From the NCBI GenBank assembly GCA_018816345.1, contig JAHIWG010000102.1:1-38412 (forward strand): 38,412 bases of DNA, read 5' to 3'. The notes beneath the pieces are model-generated. The model saw only the letters and a program-made list of their open reading frames with translations. It had not been told where the DNA came from and did not search any database. Both the position numbers and the translations under genes were made by a program. The stretch comes from Spirochaetota bacterium (GTDB taxonomy: Bacteria; Spirochaetota; Spirochaetia; Treponematales; UBA12059). Position 1 is the first letter of the stretch; the number at the start of each line of letters is the position of its first letter. Positions 1 to 38,412 of this stretch are shown here, in pieces.

Positions 1-1233
1 ATCGACGGCGGCCCCGGCCCCCGCGTAGACGAGGTTGGCCGCGGCGTCGCAGACGGGGCTCATGCCGGGCTTGGAGAGGTCGATGAGCGCGATGTCCGCC
101 GGAGCCCCTTCGGAGAGGAACCCTTCGGAGAGGAACCCCTCGGAGAGGAGCCCCTCGGAGCCGGCCCCGGCGGGAGCGAAGCCCGCGTCGGCGCCGAAGA
201 ACGCATAGCCCGCCTTAGAGGCCGCGCCCAGGATCGCGCCCACCGGGAAGCGGGTTGGGTCGCGGTAGTGATGCTTCTGAAGGAGGCCGGCTATCTTGGC
301 GTCCGCGTAGAGGTCGAGCGAGTTGTTCGAGGCGGCGCCGTCGGTGCCCAGGAGCACTCGGATACCGCGGGAGCGGGCCGCCTCGTAATCGAAGGCCGGC
401 CCGGAGGCGAGTTTCATGTTGGATACCGGGTTGTGGGCTACCGTTACGCCGCGCTCGGCCAGGATGTCCCAGTCCCGCTCGTCGAGCCAGAGGCAGTGGG
501 CCGCGAGCGTACGTGGGCCGAGCGCTCCCAGCGAGTCCAGGTAGGCCGTCGGGGACATGCCCCGTGAGGCCTTGCAGTCGCGGTTCTCGGCCTCGGTCTC
601 CGAGAGGTGGACGTGCAGCGGCAGGCCGCGCTCGGACGAGAGCCGGCCGAGGTAGCGTAGGCTCTCGGCGCAGGTGGCGTAGACGGAGTGGGCCGCGAGG
701 CCGAAGCGGACCAGGCTCCCGTAGTCGGGGAGCTCGGCGAAGAACGCGTCGCAGGCCTCCCGCTGCGCCTCTCCCCGGGCCTCGTCGAGGCCGTCTATCA
801 GCGCGTAGCCCGCGACGTAGCGCATGCCCGAGTCGCGCGCGGCCTCGGCTACGGCCCTCGGGTCGAGGTACATGTCGTGGCACAGCGTCGTGCCCGTCCT
901 GAGCATCTCCTGGCAGGCGAGGCGGGTGCCCCAGTAGATGTCCTCGGGGCTCATCCTCGCCTCGCGCGGCCAGATGGCCTCGCTGAGCCATGGGCCTAGC
1001 TCCATGTCCTCGGCCGCGCCGCGGAGGAGGGTCATAGCGGAATGCGCGTGGGCGTTGACGAGGCCCGGGACGGCGGCCATGCCGGAGGCGTCCACGACGT
1101 CGGCCCCCGAGGCCCGGGCGGCGCCTATGCCGGGGGCGACGAGGCCGACGCGGCCTCCTTCTATCAGTATATCGCGGGCCGTCCCGGGCTCGGTCGAGCC
1201 CGGGACGACCGCGCCTCGTATCAAGAGCGACAT
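1..1233 (-). CDS. Amidohydrolase, MTA/SAH deaminase-like (3' end outside window)
   Basis: Metal-dependent amidohydrolase, probably deaminating 5'-methylthioadenosine, S-adenosylhomocysteine or a related purine in the cytoplasm. About 411 residues are visible and the C-terminus lies beyond base 1. Family motifs in order: NAHAH near residue 60 (metal histidines), a WLSEAIWPREARMSPEDIYWG stretch typical of MtaD-like deaminases, HVHLSET, AAHCLWL and LGTDGAASNN (catalytic Asp region). ATG at 1233 has an upstream GGAGG-type ribosome site. It starts 13 nt after the purine nucleoside phosphorylase stop, so the two are probably co-transcribed for purine salvage. Near the C-terminal end an in-frame 15-bp duplication adds EGFLS repeats not expected in the family. 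Guanine or cytosine deaminase are the main alternatives; exact substrate is inference. Confidence 0.85.
   Translation of the reverse strand, partial: MSLLIRGAVVPGSTEPGTARDILIEGGRVGLVAPGIGAARASGADVVDASGMAAVPGLVNAHAHSAMTLLRGAAEDMELGPWLSEAIWPREARMSPEDIYWGTRLACQEMLRTGTTLCHDMYLDPRAVAEAARDSGMRYVAGYALIDGLDEARGEAQREACDAFFAELPDYGSLVRFGLAAHSVYATCAESLRYLGRLSSERGLPLHVHLSETEAENRDCKASRGMSPTAYLDSLGALGPRTLAAHCLWLDERDWDILAERGVTVAHNPVSNMKLASGPAFDYEAARSRGIRVLLGTDGAASNNSLDLYADAKIAGLLQKHHYRDPTRFPVGAILGAASKAGYAFFGADAGFAPAGAGSEGLLSEGFLSEGFLSEGAPADIALIDLSKPGMSPVCDAAANLVYAGAGAAVD
106..160. repeat. In-frame 15-bp tandem repeat in amidohydrolase gene
   Basis: Unit cccttcggagaggaa occurs as two perfect copies (106-120, 121-135), one with two changes (136-150) and a partial fourth (151-160). 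It keeps frame and encodes EGFLS-type pentapeptides in the protein. Confidence 0.9.
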
Positions 1234-1246
1234 CGGCGTCTCCTCC

Positions 1247-2062
1247 CTATATCAGGCCCAGTATCCTCTTCACGAGGGCGACGAATTCCGGCCGGCGCTT
1301 ATCGGCTATCTCCATCACCTCCTCGCCGGTAATGGGCTGGTCGAGGATGCCCGCGGCCATGTTGGTGATGCAGGATATCCCGAGCACGTCCATGCCGCAA
1401 TGGCGGGCGACTATGGCCTCGGGCGCGGTGGACATGCCCACCGCGTCGGCGCCGAGCGTCCGAGCCATGCGTATCTCGGCGGGCGTCTCGAAGCTCGGGC
1501 CGGTGAACCAGGCGTAGACGCCCTCGCGCAGCGCGACGCCGCAGTCCGAGGCGGCCTTCCTCGCCGCCTCGAGGAGGCGAGGCGTGTAGGTCGTGGACAT
1601 GTCGGGGAAGCGCGGGCCGAGCGAGTCGTCGTTGGGCCCTATGAGCGGGTTCTGTCCGCTCAGGTTTATGTGGTCCCTCAGGGCCATGAAGTCGCCCGGG
1701 GAGAACGACTCGTTGACCCCGCCTGCGGCGTTGGTCAGGAACAGCGTCCTTACGCCTAGCGCCTTGAAGGTCCGCACCGGGAAGGCGATGCTCGCCATGG
1801 GATGGCCCTCGTAGAAATGGAATCGTCCCTGCATCGCCAGGACCGGTACGCCGGCGAGGCTGCCCGCCACGAGCCTGCCCGCGTGGCCGGGCGCCGTGGA
1901 GACGGGGAAGTGCGGGATGTCGCCGTAGGGCAGGGCGACGGCGCCCTCGATATCGTCGGCGAGGCTGCCTAGCCCCGAGCCGAGGACGAGGGCCACGGCG
2001 GGAGAGGCTCCTATCCTCGAGCGTATGAAGGAAGCGGCTTCTTGGATGTCATCGCGAACCAT
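1247..2062 (-). CDS. Purine nucleoside phosphorylase
   Basis: Cytoplasmic enzyme cleaving purine nucleosides with phosphate to free base and ribose-1-phosphate. 271 residues, the normal length for the trimeric PNP/MTAP family. Visible motifs: LVLGSGLG near residue 27, HFPVSTAPGHAG (phosphate-binding region), GRFHFYEGHP, LTNAAGGVN, FTGPSFETPAEIR, VGMSTAPEA and SCITNMAAG, whose Asn contacts 6-oxopurines in known members. The start at 2062 follows a GGAGG. The gene sits between the nucleoside importer terminator and the deaminase gene, so imported nucleosides could be phosphorolysed and the base then processed. Substrate preference for guanosine/inosine over adenosine is inferred from the Asn. 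Confidence 0.95.
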   Translation of the reverse strand: MVRDDIQEAASFIRSRIGASPAVALVLGSGLGSLADDIEGAVALPYGDIPHFPVSTAPGHAGRLVAGSLAGVPVLAMQGRFHFYEGHPMASIAFPVRTFKALGVRTLFLTNAAGGVNESFSPGDFMALRDHINLSGQNPLIGPNDDSLGPRFPDMSTTYTPRLLEAARKAASDCGVALREGVYAWFTGPSFETPAEIRMARTLGADAVGMSTAPEAIVARHCGMDVLGISCITNMAAGILDQPITGEEVMEIADKRRPEFVALVKRILGLI

Positions 2063-2087
2063 GGGATACCTCCGTGCTGCAGCGTTT

Positions 2088-2136
2088 AAAAAAGGCCGCG
2101 GCCGCCCGGGACCTGGCGCCCCGGGCGGCCGCGGCC
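2088..2136 (-). terminator. Strong Rho-independent terminator after BMP lipoprotein gene
   Basis: A perfect 17-bp inverted repeat (2094-2110 with 2120-2136, 9-nt loop), all G/C, is followed on the minus strand by six T (A-run 2088-2093). It lies 12 nt after the binding-protein stop and separates the transport operon from the PNP/deaminase pair. Confidence 0.93.
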
Positions 2137-2148
2137 GCGAGCCTTGGG

Positions 2149-3207
2149 TTACTTCTTGATGCCGAGGTCGGCGAGCGCGCTCGGGACCTTGACGCTGCCG
2201 TCGACGATGCCGGCCTTGGCCTTGGCCACGGCGTCCTTGACCGACTGCGGCACGATGGCGTCGTGCTGGTGGAAGGGCGCGAGGTCGATGGAGCCCTCCG
2301 CGAGGCCGAAGACGCGGTTGACGCCTCCCTTGAGCGTGCCGGCCGCGAGCTCCTTTATGGTCACGTAGGCGGAGCTGGTCGTCCCCTTGAGGGCGGAGGT
2401 AAGCACGAATTCGGGGGCGGCCGCGTTCTGGTCGACGTCGGCCCCGATGGCGAAGATGCCGCGCTCCCGGGCCGCGTCGATGACGCCCATGCCGGTGAGG
2501 CCGGCGATCTGGAGCACGATATCCGCGCCCTGGTCGATGAGGGCTATCGTCGCTTCCTTGCCCTTGGCTCGGTCTCCGAAGCTGCCCGCGACGATGTAGC
2601 GTACGTCGACGCCCGGGTTGACGCTCTTCGCCCCGGCAATGTATCCGGCGAGATATCGCTCGACGGGCGGGATGTCCATGCCGAGTACCGCGCCGATGAC
2701 GTTCTTGTCGTTGAGCTTGGGCGAGTTCTTGGCGAACTCCTTGGTCATCTGGCCGGCGACTATCCCGGCTAGGTAGCCGGCTTCCTGCTCCTTATACGAG
2801 ACGCCGATGAGGTTGGCGGGGATGGAGTCCATGAAGTAGGTGTGGTCGATGCCGGCGTAGAACGTCTCGGGGTGGGCCTTGGCGGCTTCCTGTATCTGCT
2901 CGACCATGAGGAATCCCACGCCGAATACCAGCTTGGCGCCGTCCTCGGCGAGGCCTGAGAGGTTGGGCACGTAGTCGGTCATCGCGTGCGACTCGAGCAC
3001 CTTGGCCTTGGCCAGGCCGTCGGCCTCGGCCTTCTGGAGGCCGGCCCAGACGCCGTCGTTGAACGAGCCGTCGCCGAGCCCGTTGGCGTCGGTGGTCATC
3101 GCGACGAGCGGCGGTTCCTTGGCTTTCTCTGCCGGCTTCTCGGCCGGCTTGGAGCACGAGACCGCGACGAGGCAGGCGGCGAGCGCGATCGCTAGGATGC
3201 GTTTCAT
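2149..3207 (-). CDS. BMP-family nucleoside-binding lipoprotein
   Basis: Extracytoplasmic substrate-binding protein of a nucleoside ABC importer (BMP/PnrA/Med family). 352 residues. The start is taken at 3207 (MKRILAIALAACLVAVSC) because AAGGAGGA lies just upstream; the longer reading from 3225 lacks this. The signal peptide ends in a lipobox before Cys19. The mature protein has the BMP pattern: GSFNDGVWAGLQKAE, VFGVGFLM, GIDHTYF, YKEQEAGYLAG, GAVLGMDIPPVERYLAGYIAGA and GADVDQNA. It lies last in the ATPase-permease-permease-binding protein order, 99 nt after the second permease, and is closed by a strong terminator. Ligand is inferred from family and from the adjacent PNP and deaminase. Confidence 0.95.
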   Translation of the reverse strand: MKRILAIALAACLVAVSCSKPAEKPAEKAKEPPLVAMTTDANGLGDGSFNDGVWAGLQKAEADGLAKAKVLESHAMTDYVPNLSGLAEDGAKLVFGVGFLMVEQIQEAAKAHPETFYAGIDHTYFMDSIPANLIGVSYKEQEAGYLAGIVAGQMTKEFAKNSPKLNDKNVIGAVLGMDIPPVERYLAGYIAGAKSVNPGVDVRYIVAGSFGDRAKGKEATIALIDQGADIVLQIAGLTGMGVIDAARERGIFAIGADVDQNAAAPEFVLTSALKGTTSSAYVTIKELAAGTLKGGVNRVFGLAEGSIDLAPFHQHDAIVPQSVKDAVAKAKAGIVDGSVKVPSALADLGIKK

Positions 3208-3227
3208 AGGTTCCTCCTTATACAATA

Positions 3228-3274
3228 GGGCTCCGATAAGAGCCCCGAACCGTTCCGCTCCCGTACGGGAACGG
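3228..3274 (-). other. Two hairpins in leader just before binding-protein gene
   Basis: The 99-nt gap holds gggctc/gagccc (3228-3233 with 3240-3245) and ccgttcc/ggaacgg (3250-3256 with 3268-3274, containing the palindrome cccgtacggg). No T-run follows, so they look more like mRNA processing or stability elements than terminators. Such elements often allow higher expression of a binding protein than of its permeases; that role is inference. Confidence 0.45.
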
Positions 3275-3306
3275 ACGGACGTTCGCTGATGCCGGGAAGC
3301 GCGGCT

Positions 3307-4266
3307 CTAGTCTCCGCCGCCCTCCACGCTAAAATCCTTGCCCACCGCGGCGGGCGGCCTGGAGCGCTTGACGAGCCCCGCGACCGCCGCGATAGTCGCG
3401 ACGTACGGGAACACGAGGAACAGCTCCGAGGGCAGGTCTATGACCCCGAGGCCCTGGGCCCGCAGCTGGAGCGCGTCCACGAAGCCGAAGAATAGCGACG
3501 CGAGGAAGACGCCGACCGGCCTCCAGCCGCCCGCGATGTTCGCGGCGAGGGCTATGAAGCCCCTGCCGTCGGTCATGCCCTCGGTGAAGGAGTTTGAGTT
3601 CTCTATGGAAAGGAATGCCCCGGCGAGGCCGCACATAACCCCGCCGAGGACTACGGCGGTATAGCGGGTCTTGACGACGGAGCGGCCCATCGTCTCGAGG
3701 GCCATGGGATACTCGCCCGAGGCCTCTATGGAGAGTCCCAGCCTCGTGCGCTTGAATATCCAGGCCCACGCGACCACCGAGAGTAGCGCCAGGTAGACGA
3801 TGGGCGTCTGGTCGAAGAAGGCCTTGCCTATGAACGGTATGTCGGATAGCACGGGGATGGCCGTCTTGTAATCGTGGAGGGTCCTCGCGACCGCGTTGGA
3901 GGTGCCCTGCCTGCCGTAGGCCACCATCATGAGGTAGCGCGTCAGGCCGAACGCCAGGATGTTCATTATGGCGCCCGCGACGACGTGGTTGAAGTGGAGG
4001 CTTATGGCGGCCCAGGCGAAGAAGAGCGAGTAGAGGGCGCCTGCGGCGGCCCCGCCTACGAGGCCGAGCCACGGACTGCCCGTATACCAGGCTACGAGGG
4101 CCGCGAAGAACGCCCCGACCAGCATGATGCCTTCCATCGCGATGTTCGTGACGCCGGAGCGCTCGCAGACGACGGCGGCCATCGCCGCCAGTATCACCGG
4201 CGCCGCCAGGCGGACGGTGGCCTCGACGAGCTGGGGCGTGAACAGGGCCGCGAGCGTTTCCATCAT
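3307..4266 (-). CDS. Nucleoside ABC transporter permease (second)
   Basis: Inner-membrane permease of the BPD_transp_2/LivHM-like family found in BMP-type nucleoside importers (YufQ/NupQ type). 319 residues with about 8-9 hydrophobic segments. The conserved N-terminal region CERSGVTNIAMEGIMLVGAF is present, as is GGRGFIALAANIAG-like text (GRGFIALAANIAGG) near residue 230. ATG ATG at 4266/4263 overlaps the TGA of the preceding permease, indicating translational coupling. It forms the membrane channel with the upstream permease and is driven by the double ATPase encoded first in the operon. Confidence 0.93.
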   Translation of the reverse strand: MMETLAALFTPQLVEATVRLAAPVILAAMAAVVCERSGVTNIAMEGIMLVGAFFAALVAWYTGSPWLGLVGGAAAGALYSLFFAWAAISLHFNHVVAGAIMNILAFGLTRYLMMVAYGRQGTSNAVARTLHDYKTAIPVLSDIPFIGKAFFDQTPIVYLALLSVVAWAWIFKRTRLGLSIEASGEYPMALETMGRSVVKTRYTAVVLGGVMCGLAGAFLSIENSNSFTEGMTDGRGFIALAANIAGGWRPVGVFLASLFFGFVDALQLRAQGLGVIDLPSELFLVFPYVATIAAVAGLVKRSRPPAAVGKDFSVEGGGD

Positions 4267-5531
4267 GACCGGCCTCCTTCGGAAGCGGCGCGGGCCGCCT
4301 TGCGGCCGGCCAGGAAGCGCTTGATGGCCGCCCCCGAGCTAGAGTAGACGACCTCGGCGAGGAGGAGGAACAGTATGACGCTCTTCACTATCTCTATGAT
4401 GGCGTTAGGCGTGCTCGCCGTCCTCGCCATGTACTGGCCGCCTGCGTCGAGGACTCCCCATAGCAGCGCCGCGAAGACGATGGCGATAGGGTCGTTACGG
4501 GCGAGCAGGGCTATCGATATGCCGTTCCACCCGTAGCCGGCGTTCAGGTTCTGGAACATGCGGTGGTCGAGGCCGAGCACCTGGGTCACGCCCGCCATCG
4601 AGGCGAGGGCGCCCGATATGAGGAGCGTGGCGAACGTGATCCTCGCCGTCGAAATGCCCTGGGTCCTCGCCGCGATAGGATTGTGGCCCACGGCCCTGAT
4701 CTTGAAGCCTAGGTCGGTCCGGTCCAGGACGAATCGGACGGCGAAGGCCGCGGCCACGGCCACGAGAACGCCGACGTGGAGCCTGTAGTTGGAGGCGGGA
4801 AGCACGTCCTTGAAGAGCGGCAGCCATAGCCGCTCGCCTATCTGGGCCGTCGCGTAGGGGTGGGCCGAGCTCGCCGGGTCGCCTCCGTTGGCCCTGATGA
4901 ACATCGGGGACAGGGTGCGTATCGCGTAGGCCATCATCATCGTCGTGACCACCTCGTGGGCGCCGGTCTTGACCTTGAGCGCGGCGGGTATCAGGTTCGC
5001 CGCGGCTCCCGCGAGCATGCCTACGACGAAGACGAGGGGTACGCCGAGGGGAGCCGGGAGGTTTAGCTTGAGCCCCAGCCAGGTCGCCGCCATCACGCCG
5101 ACGAAGTATTGGCCCTCGGCGCCTATGTTGAACAGGCCGCCCTTGAAGCCGAACGATATGGCCAGGCCCGTGAATATGAGCGGGGTGGCGTTGAGGACGG
5201 AGATGTGCCAGTTGCGCACGAGGCCGCCGTAGAAGAGGGCCGCGTAGGACGCGACGGGATCGTACCCCGTCGCGAGCATCACGGCGGCCCCGATGGCCAG
5301 GGCCGAGGCTATGCCTATCGCCGGGACCGCGGCCGCCTTGAGCATGGAACGCGACGCGGCGGCGAAGCCCTCCGCTCCCAGCTCCGAGCGGCGCAGGAAG
5401 CCGAAGATCGCGAGCGCCGCCAGCGCGAGGAGGCCCCCGGCGAAGTACGAGGCGAGGTAGAGCGTCGAGCCTATCGCCGCCATGGCGGCGGCGGATGTCA
5501 TTATAATCGCGCGCGCGCGATCGGGTCTCAT
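4263..5531 (-). CDS. Nucleoside ABC transporter permease (first)
   Basis: Inner-membrane permease, YufP/NupP type, 422 residues with about 10 hydrophobic segments. The start at 5531 is chosen because its ATG overlaps the ATPase stop codon (ATGA); the open frame continues far upstream only as a shadow of the ATPase. The conserved segment GFKGGLFNIGAEGQYFVG, the equivalent of the NIGAEGQ motif of this family, lies near residue 145, and KTGAHEVVTTMMMAYAI follows. A hydrophobic N-terminal extension of about 70 residues precedes the core. It pairs with the second permease as a heterodimeric channel. Confidence 0.93.
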   Translation of the reverse strand: MRPDRARAIIMTSAAAMAAIGSTLYLASYFAGGLLALAALAIFGFLRRSELGAEGFAAASRSMLKAAAVPAIGIASALAIGAAVMLATGYDPVASYAALFYGGLVRNWHISVLNATPLIFTGLAISFGFKGGLFNIGAEGQYFVGVMAATWLGLKLNLPAPLGVPLVFVVGMLAGAAANLIPAALKVKTGAHEVVTTMMMAYAIRTLSPMFIRANGGDPASSAHPYATAQIGERLWLPLFKDVLPASNYRLHVGVLVAVAAAFAVRFVLDRTDLGFKIRAVGHNPIAARTQGISTARITFATLLISGALASMAGVTQVLGLDHRMFQNLNAGYGWNGISIALLARNDPIAIVFAALLWGVLDAGGQYMARTASTPNAIIEIVKSVILFLLLAEVVYSSSGAAIKRFLAGRKAARAASEGGRS

Positions 5532-7084
5532 GCTTCGCTCCTCGCGGCGGGGCCGGCCGCGGCGCCCCGTATCATGTATTCCCCGACCTCCGCCGGGTTC
5601 GTGGCGTCCGCCCTCGACTCGAAGACGACCCGCCCGCCGTGCAGTACGGCTATCCTGTCGGAGAGCGCGAATATCTCGTCGAGCTCCATGGAGACGAGGA
5701 GCACGGCGACGCCGCTCTCCTTGAGCTCGAGGATGCGCCTGTATACGTATTCTATCGCTCCTACGTCGAGGCCGCGCGTCGGCTGCGACACGAGGAGGAA
5801 TTTCGGGTTCCGCGAGAATTCCCGCGCGAGTATGACCTTCTGCTGGTTGCCGCCGGATAGCGTCGACGCGCGGGCGTCGGGCCCGGATGCGCGTATGTCG
5901 TAGCGCTCCATCAGGCCCGTCGCGGACGCTCGGGTCGCCGCCCGGTCGAGTACGCGGGCCCTCGAGTACGGCGCTCGGTCGGATCGGCCGAGGGCCAGGT
6001 TCTCCTCTACCGAGAACTGCACGACGAGGCCGGAGGCGCGCCTGTCGGGAGGGACGTAGCCGATGCCGGCGTCCATGCGCCTCGCGACGCTCCATCCCGT
6101 CACGTCGTCGCTTCCGAGGCGGACGGTACCCGCGGTCGCCTTGGCCAGGCCCGTGATCGTCTCGCACAGCTCCCGCTGGCCGTTTCCCTCGACCCCGGCG
6201 ATGCCGAGTATCTCGCCCGGGCCGACGGCGAGGCTCGCCCCTCGGAGCGCCTCGAGGCCCCGGGGGCCGAGGGCGGACACCGCCTCCATGCGGAAAATAG
6301 GCTCGGGCGCCGGGGCAGGCTCCGGCCTGTCGACGCTGAGGACGACGTCCCTGCCGACCATCAGCCGCGCCAGCTCCGAGGCCGTGGTGCCGAGCGTGGC
6401 GCGCTCTCCCGACAGCTTGCCCTTTCGCAGTACGTACACGCGATGGGAGAGGCTCCTGACCTCCTCGAGCTTGTGCGTGATTATGATGATAGACGTCCCG
6501 CCCTCGGCGAGCCTCCTGAGGGTGGCGAACAGCTCGTCGACCTCGCGCGGCGTCAGTACCGCGGTCGGCTCGTCCAGTATCAGCACGGCGGCGTCCCGGT
6601 AGAGGGCCTTAAGTATCTCGACGCGCTGCTGGAGGCCGACGGGAAGGTTCTCGACCTTCTCGTCGGGATCGACCTCGAGGCCGTAGCGCGCCGACAGCTC
6701 CGCGACGCGGGCCCTCGCGCGCCTATACCTGATATGGCCGAGGACGGAAGGCTCGTCCCCTAGTATGATATTCTGGGTGACGGTAAGGGTAGGGACGAGC
6801 ATGAAGTGCTGGTGCACCATGCCGAGCCCCAGCTTGATGGCGTCGCGCGGGGAGTCGAAGCGGACGGGCTCGCCCCGGACCAGTATCTCTCCCGAGCTTG
6901 GCCTATAGAGGCCGAAGAGCACGTTCATCAGGGTCGACTTGCCGGCGCCGTTCTCCCCGAGGAGGGCGACTATCTCGCCGCGCTCGAGCCGGATGGACAC
7001 GTCGCTGTTGGCGACGACGCTCCCGAAGGTCTTAGTGATGCCCCTCGTCTCGAGGACGGGGCCGGCTCTCGGATCTGTGGTCAT
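5528..7084 (-). CDS. Nucleoside ABC transporter double ATP-binding protein
   Basis: Cytoplasmic ATPase with two fused ABC domains (YufO/NupO type), 518 residues. Domain 1 has Walker A GENGAGKS at residues 43-50, a Q-loop HQHF, signature VGLQQR and Walker B LILDEPTA. Domain 2 has a degenerate Walker A (GVEGNGQRE), signature LSGGNQQK and SQPTRGLD in place of a standard Walker B, as usual in this family, where one site is weaker. First gene of the operon; a good promoter lies about 54 nt upstream of the start and the gene overlaps the next by 4 nt. Sugar importers (RbsA/XylG) share this architecture, but the BMP binding protein downstream favours nucleosides. Confidence 0.94.
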   Translation of the reverse strand: MTTDPRAGPVLETRGITKTFGSVVANSDVSIRLERGEIVALLGENGAGKSTLMNVLFGLYRPSSGEILVRGEPVRFDSPRDAIKLGLGMVHQHFMLVPTLTVTQNIILGDEPSVLGHIRYRRARARVAELSARYGLEVDPDEKVENLPVGLQQRVEILKALYRDAAVLILDEPTAVLTPREVDELFATLRRLAEGGTSIIIITHKLEEVRSLSHRVYVLRKGKLSGERATLGTTASELARLMVGRDVVLSVDRPEPAPAPEPIFRMEAVSALGPRGLEALRGASLAVGPGEILGIAGVEGNGQRELCETITGLAKATAGTVRLGSDDVTGWSVARRMDAGIGYVPPDRRASGLVVQFSVEENLALGRSDRAPYSRARVLDRAATRASATGLMERYDIRASGPDARASTLSGGNQQKVILAREFSRNPKFLLVSQPTRGLDVGAIEYVYRRILELKESGVAVLLVSMELDEIFALSDRIAVLHGGRVVFESRADATNPAEVGEYMIRGAAAGPAARSEA

Positions 7085-7137
7085 GCTCCGCTCTCCCCCT
7101 CGCCGAGGCTCTGCCAGGCCGCGGTCGCTTCCAGGTC

Positions 7138-7166
7138 AAGCTATCAGGGGCGGCTTGGGCTGTCAA
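7138..7166 (-). promoter_or_regulatory. Sigma70-type promoter of nucleoside import operon
   Basis: On the minus strand TTGACA (7166-7161) is followed by a 17-nt spacer and TAGCTT (7143-7138), with TG one base before the -10. The -35 is a perfect consensus. It lies 54 nt upstream of the ATPase start. Confidence 0.7.
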
Positions 7167-7251
7167 TGCTAAACCCTCGGCTCCGGGCGCGAACGCTGAT
7201 TGAACGGGCGTGAACGGGCGCCGCTCTTCGCGCGTCAGGCATGGCCTCGAG

Positions 7252-8637
7252 CTAAGACGACGCCTCGTCCCTGAGCGATTCGGTTATGGAGATGAATTCG
7301 TCAAGGCGTAGGAAGAGGGAGTCGACTAGCTCGGGATCGAACATCCCGCCCCGTTCCGCGCGGATGTACTCGAGTATCCTCGGAAGCTCCCACGCGTCCT
7401 TGTACGGGCGGAACGACGATAGGGCGTCGAAGACGTCGCAGAGGCAGACGACCCTGCCCGCGAACGATATCTCCTCTCCCCTCTTCCCGTACGGATATCC
7501 CGATCCGTTCCAGTACTCGTGGTGCTCGAGCGCTATGAGGGCGGCCATCTTGATGAGGGGCCGCTCCGACTTATCGAGGAGATTGAACCCGACCAGCGTA
7601 TGGGCGCGCATCGCGGCCATCTCCTCGCCGGTGAGCGGGGCCGGCTTATTGAGGATATCGTCGCTTATCGATATCTTGCCTATGTCGTGCATCGGAGCCG
7701 CGTCGGCAATCAGCTCCGCCTCGTCGGGCGCTAGTCCCCGGGCCTTGCACAGCGACCTCGCGTACTCGCCGACCCTCGCGACGTGGAGGGCCGTCTCCTT
7801 GGAACGGAACTCGACCACCTCTGAGAGCGTTATCATTATCTCCTTCTGGGTCGACGACAGCTCCCGATTAATGGCGAGGAGCTGGTTCTCCGCAACCGTC
7901 CGGCGTAGTATCTCCTCCGTGAGCGATTGGTTGGCGACGGCCATGGCCTCGCTCGCGCGTCGCAGCGAGAAGCGGAGGCTGCTGTGCATCAGTTGCATCT
8001 CTATGATGGCTATGCAGGCGAGGAGCGTGATGGCGGCCACGAGCACGAACACGTCGACGGTATCGACGGTCGCGGCCCACCGCGCGTCCGTTAGCGAGCG
8101 GAGCGTAAAGACTATCCTGAAGGCGTAGATGCCGGCGTAGGCGACGAAGAGAGAGGCCGCGAAGCGCGTCTCCGCGCGGAGCTCGCGCGGGGCCCTGAAG
8201 ACGAGGAAGTACGCGGTGACTATGCCGTAGCAGGCGTAGGCCAGTCCCGTCGCTATGCCTACGGCGTCCAGCGCGCCGGCGAGCGCGTCGGCGAGCGCGT
8301 CGGCGATGAAGACTGCGGCCGTGGATGTCGCGAGCACGCCCGCGAGGGCGAAGGATAGACCTTTCGGCTCGGCGCCCAGGAAACGGACGAAGCCGAGCGT
8401 CTTGAGCATGACGCCGGCTATGACCAGGCCGTTGGCGAGCACGATAGAGACGAAGCCGGGTGCCCGGTCCCCGAGGGCGTAGAGGCCTATGCCGGCGGCG
8501 ATGAGGGAGAAGCCCGCGAACCAGTATCCGGGTCCAGCTATCTGCCTGCGCGACCCGAGCCACGTGAAGCATGACAATACGAGCAAGGCGAACGCGAGGA
8601 CCACGCTCGTTAGGAGTACGCTATCGAAGTCGATCAT
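7252..8637 (-). CDS. Membrane HD-GYP cyclic-di-GMP phosphodiesterase
   Basis: Probably hydrolyses c-di-GMP at the inner membrane. 461 residues. Residues 1 to about 210 hold six or seven hydrophobic segments, a membrane sensor module. A coiled linker (about 215-275) leads to an HD-GYP domain: HVARVGEYA near 285, the metal pair H317-D318 in MHDIGK, KPAPLTGEE, HHE and NGSGYP in the GYP region, and CDVFDAL. All expected metal ligands appear present. The start at 8637 has only a weak GAGG ribosome site, but a well-formed promoter lies directly upstream. It is transcribed separately from the AOR cluster. A GAF-GGDEF cyclase at 15709 could supply its substrate. An in-frame 12-bp duplication near 8279-8302 gives an ADALADAL run. 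Confidence 0.9.
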   Translation of the reverse strand: MIDFDSVLLTSVVLAFALLVLSCFTWLGSRRQIAGPGYWFAGFSLIAAGIGLYALGDRAPGFVSIVLANGLVIAGVMLKTLGFVRFLGAEPKGLSFALAGVLATSTAAVFIADALADALAGALDAVGIATGLAYACYGIVTAYFLVFRAPRELRAETRFAASLFVAYAGIYAFRIVFTLRSLTDARWAATVDTVDVFVLVAAITLLACIAIIEMQLMHSSLRFSLRRASEAMAVANQSLTEEILRRTVAENQLLAINRELSSTQKEIMITLSEVVEFRSKETALHVARVGEYARSLCKARGLAPDEAELIADAAPMHDIGKISISDDILNKPAPLTGEEMAAMRAHTLVGFNLLDKSERPLIKMAALIALEHHEYWNGSGYPYGKRGEEISFAGRVVCLCDVFDALSSFRPYKDAWELPRILEYIRAERGGMFDPELVDSLFLRLDEFISITESLRDEASS

Positions 8638-8658
8638 GGAGTGGCCTCATGGACTATG

Positions 8659-8687
8659 AGTATGCCTCGCCGAGCGTCCCGCGTCAA
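8659..8687 (-). promoter_or_regulatory. Sigma70-type promoter of HD-GYP gene
   Basis: TTGACG (8687-8682), 17-nt spacer, CATACT (8664-8659) on the minus strand, about 21 nt before the ATG at 8637. Confidence 0.65.
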
Positions 8688-8727
8688 ACCTGAGCGGAAT
8701 GAATCACTATTCGATCCCGAGCCGTCG

Positions 8728-8829
8728 CGCGAGTAATCTCGCGACGCGAGTAATCTCGCGACGCGAGTAATCTCGCGACGCGAGTAATCTCGCGACGCGA
8801 GTAATCTCGCGACGCGAGTAATCTCGCGA
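8728..8829. repeat. Six perfect 17-bp palindromic tandem repeats
   Basis: The unit cgcgagtaatctcgcga is repeated six times without change (8728, 8745, 8762, 8779, 8796, 8813) and ends exactly at the stop codon of the moaD-like gene (8830-8832). Each copy contains CGCGAG-TAAT-CTCGCG, a 6-bp stem with 4-nt loop, and neighbouring copies can also pair through CTCGCG-A-CGCGAG. The array would be the 3' untranslated end of the AOR cluster transcript. There is no T-run, so it is not a classic terminator. Confidence 0.97.
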
Positions 8830-9054
8830 TCAGCCCCCTCCGACTGGCGGGAAGATGGAGACGACGTCGCCGTCGGAAAGCGGCCTGTCCAGCCTTGCGT
8901 CGCGGCCTCCCACGAGGAGTATGGCGATTTCCGCGGGCGGGATGGCCAGGGCGTCGGCCAGGTCCTGGACCGTAGCCCCTTCGGCGAGCTCCGCCTCGAC
9001 CACCTTGCCCCGACCCGTCCTTAGGGTCGCGAAGAGCCTCGCCTCGATCCTCAT
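8830..9054 (-). CDS. MoaD/ThiS-like ubiquitin-fold sulfur carrier
   Basis: Small beta-grasp protein, 74 residues, ending in PPVGGG with the C-terminal Gly-Gly needed for thiocarboxylation in this family. Internal features fit MoaD: RLFATLR at residues 6-12, AEGATVQDLADAL, and LSDGDVVSIFPPVGGG at the end. The start at 9054 is set by AGAGGAGG just upstream; the open frame extends further only through repeats. It lies after the AOR radical SAM maturase gene, so it probably supplies sulfur for the dithiolene of the tungsten or molybdenum pyranopterin used by the AOR. General molybdopterin synthesis or thiamin synthesis are alternatives, less likely given the context. Tandem repeats flank it on both sides. 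Confidence 0.88.
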   Translation of the reverse strand: MRIEARLFATLRTGRGKVVEAELAEGATVQDLADALAIPPAEIAILLVGGRDARLDRPLSDGDVVSIFPPVGGG

Positions 9055-9075
9055 CGGGTCCTCCTCTGAAGCGCT

Positions 9076-9147
9076 GGCGCTACGGGCGTCATAGGCGCTA
9101 CGGGCGTCATAGGCGCTACGGGCGTCATAGGCGCTACGGGCGTCACG
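9076..9147. repeat. 18-bp tandem repeat between maturase and moaD-like genes
   Basis: Unit ggcgctacgggcgtcata occurs in three perfect copies (9076-9093, 9094-9111, 9112-9129) and a fourth with the last two bases changed (9130-9147). The fourth copy contains the stop codon of the radical SAM gene, so the array looks like expansion of that gene's last bases. It lengthens the space before the moaD-like ribosome site. Confidence 0.93.
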
Positions 9148-10192
9148 GGCATAGCGTGAAGCCCCTGCTCCACGGGCAGTCGGCGCATGACGGCGTTCCG
9201 GCGTGGCAGTCGGCGCTGGTGTCACGGCAGAGGTCGCAGCCGTCCGCTAGGTCGCAATCCAGGCACGAGGGGTAGCGGTTCGAGAAGACGGTTCGCCTGA
9301 AGCCGGCGTAGGCCGGGCCGTCCCATACGGCGGCCAGCGGCGTCCTCGCCGCGTCCCCGAACGAGTGCGCCAGGACCTCCTTGCGGCGACCGAGCACGTA
9401 TTCCGGGTAGGCGTGCGCCAGTCGGTAGCAGGGGGAGACCGCTCCTCCGGCGGTCACGACGGCGGCGTCGTTCTCGATGAACGAGCAGTAGCGTTCCGTC
9501 TTCAGTTCTAGCCGAGGCAGCACGAGCGAGAGTCCACGGCGCCACGCCTTAGACGCTAACTCCGCGAATAGCCGCTTCGCCTCGTCGTCGGCCGTGCGGC
9601 CGTACATTACCCTCGCGTCCTGCTCCGGGGTCTGCGGAAGGAGATGCGAAAGTACGACGACCTTGGCGCGCAGGTCCGCCGCAAGCTCGACGACGCTCGC
9701 CGCGTCCGCTACGTTGTCCCTGGACAGCACGAACTGCACGCCGACGTTCGAGCCGGGCAGCCCCGCGCGCGCCCGCGCCGCGTTGATCCGCTCTATCGTC
9801 GAAATGGCCGTCCCCAGGGGCGCGCCCCTCAGGCGGCCGTAGGCGCCGTCCATGCCGTCGATCGACACCATGAGGAGGTCGACGCGGCGCGCGACGGCCT
9901 CTACGAGCCTATCGTCGTACTCGGCGGCGTTGCTCGTCACGACTAGCTCGCGGCCCCGCCGGCCTCCGAACGCTTCCAGGGCGTCCATGAAGAACGGCGA
10001 GACGCTGGGCTCGCCTATGCCTCCGAGCACGACGGTCCCCGGGCCTTCCGGCCCGAGGACCTGGCTCTTGATACGGCCGAAGAGCTCCGGGGCCATGTCC
10101 GCCTCGCGCTCGCTCCACGTGCGGCGATAGCACATGGAGCAGTCGAGGTTGCACCGGCTGGTCAGCTCGATGTACAGCTTCCGGAGCGGCAT
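9143..10192 (-). CDS. Radical SAM maturase of tungsten oxidoreductase (SPASM-type)
   Basis: Iron-sulfur radical SAM enzyme, 349 residues. The N-terminal SAM cluster motif CNLDCSMC gives Cys-x3-Cys-x2-Cys near residues 14-21, followed by GGIGEPS and VSIDGMDG as expected for the TIM-barrel. The C-terminus is very rich in Cys (CLDCDLADGCDLC, then SADCHAGTPSCADCPW), a SPASM/twitch domain for auxiliary clusters. A known family of this type always accompanies AOR-family tungsten enzymes, and this gene begins 7 nt after the AOR stop. Its modification target is not established; action on the AOR or its cofactor is inferred from linkage. The final stop lies inside the first tandem repeat. Confidence 0.9.
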   Translation of the reverse strand: MPLRKLYIELTSRCNLDCSMCYRRTWSEREADMAPELFGRIKSQVLGPEGPGTVVLGGIGEPSVSPFFMDALEAFGGRRGRELVVTSNAAEYDDRLVEAVARRVDLLMVSIDGMDGAYGRLRGAPLGTAISTIERINAARARAGLPGSNVGVQFVLSRDNVADAASVVELAADLRAKVVVLSHLLPQTPEQDARVMYGRTADDEAKRLFAELASKAWRRGLSLVLPRLELKTERYCSFIENDAAVVTAGGAVSPCYRLAHAYPEYVLGRRKEVLAHSFGDAARTPLAAVWDGPAYAGFRRTVFSNRYPSCLDCDLADGCDLCRDTSADCHAGTPSCADCPWSRGFTLCP

Positions 10193-10199
10193 CCCCGCG

Positions 10200-11996
10200 T
10201 CAGTCGACGCCCAGCTCGGCTAGCTTCGCCTTGGTCGGGACCCCCTTCGCGTCCCAGCCTCGCAGCGAGTAGTACTCGGGCAGGAGCTTGTCCAGCGGAT
10301 GCACGTGGCCCTTGGACGGGCCCGCGGGTACCGGCTCCTTGAGGAGCCGGGGGGGTAGGGTATCCTGGTCGGGGCCTATGCCGGCGGCCAGGTTATACTG
10401 CTTCTCCAGGTTCCAGATGCGCTCCCCCGAGGTGATGAACTCGGCTCCCGTGATCTTCGTGCCGCAGACGGCGTTGTACAGGGCGGCGTAGTCGTCGGCG
10501 CCCATCGCGAAGGAGGTGAAGAGGCAGAGGCCGACCGAGTCTATCGCGGCGGTGAAGTCCTGGAAAATCTTTGCCCACTGGGGCTTGCCGGCGAGCTCGA
10601 GCCTGTCGAGCTTCTCGGGCAGGCCGAGTATCTCCGGGGATATCATGTAGCCGCGCACGTGGCAGCCGCCGCGGTTGGAGGTGGCGTACTGGACGCCGTG
10701 GCCCATGATGCCGCGCGGGTCGTAGGCGGGGAGCTCCTGCTTCTTGACGGTCATCGACAGCTCGGGAACCCCGTAGGAGTCGCATAGCCGGTACGAGCCC
10801 TTGGCGAGCTTGGCGCCGAACCCGGTTCCCATGCCCATGCGCTTCGTCCACTCGACTATGGAAGCGGCGTTGCCGAACTTGAGCTCCGGACCGTCGCCGA
10901 ATTCTTCCTTCTTGACGAGGCCCTTCTGGTACAGTTCCATCGCGGCGGCGAGCGTGGCGCCCGCGGAGATGGTGTCGATGCCGTACTCGTTGCACCAGTG
11001 GTTGGCCTTGATGATGTCCTTCAGGGACGAGACGCCGCAGTCGGCCCCGAAGGCCCATATCGTCTCGTACTCGGGGCCGCCGCCCTTTATGTCGTCGACC
11101 TCGCAATAGCGTCCGCAGGCGATGGGGCAGCGGAAGCAGGGATCCTTCTTCTTGAGGTACTTCTCGGCGAGGGTCTCGCCCGATATATCCTCGGCCTTGG
11201 CGAAGACGGCTTCCTGGAAGTTATTGGTCGGGAAGACGCCGTTCTCGTTGATGATATTGACGAGGACCGCCGTGCCGTAGGTCGGCAGTCCGGTACCGGT
11301 GACGCCGTTCTCCTTTATCTTCTTCATGCAGAGCGCGAAGGCCTCCTTGAGCGCGGCCTCGTCGGCGACGGCTACCTTGCCCGAGCCCTTGACGACCACG
11401 GCCTTGAGGTTCTTCGAGCCCATTACCGCGCCGACGCCGGAGCGGCCGGCCGCGCGCCAGCGGTCGTTCATGATGGCGGCGAGCAGGGAGAGGCGCTCTC
11501 CCGCCGGGCCTATGGCGAGGATCCGGGCCTTGTCGCCGTGGACGGCCTCGAGGGCGTCGGTCGTCTCGGACAGTACCTTGCCCCAGAGCTTGCCCGCGTC
11601 CAGTATCTCCACCTTGTCGTCGATAATATTGATGTACACGGGGCCCGAGGCCTTGCCCTCGAATATGACGGCGTCCCAACCGGCGAATTTCAGCTCGGCG
11701 CCGAAGTATCCTCCCGAGTTGGAGCTGGCGATAGTACCCGTAAGGGGGGATTTCGTAACGGCCATGTATCGGCCGCCGGTAGGAGTGGCCGTGCCCGTTA
11801 GGGGGCCCGTGACTATCATAAGCTTGTTAGCGGGCGATAGGGCGTCGACGCCGGGATCGACCTCGTCCATCATCATCTTGGTCCCGAAGCCGCGGCCGCC
11901 GATGTACTTCTTGGCCTTCGCCTCGTCCAAGGCTTCCACCTTGACCGTTCGCTTCGTCAGGTCTACGCGAAGGATCTTTCCGTTATACCCGAACAT
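10200..11996 (-). CDS. aor: Aldehyde:ferredoxin oxidoreductase, tungsten type
   Basis: Cytoplasmic tungsten-pterin and 4Fe-4S enzyme that oxidises aldehydes to acids with ferredoxin (or the reverse). 598 residues, normal length. Visible: FGYNGKILRVDLT start, VTGPLTGTATPTGGR, the C-terminal-type RSGVGAVMGSKNLKAV, cluster cysteines C287, C290 and C294 (CFRCPIAC), GPEYETIWAFGADC, and a DSVGLC motif whose C491 matches the fourth cluster ligand known in the family. ATG at 11996 follows AGGGGGG. A sigma54 promoter lies 35 nt upstream and a sigma54 activator gene lies just beyond, so expression is probably substrate-induced. The aldehyde is unknown. Confidence 0.96.
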   Translation of the reverse strand: MFGYNGKILRVDLTKRTVKVEALDEAKAKKYIGGRGFGTKMMMDEVDPGVDALSPANKLMIVTGPLTGTATPTGGRYMAVTKSPLTGTIASSNSGGYFGAELKFAGWDAVIFEGKASGPVYINIIDDKVEILDAGKLWGKVLSETTDALEAVHGDKARILAIGPAGERLSLLAAIMNDRWRAAGRSGVGAVMGSKNLKAVVVKGSGKVAVADEAALKEAFALCMKKIKENGVTGTGLPTYGTAVLVNIINENGVFPTNNFQEAVFAKAEDISGETLAEKYLKKKDPCFRCPIACGRYCEVDDIKGGGPEYETIWAFGADCGVSSLKDIIKANHWCNEYGIDTISAGATLAAAMELYQKGLVKKEEFGDGPELKFGNAASIVEWTKRMGMGTGFGAKLAKGSYRLCDSYGVPELSMTVKKQELPAYDPRGIMGHGVQYATSNRGGCHVRGYMISPEILGLPEKLDRLELAGKPQWAKIFQDFTAAIDSVGLCLFTSFAMGADDYAALYNAVCGTKITGAEFITSGERIWNLEKQYNLAAGIGPDQDTLPPRLLKEPVPAGPSKGHVHPLDKLLPEYYSLRGWDAKGVPTKAKLAELGVD

Positions 11997-12030
11997 GTGC
12001 CCCCCTATGAAAGAATGATGCTATTCAATA

Positions 12031-12046
12031 TGCATAGGGTGTGCCA
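12031..12046 (-). promoter_or_regulatory. Sigma54 (RpoN) promoter of AOR operon
   Basis: On the minus strand TGGCACACCCTATGCA matches the TGGCAC-N5-TTGCA consensus at all but one position, with GG and GC exactly 10 nt apart. Predicted leader to the AOR start is about 23 nt. The adjacent upstream gene encodes a sigma54 activator. Confidence 0.88.
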
Positions 12047-12097
12047 ACATTTTAATTACTTATACAAAAAACAAATAGAGTCATTGATTATGAGCAG

Positions 12098-12166
12098 TGT
12101 TCGATAATAGCACATTATTTGACAATACCTATGTTCTAAAATGGATCAGTGTTCCAGAATAGATCA
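12098..12166. promoter_or_regulatory. Three direct repeats, candidate activator sites for AOR promoter
   Basis: TGTTC-N3-AATRG-NN-CA occurs three times: 12098-12114, 12132-12148 and 12150-12166. The region is AT-rich against a GC-rich background and starts about 50 bp upstream of the -24 element, the usual place for enhancer-binding protein sites. Spacing is 34 and 18 bp. Confidence 0.55.
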
Positions 12167-12179
12167 GTACACTACGTAG

Positions 12180-14129
12180 CTACCTACTCCGGGTCCTAGT
12201 ACCGGCGGCAGTCCCATGCGCCAGCTCGCAGCCAAGCTTTCTATACAGCGTGTTCCGGCCGATGCCGAGGGCCTTGGCGGCTTCGCTCACGTTACCGCCG
12301 TGCCGCTCGAGTACCGCCTGGATGTGGCGGCGTTCGAGGTCCGACAGGAGCTCGCTAGGCGGAGCGAACGGTTCGGCGTGCATGGGCCGCGACCCTTCGA
12401 GCCCCGCGCGCGGCTCCGACCCGAACGGGACTCCCCGGGGAATGGCCTCGGCGTTGACCGCGAGCTCGACGAAATTCTCGAGCTCGCGAATATTGCCGGG
12501 CCAGTCGTAGGCCACGAGGTCGCGCATCCTATCCGGGGGGATGTCCACGGGGCGCTTGTTGAGCTTCCTGGTGATGCGGTCCATGAAGTAGTCCACGAGG
12601 AGGCGTACGTCGTCCTTGCGTTCCCGTAGCGCGGGGAGGCGCATGGGGAGCACGTTCAGCCGGTAGAAGAGGTCCTTGCGGAAGTTGCCCTTGTCGACCT
12701 CGTCCTCCAGCTCCATGTTGGTCGCGGCTATGACCCGCACGTTGACGACCGACTCCTTGGAGCTGCCTATCCTGCACACGGTGCCCTCCTCGATGACGCG
12801 GAGCAGCCGCGTCTGCATGTCCAGGGGCATCTCGCCTATCTCGTCCAGGAACACGGTGCCGCCGTCGGCTACCTCGAACTTCCCCGGCTGCCCGCCGTGC
12901 CTGGCGCCGGTGAACGAGCCCTCCTCGTAGCCGAAGAGCTCCGACTCGATGAGGGAACGCGGAATGGCGGCGCAGTTGATGGCGACGAAGGCCTCGTCGC
13001 GCCGGTCGGAGTAGTTGTGTATGGCCTGGGCGAACAGTTCCTTGCCGGTGCCGCTCTCGCCCATGATGAGGATGGTGGAGCGGGAATCGGCCATCTTCTT
13101 CGCGAACGCGACCGTCCGCAGGAAGCCCGCGTTCTTGCCTATTATCTTATCGAAGGTATAGATGGCCCGTCGGCCCATGATGCGGTTGGCTAGCTTCCGG
13201 ACCTTCTTGACGTCCTTGAAGACGAGGATGATGTCGCGGAGCGAGCCTCCGGCGTCGAGTATCGGGTAGGCGGAGAGGTTGAACTGCAGCTTGTTCGTGG
13301 CGGCCTTGACGAGCACGTCCTCGTCGAGGAAGCGCTGGCCGGCGGCGAGCGAGGCCCGTACCTCGTCCCAGCCCTCGAAGAGGTCCGCCGCCCGCATCGA
13401 GCGTATGCTTTCCTCGTCGTAGCCGAACATCTGGGCCGCGTGTGAGTTGACCGTCCTGACCGTCCCGTCGAGGCCTATGCTGACGATGCCGGCGCTGATC
13501 GAGTCGAGCATCGCCTCCAGGTAGGTGTTGGAGATCTGGAGCTCGTCGTTGTACCGCCTGACCTCCAGCATCCGGCCCATCGCGTCGGCCGCGGCGACCA
13601 CCATGCCGAGCGTGTGGGGATGCACGTTCTCGCAGTAGCCGGTCAGGTCGATGGCCCCGACCACGGCGCCGTCCGCGTCGCGTATGGGCGCGCTCGAGCA
13701 GGTCCAGCGGTGGTAGGCCCTGACGAAGTGCTCGTCGCCCGAGACCTGCACGGGCTTCCCCTCGGCGAGGCACGTGCCCATCGCGTTGGTGCCTATGCTC
13801 GCCTCGTCCATGTACGCCCCGGGGGCCATCCGGAGGGCGAAGGCCTCGGACAGGATGGCCTCGTCGCCTATCATGGATAGTATGCACCCGTCGGCGTCGG
13901 TCAGCATCGAGAAGAAGCTGGAGCCCCTGACGAAGTCGTAGAGCTGGTTCAGGAACGGCTCGGCGACGAGGACGAGCTCCCGCCTGGCCTCGAGCTTATC
14001 GAACAGCTGGGCGTCCGACAGGATGCGGGCGCTATGCACGCGGCCCTCGTCGATGCCCAGGGCCCTGCATCGCTCGTGGGAACGGGCGATGTAGTCCTTC
14101 TCGGCAGATCGGTTCGTCGCCTCGCGCAT
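12180..14129 (-). CDS. AcoR-like sigma54-dependent transcriptional activator
   Basis: Enhancer-binding protein that would open the sigma54 promoter of the AOR operon. 649 residues. Domains: N-terminal GAF-like sensor (about 60-185) with the AcoR-family run GTNAMGTCLAEGKPVQVSGD and WTCSSAPIRD; PAS (about 205-310); AAA+ domain with Walker A GESGTGKE near 357-364, GSFTGA in place of the usual GAFTGA sigma54-contact loop, Walker B TVFLDEIGEM; and a Fis-type helix-turn-helix at the C-terminus (SEAAKALGIGRNTLYRKL). ATG at 14129 follows AGGAGG. It starts 9 nt after the AAA+ gene stop, so the two are co-transcribed. Ligand is unknown; an aldehyde or its precursor is plausible. Confidence 0.95.
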   Translation of the reverse strand: MREATNRSAEKDYIARSHERCRALGIDEGRVHSARILSDAQLFDKLEARRELVLVAEPFLNQLYDFVRGSSFFSMLTDADGCILSMIGDEAILSEAFALRMAPGAYMDEASIGTNAMGTCLAEGKPVQVSGDEHFVRAYHRWTCSSAPIRDADGAVVGAIDLTGYCENVHPHTLGMVVAAADAMGRMLEVRRYNDELQISNTYLEAMLDSISAGIVSIGLDGTVRTVNSHAAQMFGYDEESIRSMRAADLFEGWDEVRASLAAGQRFLDEDVLVKAATNKLQFNLSAYPILDAGGSLRDIILVFKDVKKVRKLANRIMGRRAIYTFDKIIGKNAGFLRTVAFAKKMADSRSTILIMGESGTGKELFAQAIHNYSDRRDEAFVAINCAAIPRSLIESELFGYEEGSFTGARHGGQPGKFEVADGGTVFLDEIGEMPLDMQTRLLRVIEEGTVCRIGSSKESVVNVRVIAATNMELEDEVDKGNFRKDLFYRLNVLPMRLPALRERKDDVRLLVDYFMDRITRKLNKRPVDIPPDRMRDLVAYDWPGNIRELENFVELAVNAEAIPRGVPFGSEPRAGLEGSRPMHAEPFAPPSELLSDLERRHIQAVLERHGGNVSEAAKALGIGRNTLYRKLGCELAHGTAAGTRTRSR

Positions 14130-14138
14130 GGCCGCCTC

Positions 14139-15602
14139 CTATTCGTTCGGTAGGTCGCTCTCTTCTATCGTGGATAACAGGGACTGCGTCAGTTCCGGAT
14201 AGGACGCGAGCCTGTTCGCCTGGTTCTCGAGCGCGCGCTCGAAGAGGTTGCGGACGAGCCGGCCGTTGCCGAAGTACTTGTCCCGCCTGTCGTAGGCCAC
14301 CCTGAGGTAGACGCGTAGCTTGGCTATAGCAGAATCGGTGACGTTCATGCCCGTTTCCGCTACGAACCGGGAGAATATCGCCTCCAGCTCGTCGGGGCTG
14401 AAGTCGTCGAACGAGAACCGTCGGCTGAAGCGGCTGGCGAGGCCGGGATTGGAGTCGAGGAACCTGGCCATCTCGTCGGGGTAGCCGGCCACGATGACGA
14501 CGAGCCTGTCTCGGTAGTCCTCCATGCGCTTTAGGAGCGTGTCCACCGCCTCGCGGCCGAAGTCCGAGCCCGCGCTGTCCGGTATGAGCGTATAGGCCTC
14601 GTCGATGAATAGCACGCCGTCGAGGGCGCGGGACACAGCCTCGTCCACCTTGCCCGCGGTCTGGCCCACGAAGCCGGCTACGAGGCCGGATCGGTCGGTC
14701 TCCACGAGGTGGCCCTTGCGGAGGAAGCCCTGCGCGACGAGTATCTCGCCTATGAGGCGGGCCACCGTCGTCTTGCCCGTGCCCGGCCTGCCCGTGAACA
14801 CCGAGTGGAGGGCCACCGGCGGAATCTTCATCCCGAGCGACGCGCGCTTCTTGTGGACCTTCATGAGGTTGGAGAGCGTCTTGACCTGTTCCTTGATCGG
14901 GTCCATGCCGGTCAGCCCGTCGAGCTTGGCTATGGCGTCCGCGAGCGCCTTCTCCGACGCCCGCTCGTCGGCGGGGTCGGGCGCGTCGGGCTTCCCGTCT
15001 CCGTCCGCGTCCCTGGCCGAGGAATCCTTCCAGCCGCCCGCCGCCCGGGCTCCCGCTCCCGACGCCGCGGGGCCCGAGGCCTCGGGGTTGAGGATGCGCT
15101 TGTTAAGGCCCTTGAGGAAGTCCTCGGAACCCGGGGGAAGCCCTCCCGAGGTCATATAGATGTCGGCCCACTGCATCAGGGCCTCGGCCGCCTTGTGGAA
15201 GCTCGCGCCGCCGCGCTTCTCGTCCCGGGACTTGAGCGCTACGAGGCCGGAGCCCCAGTCGGAGGCCCTCCTCTCGGAGAGGCGGCGCTCTATGTCGGAG
15301 CGCCACGCGAGCAGCTCCTCGCGGTCGCGATCCGTCAGGTAATCGGCGCGGAAGTACCGCTTCATGCCGTCTGGCCCGGGGCCGTCGCCCCGCATGAACG
15401 GAAGCAGGCTCAGGGCCGCGAAGGCCGCCCTGTCGGGGTGCTCGAGCCCTACCCGGTCGTAGCAGGTTCCGGCTATGGCCCAGGCGTCGTCGAGCAATAC
15501 GCCCAGCTCCGGCACGAGGGCCTCCATGAATCGTCGCGCTCCGGCTACGAGCGTCGCCCCCGGGAAATTATCCGGCGGGCTCCTGCGTCCATCGTTAGTC
15601 AT
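14139..15602 (-). CDS. CbxX/SpoVK-type AAA+ ATPase
   Basis: AAA+ chaperone-like ATPase, 487 residues. Residues 1 to about 165 form an unrecognised helical domain, then a low-complexity Ala/Gly/Asp linker (about 165-215), then a CbxX/CfxQ-type AAA+ module: [17 protein letters not shown], Walker [10 protein letters not shown], the VGQTAGK pore-type region, Walker [12 protein letters not shown], and [13 protein letters not shown]. Known relatives remodel RuBisCO or act in sporulation; neither fits here. First gene of the AOR regulatory unit, so a role in cofactor insertion or activation of the AOR is an inference from position only. No ribosome site precedes ATG 15602; a TATACT lies only 12-17 nt upstream, so the message may be nearly leaderless. 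Confidence 0.88.
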
Positions 15603-15613
15603 ATCCCAATGAT

Positions 15614-15619
15614 AGTATA
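15614..15619 (-). promoter_or_regulatory. -10 element very close to AAA+ gene start
   Basis: TATACT on the minus strand, 11 nt from the ATG at 15602. The predicted start of transcription would be about 4-6 nt before the ATG. No clear -35 is seen. Confidence 0.45.
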
Positions 15620-15679
15620 GGTACTGGACGCGCTCGGCAAGATCCTCGTCGCGATACGCTCTCGCCCTAGGACGGGATC

Positions 15680-15690
15680 TATACTATACT
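15680..15690 (+). promoter_or_regulatory. -10 element(s) of GGDEF gene
   Basis: Overlapping TATACTATACT gives two possible -10 hexamers 19-29 nt before the ATG at 15709. No good -35 is visible. CTATACTAT here is the inverse of ATAGTATAG at 15612-15620. Confidence 0.45.
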
Positions 15691-15708
15691 AGCGGCGATG
15701 GGGGGACG

Positions 15709-16761
15709 ATGTCCGAAGCCGAATTCGACGACCTAATACGATTATCTTATTTCTCGGAGACAGCCAAGTCTATCGTATCGGAGTCTACCGTCAAGGGCGT
15801 GCTCGACAGGCTCATGGATACGATAGGGCGGATCTTCGCCCCGCTCAACTGGTCCCTGATGCTGCTGGACCGGCCGAACGACCAGCTCGTCTTCAAGATC
15901 GCCGTGGGCAAGGCGTCGGCGAAGCTTATCGGGATGCGTATCCCCGCCTTCGAGGGCGTCGCCGGCTGGGTGGTAGCCAACGGCCGCGAGCTTATCATAG
16001 AGGACGCCTCGGCGGACGAGCGCTGGAGCGAGCGCGTCGACTCGATGACGGGGTTCAAGACGGAATCCATCATCGCCGTGCCCCTCAAGACCGAGGAAAG
16101 GGTCTTCGGCGTCATCGAGCTAATAAACAAGCTCGACGGGGGCAGGTTCTCAGCGCTCGAGCTCCGCATGCTCGCCACTATCGCCGAATTCGCCGCCATC
16201 GCTATAGAGAAGGCCGTCTACCTCGCCCAGATCAAGCGAATGGCCATGAGCGATTCCCTGACCGGGCTCCTCAACAGGCGCGGCTTGGGCAAGGTGCTCG
16301 AGCGGGAGCGCTCGAGGATAAAGCGCTACGGGGGCTCGATGGCCTTCCTTCTGGCCGATATAGACGAGTTCAAGGCCATAAACGATTCCAGGGGCCATGA
16401 AGCGGGCGATATCGTCCTCAAGGCCGTGGCGGACGCGATGTCGGCCACGTCCAGGGAGAGCGACGCCGTCGCGAGGCTGGGAGGCGACGAGTTCCTCGTG
16501 GCGATGAACTGCGACAGTCCCGAGGAGGCGGAGAAGGCCCGGGAGCGCTTCGCGCTAGCCCTCGGGGCGGCGGCGTCGGCCTGTCCGGCCGGCCCGTTCA
16601 GCGTCAGCCTCGGCCTTCACTTCGGTGAGGCGGGCGACCTGGGGCTCTTGTTCCGGGAATCGGACAAGGACCTGTACCGCCGCAAGGAAGAGCGCCAGCC
16701 CGCGTGCTTCGGCGATCGCGTGATGGAGGCGCTGGACGAGGCGAGCCGCGGCGATAGGTAG
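15709..16761 (+). CDS. GAF-GGDEF diguanylate cyclase
   Basis: Cytoplasmic enzyme making c-di-GMP from two GTP. 350 residues with no membrane segment. GAF sensor about residues 25-165 (VAGWVVANGRELIIEDAS, IAVPLKTEERVFGVIELINK), then GGDEF from about 178: DSLTGLLNRRG, LADIDEFKAIND (metal and guanine residues), an inhibitory I-site RESD exactly five residues before an intact GGDEF, and SVSLGLHFGEAG. The intact signature and I-site suggest an active, feedback-inhibited cyclase. ATG at 15709 follows a GGGGG run. It is divergent from the AAA+ gene and followed by a small palindrome, so it is probably monocistronic. Ligand of the GAF domain is unknown. Confidence 0.93.
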   Translation: MSEAEFDDLIRLSYFSETAKSIVSESTVKGVLDRLMDTIGRIFAPLNWSLMLLDRPNDQLVFKIAVGKASAKLIGMRIPAFEGVAGWVVANGRELIIEDASADERWSERVDSMTGFKTESIIAVPLKTEERVFGVIELINKLDGGRFSALELRMLATIAEFAAIAIEKAVYLAQIKRMAMSDSLTGLLNRRGLGKVLERERSRIKRYGGSMAFLLADIDEFKAINDSRGHEAGDIVLKAVADAMSATSRESDAVARLGGDEFLVAMNCDSPEEAEKARERFALALGAAASACPAGPFSVSLGLHFGEAGDLGLLFRESDKDLYRRKEERQPACFGDRVMEALDEASRGDR

Positions 16762-16763
16762 GA

Positions 16764-16804
16764 ACGGCCGCGCGCGGCCGTGTTTCCACGCGGCCGTGTT
16801 TCCG
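16764..16804. repeat. Palindrome and 16-bp direct repeat after GGDEF gene
   Basis: A perfect 18-bp palindrome (16764-16781, acggccgcgcgcggccgt) starts 3 nt after the GGDEF stop. A 16-bp unit cgcggccgtgtttcc(a/g) is then tandemly repeated (16773-16788, 16789-16804). The palindrome plus GTTTCC could act as a weak terminator. Confidence 0.6.
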
Positions 16805-16816
16805 CGCGGCGGCGCG

Positions 16817-16828
16817 ATACTATAGTAT
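16817..16828 (+). promoter_or_regulatory. Palindromic -10 region upstream of lipoprotein gene
   Basis: ATACTATAGTAT, a perfect 12-bp palindrome containing TATAGT, 30 nt before the start at 16858. It is the likely promoter core of the lipoprotein-cyclase operon; no convincing -35. Confidence 0.4.
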
Positions 16829-16857
16829 GTCGTATCTATAACGTTATGGAGTATCTT

Positions 16858-18114
16858 ATGCGCATACGCCTAGGCGCCGTCGTCGCGGCGGCCGCTCTGC
16901 TCTCCTCCTGCGCCTCGCTCGGCGATCCTTTCATGCTCGCCTTCGACGTGGACGCGAAATACCAGTCCGAGGCGATATGCGCCGCGGGCATCGACCAGTA
17001 TCGCGAGCGCCTCGTGGCCCGAGGTGAGGTCTCGGCCTCGGCCGAGGTCCAGCGCTACTTCGAGGCGGCGCTGAGGTACGATCCCATGAACGCCGAGGCG
17101 ACGCGCTACCTCGCCCTCGTCGAGGACTATAGGGCCAGCCGCTTCTCCGCCTCCATGAAGCAGGCCGAGGCCCTGCTCAAGAAGGAGTCGCGGAATCCTA
17201 ACGACGAGTACGCGATGCTCGTATCGGTAAGGCGAGCCCTCGATATCTACCCTGGAGACGACTCGGCGATACAGCTCCTCAATTCCACCAAGGACGCGCG
17301 CAAGGCCTACGTCAAGGCGCGCCTCGCGGAGGCCGAGGCCATCAAGGGCGCGATCGATCCCGAGGCCAAGGATTCGGCGAAGGAGCGCGCCTACATAGCG
17401 GCGTTCACGATCGTCACGAGGGTCAACGACGTCGAGCCCCGCGACGTGGAGGGCGCCAGGGCGTACCGGGAGCTTAAGACGGAGATAGCCGCGATCGTGA
17501 AGCGGCGACTGGACGGCGTCGGCGCCCTTTCCTCGAGCGCCAAGTTCGACGAGGCCAAGACCGTCGTCTCCCTCGTCAGGGAGCTCGATTCCAAGATAGG
17601 CCGGGCCTTCGAGCCCGATATCCAGAAAGCCGAGTACGGGCTGTACCTAGCCTGGGCCAAGTACCACGAATCGCGCAAGGAATGGGCCAAGGCCGACTCT
17701 CGGGTCAAGGCGGCGCTCGCCATACAGAAAGGCTCCGAGGCGGCGGCCCTCCAGAAGCGCGTCGCCGCCGCCGCGGACGCCGAGGAGCGGGGCGCCAGCT
17801 TCGACGCGGGGCTCAAGAACCTGGACCGCTATATCGCCAAGGAAGACTACCTGAGGGCCCAGCGCCTGCTCTCGTCCCTCTCGAGGACGGCCGCCGATTC
17901 CGCCCAGCGTCGGGCGCTGGAACAGCGCCGCAAGGCGATGCTCGACGCGATAGGGAGCCTCTACGAGGCCGGCGTCAAGGCGTACCGCGCGGAGCGATTC
18001 AAGGACGCGGCCGCCGCTTTCGAGGTAGTCGCGGCGATAGACCCGTCGTACCAGGACGTCGCCGACTACCTGGAGAAGGCGCGCGCCAAGCAGAAGCTGC
18101 TCGACCAGTACTAG
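16858..18114 (+). CDS. Helical-repeat (TPR-like) lipoprotein
   Basis: Envelope lipoprotein of 418 residues, specific function unknown. ATG 16858 is chosen because it starts a clean signal peptide (MRIRLGAVVAAAALLSSC) with lipobox LSSC and has GGAG seven bases upstream; the ATG at 16846 is an alternative. The mature part is Ala/Glu/Lys/Arg-rich and almost wholly helical, with TPR-like pairs such as AEVQRYFEAALRYDPMNAEATRYLA and a C-terminal GVKAYRAERFKDAAAAFEVVAAIDPSY unit. It precedes the adenylate cyclase by 20 nt, so it is likely co-expressed and may relay an envelope signal to the cyclase's outer domain; that is inference. Confidence 0.85.
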   Translation: MRIRLGAVVAAAALLSSCASLGDPFMLAFDVDAKYQSEAICAAGIDQYRERLVARGEVSASAEVQRYFEAALRYDPMNAEATRYLALVEDYRASRFSASMKQAEALLKKESRNPNDEYAMLVSVRRALDIYPGDDSAIQLLNSTKDARKAYVKARLAEAEAIKGAIDPEAKDSAKERAYIAAFTIVTRVNDVEPRDVEGARAYRELKTEIAAIVKRRLDGVGALSSSAKFDEAKTVVSLVRELDSKIGRAFEPDIQKAEYGLYLAWAKYHESRKEWAKADSRVKAALAIQKGSEAAALQKRVAAAADAEERGASFDAGLKNLDRYIAKEDYLRAQRLLSSLSRTAADSAQRRALEQRRKAMLDAIGSLYEAGVKAYRAERFKDAAAAFEVVAAIDPSYQDVADYLEKARAKQKLLDQY

Positions 18115-18134
18115 AGCGATGAGCGGAGGATGAC

Positions 18135-20258
18135 ATGCAGAAGAAGCTCGATATAGCGGCCTTGAAGGCCTTCGCGCCTGGTTGGGCCTGGACCGCGGCC
18201 GTAGCCGCCTGGCTCGTCGTCCCCCTGTTCGGCCCCGGGCCGACCGCCTTCGGCGCCGGCCCCGAGCTCGCGGCCGCGGGCCAGGGCGGCTACGCGATAG
18301 CGGCGAGCATAGCCGCCTGGCTCGCCGTCGCGATCGCCCTCTGGGAGATAGCGGCCTTCTTCCTCCGGGACAGGCTCGCGTTCATAGCCGACCCCTCGAG
18401 CCCCGCGGCCGCGGCCCTGCACGTCGTCTCGTCGTCGGCCGTCCTGATCGTCCCGGCCTCGCGCGCCATGGCCTTCGCCGTGCGCGGAGCCTACTTCTCG
18501 GGCCTGCCGTGGTGGACCTGGGCGATGGCCGCCGCCGCCTTGGTGTGGAACGCCTACTCGATAACGGCGCTGATACGGGCCCTGAGCGAGCGCGACGTCG
18601 GATACCGCGAGTACGCCGAATTCCGTCGCGCTACCGAGAGCAAGAAATCCCTGCTCGGCGTCGCCGCCGCCCGCGGCATACAGCGCAAGCTGACCGTCGC
18701 CTTCACCGCGCTCATCCTGCTCATCGTCGTCGTGCTGGCCTCGTCGCTGCTCAGCGACTTCGGGACGACGCTCCTGCGGGCCATCATGGATAACGGGGGC
18801 GCCCTGGCCGACAGGACGGCGAGCATCGTCAAGACCAATATCAGCGACCGCATCGCCTTGGACGATTACCTGGCCATAGAGTCCAAGAAGAACGAGCAGG
18901 CCTCGTTCCCGTTCCAGAGCGTCTCGTATTATCGCCGCGACCCCAAGACGGGCGCCTTCTCGGTCCGCTCGTCCACCGACGAGGCCTCGGCGGGCCTGGC
19001 CCTCGACGCGGCGTCTGCCGCGGCGGTATCGGAGGCCGCGGAGATGCTCGAATCAGAGTCGAGCATAGAGTTCCGGGCGCCGGTGACGCTCTCGGGCGTC
19101 AACCTGGGCTTCGTCTCGGTCGTCTACGACAGGCAGACTATCTACGGCCCGTACTACCTGACGCGGGTCAAGGCGGCCATCATCTCGTTCCTCTTCCTGT
19201 ACGTCTCCGTGTTCGTCACCTACCTGTTCGGCCGGAGCATCGTGTTCCCCATACTGTTCCTACGGATGGGCGTCAACTCGATATCCTCGCGGCTCTCGTC
19301 CATGGTTAAGGGCGAGTCCCGCGTATCGGCGGACAACCTGCGATACGACGACCGGGTGGAGACGAAGGACGAGATCAAGAAGCTGTCCGTGGAGATTGGC
19401 AACATGGCCGCGGTTATCCGGGGCGTCGTGCCCTATATCTCCACGTCGACCCTCAAGCACTCCGAGAAGGGGGTCCCGTCTACGGAGCGCCGCGACCTGG
19501 CCTTCCTCTTTACCGATATCCGTGGCTTCACGACCATATGCGAGGGCCTGTCCCCCGAGGACGTCGTGGCCATGCTCAACCATTACCTCGATATCCAGGC
19601 CGAGGCTATAACGGCCAACGGCGGCGATATAGACAAATTCGTGGGCGACGAGGTGATGGCCGTGTTCGACGGCCCCGACAAGGAGCTCAAGGCCTGCCGC
19701 GCCGGCATGGACATACGCAAGGCCATGGCCGAGGCGCAGGAGAAGGCGAGGAGCGAGTCCGGGGCCATCGTCTCCATCGGCATAGGCATCAACTCGGGGC
19801 CCGTGGTCTTCGGCTCGGTCGGGGCGCGGGAGCGCATGGACTTCACGAGCATAGGCGATACGGTGAACCTCGCGGCGAGGCTGGAGGGCGCCAACAAGAC
19901 CTACGGCACCAAGTCCCTCGTCACCGAGGCCGTCTACGAGAAGGTCAAGGACGTCTTCATCTGCAGGGAGATAGACCTGATCGCCGTCAAGGGCAAGACC
20001 ATGCCGGCCCGTATATTCGAGGTGCTCCAGGACTCTTCCAAGGCGGCGCCGAAGCTCGCCAAGATCAAGGAGGGCTTCGAGGCGGGGCTCGCGGCGTACC
20101 GCGCCAAGCGCTGGGCCTCGGCCAAGAAGCTGTTCGGCAAGGTCCGCGACGCGTACGGCGACGAGGCGAGCGACGTCTTCTATAAGCGCATCGAGGTTTT
20201 CGAGGCGAGTCCGCCCCCGGCCGATTGGGACGGGGTCTTCAGGATGACGGTAAAGTAG
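18135..20258 (+). CDS. Membrane class III adenylate cyclase with HAMP domain
   Basis: Makes cAMP from ATP at the inner membrane. 707 residues. The N-terminal 140 residues hold about four hydrophobic helices, a further one lies near 185-210, an extracytoplasmic sensor region near 215-340, a last helix near 345-365, HAMP near 370-425, and the cyclase domain near 450-635. Catalytic features: metal Asp in LFTDIRGF (near 460), DKFVGDEVMAVF with the Lys typical of adenylate specificity and second metal Asp, and SIGDTVNLAARLEG with adenine-contacting Asp and transition-state Asn and Arg. Residues 645-707 carry a short helical-repeat tail. GGAGG precedes the ATG. Guanylate specificity is unlikely. 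Confidence 0.93.
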   Translation: MQKKLDIAALKAFAPGWAWTAAVAAWLVVPLFGPGPTAFGAGPELAAAGQGGYAIAASIAAWLAVAIALWEIAAFFLRDRLAFIADPSSPAAAALHVVSSSAVLIVPASRAMAFAVRGAYFSGLPWWTWAMAAAALVWNAYSITALIRALSERDVGYREYAEFRRATESKKSLLGVAAARGIQRKLTVAFTALILLIVVVLASSLLSDFGTTLLRAIMDNGGALADRTASIVKTNISDRIALDDYLAIESKKNEQASFPFQSVSYYRRDPKTGAFSVRSSTDEASAGLALDAASAAAVSEAAEMLESESSIEFRAPVTLSGVNLGFVSVVYDRQTIYGPYYLTRVKAAIISFLFLYVSVFVTYLFGRSIVFPILFLRMGVNSISSRLSSMVKGESRVSADNLRYDDRVETKDEIKKLSVEIGNMAAVIRGVVPYISTSTLKHSEKGVPSTERRDLAFLFTDIRGFTTICEGLSPEDVVAMLNHYLDIQAEAITANGGDIDKFVGDEVMAVFDGPDKELKACRAGMDIRKAMAEAQEKARSESGAIVSIGIGINSGPVVFGSVGARERMDFTSIGDTVNLAARLEGANKTYGTKSLVTEAVYEKVKDVFICREIDLIAVKGKTMPARIFEVLQDSSKAAPKLAKIKEGFEAGLAAYRAKRWASAKKLFGKVRDAYGDEASDVFYKRIEVFEASPPPADWDGVFRMTVK

Positions 20259-20285
20259 GGGGGTCTATCCGGCCGCGGAGTTTTC

Positions 20286-20294
20286 TGCTATATT
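20286..20294 (+). promoter_or_regulatory. Extended -10 promoter of DEAD-box helicase gene
   Basis: TGCTATATT gives an extended -10 (TG-N-TATATT). It would give a leader of about 135 nt before the ATG at 20436. The element is part of a longer dyad: CCGCGG and ATATTC on the left (about 20273-20295) pair with GAATAT-CCGCGG on the right (ending near 20317). Confidence 0.5.
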
Positions 20295-20435
20295 CGTATA
20301 GACGAGAATATCCGCGGCGCCGTGAAGGAATGTACGCGGAGCGGCCGCTTTAAATTCTAAATAGAGTCATCGGGAGGCCTCGCCGTACCGATCCGCTCGA
20401 TTGGCCAAACTTCTTTTCTCGCCCCAAGGAAACTC

Positions 20436-22010
20436 ATGCTTCATTCAGACTTCGAATCCCTCGGACTCATGCCCGCCTGCCTGGAGGCGCTTCGCCACGA
20501 AGGCTACGAGAAGCCCACGCCCATCCAGTCCGCGACGATCCCGACCCTACTCGCCGGCCGCGACCTCCTTGGATGCGCCCAGACGGGCACCGGCAAGACC
20601 GCCGCGTTCGCCCTTCCCACCATCCAGCGCCTGACCACCGTCCAGAATAAGCGCCAGCCGCGCAAGGCGCGAGCCCTCGTCGTAGCGCCCACGAGGGAGC
20701 TGGCCATCCAGATCGACGTCAGCTTCGGCGCCTACGGCCGGAAGACCGATATCAAGCGCGCCTGCGTCTACGGAGGCGTGGGCAAGGTGCCGCAGATCAA
20801 GGCGATGGAGCGCGGCGTCGACGTCCTCGTGGCGACTCCCGGCCGCTTGCTCGACCTCAGGAACGAAGGCGCGATAGACCTCTCGGCCGTCGAGATCGTG
20901 ATCTTCGACGAGGCCGACCGCATGCTGGACATGGGCTTCATCCACGACGTGCGCAAGATCATCGCGCTCCTGCCCAATAAGCGCCAGACCCTGCTATTCT
21001 CCGCCACTATGCCCTCCGAGATAGAGGAGCTCGCCCGCAGCCTCCTGAGCGACCCCGTCCGCGTCGACATAGAGCCCGAGAAGCCCGCCGTCGAGCTGAT
21101 TTCCCAGAGCCTCTATTACGTCGAGAAGGGCTGCAAGCGAGACCTGCTCGTGCACCTCATCAAGGACCTGGGCGTGACGAGGGCCGTCGTCTTCTCCCGC
21201 ACCAAGCACGGAGCCGACCGCATAGCCAAGACCCTGCACGTGGCCGGCATACCGGCCGGCGTCATCCACGCCAACAAGGGCCAGGGCAACCGCACCAAGA
21301 CCATGGAAGCCTTCCGCGCCGGCGAGACGCCCGTCCTCGTCGCCACCGACCTGGCCGCCCGCGGCATAGACGTCGACGATATCTCGCACGTGTTCAACTT
21401 CGACATGCCTACCGAGCCCGAGACCTACGTGCACCGCATCGGCCGCACGGCCCGCGCCGGCGCCTCGGGTACGGCCGTATCGTTCTGCGATACCGAGGAG
21501 AAGCGTCTCCTCAAGCAGGTCGAGCGCCTGCTCGGCACGGCCATCCCCGTCGTCAAGCAGCATCCCTACGCCGGCGTCCGCCCGGTCCCGACCGAGGAGG
21601 ACCTTCGCGACGCCATGTTCGAGCAGCGCTCGCGGGAGCGCCAGCAGTCGCGGGGCAGGGGCCCGGGCAGGGATTACGGCCGCGGCCGGCCGTCCGCCGC
21701 GTCGCCCCGCCCGGACTCGCCCGCCAGGCAGGGTAGCCGCCCCTCGAGGCCGGCCTCCGGCCGCCCCGACGGCGACTCCCCTCGACGCGACGGCAACGCT
21801 CCTAAGGCCGCCGTTAACCCCGGAAACCCCGCTCGGCCCTCCGGAAACCCGGCGCGGCCCTCCGGCGGCCCGCAGCGCCCCGCCGAGCAGAGGCGATCCC
21901 CTCCCAGGCGCGACGAGGCTCGCCGCGACGCGCCCAGGCACGAGGCGCCCTCCCGCTCGACCCGCGACGTGCGCTCGGTGATAGACGAGATAACGGGACG
22001 AAGGAGCTAG
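20436..22010 (+). CDS. DEAD-box RNA helicase, RhlE-like
   Basis: ATP-dependent RNA helicase in RNA remodelling, decay or ribosome assembly. 524 residues. Core about 1-370: Q-motif region (FESLGLMPACLEAL...PTPIQ), Walker A AQTGTGKT near 49, PTRELAIQ, DEADRMLDMGF, SAT, VATDLAARGID and HRIGRTARAG. Residues about 390-524 are a disordered basic tail rich in Arg, Pro, Ser and Gly (RGRGPGRDYGRGRP), with short repeats such as NPARPSG, of the kind that bind RNA non-specifically. AAGGAAA precedes the ATG. The long leader and AT-rich promoter resemble cold-inducible helicase genes. Stop is 3 nt from the convergent small membrane gene. Confidence 0.94.
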   Translation: MLHSDFESLGLMPACLEALRHEGYEKPTPIQSATIPTLLAGRDLLGCAQTGTGKTAAFALPTIQRLTTVQNKRQPRKARALVVAPTRELAIQIDVSFGAYGRKTDIKRACVYGGVGKVPQIKAMERGVDVLVATPGRLLDLRNEGAIDLSAVEIVIFDEADRMLDMGFIHDVRKIIALLPNKRQTLLFSATMPSEIEELARSLLSDPVRVDIEPEKPAVELISQSLYYVEKGCKRDLLVHLIKDLGVTRAVVFSRTKHGADRIAKTLHVAGIPAGVIHANKGQGNRTKTMEAFRAGETPVLVATDLAARGIDVDDISHVFNFDMPTEPETYVHRIGRTARAGASGTAVSFCDTEEKRLLKQVERLLGTAIPVVKQHPYAGVRPVPTEEDLRDAMFEQRSRERQQSRGRGPGRDYGRGRPSAASPRPDSPARQGSRPSRPASGRPDGDSPRRDGNAPKAAVNPGNPARPSGNPARPSGGPQRPAEQRRSPPRRDEARRDAPRHEAPSRSTRDVRSVIDEITGRRS

Positions 22011-22013
22011 TCT

Positions 22014-22490
22014 CTATTCCTTAGGCAGGAATTCCGGGAAGCGGTATTCCGGGATTCCCGTCTCGCCGTCGATCTCTATGTAAGCCGCGCCCTTCATGAC
22101 GCATTCGTCCAGCGCCGCCTGGGCGTCGTCCAAGGACACGTTCAGGCTAATCGCCGCGTGGGCTACCGTCAGCGAGCCTTTGGATTCCGACGCCAGGCGC
22201 AAGACCCTGACCGCGAGCATCGGATCGATGAGCCTCGGAGGCTCCGTGCGATCTATCGCGGCGCCGTCGGCCCGCCTGCCCGTCAGGAAGATGTTCGCGA
22301 GCCGCCGCCATTCGATGCGGCCCGAGGCGCTCCTTGGAAGCTGGAGGTAGATGCCGAGGCCTATGAATAGGCCGCCGATGATGAAGGCGGACGGGCCGAC
22401 GGTCGGCACCGGAACCGGCGCCCAGAAGTTGAGTATATTGAGGGCGCCGAAGGCGACGCATCCTATGCCCGCGATCCTACGTATCTTCAT
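22014..22490 (-). CDS. Small membrane protein of unknown function, directly after tRNA-Leu
   Basis: 158 residues, family not recognised. Two hydrophobic helices near residues 5-23 and 28-48, then a cytoplasmic domain; residues about 80-150 (LAVRVLRLASESKGSLTVAHAAISLNVSLDDAQAALDECVMKG) look like a winged-helix fold of the kind seen in small spirochaete and Bacillus membrane proteins. The ATG at 22490 begins 3 nt after the last base of tRNA-Leu and no ribosome site is available outside the tRNA. A GTG start at 22520 would lie inside the tRNA and is unlikely. Expression is probably by read-through from the tRNA promoter and RNase Z cleavage, leaving CUC-AUG. Confidence 0.75.
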   Translation of the reverse strand: MKIRRIAGIGCVAFGALNILNFWAPVPVPTVGPSAFIIGGLFIGLGIYLQLPRSASGRIEWRRLANIFLTGRRADGAAIDRTEPPRLIDPMLAVRVLRLASESKGSLTVAHAAISLNVSLDDAQAALDECVMKGAAYIEIDGETGIPEYRFPEFLPKE

Positions 22491-22493
22491 GAG

Positions 22494-22578
22494 TGCCGGG
22501 GACGAGACTTGAACTCGCACGCGCCTTACGGCACAAGGGATTTTAAGTCCCTGGTGTCTACCATTCCACCACCCCGGC
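22494..22578 (-). tRNA. tRNA-Leu (anticodon UAA)
   Basis: 85 nt. Acceptor GCCGGGG pairs with CCCCGGC, discriminator A. D-arm stem GTG/CAC with GG in the loop; anticodon stem AGGGA/TCCCT with loop CTTAAAA, anticodon TAA; long class II variable arm (GTGCC GTAA GGCGC); T-arm GCGAG/CTCGT with loop TTCAAGT. CCA is not encoded; CTC follows, then the ATG of the next gene. A consensus promoter lies 33-61 nt upstream. Confidence 0.97.
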
Positions 22579-22610
22579 CGATGAGCGGCTTACAGCCTGC
22601 GCCAGGCCGC

Positions 22611-22639
22611 ATGATAGCCGCGCGCCGTCCTATCGTCAA
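22611..22639 (-). promoter_or_regulatory. Sigma70-type promoter of tRNA-Leu
   Basis: TTGACG (22639-22634), 17-nt spacer, TATCAT (22616-22611) on the minus strand; expected transcript start about 25 nt before the mature tRNA. Confidence 0.8.
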
Positions 22640-22655
22640 GGTAGGCGTTTATCGC

Positions 22656-22684
22656 TTGATCGCGAGGGCCTAAGGCCGTATAGT
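22656..22684 (+). promoter_or_regulatory. Sigma70-type promoter of receiver gene
   Basis: TTGATC (22656-22661), 17-nt spacer, TATAGT (22679-22684). Divergent from the tRNA promoter; leader to the receiver start about 63 nt. Confidence 0.7.
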
Positions 22685-22753
22685 GTGTGATCGTCATAGG
22701 CGTCATGCGGAGCGCGCAAGCCGCCTAAGTGTCGAATCCAGGGGTGTCGCATA

Positions 22754-23122
22754 ATGAAAACGGTCTTGATAATCGACGACGAGCCATTGATGAGGGAGAC
22801 GACTATCCTGATGCTCGAGCGAGCCGGATATAAAGGCCTTGGCGCTGCCTCGGCGGAGGAAGGCCTGGCGATGATGGAGGCGAACCAGGTAGGGCTGGTG
22901 CTGGTCGACGTCGTGATGCCGGGCAAGAACGGGCTGGAACTGGCTCTCGAGTTGAACCAACGCTGGCCGACGACCCCCATCGTGCTAATTTCCGGCCGCG
23001 TGTCTACCGCGGCCGATTCGATCAGGAATTTCAACGGCCATTTCGGTATCAAGGGGTCCATCGCCAAGCCGTTTACCCTAGAGCAGCTATCCCAGGCGGT
23101 TACTAGCGCGCTAGCGGACTAG
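22754..23122 (+). CDS. Stand-alone receiver-domain response regulator
   Basis: CheY-like single-domain protein, 122 residues, with no output domain. Acidic pair D8-D9, phospho-acceptor D52 in LVLVDVVMPG, Ser in VLISGR at the Thr/Ser switch position and Lys in IAKPF are all present, so it should be phosphorylated. AGGGGTG lies upstream of ATG 22754. No kinase is adjacent; the receiver-kinase at 33989 is the only histidine kinase in the window. It could serve in chemotaxis, a phosphorelay or as a partner of a diguanylate cyclase. Its stop codon TAG directly abuts the reverse stop of the transporter gene. Confidence 0.93.
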   Translation: MKTVLIIDDEPLMRETTILMLERAGYKGLGAASAEEGLAMMEANQVGLVLVDVVMPGKNGLELALELNQRWPTTPIVLISGRVSTAADSIRNFNGHFGIKGSIAKPFTLEQLSQAVTSALAD

Positions 23123-23581
23123 CTACGCCGCTCGGAATATCCTGCCCCCGTATATCGCGAGCGCCGCTCCCCCGGCGGCCAACGCGACGCCCGTCACCTT
23201 CCACCACATGATAGGTTCGCGCGGCGATCCTAGTATCCCGAAATGGGAGAAGGCGCTCGACGCGCATAGCTGCCCTACGAGGAGCAGCATGGTCAAGTTG
23301 ACGGCGCCTATCTTAGGGACCGCGAGATTCGTGAACATCGATATGCCTGCGCCTATCGCCCCCGCCAGCAGGAGCCATGCCGGTACTGAATACAGCTTGC
23401 GGTAAAACTCCGGGTCGCGCTGGTTCCAGGCGGCGATAAGCGCCGTCACGAGGCCGATGGACCAGAAAATGACGTTGGCCATCCTCATATTACCGGATAG
23501 AATGCCCGTGTAGGCGTTCATGGACATATGGAGCGTGATTATCGTTCCCATGACCACGGTCAGGGCGATGTATACGAGCAT
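23123..23581 (-). CDS. YdcZ/DUF606 family membrane transporter
   Basis: Inner-membrane protein of 152 residues with about five hydrophobic helices, similar to the small DMT-superfamily YdcZ (DUF606) proteins. The start at 23581 (MLVYIALTVVMGTIITLHMSMN) is chosen for AAGGAGG six bases upstream; the longer open frame lacks a site. Family motifs include an N-terminal MNAYTG-type stretch and a central GAIGAGISMFTNLAVPKIGA. The substrate is unknown. The gene is divergent from a Crp-like regulator, a pairing seen often for small DMT transporters, so regulator control of the transporter is likely. Confidence 0.82.
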   Translation of the reverse strand: MLVYIALTVVMGTIITLHMSMNAYTGILSGNMRMANVIFWSIGLVTALIAAWNQRDPEFYRKLYSVPAWLLLAGAIGAGISMFTNLAVPKIGAVNLTMLLLVGQLCASSAFSHFGILGSPREPIMWWKVTGVALAAGGAALAIYGGRIFRAA

Positions 23582-23638
23582 TCGAAGCCTCCTTGGGACC
23601 ACGCTCAAGGTTATACGCCGAGAAGACGCCGCGGCAAA

Positions 23639-23650
23639 GGACATTTGTCC
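23639..23650. promoter_or_regulatory. Candidate operator between transporter and Crp-like regulator
   Basis: GGACATTTGTCC: 5-bp arms around TT, 15 nt before the regulator start. It shares the core GACATTTGTC with the dyads at 27046-27095 and 35330-35351. Confidence 0.45.
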
Positions 23651-23664
23651 ATCGGAAGGAAGTC

Positions 23665-24315
23665 ATGGCGGGCGATAGCGATGCATCGATCATCTTTACC
23701 GACGCGGCGGCCGCGGCCGGGGTCCGTCTACGGGAACGGTCCTTCCAGAAGGGCGAACGGCTCTTCGACGCCGGCGTCGCGCTCGGAGGGGTCCATCTCG
23801 TGAGGAGCGGCCTCGTGGCGTCTCGGGCCCTGCTCGAGAACGGCCGAGAGGTGCTCATCGGCATCCACGGCAAGGGCGATACGCTCGGGGACTTGGAGTA
23901 CTGCATGGGCGGGAGCGCCATATGCGGCGTCTCGGCCTTGGAGGCCTCGTCGACGCTCTGGGCGGACGAGCGTTCCCTCGACCGCATGGTAGCCGCCGAT
24001 TCGAGGCTGCCGCTGGCCTTCGCGCGCGTGCTGGCGGTACGGCTCTACCGCTCCAGCCGTCGGCTCTCCGAAGGCATCGCCTACCCGCTGGAGTATAGCC
24101 TCCTCAAGGCGGTGTTCGCCCGCCTCGACGCGCCGGACGACGGACGGCCCCTATCCAAGCGCGACCTGGCGGAATACCTCGGCCATACCGAGCGTCACGT
24201 CAACCGCCTGCTCCGCTCGCTCGAGGAGGCCGGCGCGCTATCGGTGCGCGACGGCTCCGTGGCGATAGGCGACGAGGCTATCGCGCGAAGGCGCATGGAA
24301 CGGCTGGAGGAGTAG
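23665..24315 (+). CDS. Crp/Fnr-family transcriptional regulator, YeiL-like
   Basis: Cyclic-nucleotide-fold regulator, 216 residues. The start at 23665 (MAGDSDASIIFTD) is set by GGAAGGAAG upstream. Residues about 20-135 form the jelly-roll (FQKGERLFDAGVALGGVHLVRSG, IGIHGKGDTLGDLEY) and 150-205 the Crp-type HTH (LSKRDLAEYLGHTERHVNRLLRSLEEAGAL). The phosphate-binding segment reads GDLEYCMGGSAICGVSA, without the GE...R..S arrangement that binds cAMP in Crp, so cAMP is probably not the ligand. Two Cys in this loop could sense redox or metal; that is inference. It is divergent from the small transporter gene it probably controls. Confidence 0.88.
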   Translation: MAGDSDASIIFTDAAAAAGVRLRERSFQKGERLFDAGVALGGVHLVRSGLVASRALLENGREVLIGIHGKGDTLGDLEYCMGGSAICGVSALEASSTLWADERSLDRMVAADSRLPLAFARVLAVRLYRSSRRLSEGIAYPLEYSLLKAVFARLDAPDDGRPLSKRDLAEYLGHTERHVNRLLRSLEEAGALSVRDGSVAIGDEAIARRRMERLEE

Positions 24316-24378
24316 GGGGGCGCGGGCGCGTTCCTCTCCGCCGCGACTAAGATCGCGCTATGGCTATGTGATTTTTCC

Positions 24379-24407
24379 TTGACGCGATAGGCTCGCTAGG
24401 GTACCGT
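24379..24407 (+). promoter_or_regulatory. Possible promoter of alcohol dehydrogenase gene
   Basis: TTGACG (24379-24384), 17-nt spacer, TACCGT (24402-24407). Good -35, weak -10. Confidence 0.4.
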
Positions 24408-24455
24408 GTTGGCTATACCAGTTCCATGGCCGTATACGAGGCCAGAGGGGGAAAA

Positions 24456-25661
24456 ATGTCGTTAAAAACCGGATGGTATAGGACGTATCAGGCGATTATG
24501 CGCTTCGCGTCCTATTTCTTGAACTTCGATTCGCCGGAAGTCATCGAAGGGGCCGGGAGCGTGAGGCGCCTGCCCGCGTTCATCAAGTCCAAGGGATATA
24601 GCAAGGTGCTCGTCATAACCGACAAGGGCTTGATGGCCGTGCGCCTGCTGGACGGCCTGTTCGAGAGCATGGGCGAGGCCGGCGTGGAGTACGCTCTCTT
24701 CGACGGGGCCCAGGCTAATCCGACAATACAGAATATCGAGGACGCGCTCGGGCTCTATCGCTCGGGCGGCTGCCAGGCTATCGTCGCCTTCGGCGGCGGT
24801 TCCGCGATGGATTGCGCCAAGGGCTGCGCGGCGCGCGTCGGCAATCCCGGCAAGACCGTGCCCGCCATGAGAGGGCTGTTGAAGGTTACGAGGCGCCCCG
24901 CGACCTTGTTCGCGGTACCGACGACGGCGGGCACGGGCTCCGAGACTACGATAGCCGCCGTGATAACGGATCCGTCCACCCACGAGAAGTACGCCATCAA
25001 CGACCCCAAGCTCATGCCCGACTACGCCGTGCTCGACGCCGAGCTGACGGTGGGCCTGCCTCCTCATATCACCTCGACTACCGGCATGGACGCGCTTACC
25101 CACGCGGTCGAGGCGTACATAGGCCGGAGCAATACCGCCAATACGATAGAGAAGTCGGAGCGGGCCGTTGCGCTCATATTCGGCAACCTGGAGACCGTGT
25201 ACAAGGACGGCAAGAATCTCGAGGCCCGCGGAAATATGCTGCTCGCGTCGTACTACGCCGGCATCGCGTTCACGCGCGCCTACGTCGGCTACGTGCACGC
25301 CATAGCGCATAACCTAGGCGGCCTCTACGGCCTGCCGCACGGGCTGGCCAACGCCGTCATCCTCCCGTACGTCCTGGACTTCTTCGGCGAGTCGGCGTAC
25401 GAGCCGCTATCGCGCCTGGCCGATATCGCCGGAGTGACCAAGCCGGGGCAGGACGCGGCGGCCAAGGCCAACGCCTTCATCGCGGCGATCCGCGACATGA
25501 ACCGCCGCATGGCGATACCGGATAAATTCGAGCAGATCAAGGAAGAGGATATCCCGCTCCTCGTGAAGAGGGCGCTCCGGGAGGCTCATCCCCTCTATCC
25601 CGTCCCGCGCTTCATGTCCAAGGCCGATTGCGAGGCGGTGATCAGGCGGATGATGAAGTAG
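24456..25661 (+). CDS. Iron-dependent (group III) alcohol dehydrogenase
   Basis: NAD(P)-linked, metal-dependent alcohol/aldehyde interconversion in the cytoplasm. 401 residues. ATG 24456 is preferred over an ATG 30 bases earlier because AGAGGGGG precedes it. Motifs: VIEGAGSV, VLVITDKGL, the dinucleotide-binding FGGGSAMDCAKG, VPTTAGTGSE, GMDALTHAVEAY (metal Asp and His), HAIAHNLGG and LPHGLANA (metal His). Length and order fit FucO/AdhB-type enzymes. The gene overlaps the convergent GntR regulator by 20 bp, which may control it. It could make or remove the aldehyde used by the AOR; that link is speculative since the clusters are 10 kb apart. Confidence 0.94.
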   Translation: MSLKTGWYRTYQAIMRFASYFLNFDSPEVIEGAGSVRRLPAFIKSKGYSKVLVITDKGLMAVRLLDGLFESMGEAGVEYALFDGAQANPTIQNIEDALGLYRSGGCQAIVAFGGGSAMDCAKGCAARVGNPGKTVPAMRGLLKVTRRPATLFAVPTTAGTGSETTIAAVITDPSTHEKYAINDPKLMPDYAVLDAELTVGLPPHITSTTGMDALTHAVEAYIGRSNTANTIEKSERAVALIFGNLETVYKDGKNLEARGNMLLASYYAGIAFTRAYVGYVHAIAHNLGGLYGLPHGLANAVILPYVLDFFGESAYEPLSRLADIAGVTKPGQDAAAKANAFIAAIRDMNRRMAIPDKFEQIKEEDIPLLVKRALREAHPLYPVPRFMSKADCEAVIRRMMK

Positions 25662-26358
25662 GCCGGGGGCCGCCGTAGCGCTTCGCCAGCTCCGCGACGA
25701 TGACGTCCATCGTCAGCTGGACGTGCGTCCTGGCGAGGCGCTCCGCCCTCTCTCCGTCGCCGGCTTCGAGGGCCTCGACGAGCCCGCGGTGCTGGTCGAC
25801 GACGGCCTCGTCCTCTTCCGCGGAGAAGGTGACGGGGACGTTGAGGTCCCAGTATTTCATCTTCGTCTGGGCGTGGAGACTCGATAGCGTCGGGTTCCCG
25901 GCGGCGTCCGTTATTATCCTATGGAACGTATCGTTAAGCGCGTTGAAGGCGAGGCGGTCGTCGCGAAGCTCCGCCATGGCGGCCGCTAGGCCCCTGAGCT
26001 CCTCGACGACGGCCTCGGAGACCCGCGAGGCCGCTAACCCGGCGGCATAGCCTTCGATAGCCAGCCTGCATTCGAGCCGCTCCCGTATCTCCGATGGTTG
26101 GTACTCCCGCACGACCCAGCCTCGGCTGCGCTTGACGAAGCCCTCCTGCTCGAGCCTCAGGAGGGCCTCCCTCACGGGAGTCCTCGAGACCTTGAGGCTT
26201 TCGGCTAGGTCGCTCTCGACGAGGCGCCTGTTAGGCCGGAGCTCGGCGCTCAGGATGGCGGTGCGGATCCGCTCGTACACCGTCTCCGTCAGCATCCGCG
26301 CCCCGCCGCAGGCCTTGCCCGAGGCGCCGGGCGTAATAGTCGTTGGATCGTCATGCAT
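25642..26358 (-). CDS. GntR-family regulator with FCD domain (FadR subfamily)
   Basis: DNA-binding regulator, 238 residues. Winged helix about residues 22-90 (VYERIRTAILSAELRPNRRLVESDLAESLKVSRTPVREALLRLEQEGFV), FCD ligand domain about 100-225 with metal-type residues (FHRIITDAAGN, QHRGLVEALEAGD, RTHVQ). Start at 26358 is uncertain: it has no ribosome site and a TATACT lies only 10-15 nt upstream, whereas ATG 26295 has a weak GCGGGG. The C-terminus overlaps the convergent alcohol dehydrogenase by 20 bp. The family usually senses organic acids or sugars; the target here is inferred to be the neighbouring dehydrogenase. Confidence 0.9.
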   Translation of the reverse strand: MHDDPTTITPGASGKACGGARMLTETVYERIRTAILSAELRPNRRLVESDLAESLKVSRTPVREALLRLEQEGFVKRSRGWVVREYQPSEIRERLECRLAIEGYAAGLAASRVSEAVVEELRGLAAAMAELRDDRLAFNALNDTFHRIITDAAGNPTLSSLHAQTKMKYWDLNVPVTFSAEEDEAVVDQHRGLVEALEAGDGERAERLARTHVQLTMDVIVAELAKRYGGPRPTSSSA

Positions 26359-26367
26359 CTGCGGCGG

Positions 26368-26373
26368 AGTATA
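26368..26373 (-). promoter_or_regulatory. -10 element very close to GntR start
   Basis: TATACT on the minus strand ending 9 nt before ATG 26358; the implied leader is only 2-4 nt. No clear -35. Confidence 0.4.
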
Positions 26374-26459
26374 TCATGGAGGGCGGAGAGGCGGCCACCG
26401 GTAGCCGGCGGCGGCGTCAGGCCGGGCCGGCTCCGCCTGGGCGATGAACGGCCTAGCGC

Positions 26460-26942
26460 CTAGAATGCGTAGACGGCCTCGGGATTGTTGATCGAAATGA
26501 TGTCTGGAATGGCGGCGAGCATTTTCCTGAGGCAATCTTCGCGGGCCTTCCGCTCGGCGCTCTGTCGCTGGAAGGCGATATATATCGTGGCCGCCAGGGC
26601 CTCGTCGCTCGCGTCCTTGTCGACGAAGCCGAAGGAGTCCACCGAGGCCATCCTCTCAAGGAGGCCGCGATCGCTCGAATCCGATTGGAAAACGACCGGG
26701 ACGCGGCGTTCGCGTTGCAGCGCCATCGCCGCGTCGATGCCGTCGACGCCGTCTACGCCGGCGTCGGTATCCATGAGGACCAGGTCGACTGACGGCGCGT
26801 ACTTAAGGAGGTACAAGGCTTCCTCCGCCCCGGCGGCCATGAGGGTCGAGTATCCGAATTCCTGGAGCGTCGCTCCCTTGGCCGCGGCCGCGATCGTATC
26901 CGCGGCTACGATGAGCACTGATTTCGCACGTTCGTTACCCAT
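26460..26942 (-). CDS. Receiver domain with truncated PAS, remnant of a hybrid kinase
   Basis: 160 residues. Receiver about 7-130: VLIVAADT (one of the two usual acidic residues replaced by Ala), acceptor D58 in LVLMDTDAG, and VDKDA with the conserved Lys. Residues 131-160 (AERKAREDCLRKMLAAIPDIISINNPEAVYAF) read like the start of a PAS domain that stops after one strand. Its receiver resembles that of the receiver-kinase at 33989 (shared LMD-D--GVDGV/GMDGVE, YG/FGYVDK patterns). The stop is followed by about 100 nt without kinase sequence before the GntR gene, so the kinase half seems lost. GGAGGAGGGGG precedes the ATG. It may still act as a phosphate sink. Confidence 0.82.
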   Translation of the reverse strand: MGNERAKSVLIVAADTIAAAAKGATLQEFGYSTLMAAGAEEALYLLKYAPSVDLVLMDTDAGVDGVDGIDAAMALQRERRVPVVFQSDSSDRGLLERMASVDSFGFVDKDASDEALAATIYIAFQRQSAERKAREDCLRKMLAAIPDIISINNPEAVYAF

Positions 26943-26969
26943 TGCGCCCCCTCCTCCGGAAATCGAAAT

Positions 26970-26996
26970 TAGTTATTACATTATTCTTAATAACTA
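26970..26996. promoter_or_regulatory. 9-bp inverted repeat at receiver-PAS promoter
   Basis: TAGTTATTA (26970-26978) and TAATAACTA (26988-26996), 9-nt spacer, perfect arms, 28 nt upstream of the start at 26942 in an AT-rich patch. Candidate operator overlapping the promoter. Confidence 0.5.
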
Positions 26997-27045
26997 GATC
27001 GTATCGGGGGGAACCGGGGAACGCAATCGGAAAGGCCCCTTTTCC

Positions 27046-27128
27046 TTGTAGACATTTGTCTACAAAGGGGTTTTTTGACGTAGACATTTGTCTACAAGGG
27101 AGCATTCTGACGTAGACGCCCGTCTACG
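27046..27128. promoter_or_regulatory. Array of three GTAGAC dyads at exact 32-bp period
   Basis: Dyad 1, TTGTAGACATTTGTCTACAA (27046-27065), has 9-bp arms around TT. Dyad 2, GTAGACATTTGTCTAC (27080-27095), has 7-bp arms. Dyad 3, CGTAGACGCCCGTCTACG (27111-27128), has 8-bp arms around CC. Centres are at 27055.5, 27087.5 and 27119.5. The array lies between the prfC stop and the receiver-PAS gene. Dyad 1 is followed on the plus strand by GGGG and six T, terminator-like but antisense to both genes. The same 20-mer recurs at 35331. Confidence 0.85.
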
Positions 27129-27152
27129 AGCGGGCCCGGAGGCCCTTTCTAG

Positions 27153-28757
27153 CTACGGGTCCCGGTCCTCGACCATCTCGGAGGTAGAATAGAACCGTAT
27201 TGCGGAGTTATTCGACTTGATCCGCTCGAATTGCCACGACGACTCGGACATGAAGATATTGGTACCCCGAATGTCTACGAGGACGCGCCTGGAGTGCTCG
27301 TCGATGAACTCCTTGAGCGCCTTGGCGTCGTCCGACGCTATCCAGTGGGCGATGCTCAGGTCTATTGGCCTGTACGCGCACTTGGCCCCGTACTCGTGCT
27401 CCATCCGATACTGCAGGACCTCGAGCTGGAGCTGCCCGACGACGCCGAGCACGCGTACGTTGGGCTGATGGGGCTTCGAGAATATCTGCACGACGCCTTC
27501 CTCGGCCAATTGGTCGAGGCCCTTGTGGTACTGCTTCTCCTTGAGGGGATCGGCGTTGACTATATAGCGGAATATCTGCGGGGCGAAGCTAGGGATGCCC
27601 TTGAAATTGATCGACTCGCCCTCGGTGACGGTGTCGCCTATCTTGAAGGTGCCCGTGTCGTGGATGCCCACGATGTCGCCCGGCCAGGCCTGGTTGACGA
27701 TCTCGCTATCCTGGGCCATGAAGGCCGTGGGATTGGCCGTCCTGAACGGCTTGCCCGAGCGAACGTGGTAGTACGTCTTGTTTCGCTCGAATATGCCGGA
27801 GCAGACGCGGAGGAAGGCGACGCGGTCCCTGTGCTTGGGGTTCATGTTGGCGTGGATCTTGAAGACGAAGCCGGAGAATTTGTCCTCGCCGGGCTGAACG
27901 ACCCTCTCCTCGCTGTGCTTGGGCGTGGGCGCCGGCGCGAGCGAGGCCATGGCGTCGAGCAGCTCCCGAATGCCGAAGTTATTGATGGCGGAGCCGAAGA
28001 ACACCGGCGTGGCCTTGCCCGCGAGGTACTCGGCCGCGTCGAAGGGGGGGTAGACGCCGGAAAGGAGGTCCACGTCGTCGCGCAGCTTGGCCGCCAGCGA
28101 CTCTCCCACCTTCTGCTCCAGGAGCGGGTCGGAGAGGTCCCGTATCGTCACGATGTCGGACGGGCGCTGCACTTCCCCCGGGAAGAATAGGAGGAGGCGC
28201 TTCTGCACGAGGTCGTAGACGCCCTTGAAGCTCTTGCCCTGGCCTATCGGCCAGGTGACCGGCCGTACGCCTATGGCCAGCTCGCGCTCGGTCTCGTCGA
28301 GGAGCTCTATCGGGTCCTTGCCCTCGCGGTCGAGCTTGTTCATGAACGTCGCTATGGGCGTATGCCGCATCCGGCATACCTCGCATAGCTTGCGGGTGCG
28401 CTCCTCCACGCCCTTGACCGAGTCTATGACGAGGAGGGCGCTGTCGACGGCCGAGAGGCCCCGGTAGGTATCCTCGGAGAAGTCGGCGTGGCCCGGCGTG
28501 TCGAGGATGTTGATCTTGCGGCCCGCGTACTCGAAGCCCATCACGGAGGTGCTTATGGATATGCCGCGTTCCTTCTCCATCGCCATGAAGTCGGAGACCG
28601 AGGCGCGGGTGGTCTTGCCGCTCTTGACCGCGCCGGCTATGTGTATGGCCCCGCCGAAGAGGAGGAGCTTCTCGGTTATGGTCGTCTTGCCCGAGTCCGG
28701 GTGGGATATGATGGCGAAGGTCAGTCGCCTGCGTAGCTGCTCGTCGAGTTCGTTCAT
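27153..28757 (-). CDS. prfC: Peptide chain release factor 3
   Basis: GTPase that recycles class I release factors after translation termination. 534 residues, close to the 529 of E. coli RF3. The start at 28757 (MNELDEQLRRR) has AGGGGAC upstream; the longer frame from 28784 does not. G1 HPDSGKTT near residue 18, switch ERGISISTSVM, G3 DTPGHADFSEDTYR, G4 NKLD, then domain II (KIHANMNPKHRDRVAFLRVCSG) and the RF3 C-terminal region (QLQLEVLQYRMEHEYG). It is divergent from the DUF72-imuB-dnaE2 operon. No standard terminator follows; the dyad array begins 24 nt after the stop. Confidence 0.96.
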   Translation of the reverse strand: MNELDEQLRRRLTFAIISHPDSGKTTITEKLLLFGGAIHIAGAVKSGKTTRASVSDFMAMEKERGISISTSVMGFEYAGRKINILDTPGHADFSEDTYRGLSAVDSALLVIDSVKGVEERTRKLCEVCRMRHTPIATFMNKLDREGKDPIELLDETERELAIGVRPVTWPIGQGKSFKGVYDLVQKRLLLFFPGEVQRPSDIVTIRDLSDPLLEQKVGESLAAKLRDDVDLLSGVYPPFDAAEYLAGKATPVFFGSAINNFGIRELLDAMASLAPAPTPKHSEERVVQPGEDKFSGFVFKIHANMNPKHRDRVAFLRVCSGIFERNKTYYHVRSGKPFRTANPTAFMAQDSEIVNQAWPGDIVGIHDTGTFKIGDTVTEGESINFKGIPSFAPQIFRYIVNADPLKEKQYHKGLDQLAEEGVVQIFSKPHQPNVRVLGVVGQLQLEVLQYRMEHEYGAKCAYRPIDLSIAHWIASDDAKALKEFIDEHSRRVLVDIRGTNIFMSESSWQFERIKSNNSAIRFYSTSEMVEDRDP

Positions 28758-28780
28758 GCGTCCCCTGTTTGTGTGGTACA

Positions 28781-28789
28781 ACAATACCA
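28781..28789 (-). promoter_or_regulatory. Possible extended -10 of prfC
   Basis: TGGTATTGT on the minus strand (TG-N-TATTGT), 24-32 nt upstream of the prfC ATG. No good -35. Confidence 0.35.
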
Positions 28790-28848
28790 GGAGACGCGCC
28801 AGGCTGTATAGTGCGCGACGGCGGACGCGGCCGCCGAGGGCGCTTGAA

Positions 28849-28868
28849 TACTATACGCATGTGTAGTA
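28849..28868. promoter_or_regulatory. 20-bp dyad over promoter of mutagenesis operon
   Basis: TACTATACGCATGTGTAGTA: 8-bp arms with one mismatch around GCAT. It contains the -10 candidate TATACG (28852-28857) and ends 10 nt before the DUF72 start codon. A LexA-type repressor is the natural expectation for an imuB-dnaE2 operon, but the sequence is not a known LexA box. Confidence 0.45.
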
Positions 28869-28878
28869 AAACTTGAGT

Positions 28879-29691
28879 ATGGACGAGACGCCCGATTCAC
28901 GATGCGATATCCGAGTAGGCACCTCGGGATACGACTATCCCGAGTGGGAGGGATCGCTCTATCCCCGCGGGCTCGGGCGCTCGGAGTACCTGGGCGCGTA
29001 TAGCGAGGCCTTCGAGACGCTCGAGCTCAACTTCTCGTACTACGGCATGCCCAAGCCCGCGGCCATGCGCGCGATGGCCGCGCGGACGAGGCGCCCCATA
29101 GACTTCTCCGTCAAGGCCAACCAGGCGCTGACCCATAGGATAGACCCCGCGGGCTGGAAGGCGGCCGCGGCGGAATTCGCGTCGGGCGTCGCGCCGCTCG
29201 CGGAGGAAGGGCGGCTCTGCGCCGTGCTCGTCGGGTTCCCGTTCTCGTTCAGGTACCGGGACGACGAGCGGCGCTACCTGGACAGGCTGCTCAAGGAGCT
29301 CTCCTCGTTCCCCCTCGTCGTCGAGTTCCGCAACGCCGATTGGTTCAGCTCCCGCGTCATCGAGGGCCTGAAGGCGCGCGGGGTAGGGCTGTGCGCCGTG
29401 GACCTCCCGAGGCTGGACGGCCTGCCGCCCGTGTCCGACCTCGTCACCTCCGACCTCGCCTACGTGCGGTTCCACGGGCGTAACGGCGAGGCCTGGTGGA
29501 CGGGGGACTCGGGCTCCCGCTACGAGTACCGATACTCGGCCGAGGAGCTGTCGTCGTGGCTGCCGAGGCTCGAGGCGATGAGCGTCGAGGCCAAGCGGCT
29601 CCGGGTGTTCTTCAATAACCACCGCCGCGGCAACGCGCCGGCCGACGCGAAGGCCCTGCTGGGCCTCGCCAGGGCCGCGAAGCTCCTGTAG
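28879..29691 (+). CDS. DUF72 (YecE-like) TIM-barrel protein
   Basis: 270 residues. The DUF72 family has a TIM-barrel fold resembling AP-endonuclease-type barrels, but its biochemical role is unsettled. Motifs: VGTSGYDYPEWEGSLYP near residue 14, FETLELNFSYYG, FSVKANQALTH, VEFRNADWF, YVRFHGRNG and FFNNHRRGNAPADA. Start is ATG 28879; TTG 28873, two codons earlier, is possible. No ribosome site is visible, so a short or leaderless transcript from the dyad promoter is likely. It lies 12 nt before the ImuB-like gene and is therefore probably part of the DNA-damage mutagenesis operon, in place of the imuA usually found there. Confidence 0.88.
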   Translation: MDETPDSRCDIRVGTSGYDYPEWEGSLYPRGLGRSEYLGAYSEAFETLELNFSYYGMPKPAAMRAMAARTRRPIDFSVKANQALTHRIDPAGWKAAAAEFASGVAPLAEEGRLCAVLVGFPFSFRYRDDERRYLDRLLKELSSFPLVVEFRNADWFSSRVIEGLKARGVGLCAVDLPRLDGLPPVSDLVTSDLAYVRFHGRNGEAWWTGDSGSRYEYRYSAEELSSWLPRLEAMSVEAKRLRVFFNNHRRGNAPADAKALLGLARAAKLL

Positions 29692-29703
29692 CGGGACCCC
29701 GCG

Positions 29704-30912
29704 ATGGGCTCGGGCACCGTCCTGCACGTGAACGCCGTCGGCCTCATGGCCTCCATCGAGGAGGGCCTCGACGCGTCCCTCCGGGGGCGCCCCTTCGTCG
29801 TGGCCAACGAGGGCGGGGCCCGGGCCGTGGTCCTCGACGTGTCGGGCGCCGCGCACCGGGAGGGCCTGCGCCGGGGCATGCCGCTGTCCGCGGCGCGGGC
29901 CTTCCTGCCGGGCGTTGCCATCGTCGCCCCGCGGCTCGAGCTGTACCGCGGCGCCGAGGACCGGCTCTGGCGACTGGCCCTCGAGTACACGCCGCTCGTC
30001 GAGCGGGCGGGGCCGGGCCACCTCTTCGTCGACCTCGCGGGGACGGGGCGGCTGTACGGCTCGGCCGCCGACGCCACCCAGCGCTTCCGCTCGCGCGTCC
30101 TCGCGGATACGGGCCTCAAGCCGGCCCTCGCCCTGTCGTCCACGAAGACGGCGAGCAAGGTGGCCACGCGGGTCTTCAGGCCTGGCGGCTTCGTGGCGCT
30201 GTCGCCGGGGGAGGAGGGCCTCCTCGTCAGGCGGCAGCCCGCGTCCCTCCTGCCCGGCGTCGGGCCGGTCCTCCTGGGCAGGCTCGCGCTCCTGGAGATA
30301 GACGACATAGGCGGCATCGCCGACCTGAGCGATAGGGAGGCCAGGGCCATCGGCCCCAAGGGGCCGGAGCTGGTATCGCGGGCGCGCTGCCGGGACGACT
30401 CTCCGGTCGACCCCCGGCCGCGGGAGCGGCGCTCGGTCTCCGGGGAGGCCGTCTTCGAGCCCGACACGACCGACCCCGATACCATACGCCTCAGGCTAGC
30501 GGCGCTCGCCGCCGAGCTCGCCTTCTCCCTCCGCAAGGACGGGCGCGCCTTCCGCCGCGCCGAGCTATCGCTGTGGTATACCGACGGGCTATCGAGCCCC
30601 GGCTCGGCGCGCTCCGCCAGGACGCTGTGCCGGGACGACGAGGCCCTGGGCCTCGCGCTGGCGGCCTTCGAGCGCGCCAGGGGTCGGCGCGTCCGCGTCA
30701 GGCGCGTCGTCCTGTCCCTGTCGGGCATAGAGGCTGCCGGGCCGGAGCTAGACCTCTTCGAGCCCGAGGACCTGCGGCTGGTCAGGCTCCAGGCGGCCCT
30801 CGACGCGATACGCGGCCGCTACGGCGGCGCGGCCATAGAGCCCTGCGCGATGCTCGCCCTCGGGGCCGCGCACGGGGCCGCGCACGGGGCCGCGCACGGG
30901 ATCGCTCGATGA
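29704..30912 (+). CDS. imuB: Catalytically degenerate Y-family polymerase, ImuB-like
   Basis: 402 residues, DinB-type fold without polymerase active site. In active DinB the carboxylates lie in HVDMD and SLDE; here the aligned segments read HVNAV (N10) and GPGH (G105, H106), so all three metal-binding acids are missing. Downstream landmarks remain: LALSSTKTASKVATRV, LLPGVGPVLLGRL helix-hairpin-helix, little-finger region to about 340, and a clamp-binding-like ELDLF near residue 350. Known ImuB is such a dead polymerase that recruits DnaE2 to the beta clamp. The stop overlaps the dnaE2 start (ATGA). The C-terminus ends in an expanded GAAH repeat. Confidence 0.88.
   Translation: MGSGTVLHVNAVGLMASIEEGLDASLRGRPFVVANEGGARAVVLDVSGAAHREGLRRGMPLSAARAFLPGVAIVAPRLELYRGAEDRLWRLALEYTPLVERAGPGHLFVDLAGTGRLYGSAADATQRFRSRVLADTGLKPALALSSTKTASKVATRVFRPGGFVALSPGEEGLLVRRQPASLLPGVGPVLLGRLALLEIDDIGGIADLSDREARAIGPKGPELVSRARCRDDSPVDPRPRERRSVSGEAVFEPDTTDPDTIRLRLAALAAELAFSLRKDGRAFRRAELSLWYTDGLSSPGSARSARTLCRDDEALGLALAAFERARGRRVRVRRVVLSLSGIEAAGPELDLFEPEDLRLVRLQAALDAIRGRYGGAAIEPCAMLALGAAHGAAHGAAHGIAR
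30862..30897. repeat. In-frame 12-bp tandem repeat at end of imuB-like gene
   Basis: Three perfect copies of ggggccgcgcac, encoding GAAH three times just before the stop codon. Confidence 0.9.
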
Positions 30913-33900
30913 TAGCGCCGCTGCTCGTAACGTCTACCTACTCGTTCCATTTCGGCGCCGCCTCGCCCAAGGCGCTCGCGCGCCGCGCCAAGTCGCTCGG
31001 CTACGAGGCCCTGGGCCTCTCCGACCGCAACGGGCTCTACGGGATCCCGGCCTTCCTGGAGGCCTGCTCGGCCGAGGGCCTCTCGCCTATCGTCGGTACC
31101 GAGCTCGTCTACGGTCCGGGCGCGGACGCGGCGGCCGTGGCACCCGGCGGGCGCGCCCTCCTCGTCGCCATGGACGAGAGCGGCTTCTCCCGCATATGCC
31201 GCATCCTCTCCGCCCGATCGGACCCCGGCTTCGACGCGCGGGCCGAGCTGTCGCGGGACTCCCGCGGCCTCTCCGTGGCGACGGACGATCCCGTCCTGCT
31301 GGCCGCCGCCGGCTCCGAGGGTTTCTACGCCCTCCTTTCCCCGTGCAACCGTCCGCTGTGGCGCGGTCTCCTCAGGTCCGGCAGGCGGCCGCTCGCCGTC
31401 GGGGAGGTCCGCTTCCTCGGGCCGGAGGACCGCGCGCTGCAGAGGCTCCTCATCGCCATCGGGAGCGGCAAGACGGTCGCCGAGGTCGGCGAGGGCGAGC
31501 TTTCCGGCCCCGACGCCGTCCTCTCGGATCCAGCCGCCTTCGAGGCCGCCTACTCGGCGGCGCCCTCCGCCGTCGCCGAGAACCTGGCCCTCGCCGGCCG
31601 CGTGTCGTTCCGTACGCCGTTCACGGGCTTCGTCTTCCCGCGCTATAGCGGAGCGCCGGGAGAGAGCTCGGCCGCCGCGCTCAGGCGCCTCGTATACGAG
31701 GGCGCCGCGGGACGGTACGGCGACGGCCTGGACGCGCCGGTCCGCGGGCGCATAGAGCGCGAGCTCGGGATCATCGAGTCCAAGGGGTTCTGCGACTATT
31801 TCCTGGTCGTGCGCGACATAGTCCGCAAGGCCTCGCGGACCTGCGGGCGGGGCAGCGCGGCCGCGAGCGTCGTGTCCTACGCCCTCGGCATCACCGACGT
31901 CGATCCCATACGCCACGGCCTCTACTTCGACCGTTTCCTCAACCCGGGCAGGGAGGATCCGCCCGACATAGACGTGGACTTCGCCTGGGACGAGCGCGAC
32001 GACCTCCTGGCCTCGGTGATAGCGGACTACGGCGAGGCGAGGGCCGCCCGGGTATCCAACCACGTCTGCTTCCAGGAGCGCTCGGCCCTCCGCGAGACGG
32101 CCCGGGCCTTCGGCATACCGGACGGCGAGATATCCGCCTACGAGCGGCGCCTGGCCTCCCGCGGGAAGCCCGAAGCCGCGGGAGCCGTCGGCGATTCAGG
32201 AACCGTCGGCGATTCAGGAGCCGTCGGCGATTCAGGAGCCGATGAGCCCGACGACGACTGGAGAGAGATAGCCAGGCTCGCCCCGCGGCTCGCCGGGATT
32301 CCCCGCCACCTCGGGGTGCACTCGGGCGGCGTCATACTCGTGCCTGGCGACATAACGGACAGGGTGCCCATAGAGCGGAGCGGCTCGGGCATCCGCGTGA
32401 CGGCCTGGGAGAAGGACGGCGTGGAGGCGGCCGGCCTCGTCAAGATAGACCTGCTCGGGAACCGGTCGCTCGCGGTCGTCAGGGACGCGCTCGCCAACGC
32501 CTCGGATAACGGCGAGCCCGTGGACGAGCGTTCCTGGCGTCCCTTGGACGACCCCGCCACGGTCCGGCTCCTGGCCGAGGGCGACACCATGGGCGTCTTC
32601 TACGTGGAGTCTCCCGCGATGCGGCTCCTGCAGAGGAAGACGCGCCGCGGCGACTTCGAGCACCTGGTCATACACTCGTCGATCATCAGGCCGGCGGCGA
32701 ATCGCTATATTAACGAGTACATCGACCGCCTGGGCGGCAAGGAATACGAGCCGCTACACCCTCTCATAGGGGATATCCTCGCCGAGAGCTACGGCATCAT
32801 GTGCTACCAGGAGGACGTCTGCAAGGTAGCCGTCGCCCTCGCCGGCTTCACCCCGTCGGAGGCCGACAAGATACGCAAGATACTCTCCAAACGCGACTTC
32901 GCCGAGCGCCTCGTCTCTTATAGGGAGAAATTCTACTCGGGCGCCCGCGGCAAGGGGGTTCCCGACGCGACGATAGGCGAGGTATGGGCGATGATAGAGT
33001 CGTTCTCCGGATACTCGTTCGTGAAGGCGCACTCCGCGAGCTACGCGATGCTCTCGTTCCGGTCCGCCTACCTCCGGCGCCATCGGCCGGCCGAATTCAT
33101 GGCCGCCGTCATCTCGAACCGCGGCGGCTATTATTCAACGCTCGCCTATGCGAGCGAGGCGAGGCGCATGGGGCTCTCCGTCCTGCCTCCCGACGTCGGC
33201 GAGAGCGCGCTTCGATGCCGAGGCCGAGGCCGGGAGCTACGCTTCGGGCTGGGCATGATAGGCTCCCTCGGCGAGGCGAGGGCCAAGGCCATAGTCGACG
33301 AGCGCCGCGCGCGGGGGCCGTACCTCGATATAGACGACCTGGCGAGGCGCGTCCGCATGGACCGCGTCGACGCCGAGGCCCTGGCCGGCGCGGGCGCCCT
33401 GGACTCCCTGTCGCCTATGCTATCCCGGGCCGGGAAGCTCATGCGCCTCCTCTCGGCCTGCGAGGACGGCGGGGCCCGACGCCCGGTAGGCGGCTCGTCC
33501 GCGCCGGGGGGCGGGTTCCCGGCGCAGGGCGAGCTGTTCGCCGCCGAGCCGGCCGGCTCCCGGTTCGGCAGCCCCGGCGCCCGCGCGCCGGGGGCCGGCG
33601 GCGAATCACCCGAAGGAGCCAGGCGGCGGCTGGAGGCGCAGATGCGCTACCTAGGCACGACGCTCGACGTCCATCCCCTAACGCTGTGGCCGAGGGCGCT
33701 CTCGGCCCGCCGAGCCCTCGGCCGGGACCTCCCCGCCCTCGTGGGCCGCCGCGTATCCCTCGTAGGTTGGCCCATAACGGCCAAGCCCGTCGTCACCGCG
33801 GGAGGGCAGGCCATGGAGTTCGTTTCGTTCGAGGACGAGACCGCGCTCTACGAGACGGTGCTCTTCCCCGCGGCCTTCGCGCGCCATAGGCACCTGCTCT

Positions 33901-33992
33901 ACGAGCAGCGCCCGCTACTACTCCGCGGGATCGTGGAGGAGGACCGGGGGGCCGTCACGGTGACGCTGGAAAGCCTGGAGAAGATAGGCTAG
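30909..33992 (+). CDS. dnaE2: Error-prone DNA polymerase, DnaE2/ImuC type
   Basis: C-family DNA polymerase for damage-induced translesion synthesis. 1027 residues, within the DnaE2 range and shorter than replicative DnaE1. The start at 30909 overlaps the imuB stop. The N-terminal PHP region begins LLVTSTYSFHFGAASP, lacking the HxH pair, so it is probably inactive as a nuclease or metal site. The polymerase core is intact: RGSAAASVVSYALGITDVDPI, PDIDVDF (catalytic Asp pair near 353 and 355), GVHSGGVIL and KIDLLGN (third Asp). Helix-hairpin-helix and OB domains follow, ending in LESLEKIG. An in-frame 18-bp triplication inserts a VGDSG linker. The stop shares CTAG with the convergent kinase gene. 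Confidence 0.92.
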   Translation: MIAPLLVTSTYSFHFGAASPKALARRAKSLGYEALGLSDRNGLYGIPAFLEACSAEGLSPIVGTELVYGPGADAAAVAPGGRALLVAMDESGFSRICRILSARSDPGFDARAELSRDSRGLSVATDDPVLLAAAGSEGFYALLSPCNRPLWRGLLRSGRRPLAVGEVRFLGPEDRALQRLLIAIGSGKTVAEVGEGELSGPDAVLSDPAAFEAAYSAAPSAVAENLALAGRVSFRTPFTGFVFPRYSGAPGESSAAALRRLVYEGAAGRYGDGLDAPVRGRIERELGIIESKGFCDYFLVVRDIVRKASRTCGRGSAAASVVSYALGITDVDPIRHGLYFDRFLNPGREDPPDIDVDFAWDERDDLLASVIADYGEARAARVSNHVCFQERSALRETARAFGIPDGEISAYERRLASRGKPEAAGAVGDSGTVGDSGAVGDSGADEPDDDWREIARLAPRLAGIPRHLGVHSGGVILVPGDITDRVPIERSGSGIRVTAWEKDGVEAAGLVKIDLLGNRSLAVVRDALANASDNGEPVDERSWRPLDDPATVRLLAEGDTMGVFYVESPAMRLLQRKTRRGDFEHLVIHSSIIRPAANRYINEYIDRLGGKEYEPLHPLIGDILAESYGIMCYQEDVCKVAVALAGFTPSEADKIRKILSKRDFAERLVSYREKFYSGARGKGVPDATIGEVWAMIESFSGYSFVKAHSASYAMLSFRSAYLRRHRPAEFMAAVISNRGGYYSTLAYASEARRMGLSVLPPDVGESALRCRGRGRELRFGLGMIGSLGEARAKAIVDERRARGPYLDIDDLARRVRMDRVDAEALAGAGALDSLSPMLSRAGKLMRLLSACEDGGARRPVGGSSAPGGGFPAQGELFAAEPAGSRFGSPGARAPGAGGESPEGARRRLEAQMRYLGTTLDVHPLTLWPRALSARRALGRDLPALVGRRVSLVGWPITAKPVVTAGGQAMEFVSFEDETALYETVLFPAAFARHRHLLYEQRPLLLRGIVEEDRGAVTVTLESLEKIG
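32184..32237. repeat. In-frame 18-bp tandem repeat in dnaE2
   Basis: Three copies of (g/a)ccgtcggcgattcagga at 32184, 32202 and 32220, encoding AVGDSG/TVGDSG/AVGDSG. It probably extends a surface loop between conserved blocks. Confidence 0.92.
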
Positions 33993-35101
33993 GCGACGGC
34001 CGATCGGCGCGGCTCCGGAGCCTTCTCCTTCGCGGAGGCCCTGGGGGGAAGGCCCGGGGCCTTTATGAGCACGGTGCTGGTGGTGCCGTTGTCGCTACGC
34101 ATCGACAGGGTGCCGCCGAACTGCTCGAGGAGCATCGAGATGAGCGACAAGCCCAAACCTCCCGAGAGCTTCGGGTCGAAACTCGCGGGAAGCCCGATGC
34201 CGTCGTCCCGGAGCGTCATGATGACCGTCTCATCGTAGGCGTCTACATCTATCCTTACAGAACCTTCATCCTTGCCCGCGAACGCGTACTTCATGACGTT
34301 GGTCAGGAGCTCGTTGACTATTATGCCCAGCGCGAATAGCCGCTTGGGGTCCAGGTCGAAATCGTCGACGTTCTTATCGACGCTTATACCGGGGGCGAAC
34401 GGGAAGAGGGGCACTATGGTATCGACGAGGCCCTCGATATAGGGCTTGACCGCGATATCGGAACCGCGATCGTCGAGGGCGAGCATCTCGTATAGGGCGC
34501 TCATCCCCTCGAGGCGGCCGACGGCGTCCTGGAGCGCGCTAACCGTCTCGCCGCTCCTCGCTGTATCGAGTTGCATCGACATGATGGCCTTGATGGACGA
34601 GAGGTTATTGCGGACGCGGTGATGGGCTTCCCTGATGCGCGTCTGGCTTTCGGCGAGCCGAGCGGAATAGTCGGCCTCGACCCCGGCCAAGGCCGTCTTC
34701 TCCGCTCGGACGCGGTTGAGCGCCATGGCGACGGAGGCGGCCAGCGCCGCGTCGCCGGAGCCCTTGTCGACGTAGCCGTACGACGGGAGTCCCGCGAGCC
34801 TTTGGAGCGTCTCCTCGTCGGTATGGGAGGAGAGGAACATGACGGGCGCCGCGGCCGAGCGTATTATCGAAGCCGCGGTCTCTACGCCGTCCATGCCGGC
34901 TCCCAGGTCTATGTCCATGAGTACCATGTCGACGGCTCGAGCCGGTGCGTCCCCGGAATCCTCGAGCGCGCGCAGGGCGTCTTCGCCGCTACGCGCGACG
35001 ATGACGGAGTAGCCCCTAGCTTGAAGCGTTTCCCGCTCGTGCAACGCGATCAGCGCGTCGTCCTCGACGAGCAGTATGGTCGGGTAGAGGTCTGGAGCCA
35101 T
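33989..35101 (-). CDS. Receiver-HisKA_2 histidine kinase (cytoplasmic)
   Basis: 370 residues with receiver first and kinase second, no membrane segment or PAS. Receiver about 7-130 with E/D pair VEDD, acceptor D63 in LMDIDLG and VDKGS. After a short coiled coil comes the HisKA_2 phospho-acceptor EAHHRVRNNLSSIKAIMSMQ (H160/H161), then the ATPase: NELLTNVMKYAF (N box), DDGIGLP (G1), GGLGLSLI (G2). All kinase motifs appear intact. AAGGAGAG precedes ATG 35101. It probably receives phosphate on its own receiver and signals to another regulator, for example the single-domain receiver at 22754. Phased repeats, a hairpin and the 20-bp dyad lie upstream. Confidence 0.92.
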   Translation of the reverse strand: MAPDLYPTILLVEDDALIALHERETLQARGYSVIVARSGEDALRALEDSGDAPARAVDMVLMDIDLGAGMDGVETAASIIRSAAAPVMFLSSHTDEETLQRLAGLPSYGYVDKGSGDAALAASVAMALNRVRAEKTALAGVEADYSARLAESQTRIREAHHRVRNNLSSIKAIMSMQLDTARSGETVSALQDAVGRLEGMSALYEMLALDDRGSDIAVKPYIEGLVDTIVPLFPFAPGISVDKNVDDFDLDPKRLFALGIIVNELLTNVMKYAFAGKDEGSVRIDVDAYDETVIMTLRDDGIGLPASFDPKLSGGLGLSLISMLLEQFGGTLSMRSDNGTTSTVLIKAPGLPPRASAKEKAPEPRRSAVA

Positions 35102-35236
35102 GCGCCTCTCCTTAGCTAAGCCATGGGCCCCGTCTCAGGGACGAGGCGAGACGCCGCGGGCGCGACCGGCCGGGCAAGCCCCGCGCGGTCGCGCCCTACG
35201 TCGTCTTAAACCTTTTTAAATTCGTTTTCTAGTAAC

Positions 35237-35263
35237 GTTCTTCAATGGTTCTTAATTGTTCTT
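35237..35263. promoter_or_regulatory. Three helically phased GTTCTT direct repeats
   Basis: GTTCTT starts at 35237, 35248 and 35258, spacing 11 and 10 bp, so all lie on one face of the helix. On the minus strand (kinase gene direction) this reads AAGAAC three times, about 140-160 nt before the start. The layout resembles sites for OmpR/PhoB-type regulators. Confidence 0.5.
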
Positions 35264-35329
35264 GATTATTATCAATGCGGCGATCGTATCCCCGCATCGT
35301 GCGTGCATCAAGCGAATTTCTCGGTTTCG

Positions 35330-35351
35330 CTTGTAGACATTTGTCTACAAG
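35330..35351. promoter_or_regulatory. TTGTAGACATTTGTCTACAA dyad, second locus
   Basis: Identical 20-mer to 27046-27065, here with 10-bp arms counting the flanking C/G pair. It lies upstream of the receiver-kinase gene and downstream of the repeat lipoprotein gene. On the plus strand GGCTGTTTTT follows, again antisense to both genes. Confidence 0.85.
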
Positions 35352-35423
35352 GCTGTTTTTACGGTGTTTTAGGGTGTCAGGATATCCAATATGTCTAATT
35401 GCCTGCTTTACGTCATAACGGGC

Positions 35424-36917
35424 TTAGAATAATAGGTCCATGACGAAGCCTTGCGCGTAATCGAGTATGTCATCCGTGATGTACGCCTCTGAGAGTCGGC
35501 CTAGCTCCGGGAAATCGGCTAACGTCGCTCCCGCGGCGTCGGCGAGCGAGGCGGCGTCGGCGTAGCCGTACTCGTAGCCCCAGTGCTTGGCTCCGGCGCT
35601 ATCGTAACTCGATAACGACGCGATGAGGCTATCGCCGGAGTAGGCGGCGAGGTAGTATCCGTTGAGGACGCCGCTCGCGTCATAGACGTTCAGGCGTAGG
35701 CCCGTTCCCTCGGCCGTGAACTCTATGGTCTCCACGAGGGCGTCGTCGCCGTCATAGTGCCTGATCTTCAGGCCGGCCGTGGCGAGCCCGTCGAGGAAGG
35801 CGAAGGGGTCTACCGTGCGGGCCTCCTCGAGGCTGAGGGGCGCGGGCGGGCCCGAGTACGCGTACTCGAACCATTGCAGCGTAGTCCCGGCGCTCTGGAC
35901 GTCCAGCCTGACGGGCCGGCCCGCCTCGTAGGCGAGCGCGTAGTCGAGCGGCAGGAGGAGCGCCGCGCCGCTCGTGCTGGCCCTGAGGGGATAGCCCTCG
36001 GGGGTATAGCTCATGGCTACGTCGAAGGCGAGCGTAGAGCCGTAGTAGCTTTTCTTGCGGCTTATGCGGCGGTTTGAGTCCCATTCTATCGTTACCGAAA
36101 CGTCCTTGCCGTCGGGAAGCCTGCTGTCCTCCCTGACGACGCGCGTCGGGTACCAGGCGCTATCCAGGCTTACCTGGGTCTCGCCGTAAGCGTCGCGTAG
36201 CCAGCACGCGTAGGACGAGACGCCGATGGCGGCGAACGCGTCGTCCGAAGGGATAGCTGGAACGGAGTAGGCGGGCGTGGTCGGCTCGGCGAAGTCTCCC
36301 AAGGACCGGGACGCCTGGGCCGATCCCGAGACGGAGGCGCCGGCCGCCGCGACGCTTACGCCTCCGTACGCCGTCATGAGGAAGGCGCGCCCGCCGTCGT
36401 AGCGGTAGACCGAGCCGGCGGTAGGCTCTCCCGCCGCGTTAAAGCTCGCCGATCGGACCAGCTCGCCCAGCGGGCCGCTCGTCCCGTCCCCGTACGCGTA
36501 CCTTCGGCTCCATTGCAGGGCGGAGGCGGCGTCGTACTCGGCGATCGTCTCGAGGCGATCCCCGGCGAACGAGTAGGCCTGGAACCAGCGAAGGGCCTTG
36601 GACGAGTCGTAATAGGCCGTAAGGATCTTATTCCCGCCGGCGTCGTAGCGATACAGGTAGGCGTATCGTAAGTCGCCGTTCGCCGCGTGGCGCTCCGACT
36701 GCGTGACCCTGCCGTCGGCGCTATAGCGGTCCTCGTAGTACTGCAGCGTATCGCTCGAGTCGTAGTACGAGTATCGGACGCCCCCCGGTATTTCCGACTC
36801 GACCACCCTGAGCGCGTCCTCTGAGACGCTCAGGTCGGCGTCGCCTAGGAAGTTGAAATTGCACGAGGCCAAGAGCATCGTCAAGGCGAAGGCTATCGCG
36901 CCAAGGGCTGGCTTCAT
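35424..36917 (-). CDS. Lipoprotein with tyrosine-rich YD-like repeats
   Basis: 497 residues. Signal peptide MKPALGAIAFALTMLLASC with lipobox LASC; AAGGAG precedes the ATG at 36917. The mature protein is rich in Tyr, Asp, Ser and Gly and carries imperfect repeats of about 21-25 residues: YYDSSDTLQYYEDRYSADG, YYDSSKALRWFQAYSFAGD, EYDAASALQWSRRYAYGDG, and near the C-terminus VYDASGVLNGYYLAAYSGD and SYDSAGAKHWGYEYGYAD. These resemble YD/RHS-type beta repeats and suggest an elongated extracytoplasmic beta structure, perhaps for adhesion. No catalytic motif is seen. It is divergent from the envelope protein gene at 37027. Confidence 0.85.
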   Translation of the reverse strand: MKPALGAIAFALTMLLASCNFNFLGDADLSVSEDALRVVESEIPGGVRYSYYDSSDTLQYYEDRYSADGRVTQSERHAANGDLRYAYLYRYDAGGNKILTAYYDSSKALRWFQAYSFAGDRLETIAEYDAASALQWSRRYAYGDGTSGPLGELVRSASFNAAGEPTAGSVYRYDGGRAFLMTAYGGVSVAAAGASVSGSAQASRSLGDFAEPTTPAYSVPAIPSDDAFAAIGVSSYACWLRDAYGETQVSLDSAWYPTRVVREDSRLPDGKDVSVTIEWDSNRRISRKKSYYGSTLAFDVAMSYTPEGYPLRASTSGAALLLPLDYALAYEAGRPVRLDVQSAGTTLQWFEYAYSGPPAPLSLEEARTVDPFAFLDGLATAGLKIRHYDGDDALVETIEFTAEGTGLRLNVYDASGVLNGYYLAAYSGDSLIASLSSYDSAGAKHWGYEYGYADAASLADAAGATLADFPELGRLSEAYITDDILDYAQGFVMDLLF

Positions 36918-37026
36918 CGTGGGGCTCCTTTACAGGACGGCTATTTAGCAATACCATTTTCTCGCGCGTCGCGAGCCTGGCGCAGTGGCCATATAGAGTA
37001 GTGTATAGCATGAAGGGGAAGATTGC

Positions 37027-38160
37027 ATGAAGGACTCGCGGCGAAGGCTTCCGGTAGCGCTCGCAATATCGATGGCGCTCGTCCGCTCGCTGGCGCCCGG
37101 GATCGCCTGGGCGGACTTCAACGTAGAGTTGACGGCTCCCGAGCTTAAGCCCGGCATGGAATCGCTCGAGGCTATTCTGCAAGCCCAGGCCGAGGGCTTC
37201 GCCGACGATATAGTAGCTCTAGTCGAGCAGACCCTGGACAAGCCGCTGTTCATGAGGGCGTTCGCCGGAGCCGCCGTCACCGCGTCGTTCCTTTCGGGCC
37301 TTACCGAAGCGAGCGACGGATCGCCGGGCTCGGGCGGCCTCGCGCTATCCATAGGCAGCGCCGCCTCGGTATGGTCCGCCGACTTCTCGCCCGCCGCGCT
37401 CGAGCGCCTAAGCGTCCTCGGGCCGGACGACGACGTCGAGGCGGGGGCGTGCGTCCAGCCGCTCGTCGCTCAAGCCGCGCTATCCCTGGCCCGCCTCGCG
37501 CCCGGGCTCGACGCGGGAGCCTACGTAGGCCTCATGGACGCGCAGGGCGGGGAGCTCGGAGTCAGGTCGTTCTCCGCGGGGCTATCCGCGGGCCTGAGCC
37601 TCTTCCAGCCGCCCGCCGGAGACCGCCCGCCGATGCTACGCTGGCGCGGCCTCAGGCTTTCCCTGGGCGCCGGCTACTCCTACGGAGCCTATAGCGCGCT
37701 CGTGGAGCCTGGCCCTATATACCAGTCGATTCCCATAGACCCCGACGGAGAGGGGCCCCTCGTGCCGCTGTCCACGACCATCCAGGTCGATCCTTCGGTG
37801 ACGGCCGGCGTCCTGTGCACGGCGCTGGGCGGCCGCCTGGGCGCCACGACGGGAATCACGCTCTTCGGGACCCTGAGCCTGGCCGTAGGGGCCGGTTTCG
37901 GCGTCTCCTACGGAGCCTCGCAGGTCTCCCTCGAGTCTAGCGACGCTATCCAGGTGCTCGGATACCTCTCGTCCCTGGTGGAGAACGACGGCAGCATCGC
38001 CCTGAGCGGAACGACGGAGGCGGTCGAGTCGGTCGAGGTCTCGCCGTACCTGTCAGCGGGGCTCGGTTTCCGCGTCGGCGCCTTCTCGCTCGTAGCTCCC
38101 TTCGTGTGGAACGTCCCCAAGGGGCTGGGACTCGCTATATTCGTGGAATTCCGCCCGTGA
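37027..38160 (+). CDS. Secreted envelope protein, probable beta-barrel
   Basis: 377 residues, family not recognised. A signal peptide ends at AWA (near residue 29). The mature start DFNVELTAPELKPGMESLEAIL is followed by alternating hydrophobic/polar strands with many Gly, Ala and Ser, such as LGAGYSYGAYSALV, SLAVGAGFGVSYGASQVSLES and SPYLSAGLGFRVGAFSLVAPFVW, as in outer-membrane beta-barrels. It ends FVEFRP rather than in the classic terminal Phe. AAGGGGA lies upstream of the ATG. The stop overlaps the GTG of the next secreted protein, so they are coupled. Confidence 0.8.
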   Translation: MKDSRRRLPVALAISMALVRSLAPGIAWADFNVELTAPELKPGMESLEAILQAQAEGFADDIVALVEQTLDKPLFMRAFAGAAVTASFLSGLTEASDGSPGSGGLALSIGSAASVWSADFSPAALERLSVLGPDDDVEAGACVQPLVAQAALSLARLAPGLDAGAYVGLMDAQGGELGVRSFSAGLSAGLSLFQPPAGDRPPMLRWRGLRLSLGAGYSYGAYSALVEPGPIYQSIPIDPDGEGPLVPLSTTIQVDPSVTAGVLCTALGGRLGATTGITLFGTLSLAVGAGFGVSYGASQVSLESSDAIQVLGYLSSLVENDGSIALSGTTEAVESVEVSPYLSAGLGFRVGAFSLVAPFVWNVPKGLGLAIFVEFRP

Positions 38161-38412
38161 GGCCCGGCGCCGCGGCCGCTCTCATAGCCCTCGCCGTCGC
38201 GGCGTCGGTCTTCGCCGTCCCCTGCGGCGCCGATCCCGGCGCCGGCCTTACCGACTGGCCGGGTTCCTCGTTCCTCGTCTCTAGCGTCTTAGAGGCCGAG
38301 CTGACGGCGCCGGCCCCGTGGGCCCCCGGCGCCGTCGGGGCGTCCCCGGGAGCCGGGGTCAGGGCGGCGATCGGCGTCGAGGGGCTGAGGCCGCTGGGCG
38401 GCCTGGGCGCTA
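38157..38412 (+). CDS. Secreted protein, start only (continues past window)
   Basis: About 85 residues visible, frame open to the window end. GTG start at 38157 overlaps the previous TGA (GTGA). The first 25 residues (VRPGAAAALIALAVAASVFA) form a signal peptide. The following SSFLVSSVLEAELTAPAPWAPGA echoes the ELTAPEL segment near the mature start of the preceding protein, so the two may be paralogous envelope components. Confidence 0.7.
   Translation, partial: MRPGAAAALIALAVAASVFAVPCGADPGAGLTDWPGSSFLVSSVLEAELTAPAPWAPGAVGASPGAGVRAAIGVEGLRPLGGLGA

Follow-up and report, generated by a model that had tools for sequence, protein, structure and literature searches.

A DUF72 gene, a gene for an inactive Y-family protein (iPolY) and a gene for a DnaE2-type polymerase form a tightly packed operon in the window, a 38,412-nucleotide stretch of contig JAHIWG010000102.1 from a Spirochaetota bacterium, and this operon is conserved across at least three bacterial phyla. 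It probably encodes a damage-inducible translesion mutasome of iPolY, DnaE2 and RecA in which DUF72 is a dedicated further component. Y-family/DnaE2 operons without ImuA are already known; the new element is DUF72 as a constant part. The features of the operon are collected in Table 1.

Table 1. Features of the DUF72 operon and its promoter region in the window.
Feature	Position	Strand	Basis or remark
Promoter	28844..28872	+	-35-like TTGAAT (28844-28849), 17-nt spacer, -10-like TAAAAC (28867-28872)
Palindromic operator candidate ACTATACGCATGTGTAGT	28850..28867	.	predicted LexA site
DUF72 (YecE/Tm1631-type) TIM-barrel protein, 270 aa	28879..29691	+	PF01904, E 1e-57; ATG at 28879, stop ending at 29691
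iPolY, inactive Y-family protein, 402 aa	29704..30912	+	IMS 1.2e-27, IMS_C 1.5e-11
ELDLF, beta-clamp-type motif of iPolY	30745..30759	+	conservation in 30 relatives
RecA-NT-like tail LQAALDAIRGRYGGAAI of iPolY	30787..30837	+	RecA N-terminal 18-mer match
DnaE2-type error-prone polymerase, 1027 aa	30909..33992	+	DNA_pol3_alpha, 6e-66
PDIDVDF active-site motif of the DnaE2-type polymerase	31962-31982	+

Conservation of the operon

The features listed in the initial annotation (DUF72, a Y-family protein, a DnaE2-like polymerase, an ATGA overlap and the motif ELDLF) are all present in the sequence. The DUF72 stop codon lies 12 nt from the Y-family gene, and the ATGA overlap at 30909-30912 couples the Y-family and DnaE-type ORFs. 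DUF72 is found directly upstream of the iPolY gene at 34 loci in the host's order, at 15 further Spirochaetota loci outside those 34, at six Fibrobacterota loci and on one Desulfosarcina plasmid. The Gracilinema caldarium group provides a cultured host that carries the operon. The count is restricted to testable homologous loci, and every one of them carries DUF72, with no exception to the order among the 56 loci from three phyla; the arrangement is therefore not due to chance. DUF72 might have been found beside unrelated genes in all relatives, an outcome that the initial annotation named as a refutation, but it adjoins these genes in every testable relative that has them. In most Fibrobacterota cassettes, those read to that side, lexA is the first gene, and the Desulfosarcina plasmid cassette also starts with lexA.

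The Y-family protein and the DnaE2-type polymerase

Residues N10, G105 and H106 of iPolY stand where the catalytic acids would be. Across 30 aligned relatives, N10 and G105 never vary and position 106 carries only H or N, which makes the missing catalytic acids a trait of the family. Within ELDLF, L351 and F352 are invariant and D350 is conserved in at least 90% of the same relatives. The best match of a RecA N-terminal 18-mer lies on the iPolY tail in 24 of the 30. The ImuB-C beta-barrel is absent after this RecA-NT motif, and a short, variable and partly repetitive end (24 residues in the window) stands in its place. Thus the loss of all three acids and the retention of the clamp-type motif, both noted initially, are borne out, whereas the label ImuB was rejected because the protein has no ImuB-C domain and ends with a RecA-NT motif. 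The single further Y-family gene of the host genome encodes a Pol IV whose first catalytic motif is intact.

The DnaE2-type polymerase keeps its active-site motif and has a degenerate PHP region, which suggests that it probably works without proofreading. The putative DnaE2B-iPolY-RecA mutasome of the gbDinB2 and scDinB2 groups (PMC6511836, PMC12926913) likewise combines an inactive Y-family protein bearing a RecA-NT motif with DnaE2 in the same operon and, as in the window, has neither ImuA nor ImuB-C; the present operon differs in having DUF72 as a constant member at its upstream end. The surveys of these systems describe ImuA-less mutasomes as iPolY, DnaE2 and RecA only, and DUF72 is not mentioned in their main texts (PMC6511836, PMC12926913). 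The ImuA-ImuB-DnaE2 cassette has in common with the window operon a dead Y-family protein, DnaE2, a clamp motif and, probably, LexA-type control, whereas in the window operon no ImuA was found, ImuB-C is missing and DUF72 is present.

Promoter and candidate LexA operator

The -10-like element lies 6 nt ahead of the DUF72 ATG, and a leaderless mRNA is therefore predicted. An identical promoter layout occurs in 22 of 35 operons, compared to a mean of 0.42 and a maximum of 2 after shuffling. The operator candidate matches ACTAYACNNNNGTRTAGT with no mismatches (0.06 expected in the window), and the 3.8-Mb genome contains two sites with at most one mismatch to it. A LexA-like palindrome is located within the operon promoter in Spirochaetota; comparable palindromes are seen 5' of lexA in three relatives and 5' of Pol IV genes in two, and the host genome encodes LexA. 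The palindrome was also looked for at the host's own lexA and recA and is absent from both, a point against LexA control. From the other sequence patterns, the palindrome is probably a LexA site.

DUF72: structure, decay and alternative roles

The window DUF72 matches PF01904 with 196 bits (cut-off 25.3), and its putative active site is intact except for G119, which replaces Q; E49, K79, N247 and H248 belong to this site. The family is widespread, occurring in E. coli, B. subtilis and archaea. A structure model (pLDDT 91.5) aligns to Tm1631 (PDB 1VPQ) with Z 31.6 and 34% identity, and family, fold and pocket residues are common to the two proteins. Tm1631 was predicted to be an endonuclease-like DNA binder (PMC3828134, PMC4939058), a function known from modelling only. 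Its pocket binds sulfate, taken as phosphate-like, and metal is absent from DUF72 crystals (PMC3828134). DUF72 shares its TIM-barrel fold class with UV-damage endonuclease and endonuclease IV (4gle, Z 14.4; 5zhz, Z 13.7), at 10-14% identity in the aligned parts and with a fold match no better than that to sugar epimerases. Outside DUF72, sugar epimerases and isomerases are among the nearest folds, and the fold class is common to many sugar isomerases.

Eleven operon DUF72s have lost putative active-site (pocket) residues, and the same 11 retain the invariant surface FPYRLDWRVDPR. Residues of the surface include Y126, R131, D135, W155 and R159. The pairs tested have dN/dS values of about 0.12-0.27, indicating purifying selection. 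All 11 genomes with a decayed operon copy encode an intact DUF72 elsewhere, and no intact sister copy occurs in genomes whose operon copy is intact, so that an intact DUF72 is found in cis or in trans in the genomes compared. This pattern, which represents few independent events, suggests that the enzymatic and structural roles of DUF72 can be separated.

Canonical DUF72s are also found beside umuDC and beside a further Y-family polymerase. In other contexts, many DUF72 genes lie away from polymerases, and four further DUF72 genes carried on plasmids (Hymenobacter, Oceanithermus, Paraburkholderia and Bradyrhizobium) have no polymerase neighbor. One published link between DUF72 and translesion synthesis was found, a degree of enrichment near PolB2 and lexA (PMC11791011). 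The PolB2 mutasome neighborhoods resemble the present operon in placing DUF72 near an error-prone polymerase and lexA; they differ in polymerase family and in that DUF72 is occasional there, as compared to its presence in every testable locus here.

Linkage to several different polymerases (PMC11791011 among the sources), a barrel near those of UV-damage endonuclease and endonuclease IV, and the intact copy in cis or in trans would also suit a free-standing DNA-repair enzyme, acting for example in incision or lesion binding, that is co-regulated with the mutasome and is not a physical part of it. This explanation is unlikely, though it survives best among the alternatives, because pocket-less operon copies are kept under purifying selection with their surface invariant, which a purely enzymatic role fails to explain. 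There is a smaller chance, which we regard as slight, that DUF72 has nucleotides or sugar phosphates as its substrates, in pool sanitation or as a signal, and so aids error-prone synthesis indirectly. The epimerase and isomerase folds and the phosphate-like ligand of Tm1631 (PMC3828134) are consistent with such substrates; however, the genes to which DUF72 is linked are those for polymerases and lexA, and the operons examined showed no partner from nucleotide metabolism.

The initial annotation had proposed that DUF72 holds the functional place of ImuA, and its observation that no imuA adjoins the operon is correct: in the loci examined, the genes beside iPolY are DUF72 or lexA and never RecA-like. 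A search for an imuA-imuB-dnaE2 cassette elsewhere in the genome found none. No ImuA exceeded the model cut-off in the host genome or in 149 relatives, and none of 14 control genomes, Caulobacter included, gave a match over this cut-off either; genome-wide absence of imuA is thus likely rather than proven. Substitution of ImuA by DUF72, which would agree with this absence and with the upstream position of DUF72, is nevertheless very improbable. DUF72 is a TIM barrel and not a RecA fold, it also adjoins umuDC, whose partner is RecA, and iPolY carries a RecA-NT tail in a genome with one RecA over the Pfam cut-off. In published iPolY-DnaE2 systems this motif implies RecA as the partner (PMC6511836, PMC12926913), and the tail found here indicates that the place of ImuA is most likely taken by RecA itself rather than by DUF72.

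That an ordinary DUF72 lies incidentally beside an ordinary polymerase operon can practically be dismissed: the family is common, with many copies that lie apart from polymerases, but the absence of exceptions in three phyla, genes that overlap or nearly touch, and the separate linkage of DUF72 to UmuDC and another PolY all argue against it.

Proposed role of DUF72 in the mutasome

DUF72 very probably takes part in translesion synthesis. This part of the initial suggestion stands, as DUF72 is fixed beside these genes, whereas its part as an ImuA stand-in does not, given the RecA-NT tail. In the proposed mutasome, DNA damage would relieve LexA from the operator in the promoter. iPolY, unable to polymerise, would serve as a scaffold that grips the beta clamp through ELDLF, docks on RecA through its tail and carries DnaE2, in which the polymerase motif is kept. 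DUF72 would dock on this assembly via the surface conserved in operon copies and may bind or process damaged DNA there, using a TIM barrel that has a phosphate-binding pocket and falls in one fold class with endonuclease IV, UV-damage endonuclease and sugar epimerases. A fused DUF72-iPolY model, in which the intergenic TAG was read as Q, folds both domains (pLDDT 85) across a linker of a few residues; with few paired rows and this short linker, it gives a pTM of 0.50 and no confident interface.

More tentatively, DUF72 could possibly serve bacterial translesion mutasomes in general (iPolY-DnaE2, UmuDC, another PolY and PolB2) as an auxiliary factor with two separable jobs, a catalytic or lesion-binding one that whichever intact copy the cell carries can supply and a structural one able to persist alone as a pseudo-enzyme subunit. 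The reciprocal decay offers natural mutants that separate the proposed catalytic role of DUF72 from its structural one. DUF72 would be an added component of ImuA-less mutasomes, and its fixed operon in at least three phyla gives a concrete, testable pathway to a family that has solved structures but lacks an assigned function.

Operon organization

The operon encodes, in order, a DUF72 protein, a catalytically inactive Y-family protein (iPolY) and a DnaE2-type C-family polymerase. In the window, a 12-nt gap separates the first two genes, and the second and third share ATGA at their adjoining ends. The divergent upstream neighbour is an RF3-type (prfC) gene, which was confined to same-genus loci among the relatives' loci compared. 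The catalytic positions of the window iPolY are N10, G105 and H106; across 30 aligned relatives the first two do not vary, and position 106 holds either H or N. The sole further IMS protein in the genome is a Pol IV that has its first catalytic motif intact (FFHIDLD). The polymerase retains PDIDVDF and, judged against the canonical PHP motif with its histidines, the usual histidines were absent on inspection of its N-terminal PHP region. A repeat of 12-nt units, GAAHGAAHGAAHG, forms the iPolY end at 30870-30905, just ahead of the dnaE2 start, and is a possible slippage site.

Coordinates of the operon, its promoter and related loci (L numbers denote loci outside the window)
Feature	Position	Strand	Description
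DUF72 gene	window 28879-29691	+	ORF
Y-family protein gene (iPolY)	window 29704-30912	+	ORF
C-family polymerase gene (DnaE2-type)	window 30909-33992	+	ORF
Promoter up to the DUF72 ATG	window 28844-28879		promoter stretch
ACTAYAC-N4-GTRTAGT	window 28850-28867		candidate operator palindrome inside promoter spacer
Fibrobacterota cassettes	L088:4181-8155; L091:4103-13126		lexA, radical SAM (TIGR03916-like), DUF72, iPolY
Desulfosarcina ovata subsp. sediminis mobilizable plasmid NZ_AP021877.1	L257:6304-12079		lexA-DUF72-iPolY-dnaE2
umuD-umuC-DUF72	L171:3889-6311; L172:2338-4862		canonical DUF72 directly after Pol V operon, two genomes of the order
DUF72 touching start of another Y-family polymerase gene (462 aa)	L181:2053-4283		one f3-family genome

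Distribution of the cassette

Strong Y-family loci were fetched after a search of 149 relatives, mostly draft assemblies; locus counts are not independent. The next same-strand gene upstream of iPolY is DUF72 in 34/34 loci with the upstream side present (two loci ending inside the Y-family gene are left out), at spacings that range between an overlap of 43 nt and a gap of 30 nt. The gap is wider in L073, a decayed copy of the locus. One genome (G029) carries a DUF72-iPolY pair with no DnaE2 downstream (L057:4897-6895). A phylum-wide search gave a clean split, with nearly all of the iPolY family above 350 bits versus Pol IV at or below about 221. All 15 loci added from other Spirochaetota families and classes have DUF72 upstream, and DnaE2 downstream wherever the contig extends far enough. 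A scan of named genomes gave six Fibrobacterota loci as well as records from Treponema, Gracilinema and Sphaerochaeta; DUF72 lies upstream in every case.

The Fibrobacterota cassettes read to their upstream side begin with lexA (TIGR00498, 207 bits), followed by a radical SAM gene of repair type (304 bits against TIGR03916, below the cut-off of 343.5); in L091, two transporter-like genes lie ahead of dnaE2. On the Desulfosarcina plasmid, the "hypothetical protein" between DUF72 and DNA polymerase III alpha is the same Y-family relative, its start apparently mis-set. Because this plasmid is mobilizable, the cassette is probably transferable from one bacterium to another.

The iPolY tail

The C-terminal part of iPolY consists of the clamp-type motif ELDLF, the tail LQAALDAIRGRYGGAAI and a short variable end. 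When the 18-residue RecA N-terminus of the host or of E. coli was run over whole iPolY proteins, the tail was the best match in 24/30 with either query, where well under one is expected by chance. Single-protein scores are modest (mean 22-23, versus a shuffled best of 15 and a 99th percentile of 27-28), so the evidence is the recurrence across proteins. Fibrobacterota and Desulfosarcina iPolY also keep this tail. iPolY has no ImuB-C; only the short variable end follows the tail. The initial annotation had named the Y-family protein ImuB; the missing ImuB-C and the RecA-NT-like tail contradict that label, which was rejected. In these two features the operon resembles the iPolY-DnaE2-RecA systems described by Timinskas and Venclovas, in which ImuA is missing and binding to RecA itself was proposed (PMC6511836, PMC12926913). 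The search of the genome for imuA that the annotation had called for, made by profile, found none, a soft negative given that the model reached cut-off in no control genome.

Promoter and candidate operator

TTG-N3, 17 nt and TA-N4 precede the DUF72 start in 22/35 operons (shuffled mean 0.42), and TA-N4 ends 6 nt before that start in 21 of the 22 and 7 nt once. With 6 nt between the -10 and the DUF72 ATG, the operon mRNA is predicted to be leaderless, with DUF72 at its 5' end. The 17-nt spacer contains a palindrome, ACTAYAC-N4-GTRTAGT, found in the window at 28850-28867. Only two sites in the 3.8-Mb genome match the palindrome with at most one mismatch. The other is intergenic and flanks an mraZ-like gene on its upstream side (G000:C61:17270-17287, in L097). 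The genome encodes LexA, and the palindrome is absent at its own lexA and recA. LexA is the likely binder, because similar palindromes occur upstream of lexA (three relatives) and closely precede Pol IV genes (two other relatives).

DUF72 fold and pocket

The predicted DUF72 model (pLDDT 91.5) is a TIM barrel. Its nearest fold is 1vpq/Tm1631 (Z 31.6), followed near-equally by MbnB, sugar epimerases, UVDE (Z 14.4) and EndoIV (Z 13.7). Tm1631 was predicted to be an endonuclease-like DNA binder (PMC3828134, PMC4939058), and the window DUF72 matches it at the pocket residues save for G in place of one Q. Kinship of the DUF72 barrel to UVDE has been pointed out in a 2025 paper, where DUF72 was enriched to some degree near polB2 (PMC11791011). 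No link of DUF72 with ImuB or iPolY-DnaE2 was found in the literature searched, supplements apart. Modelling DUF72 and iPolY as one fused chain did not support a direct interface between the two. We infer physical contact of DUF72 with the mutasome, enzymatic activity, and binding of LexA and of RecA.

When 73 DUF72s were compared position by position, 16 pocket positions were near-invariant in most unlinked and most operon copies. These are partly or largely lost in 11 operon copies, most mildly in genome G006. A further twelve positions (FPYRLDWRVDPR in the window) are nearly fixed in those 11; some of them differ in the closest unlinked sisters (F120 is L, D135 is A or G). With dN/dS of about 0.24, 0.27 and 0.12 in the three pairs compared, the degenerate genes are not free pseudogenes. 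In the tree they fall into two separate clades, and the intact copy of the window lies outside one of these.

Each of the 11 genomes whose operon copy is degenerate carries a second, pocket-intact DUF72 (three of these second copies are truncated by contig ends or a gap and are intact where readable). None of the 21 counted genomes whose operon copy is intact yielded an intact sister of that type; a more distant DUF72 subfamily, present in several genomes including the window's own (C22), was left out of this count. In two of the 21 (G089 and G098), the sister itself is degenerate. This reciprocity gave a Fisher p of 8e-9, with classes hand-assigned after the pattern was seen and genomes related; the safe count is that losses occurred twice in operon copies and once in sisters, each time in the expected direction. 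The simplest reading of these sequences is that each cell would keep one catalytic DUF72, and that DUF72 would also have a structural place in the mutasome.
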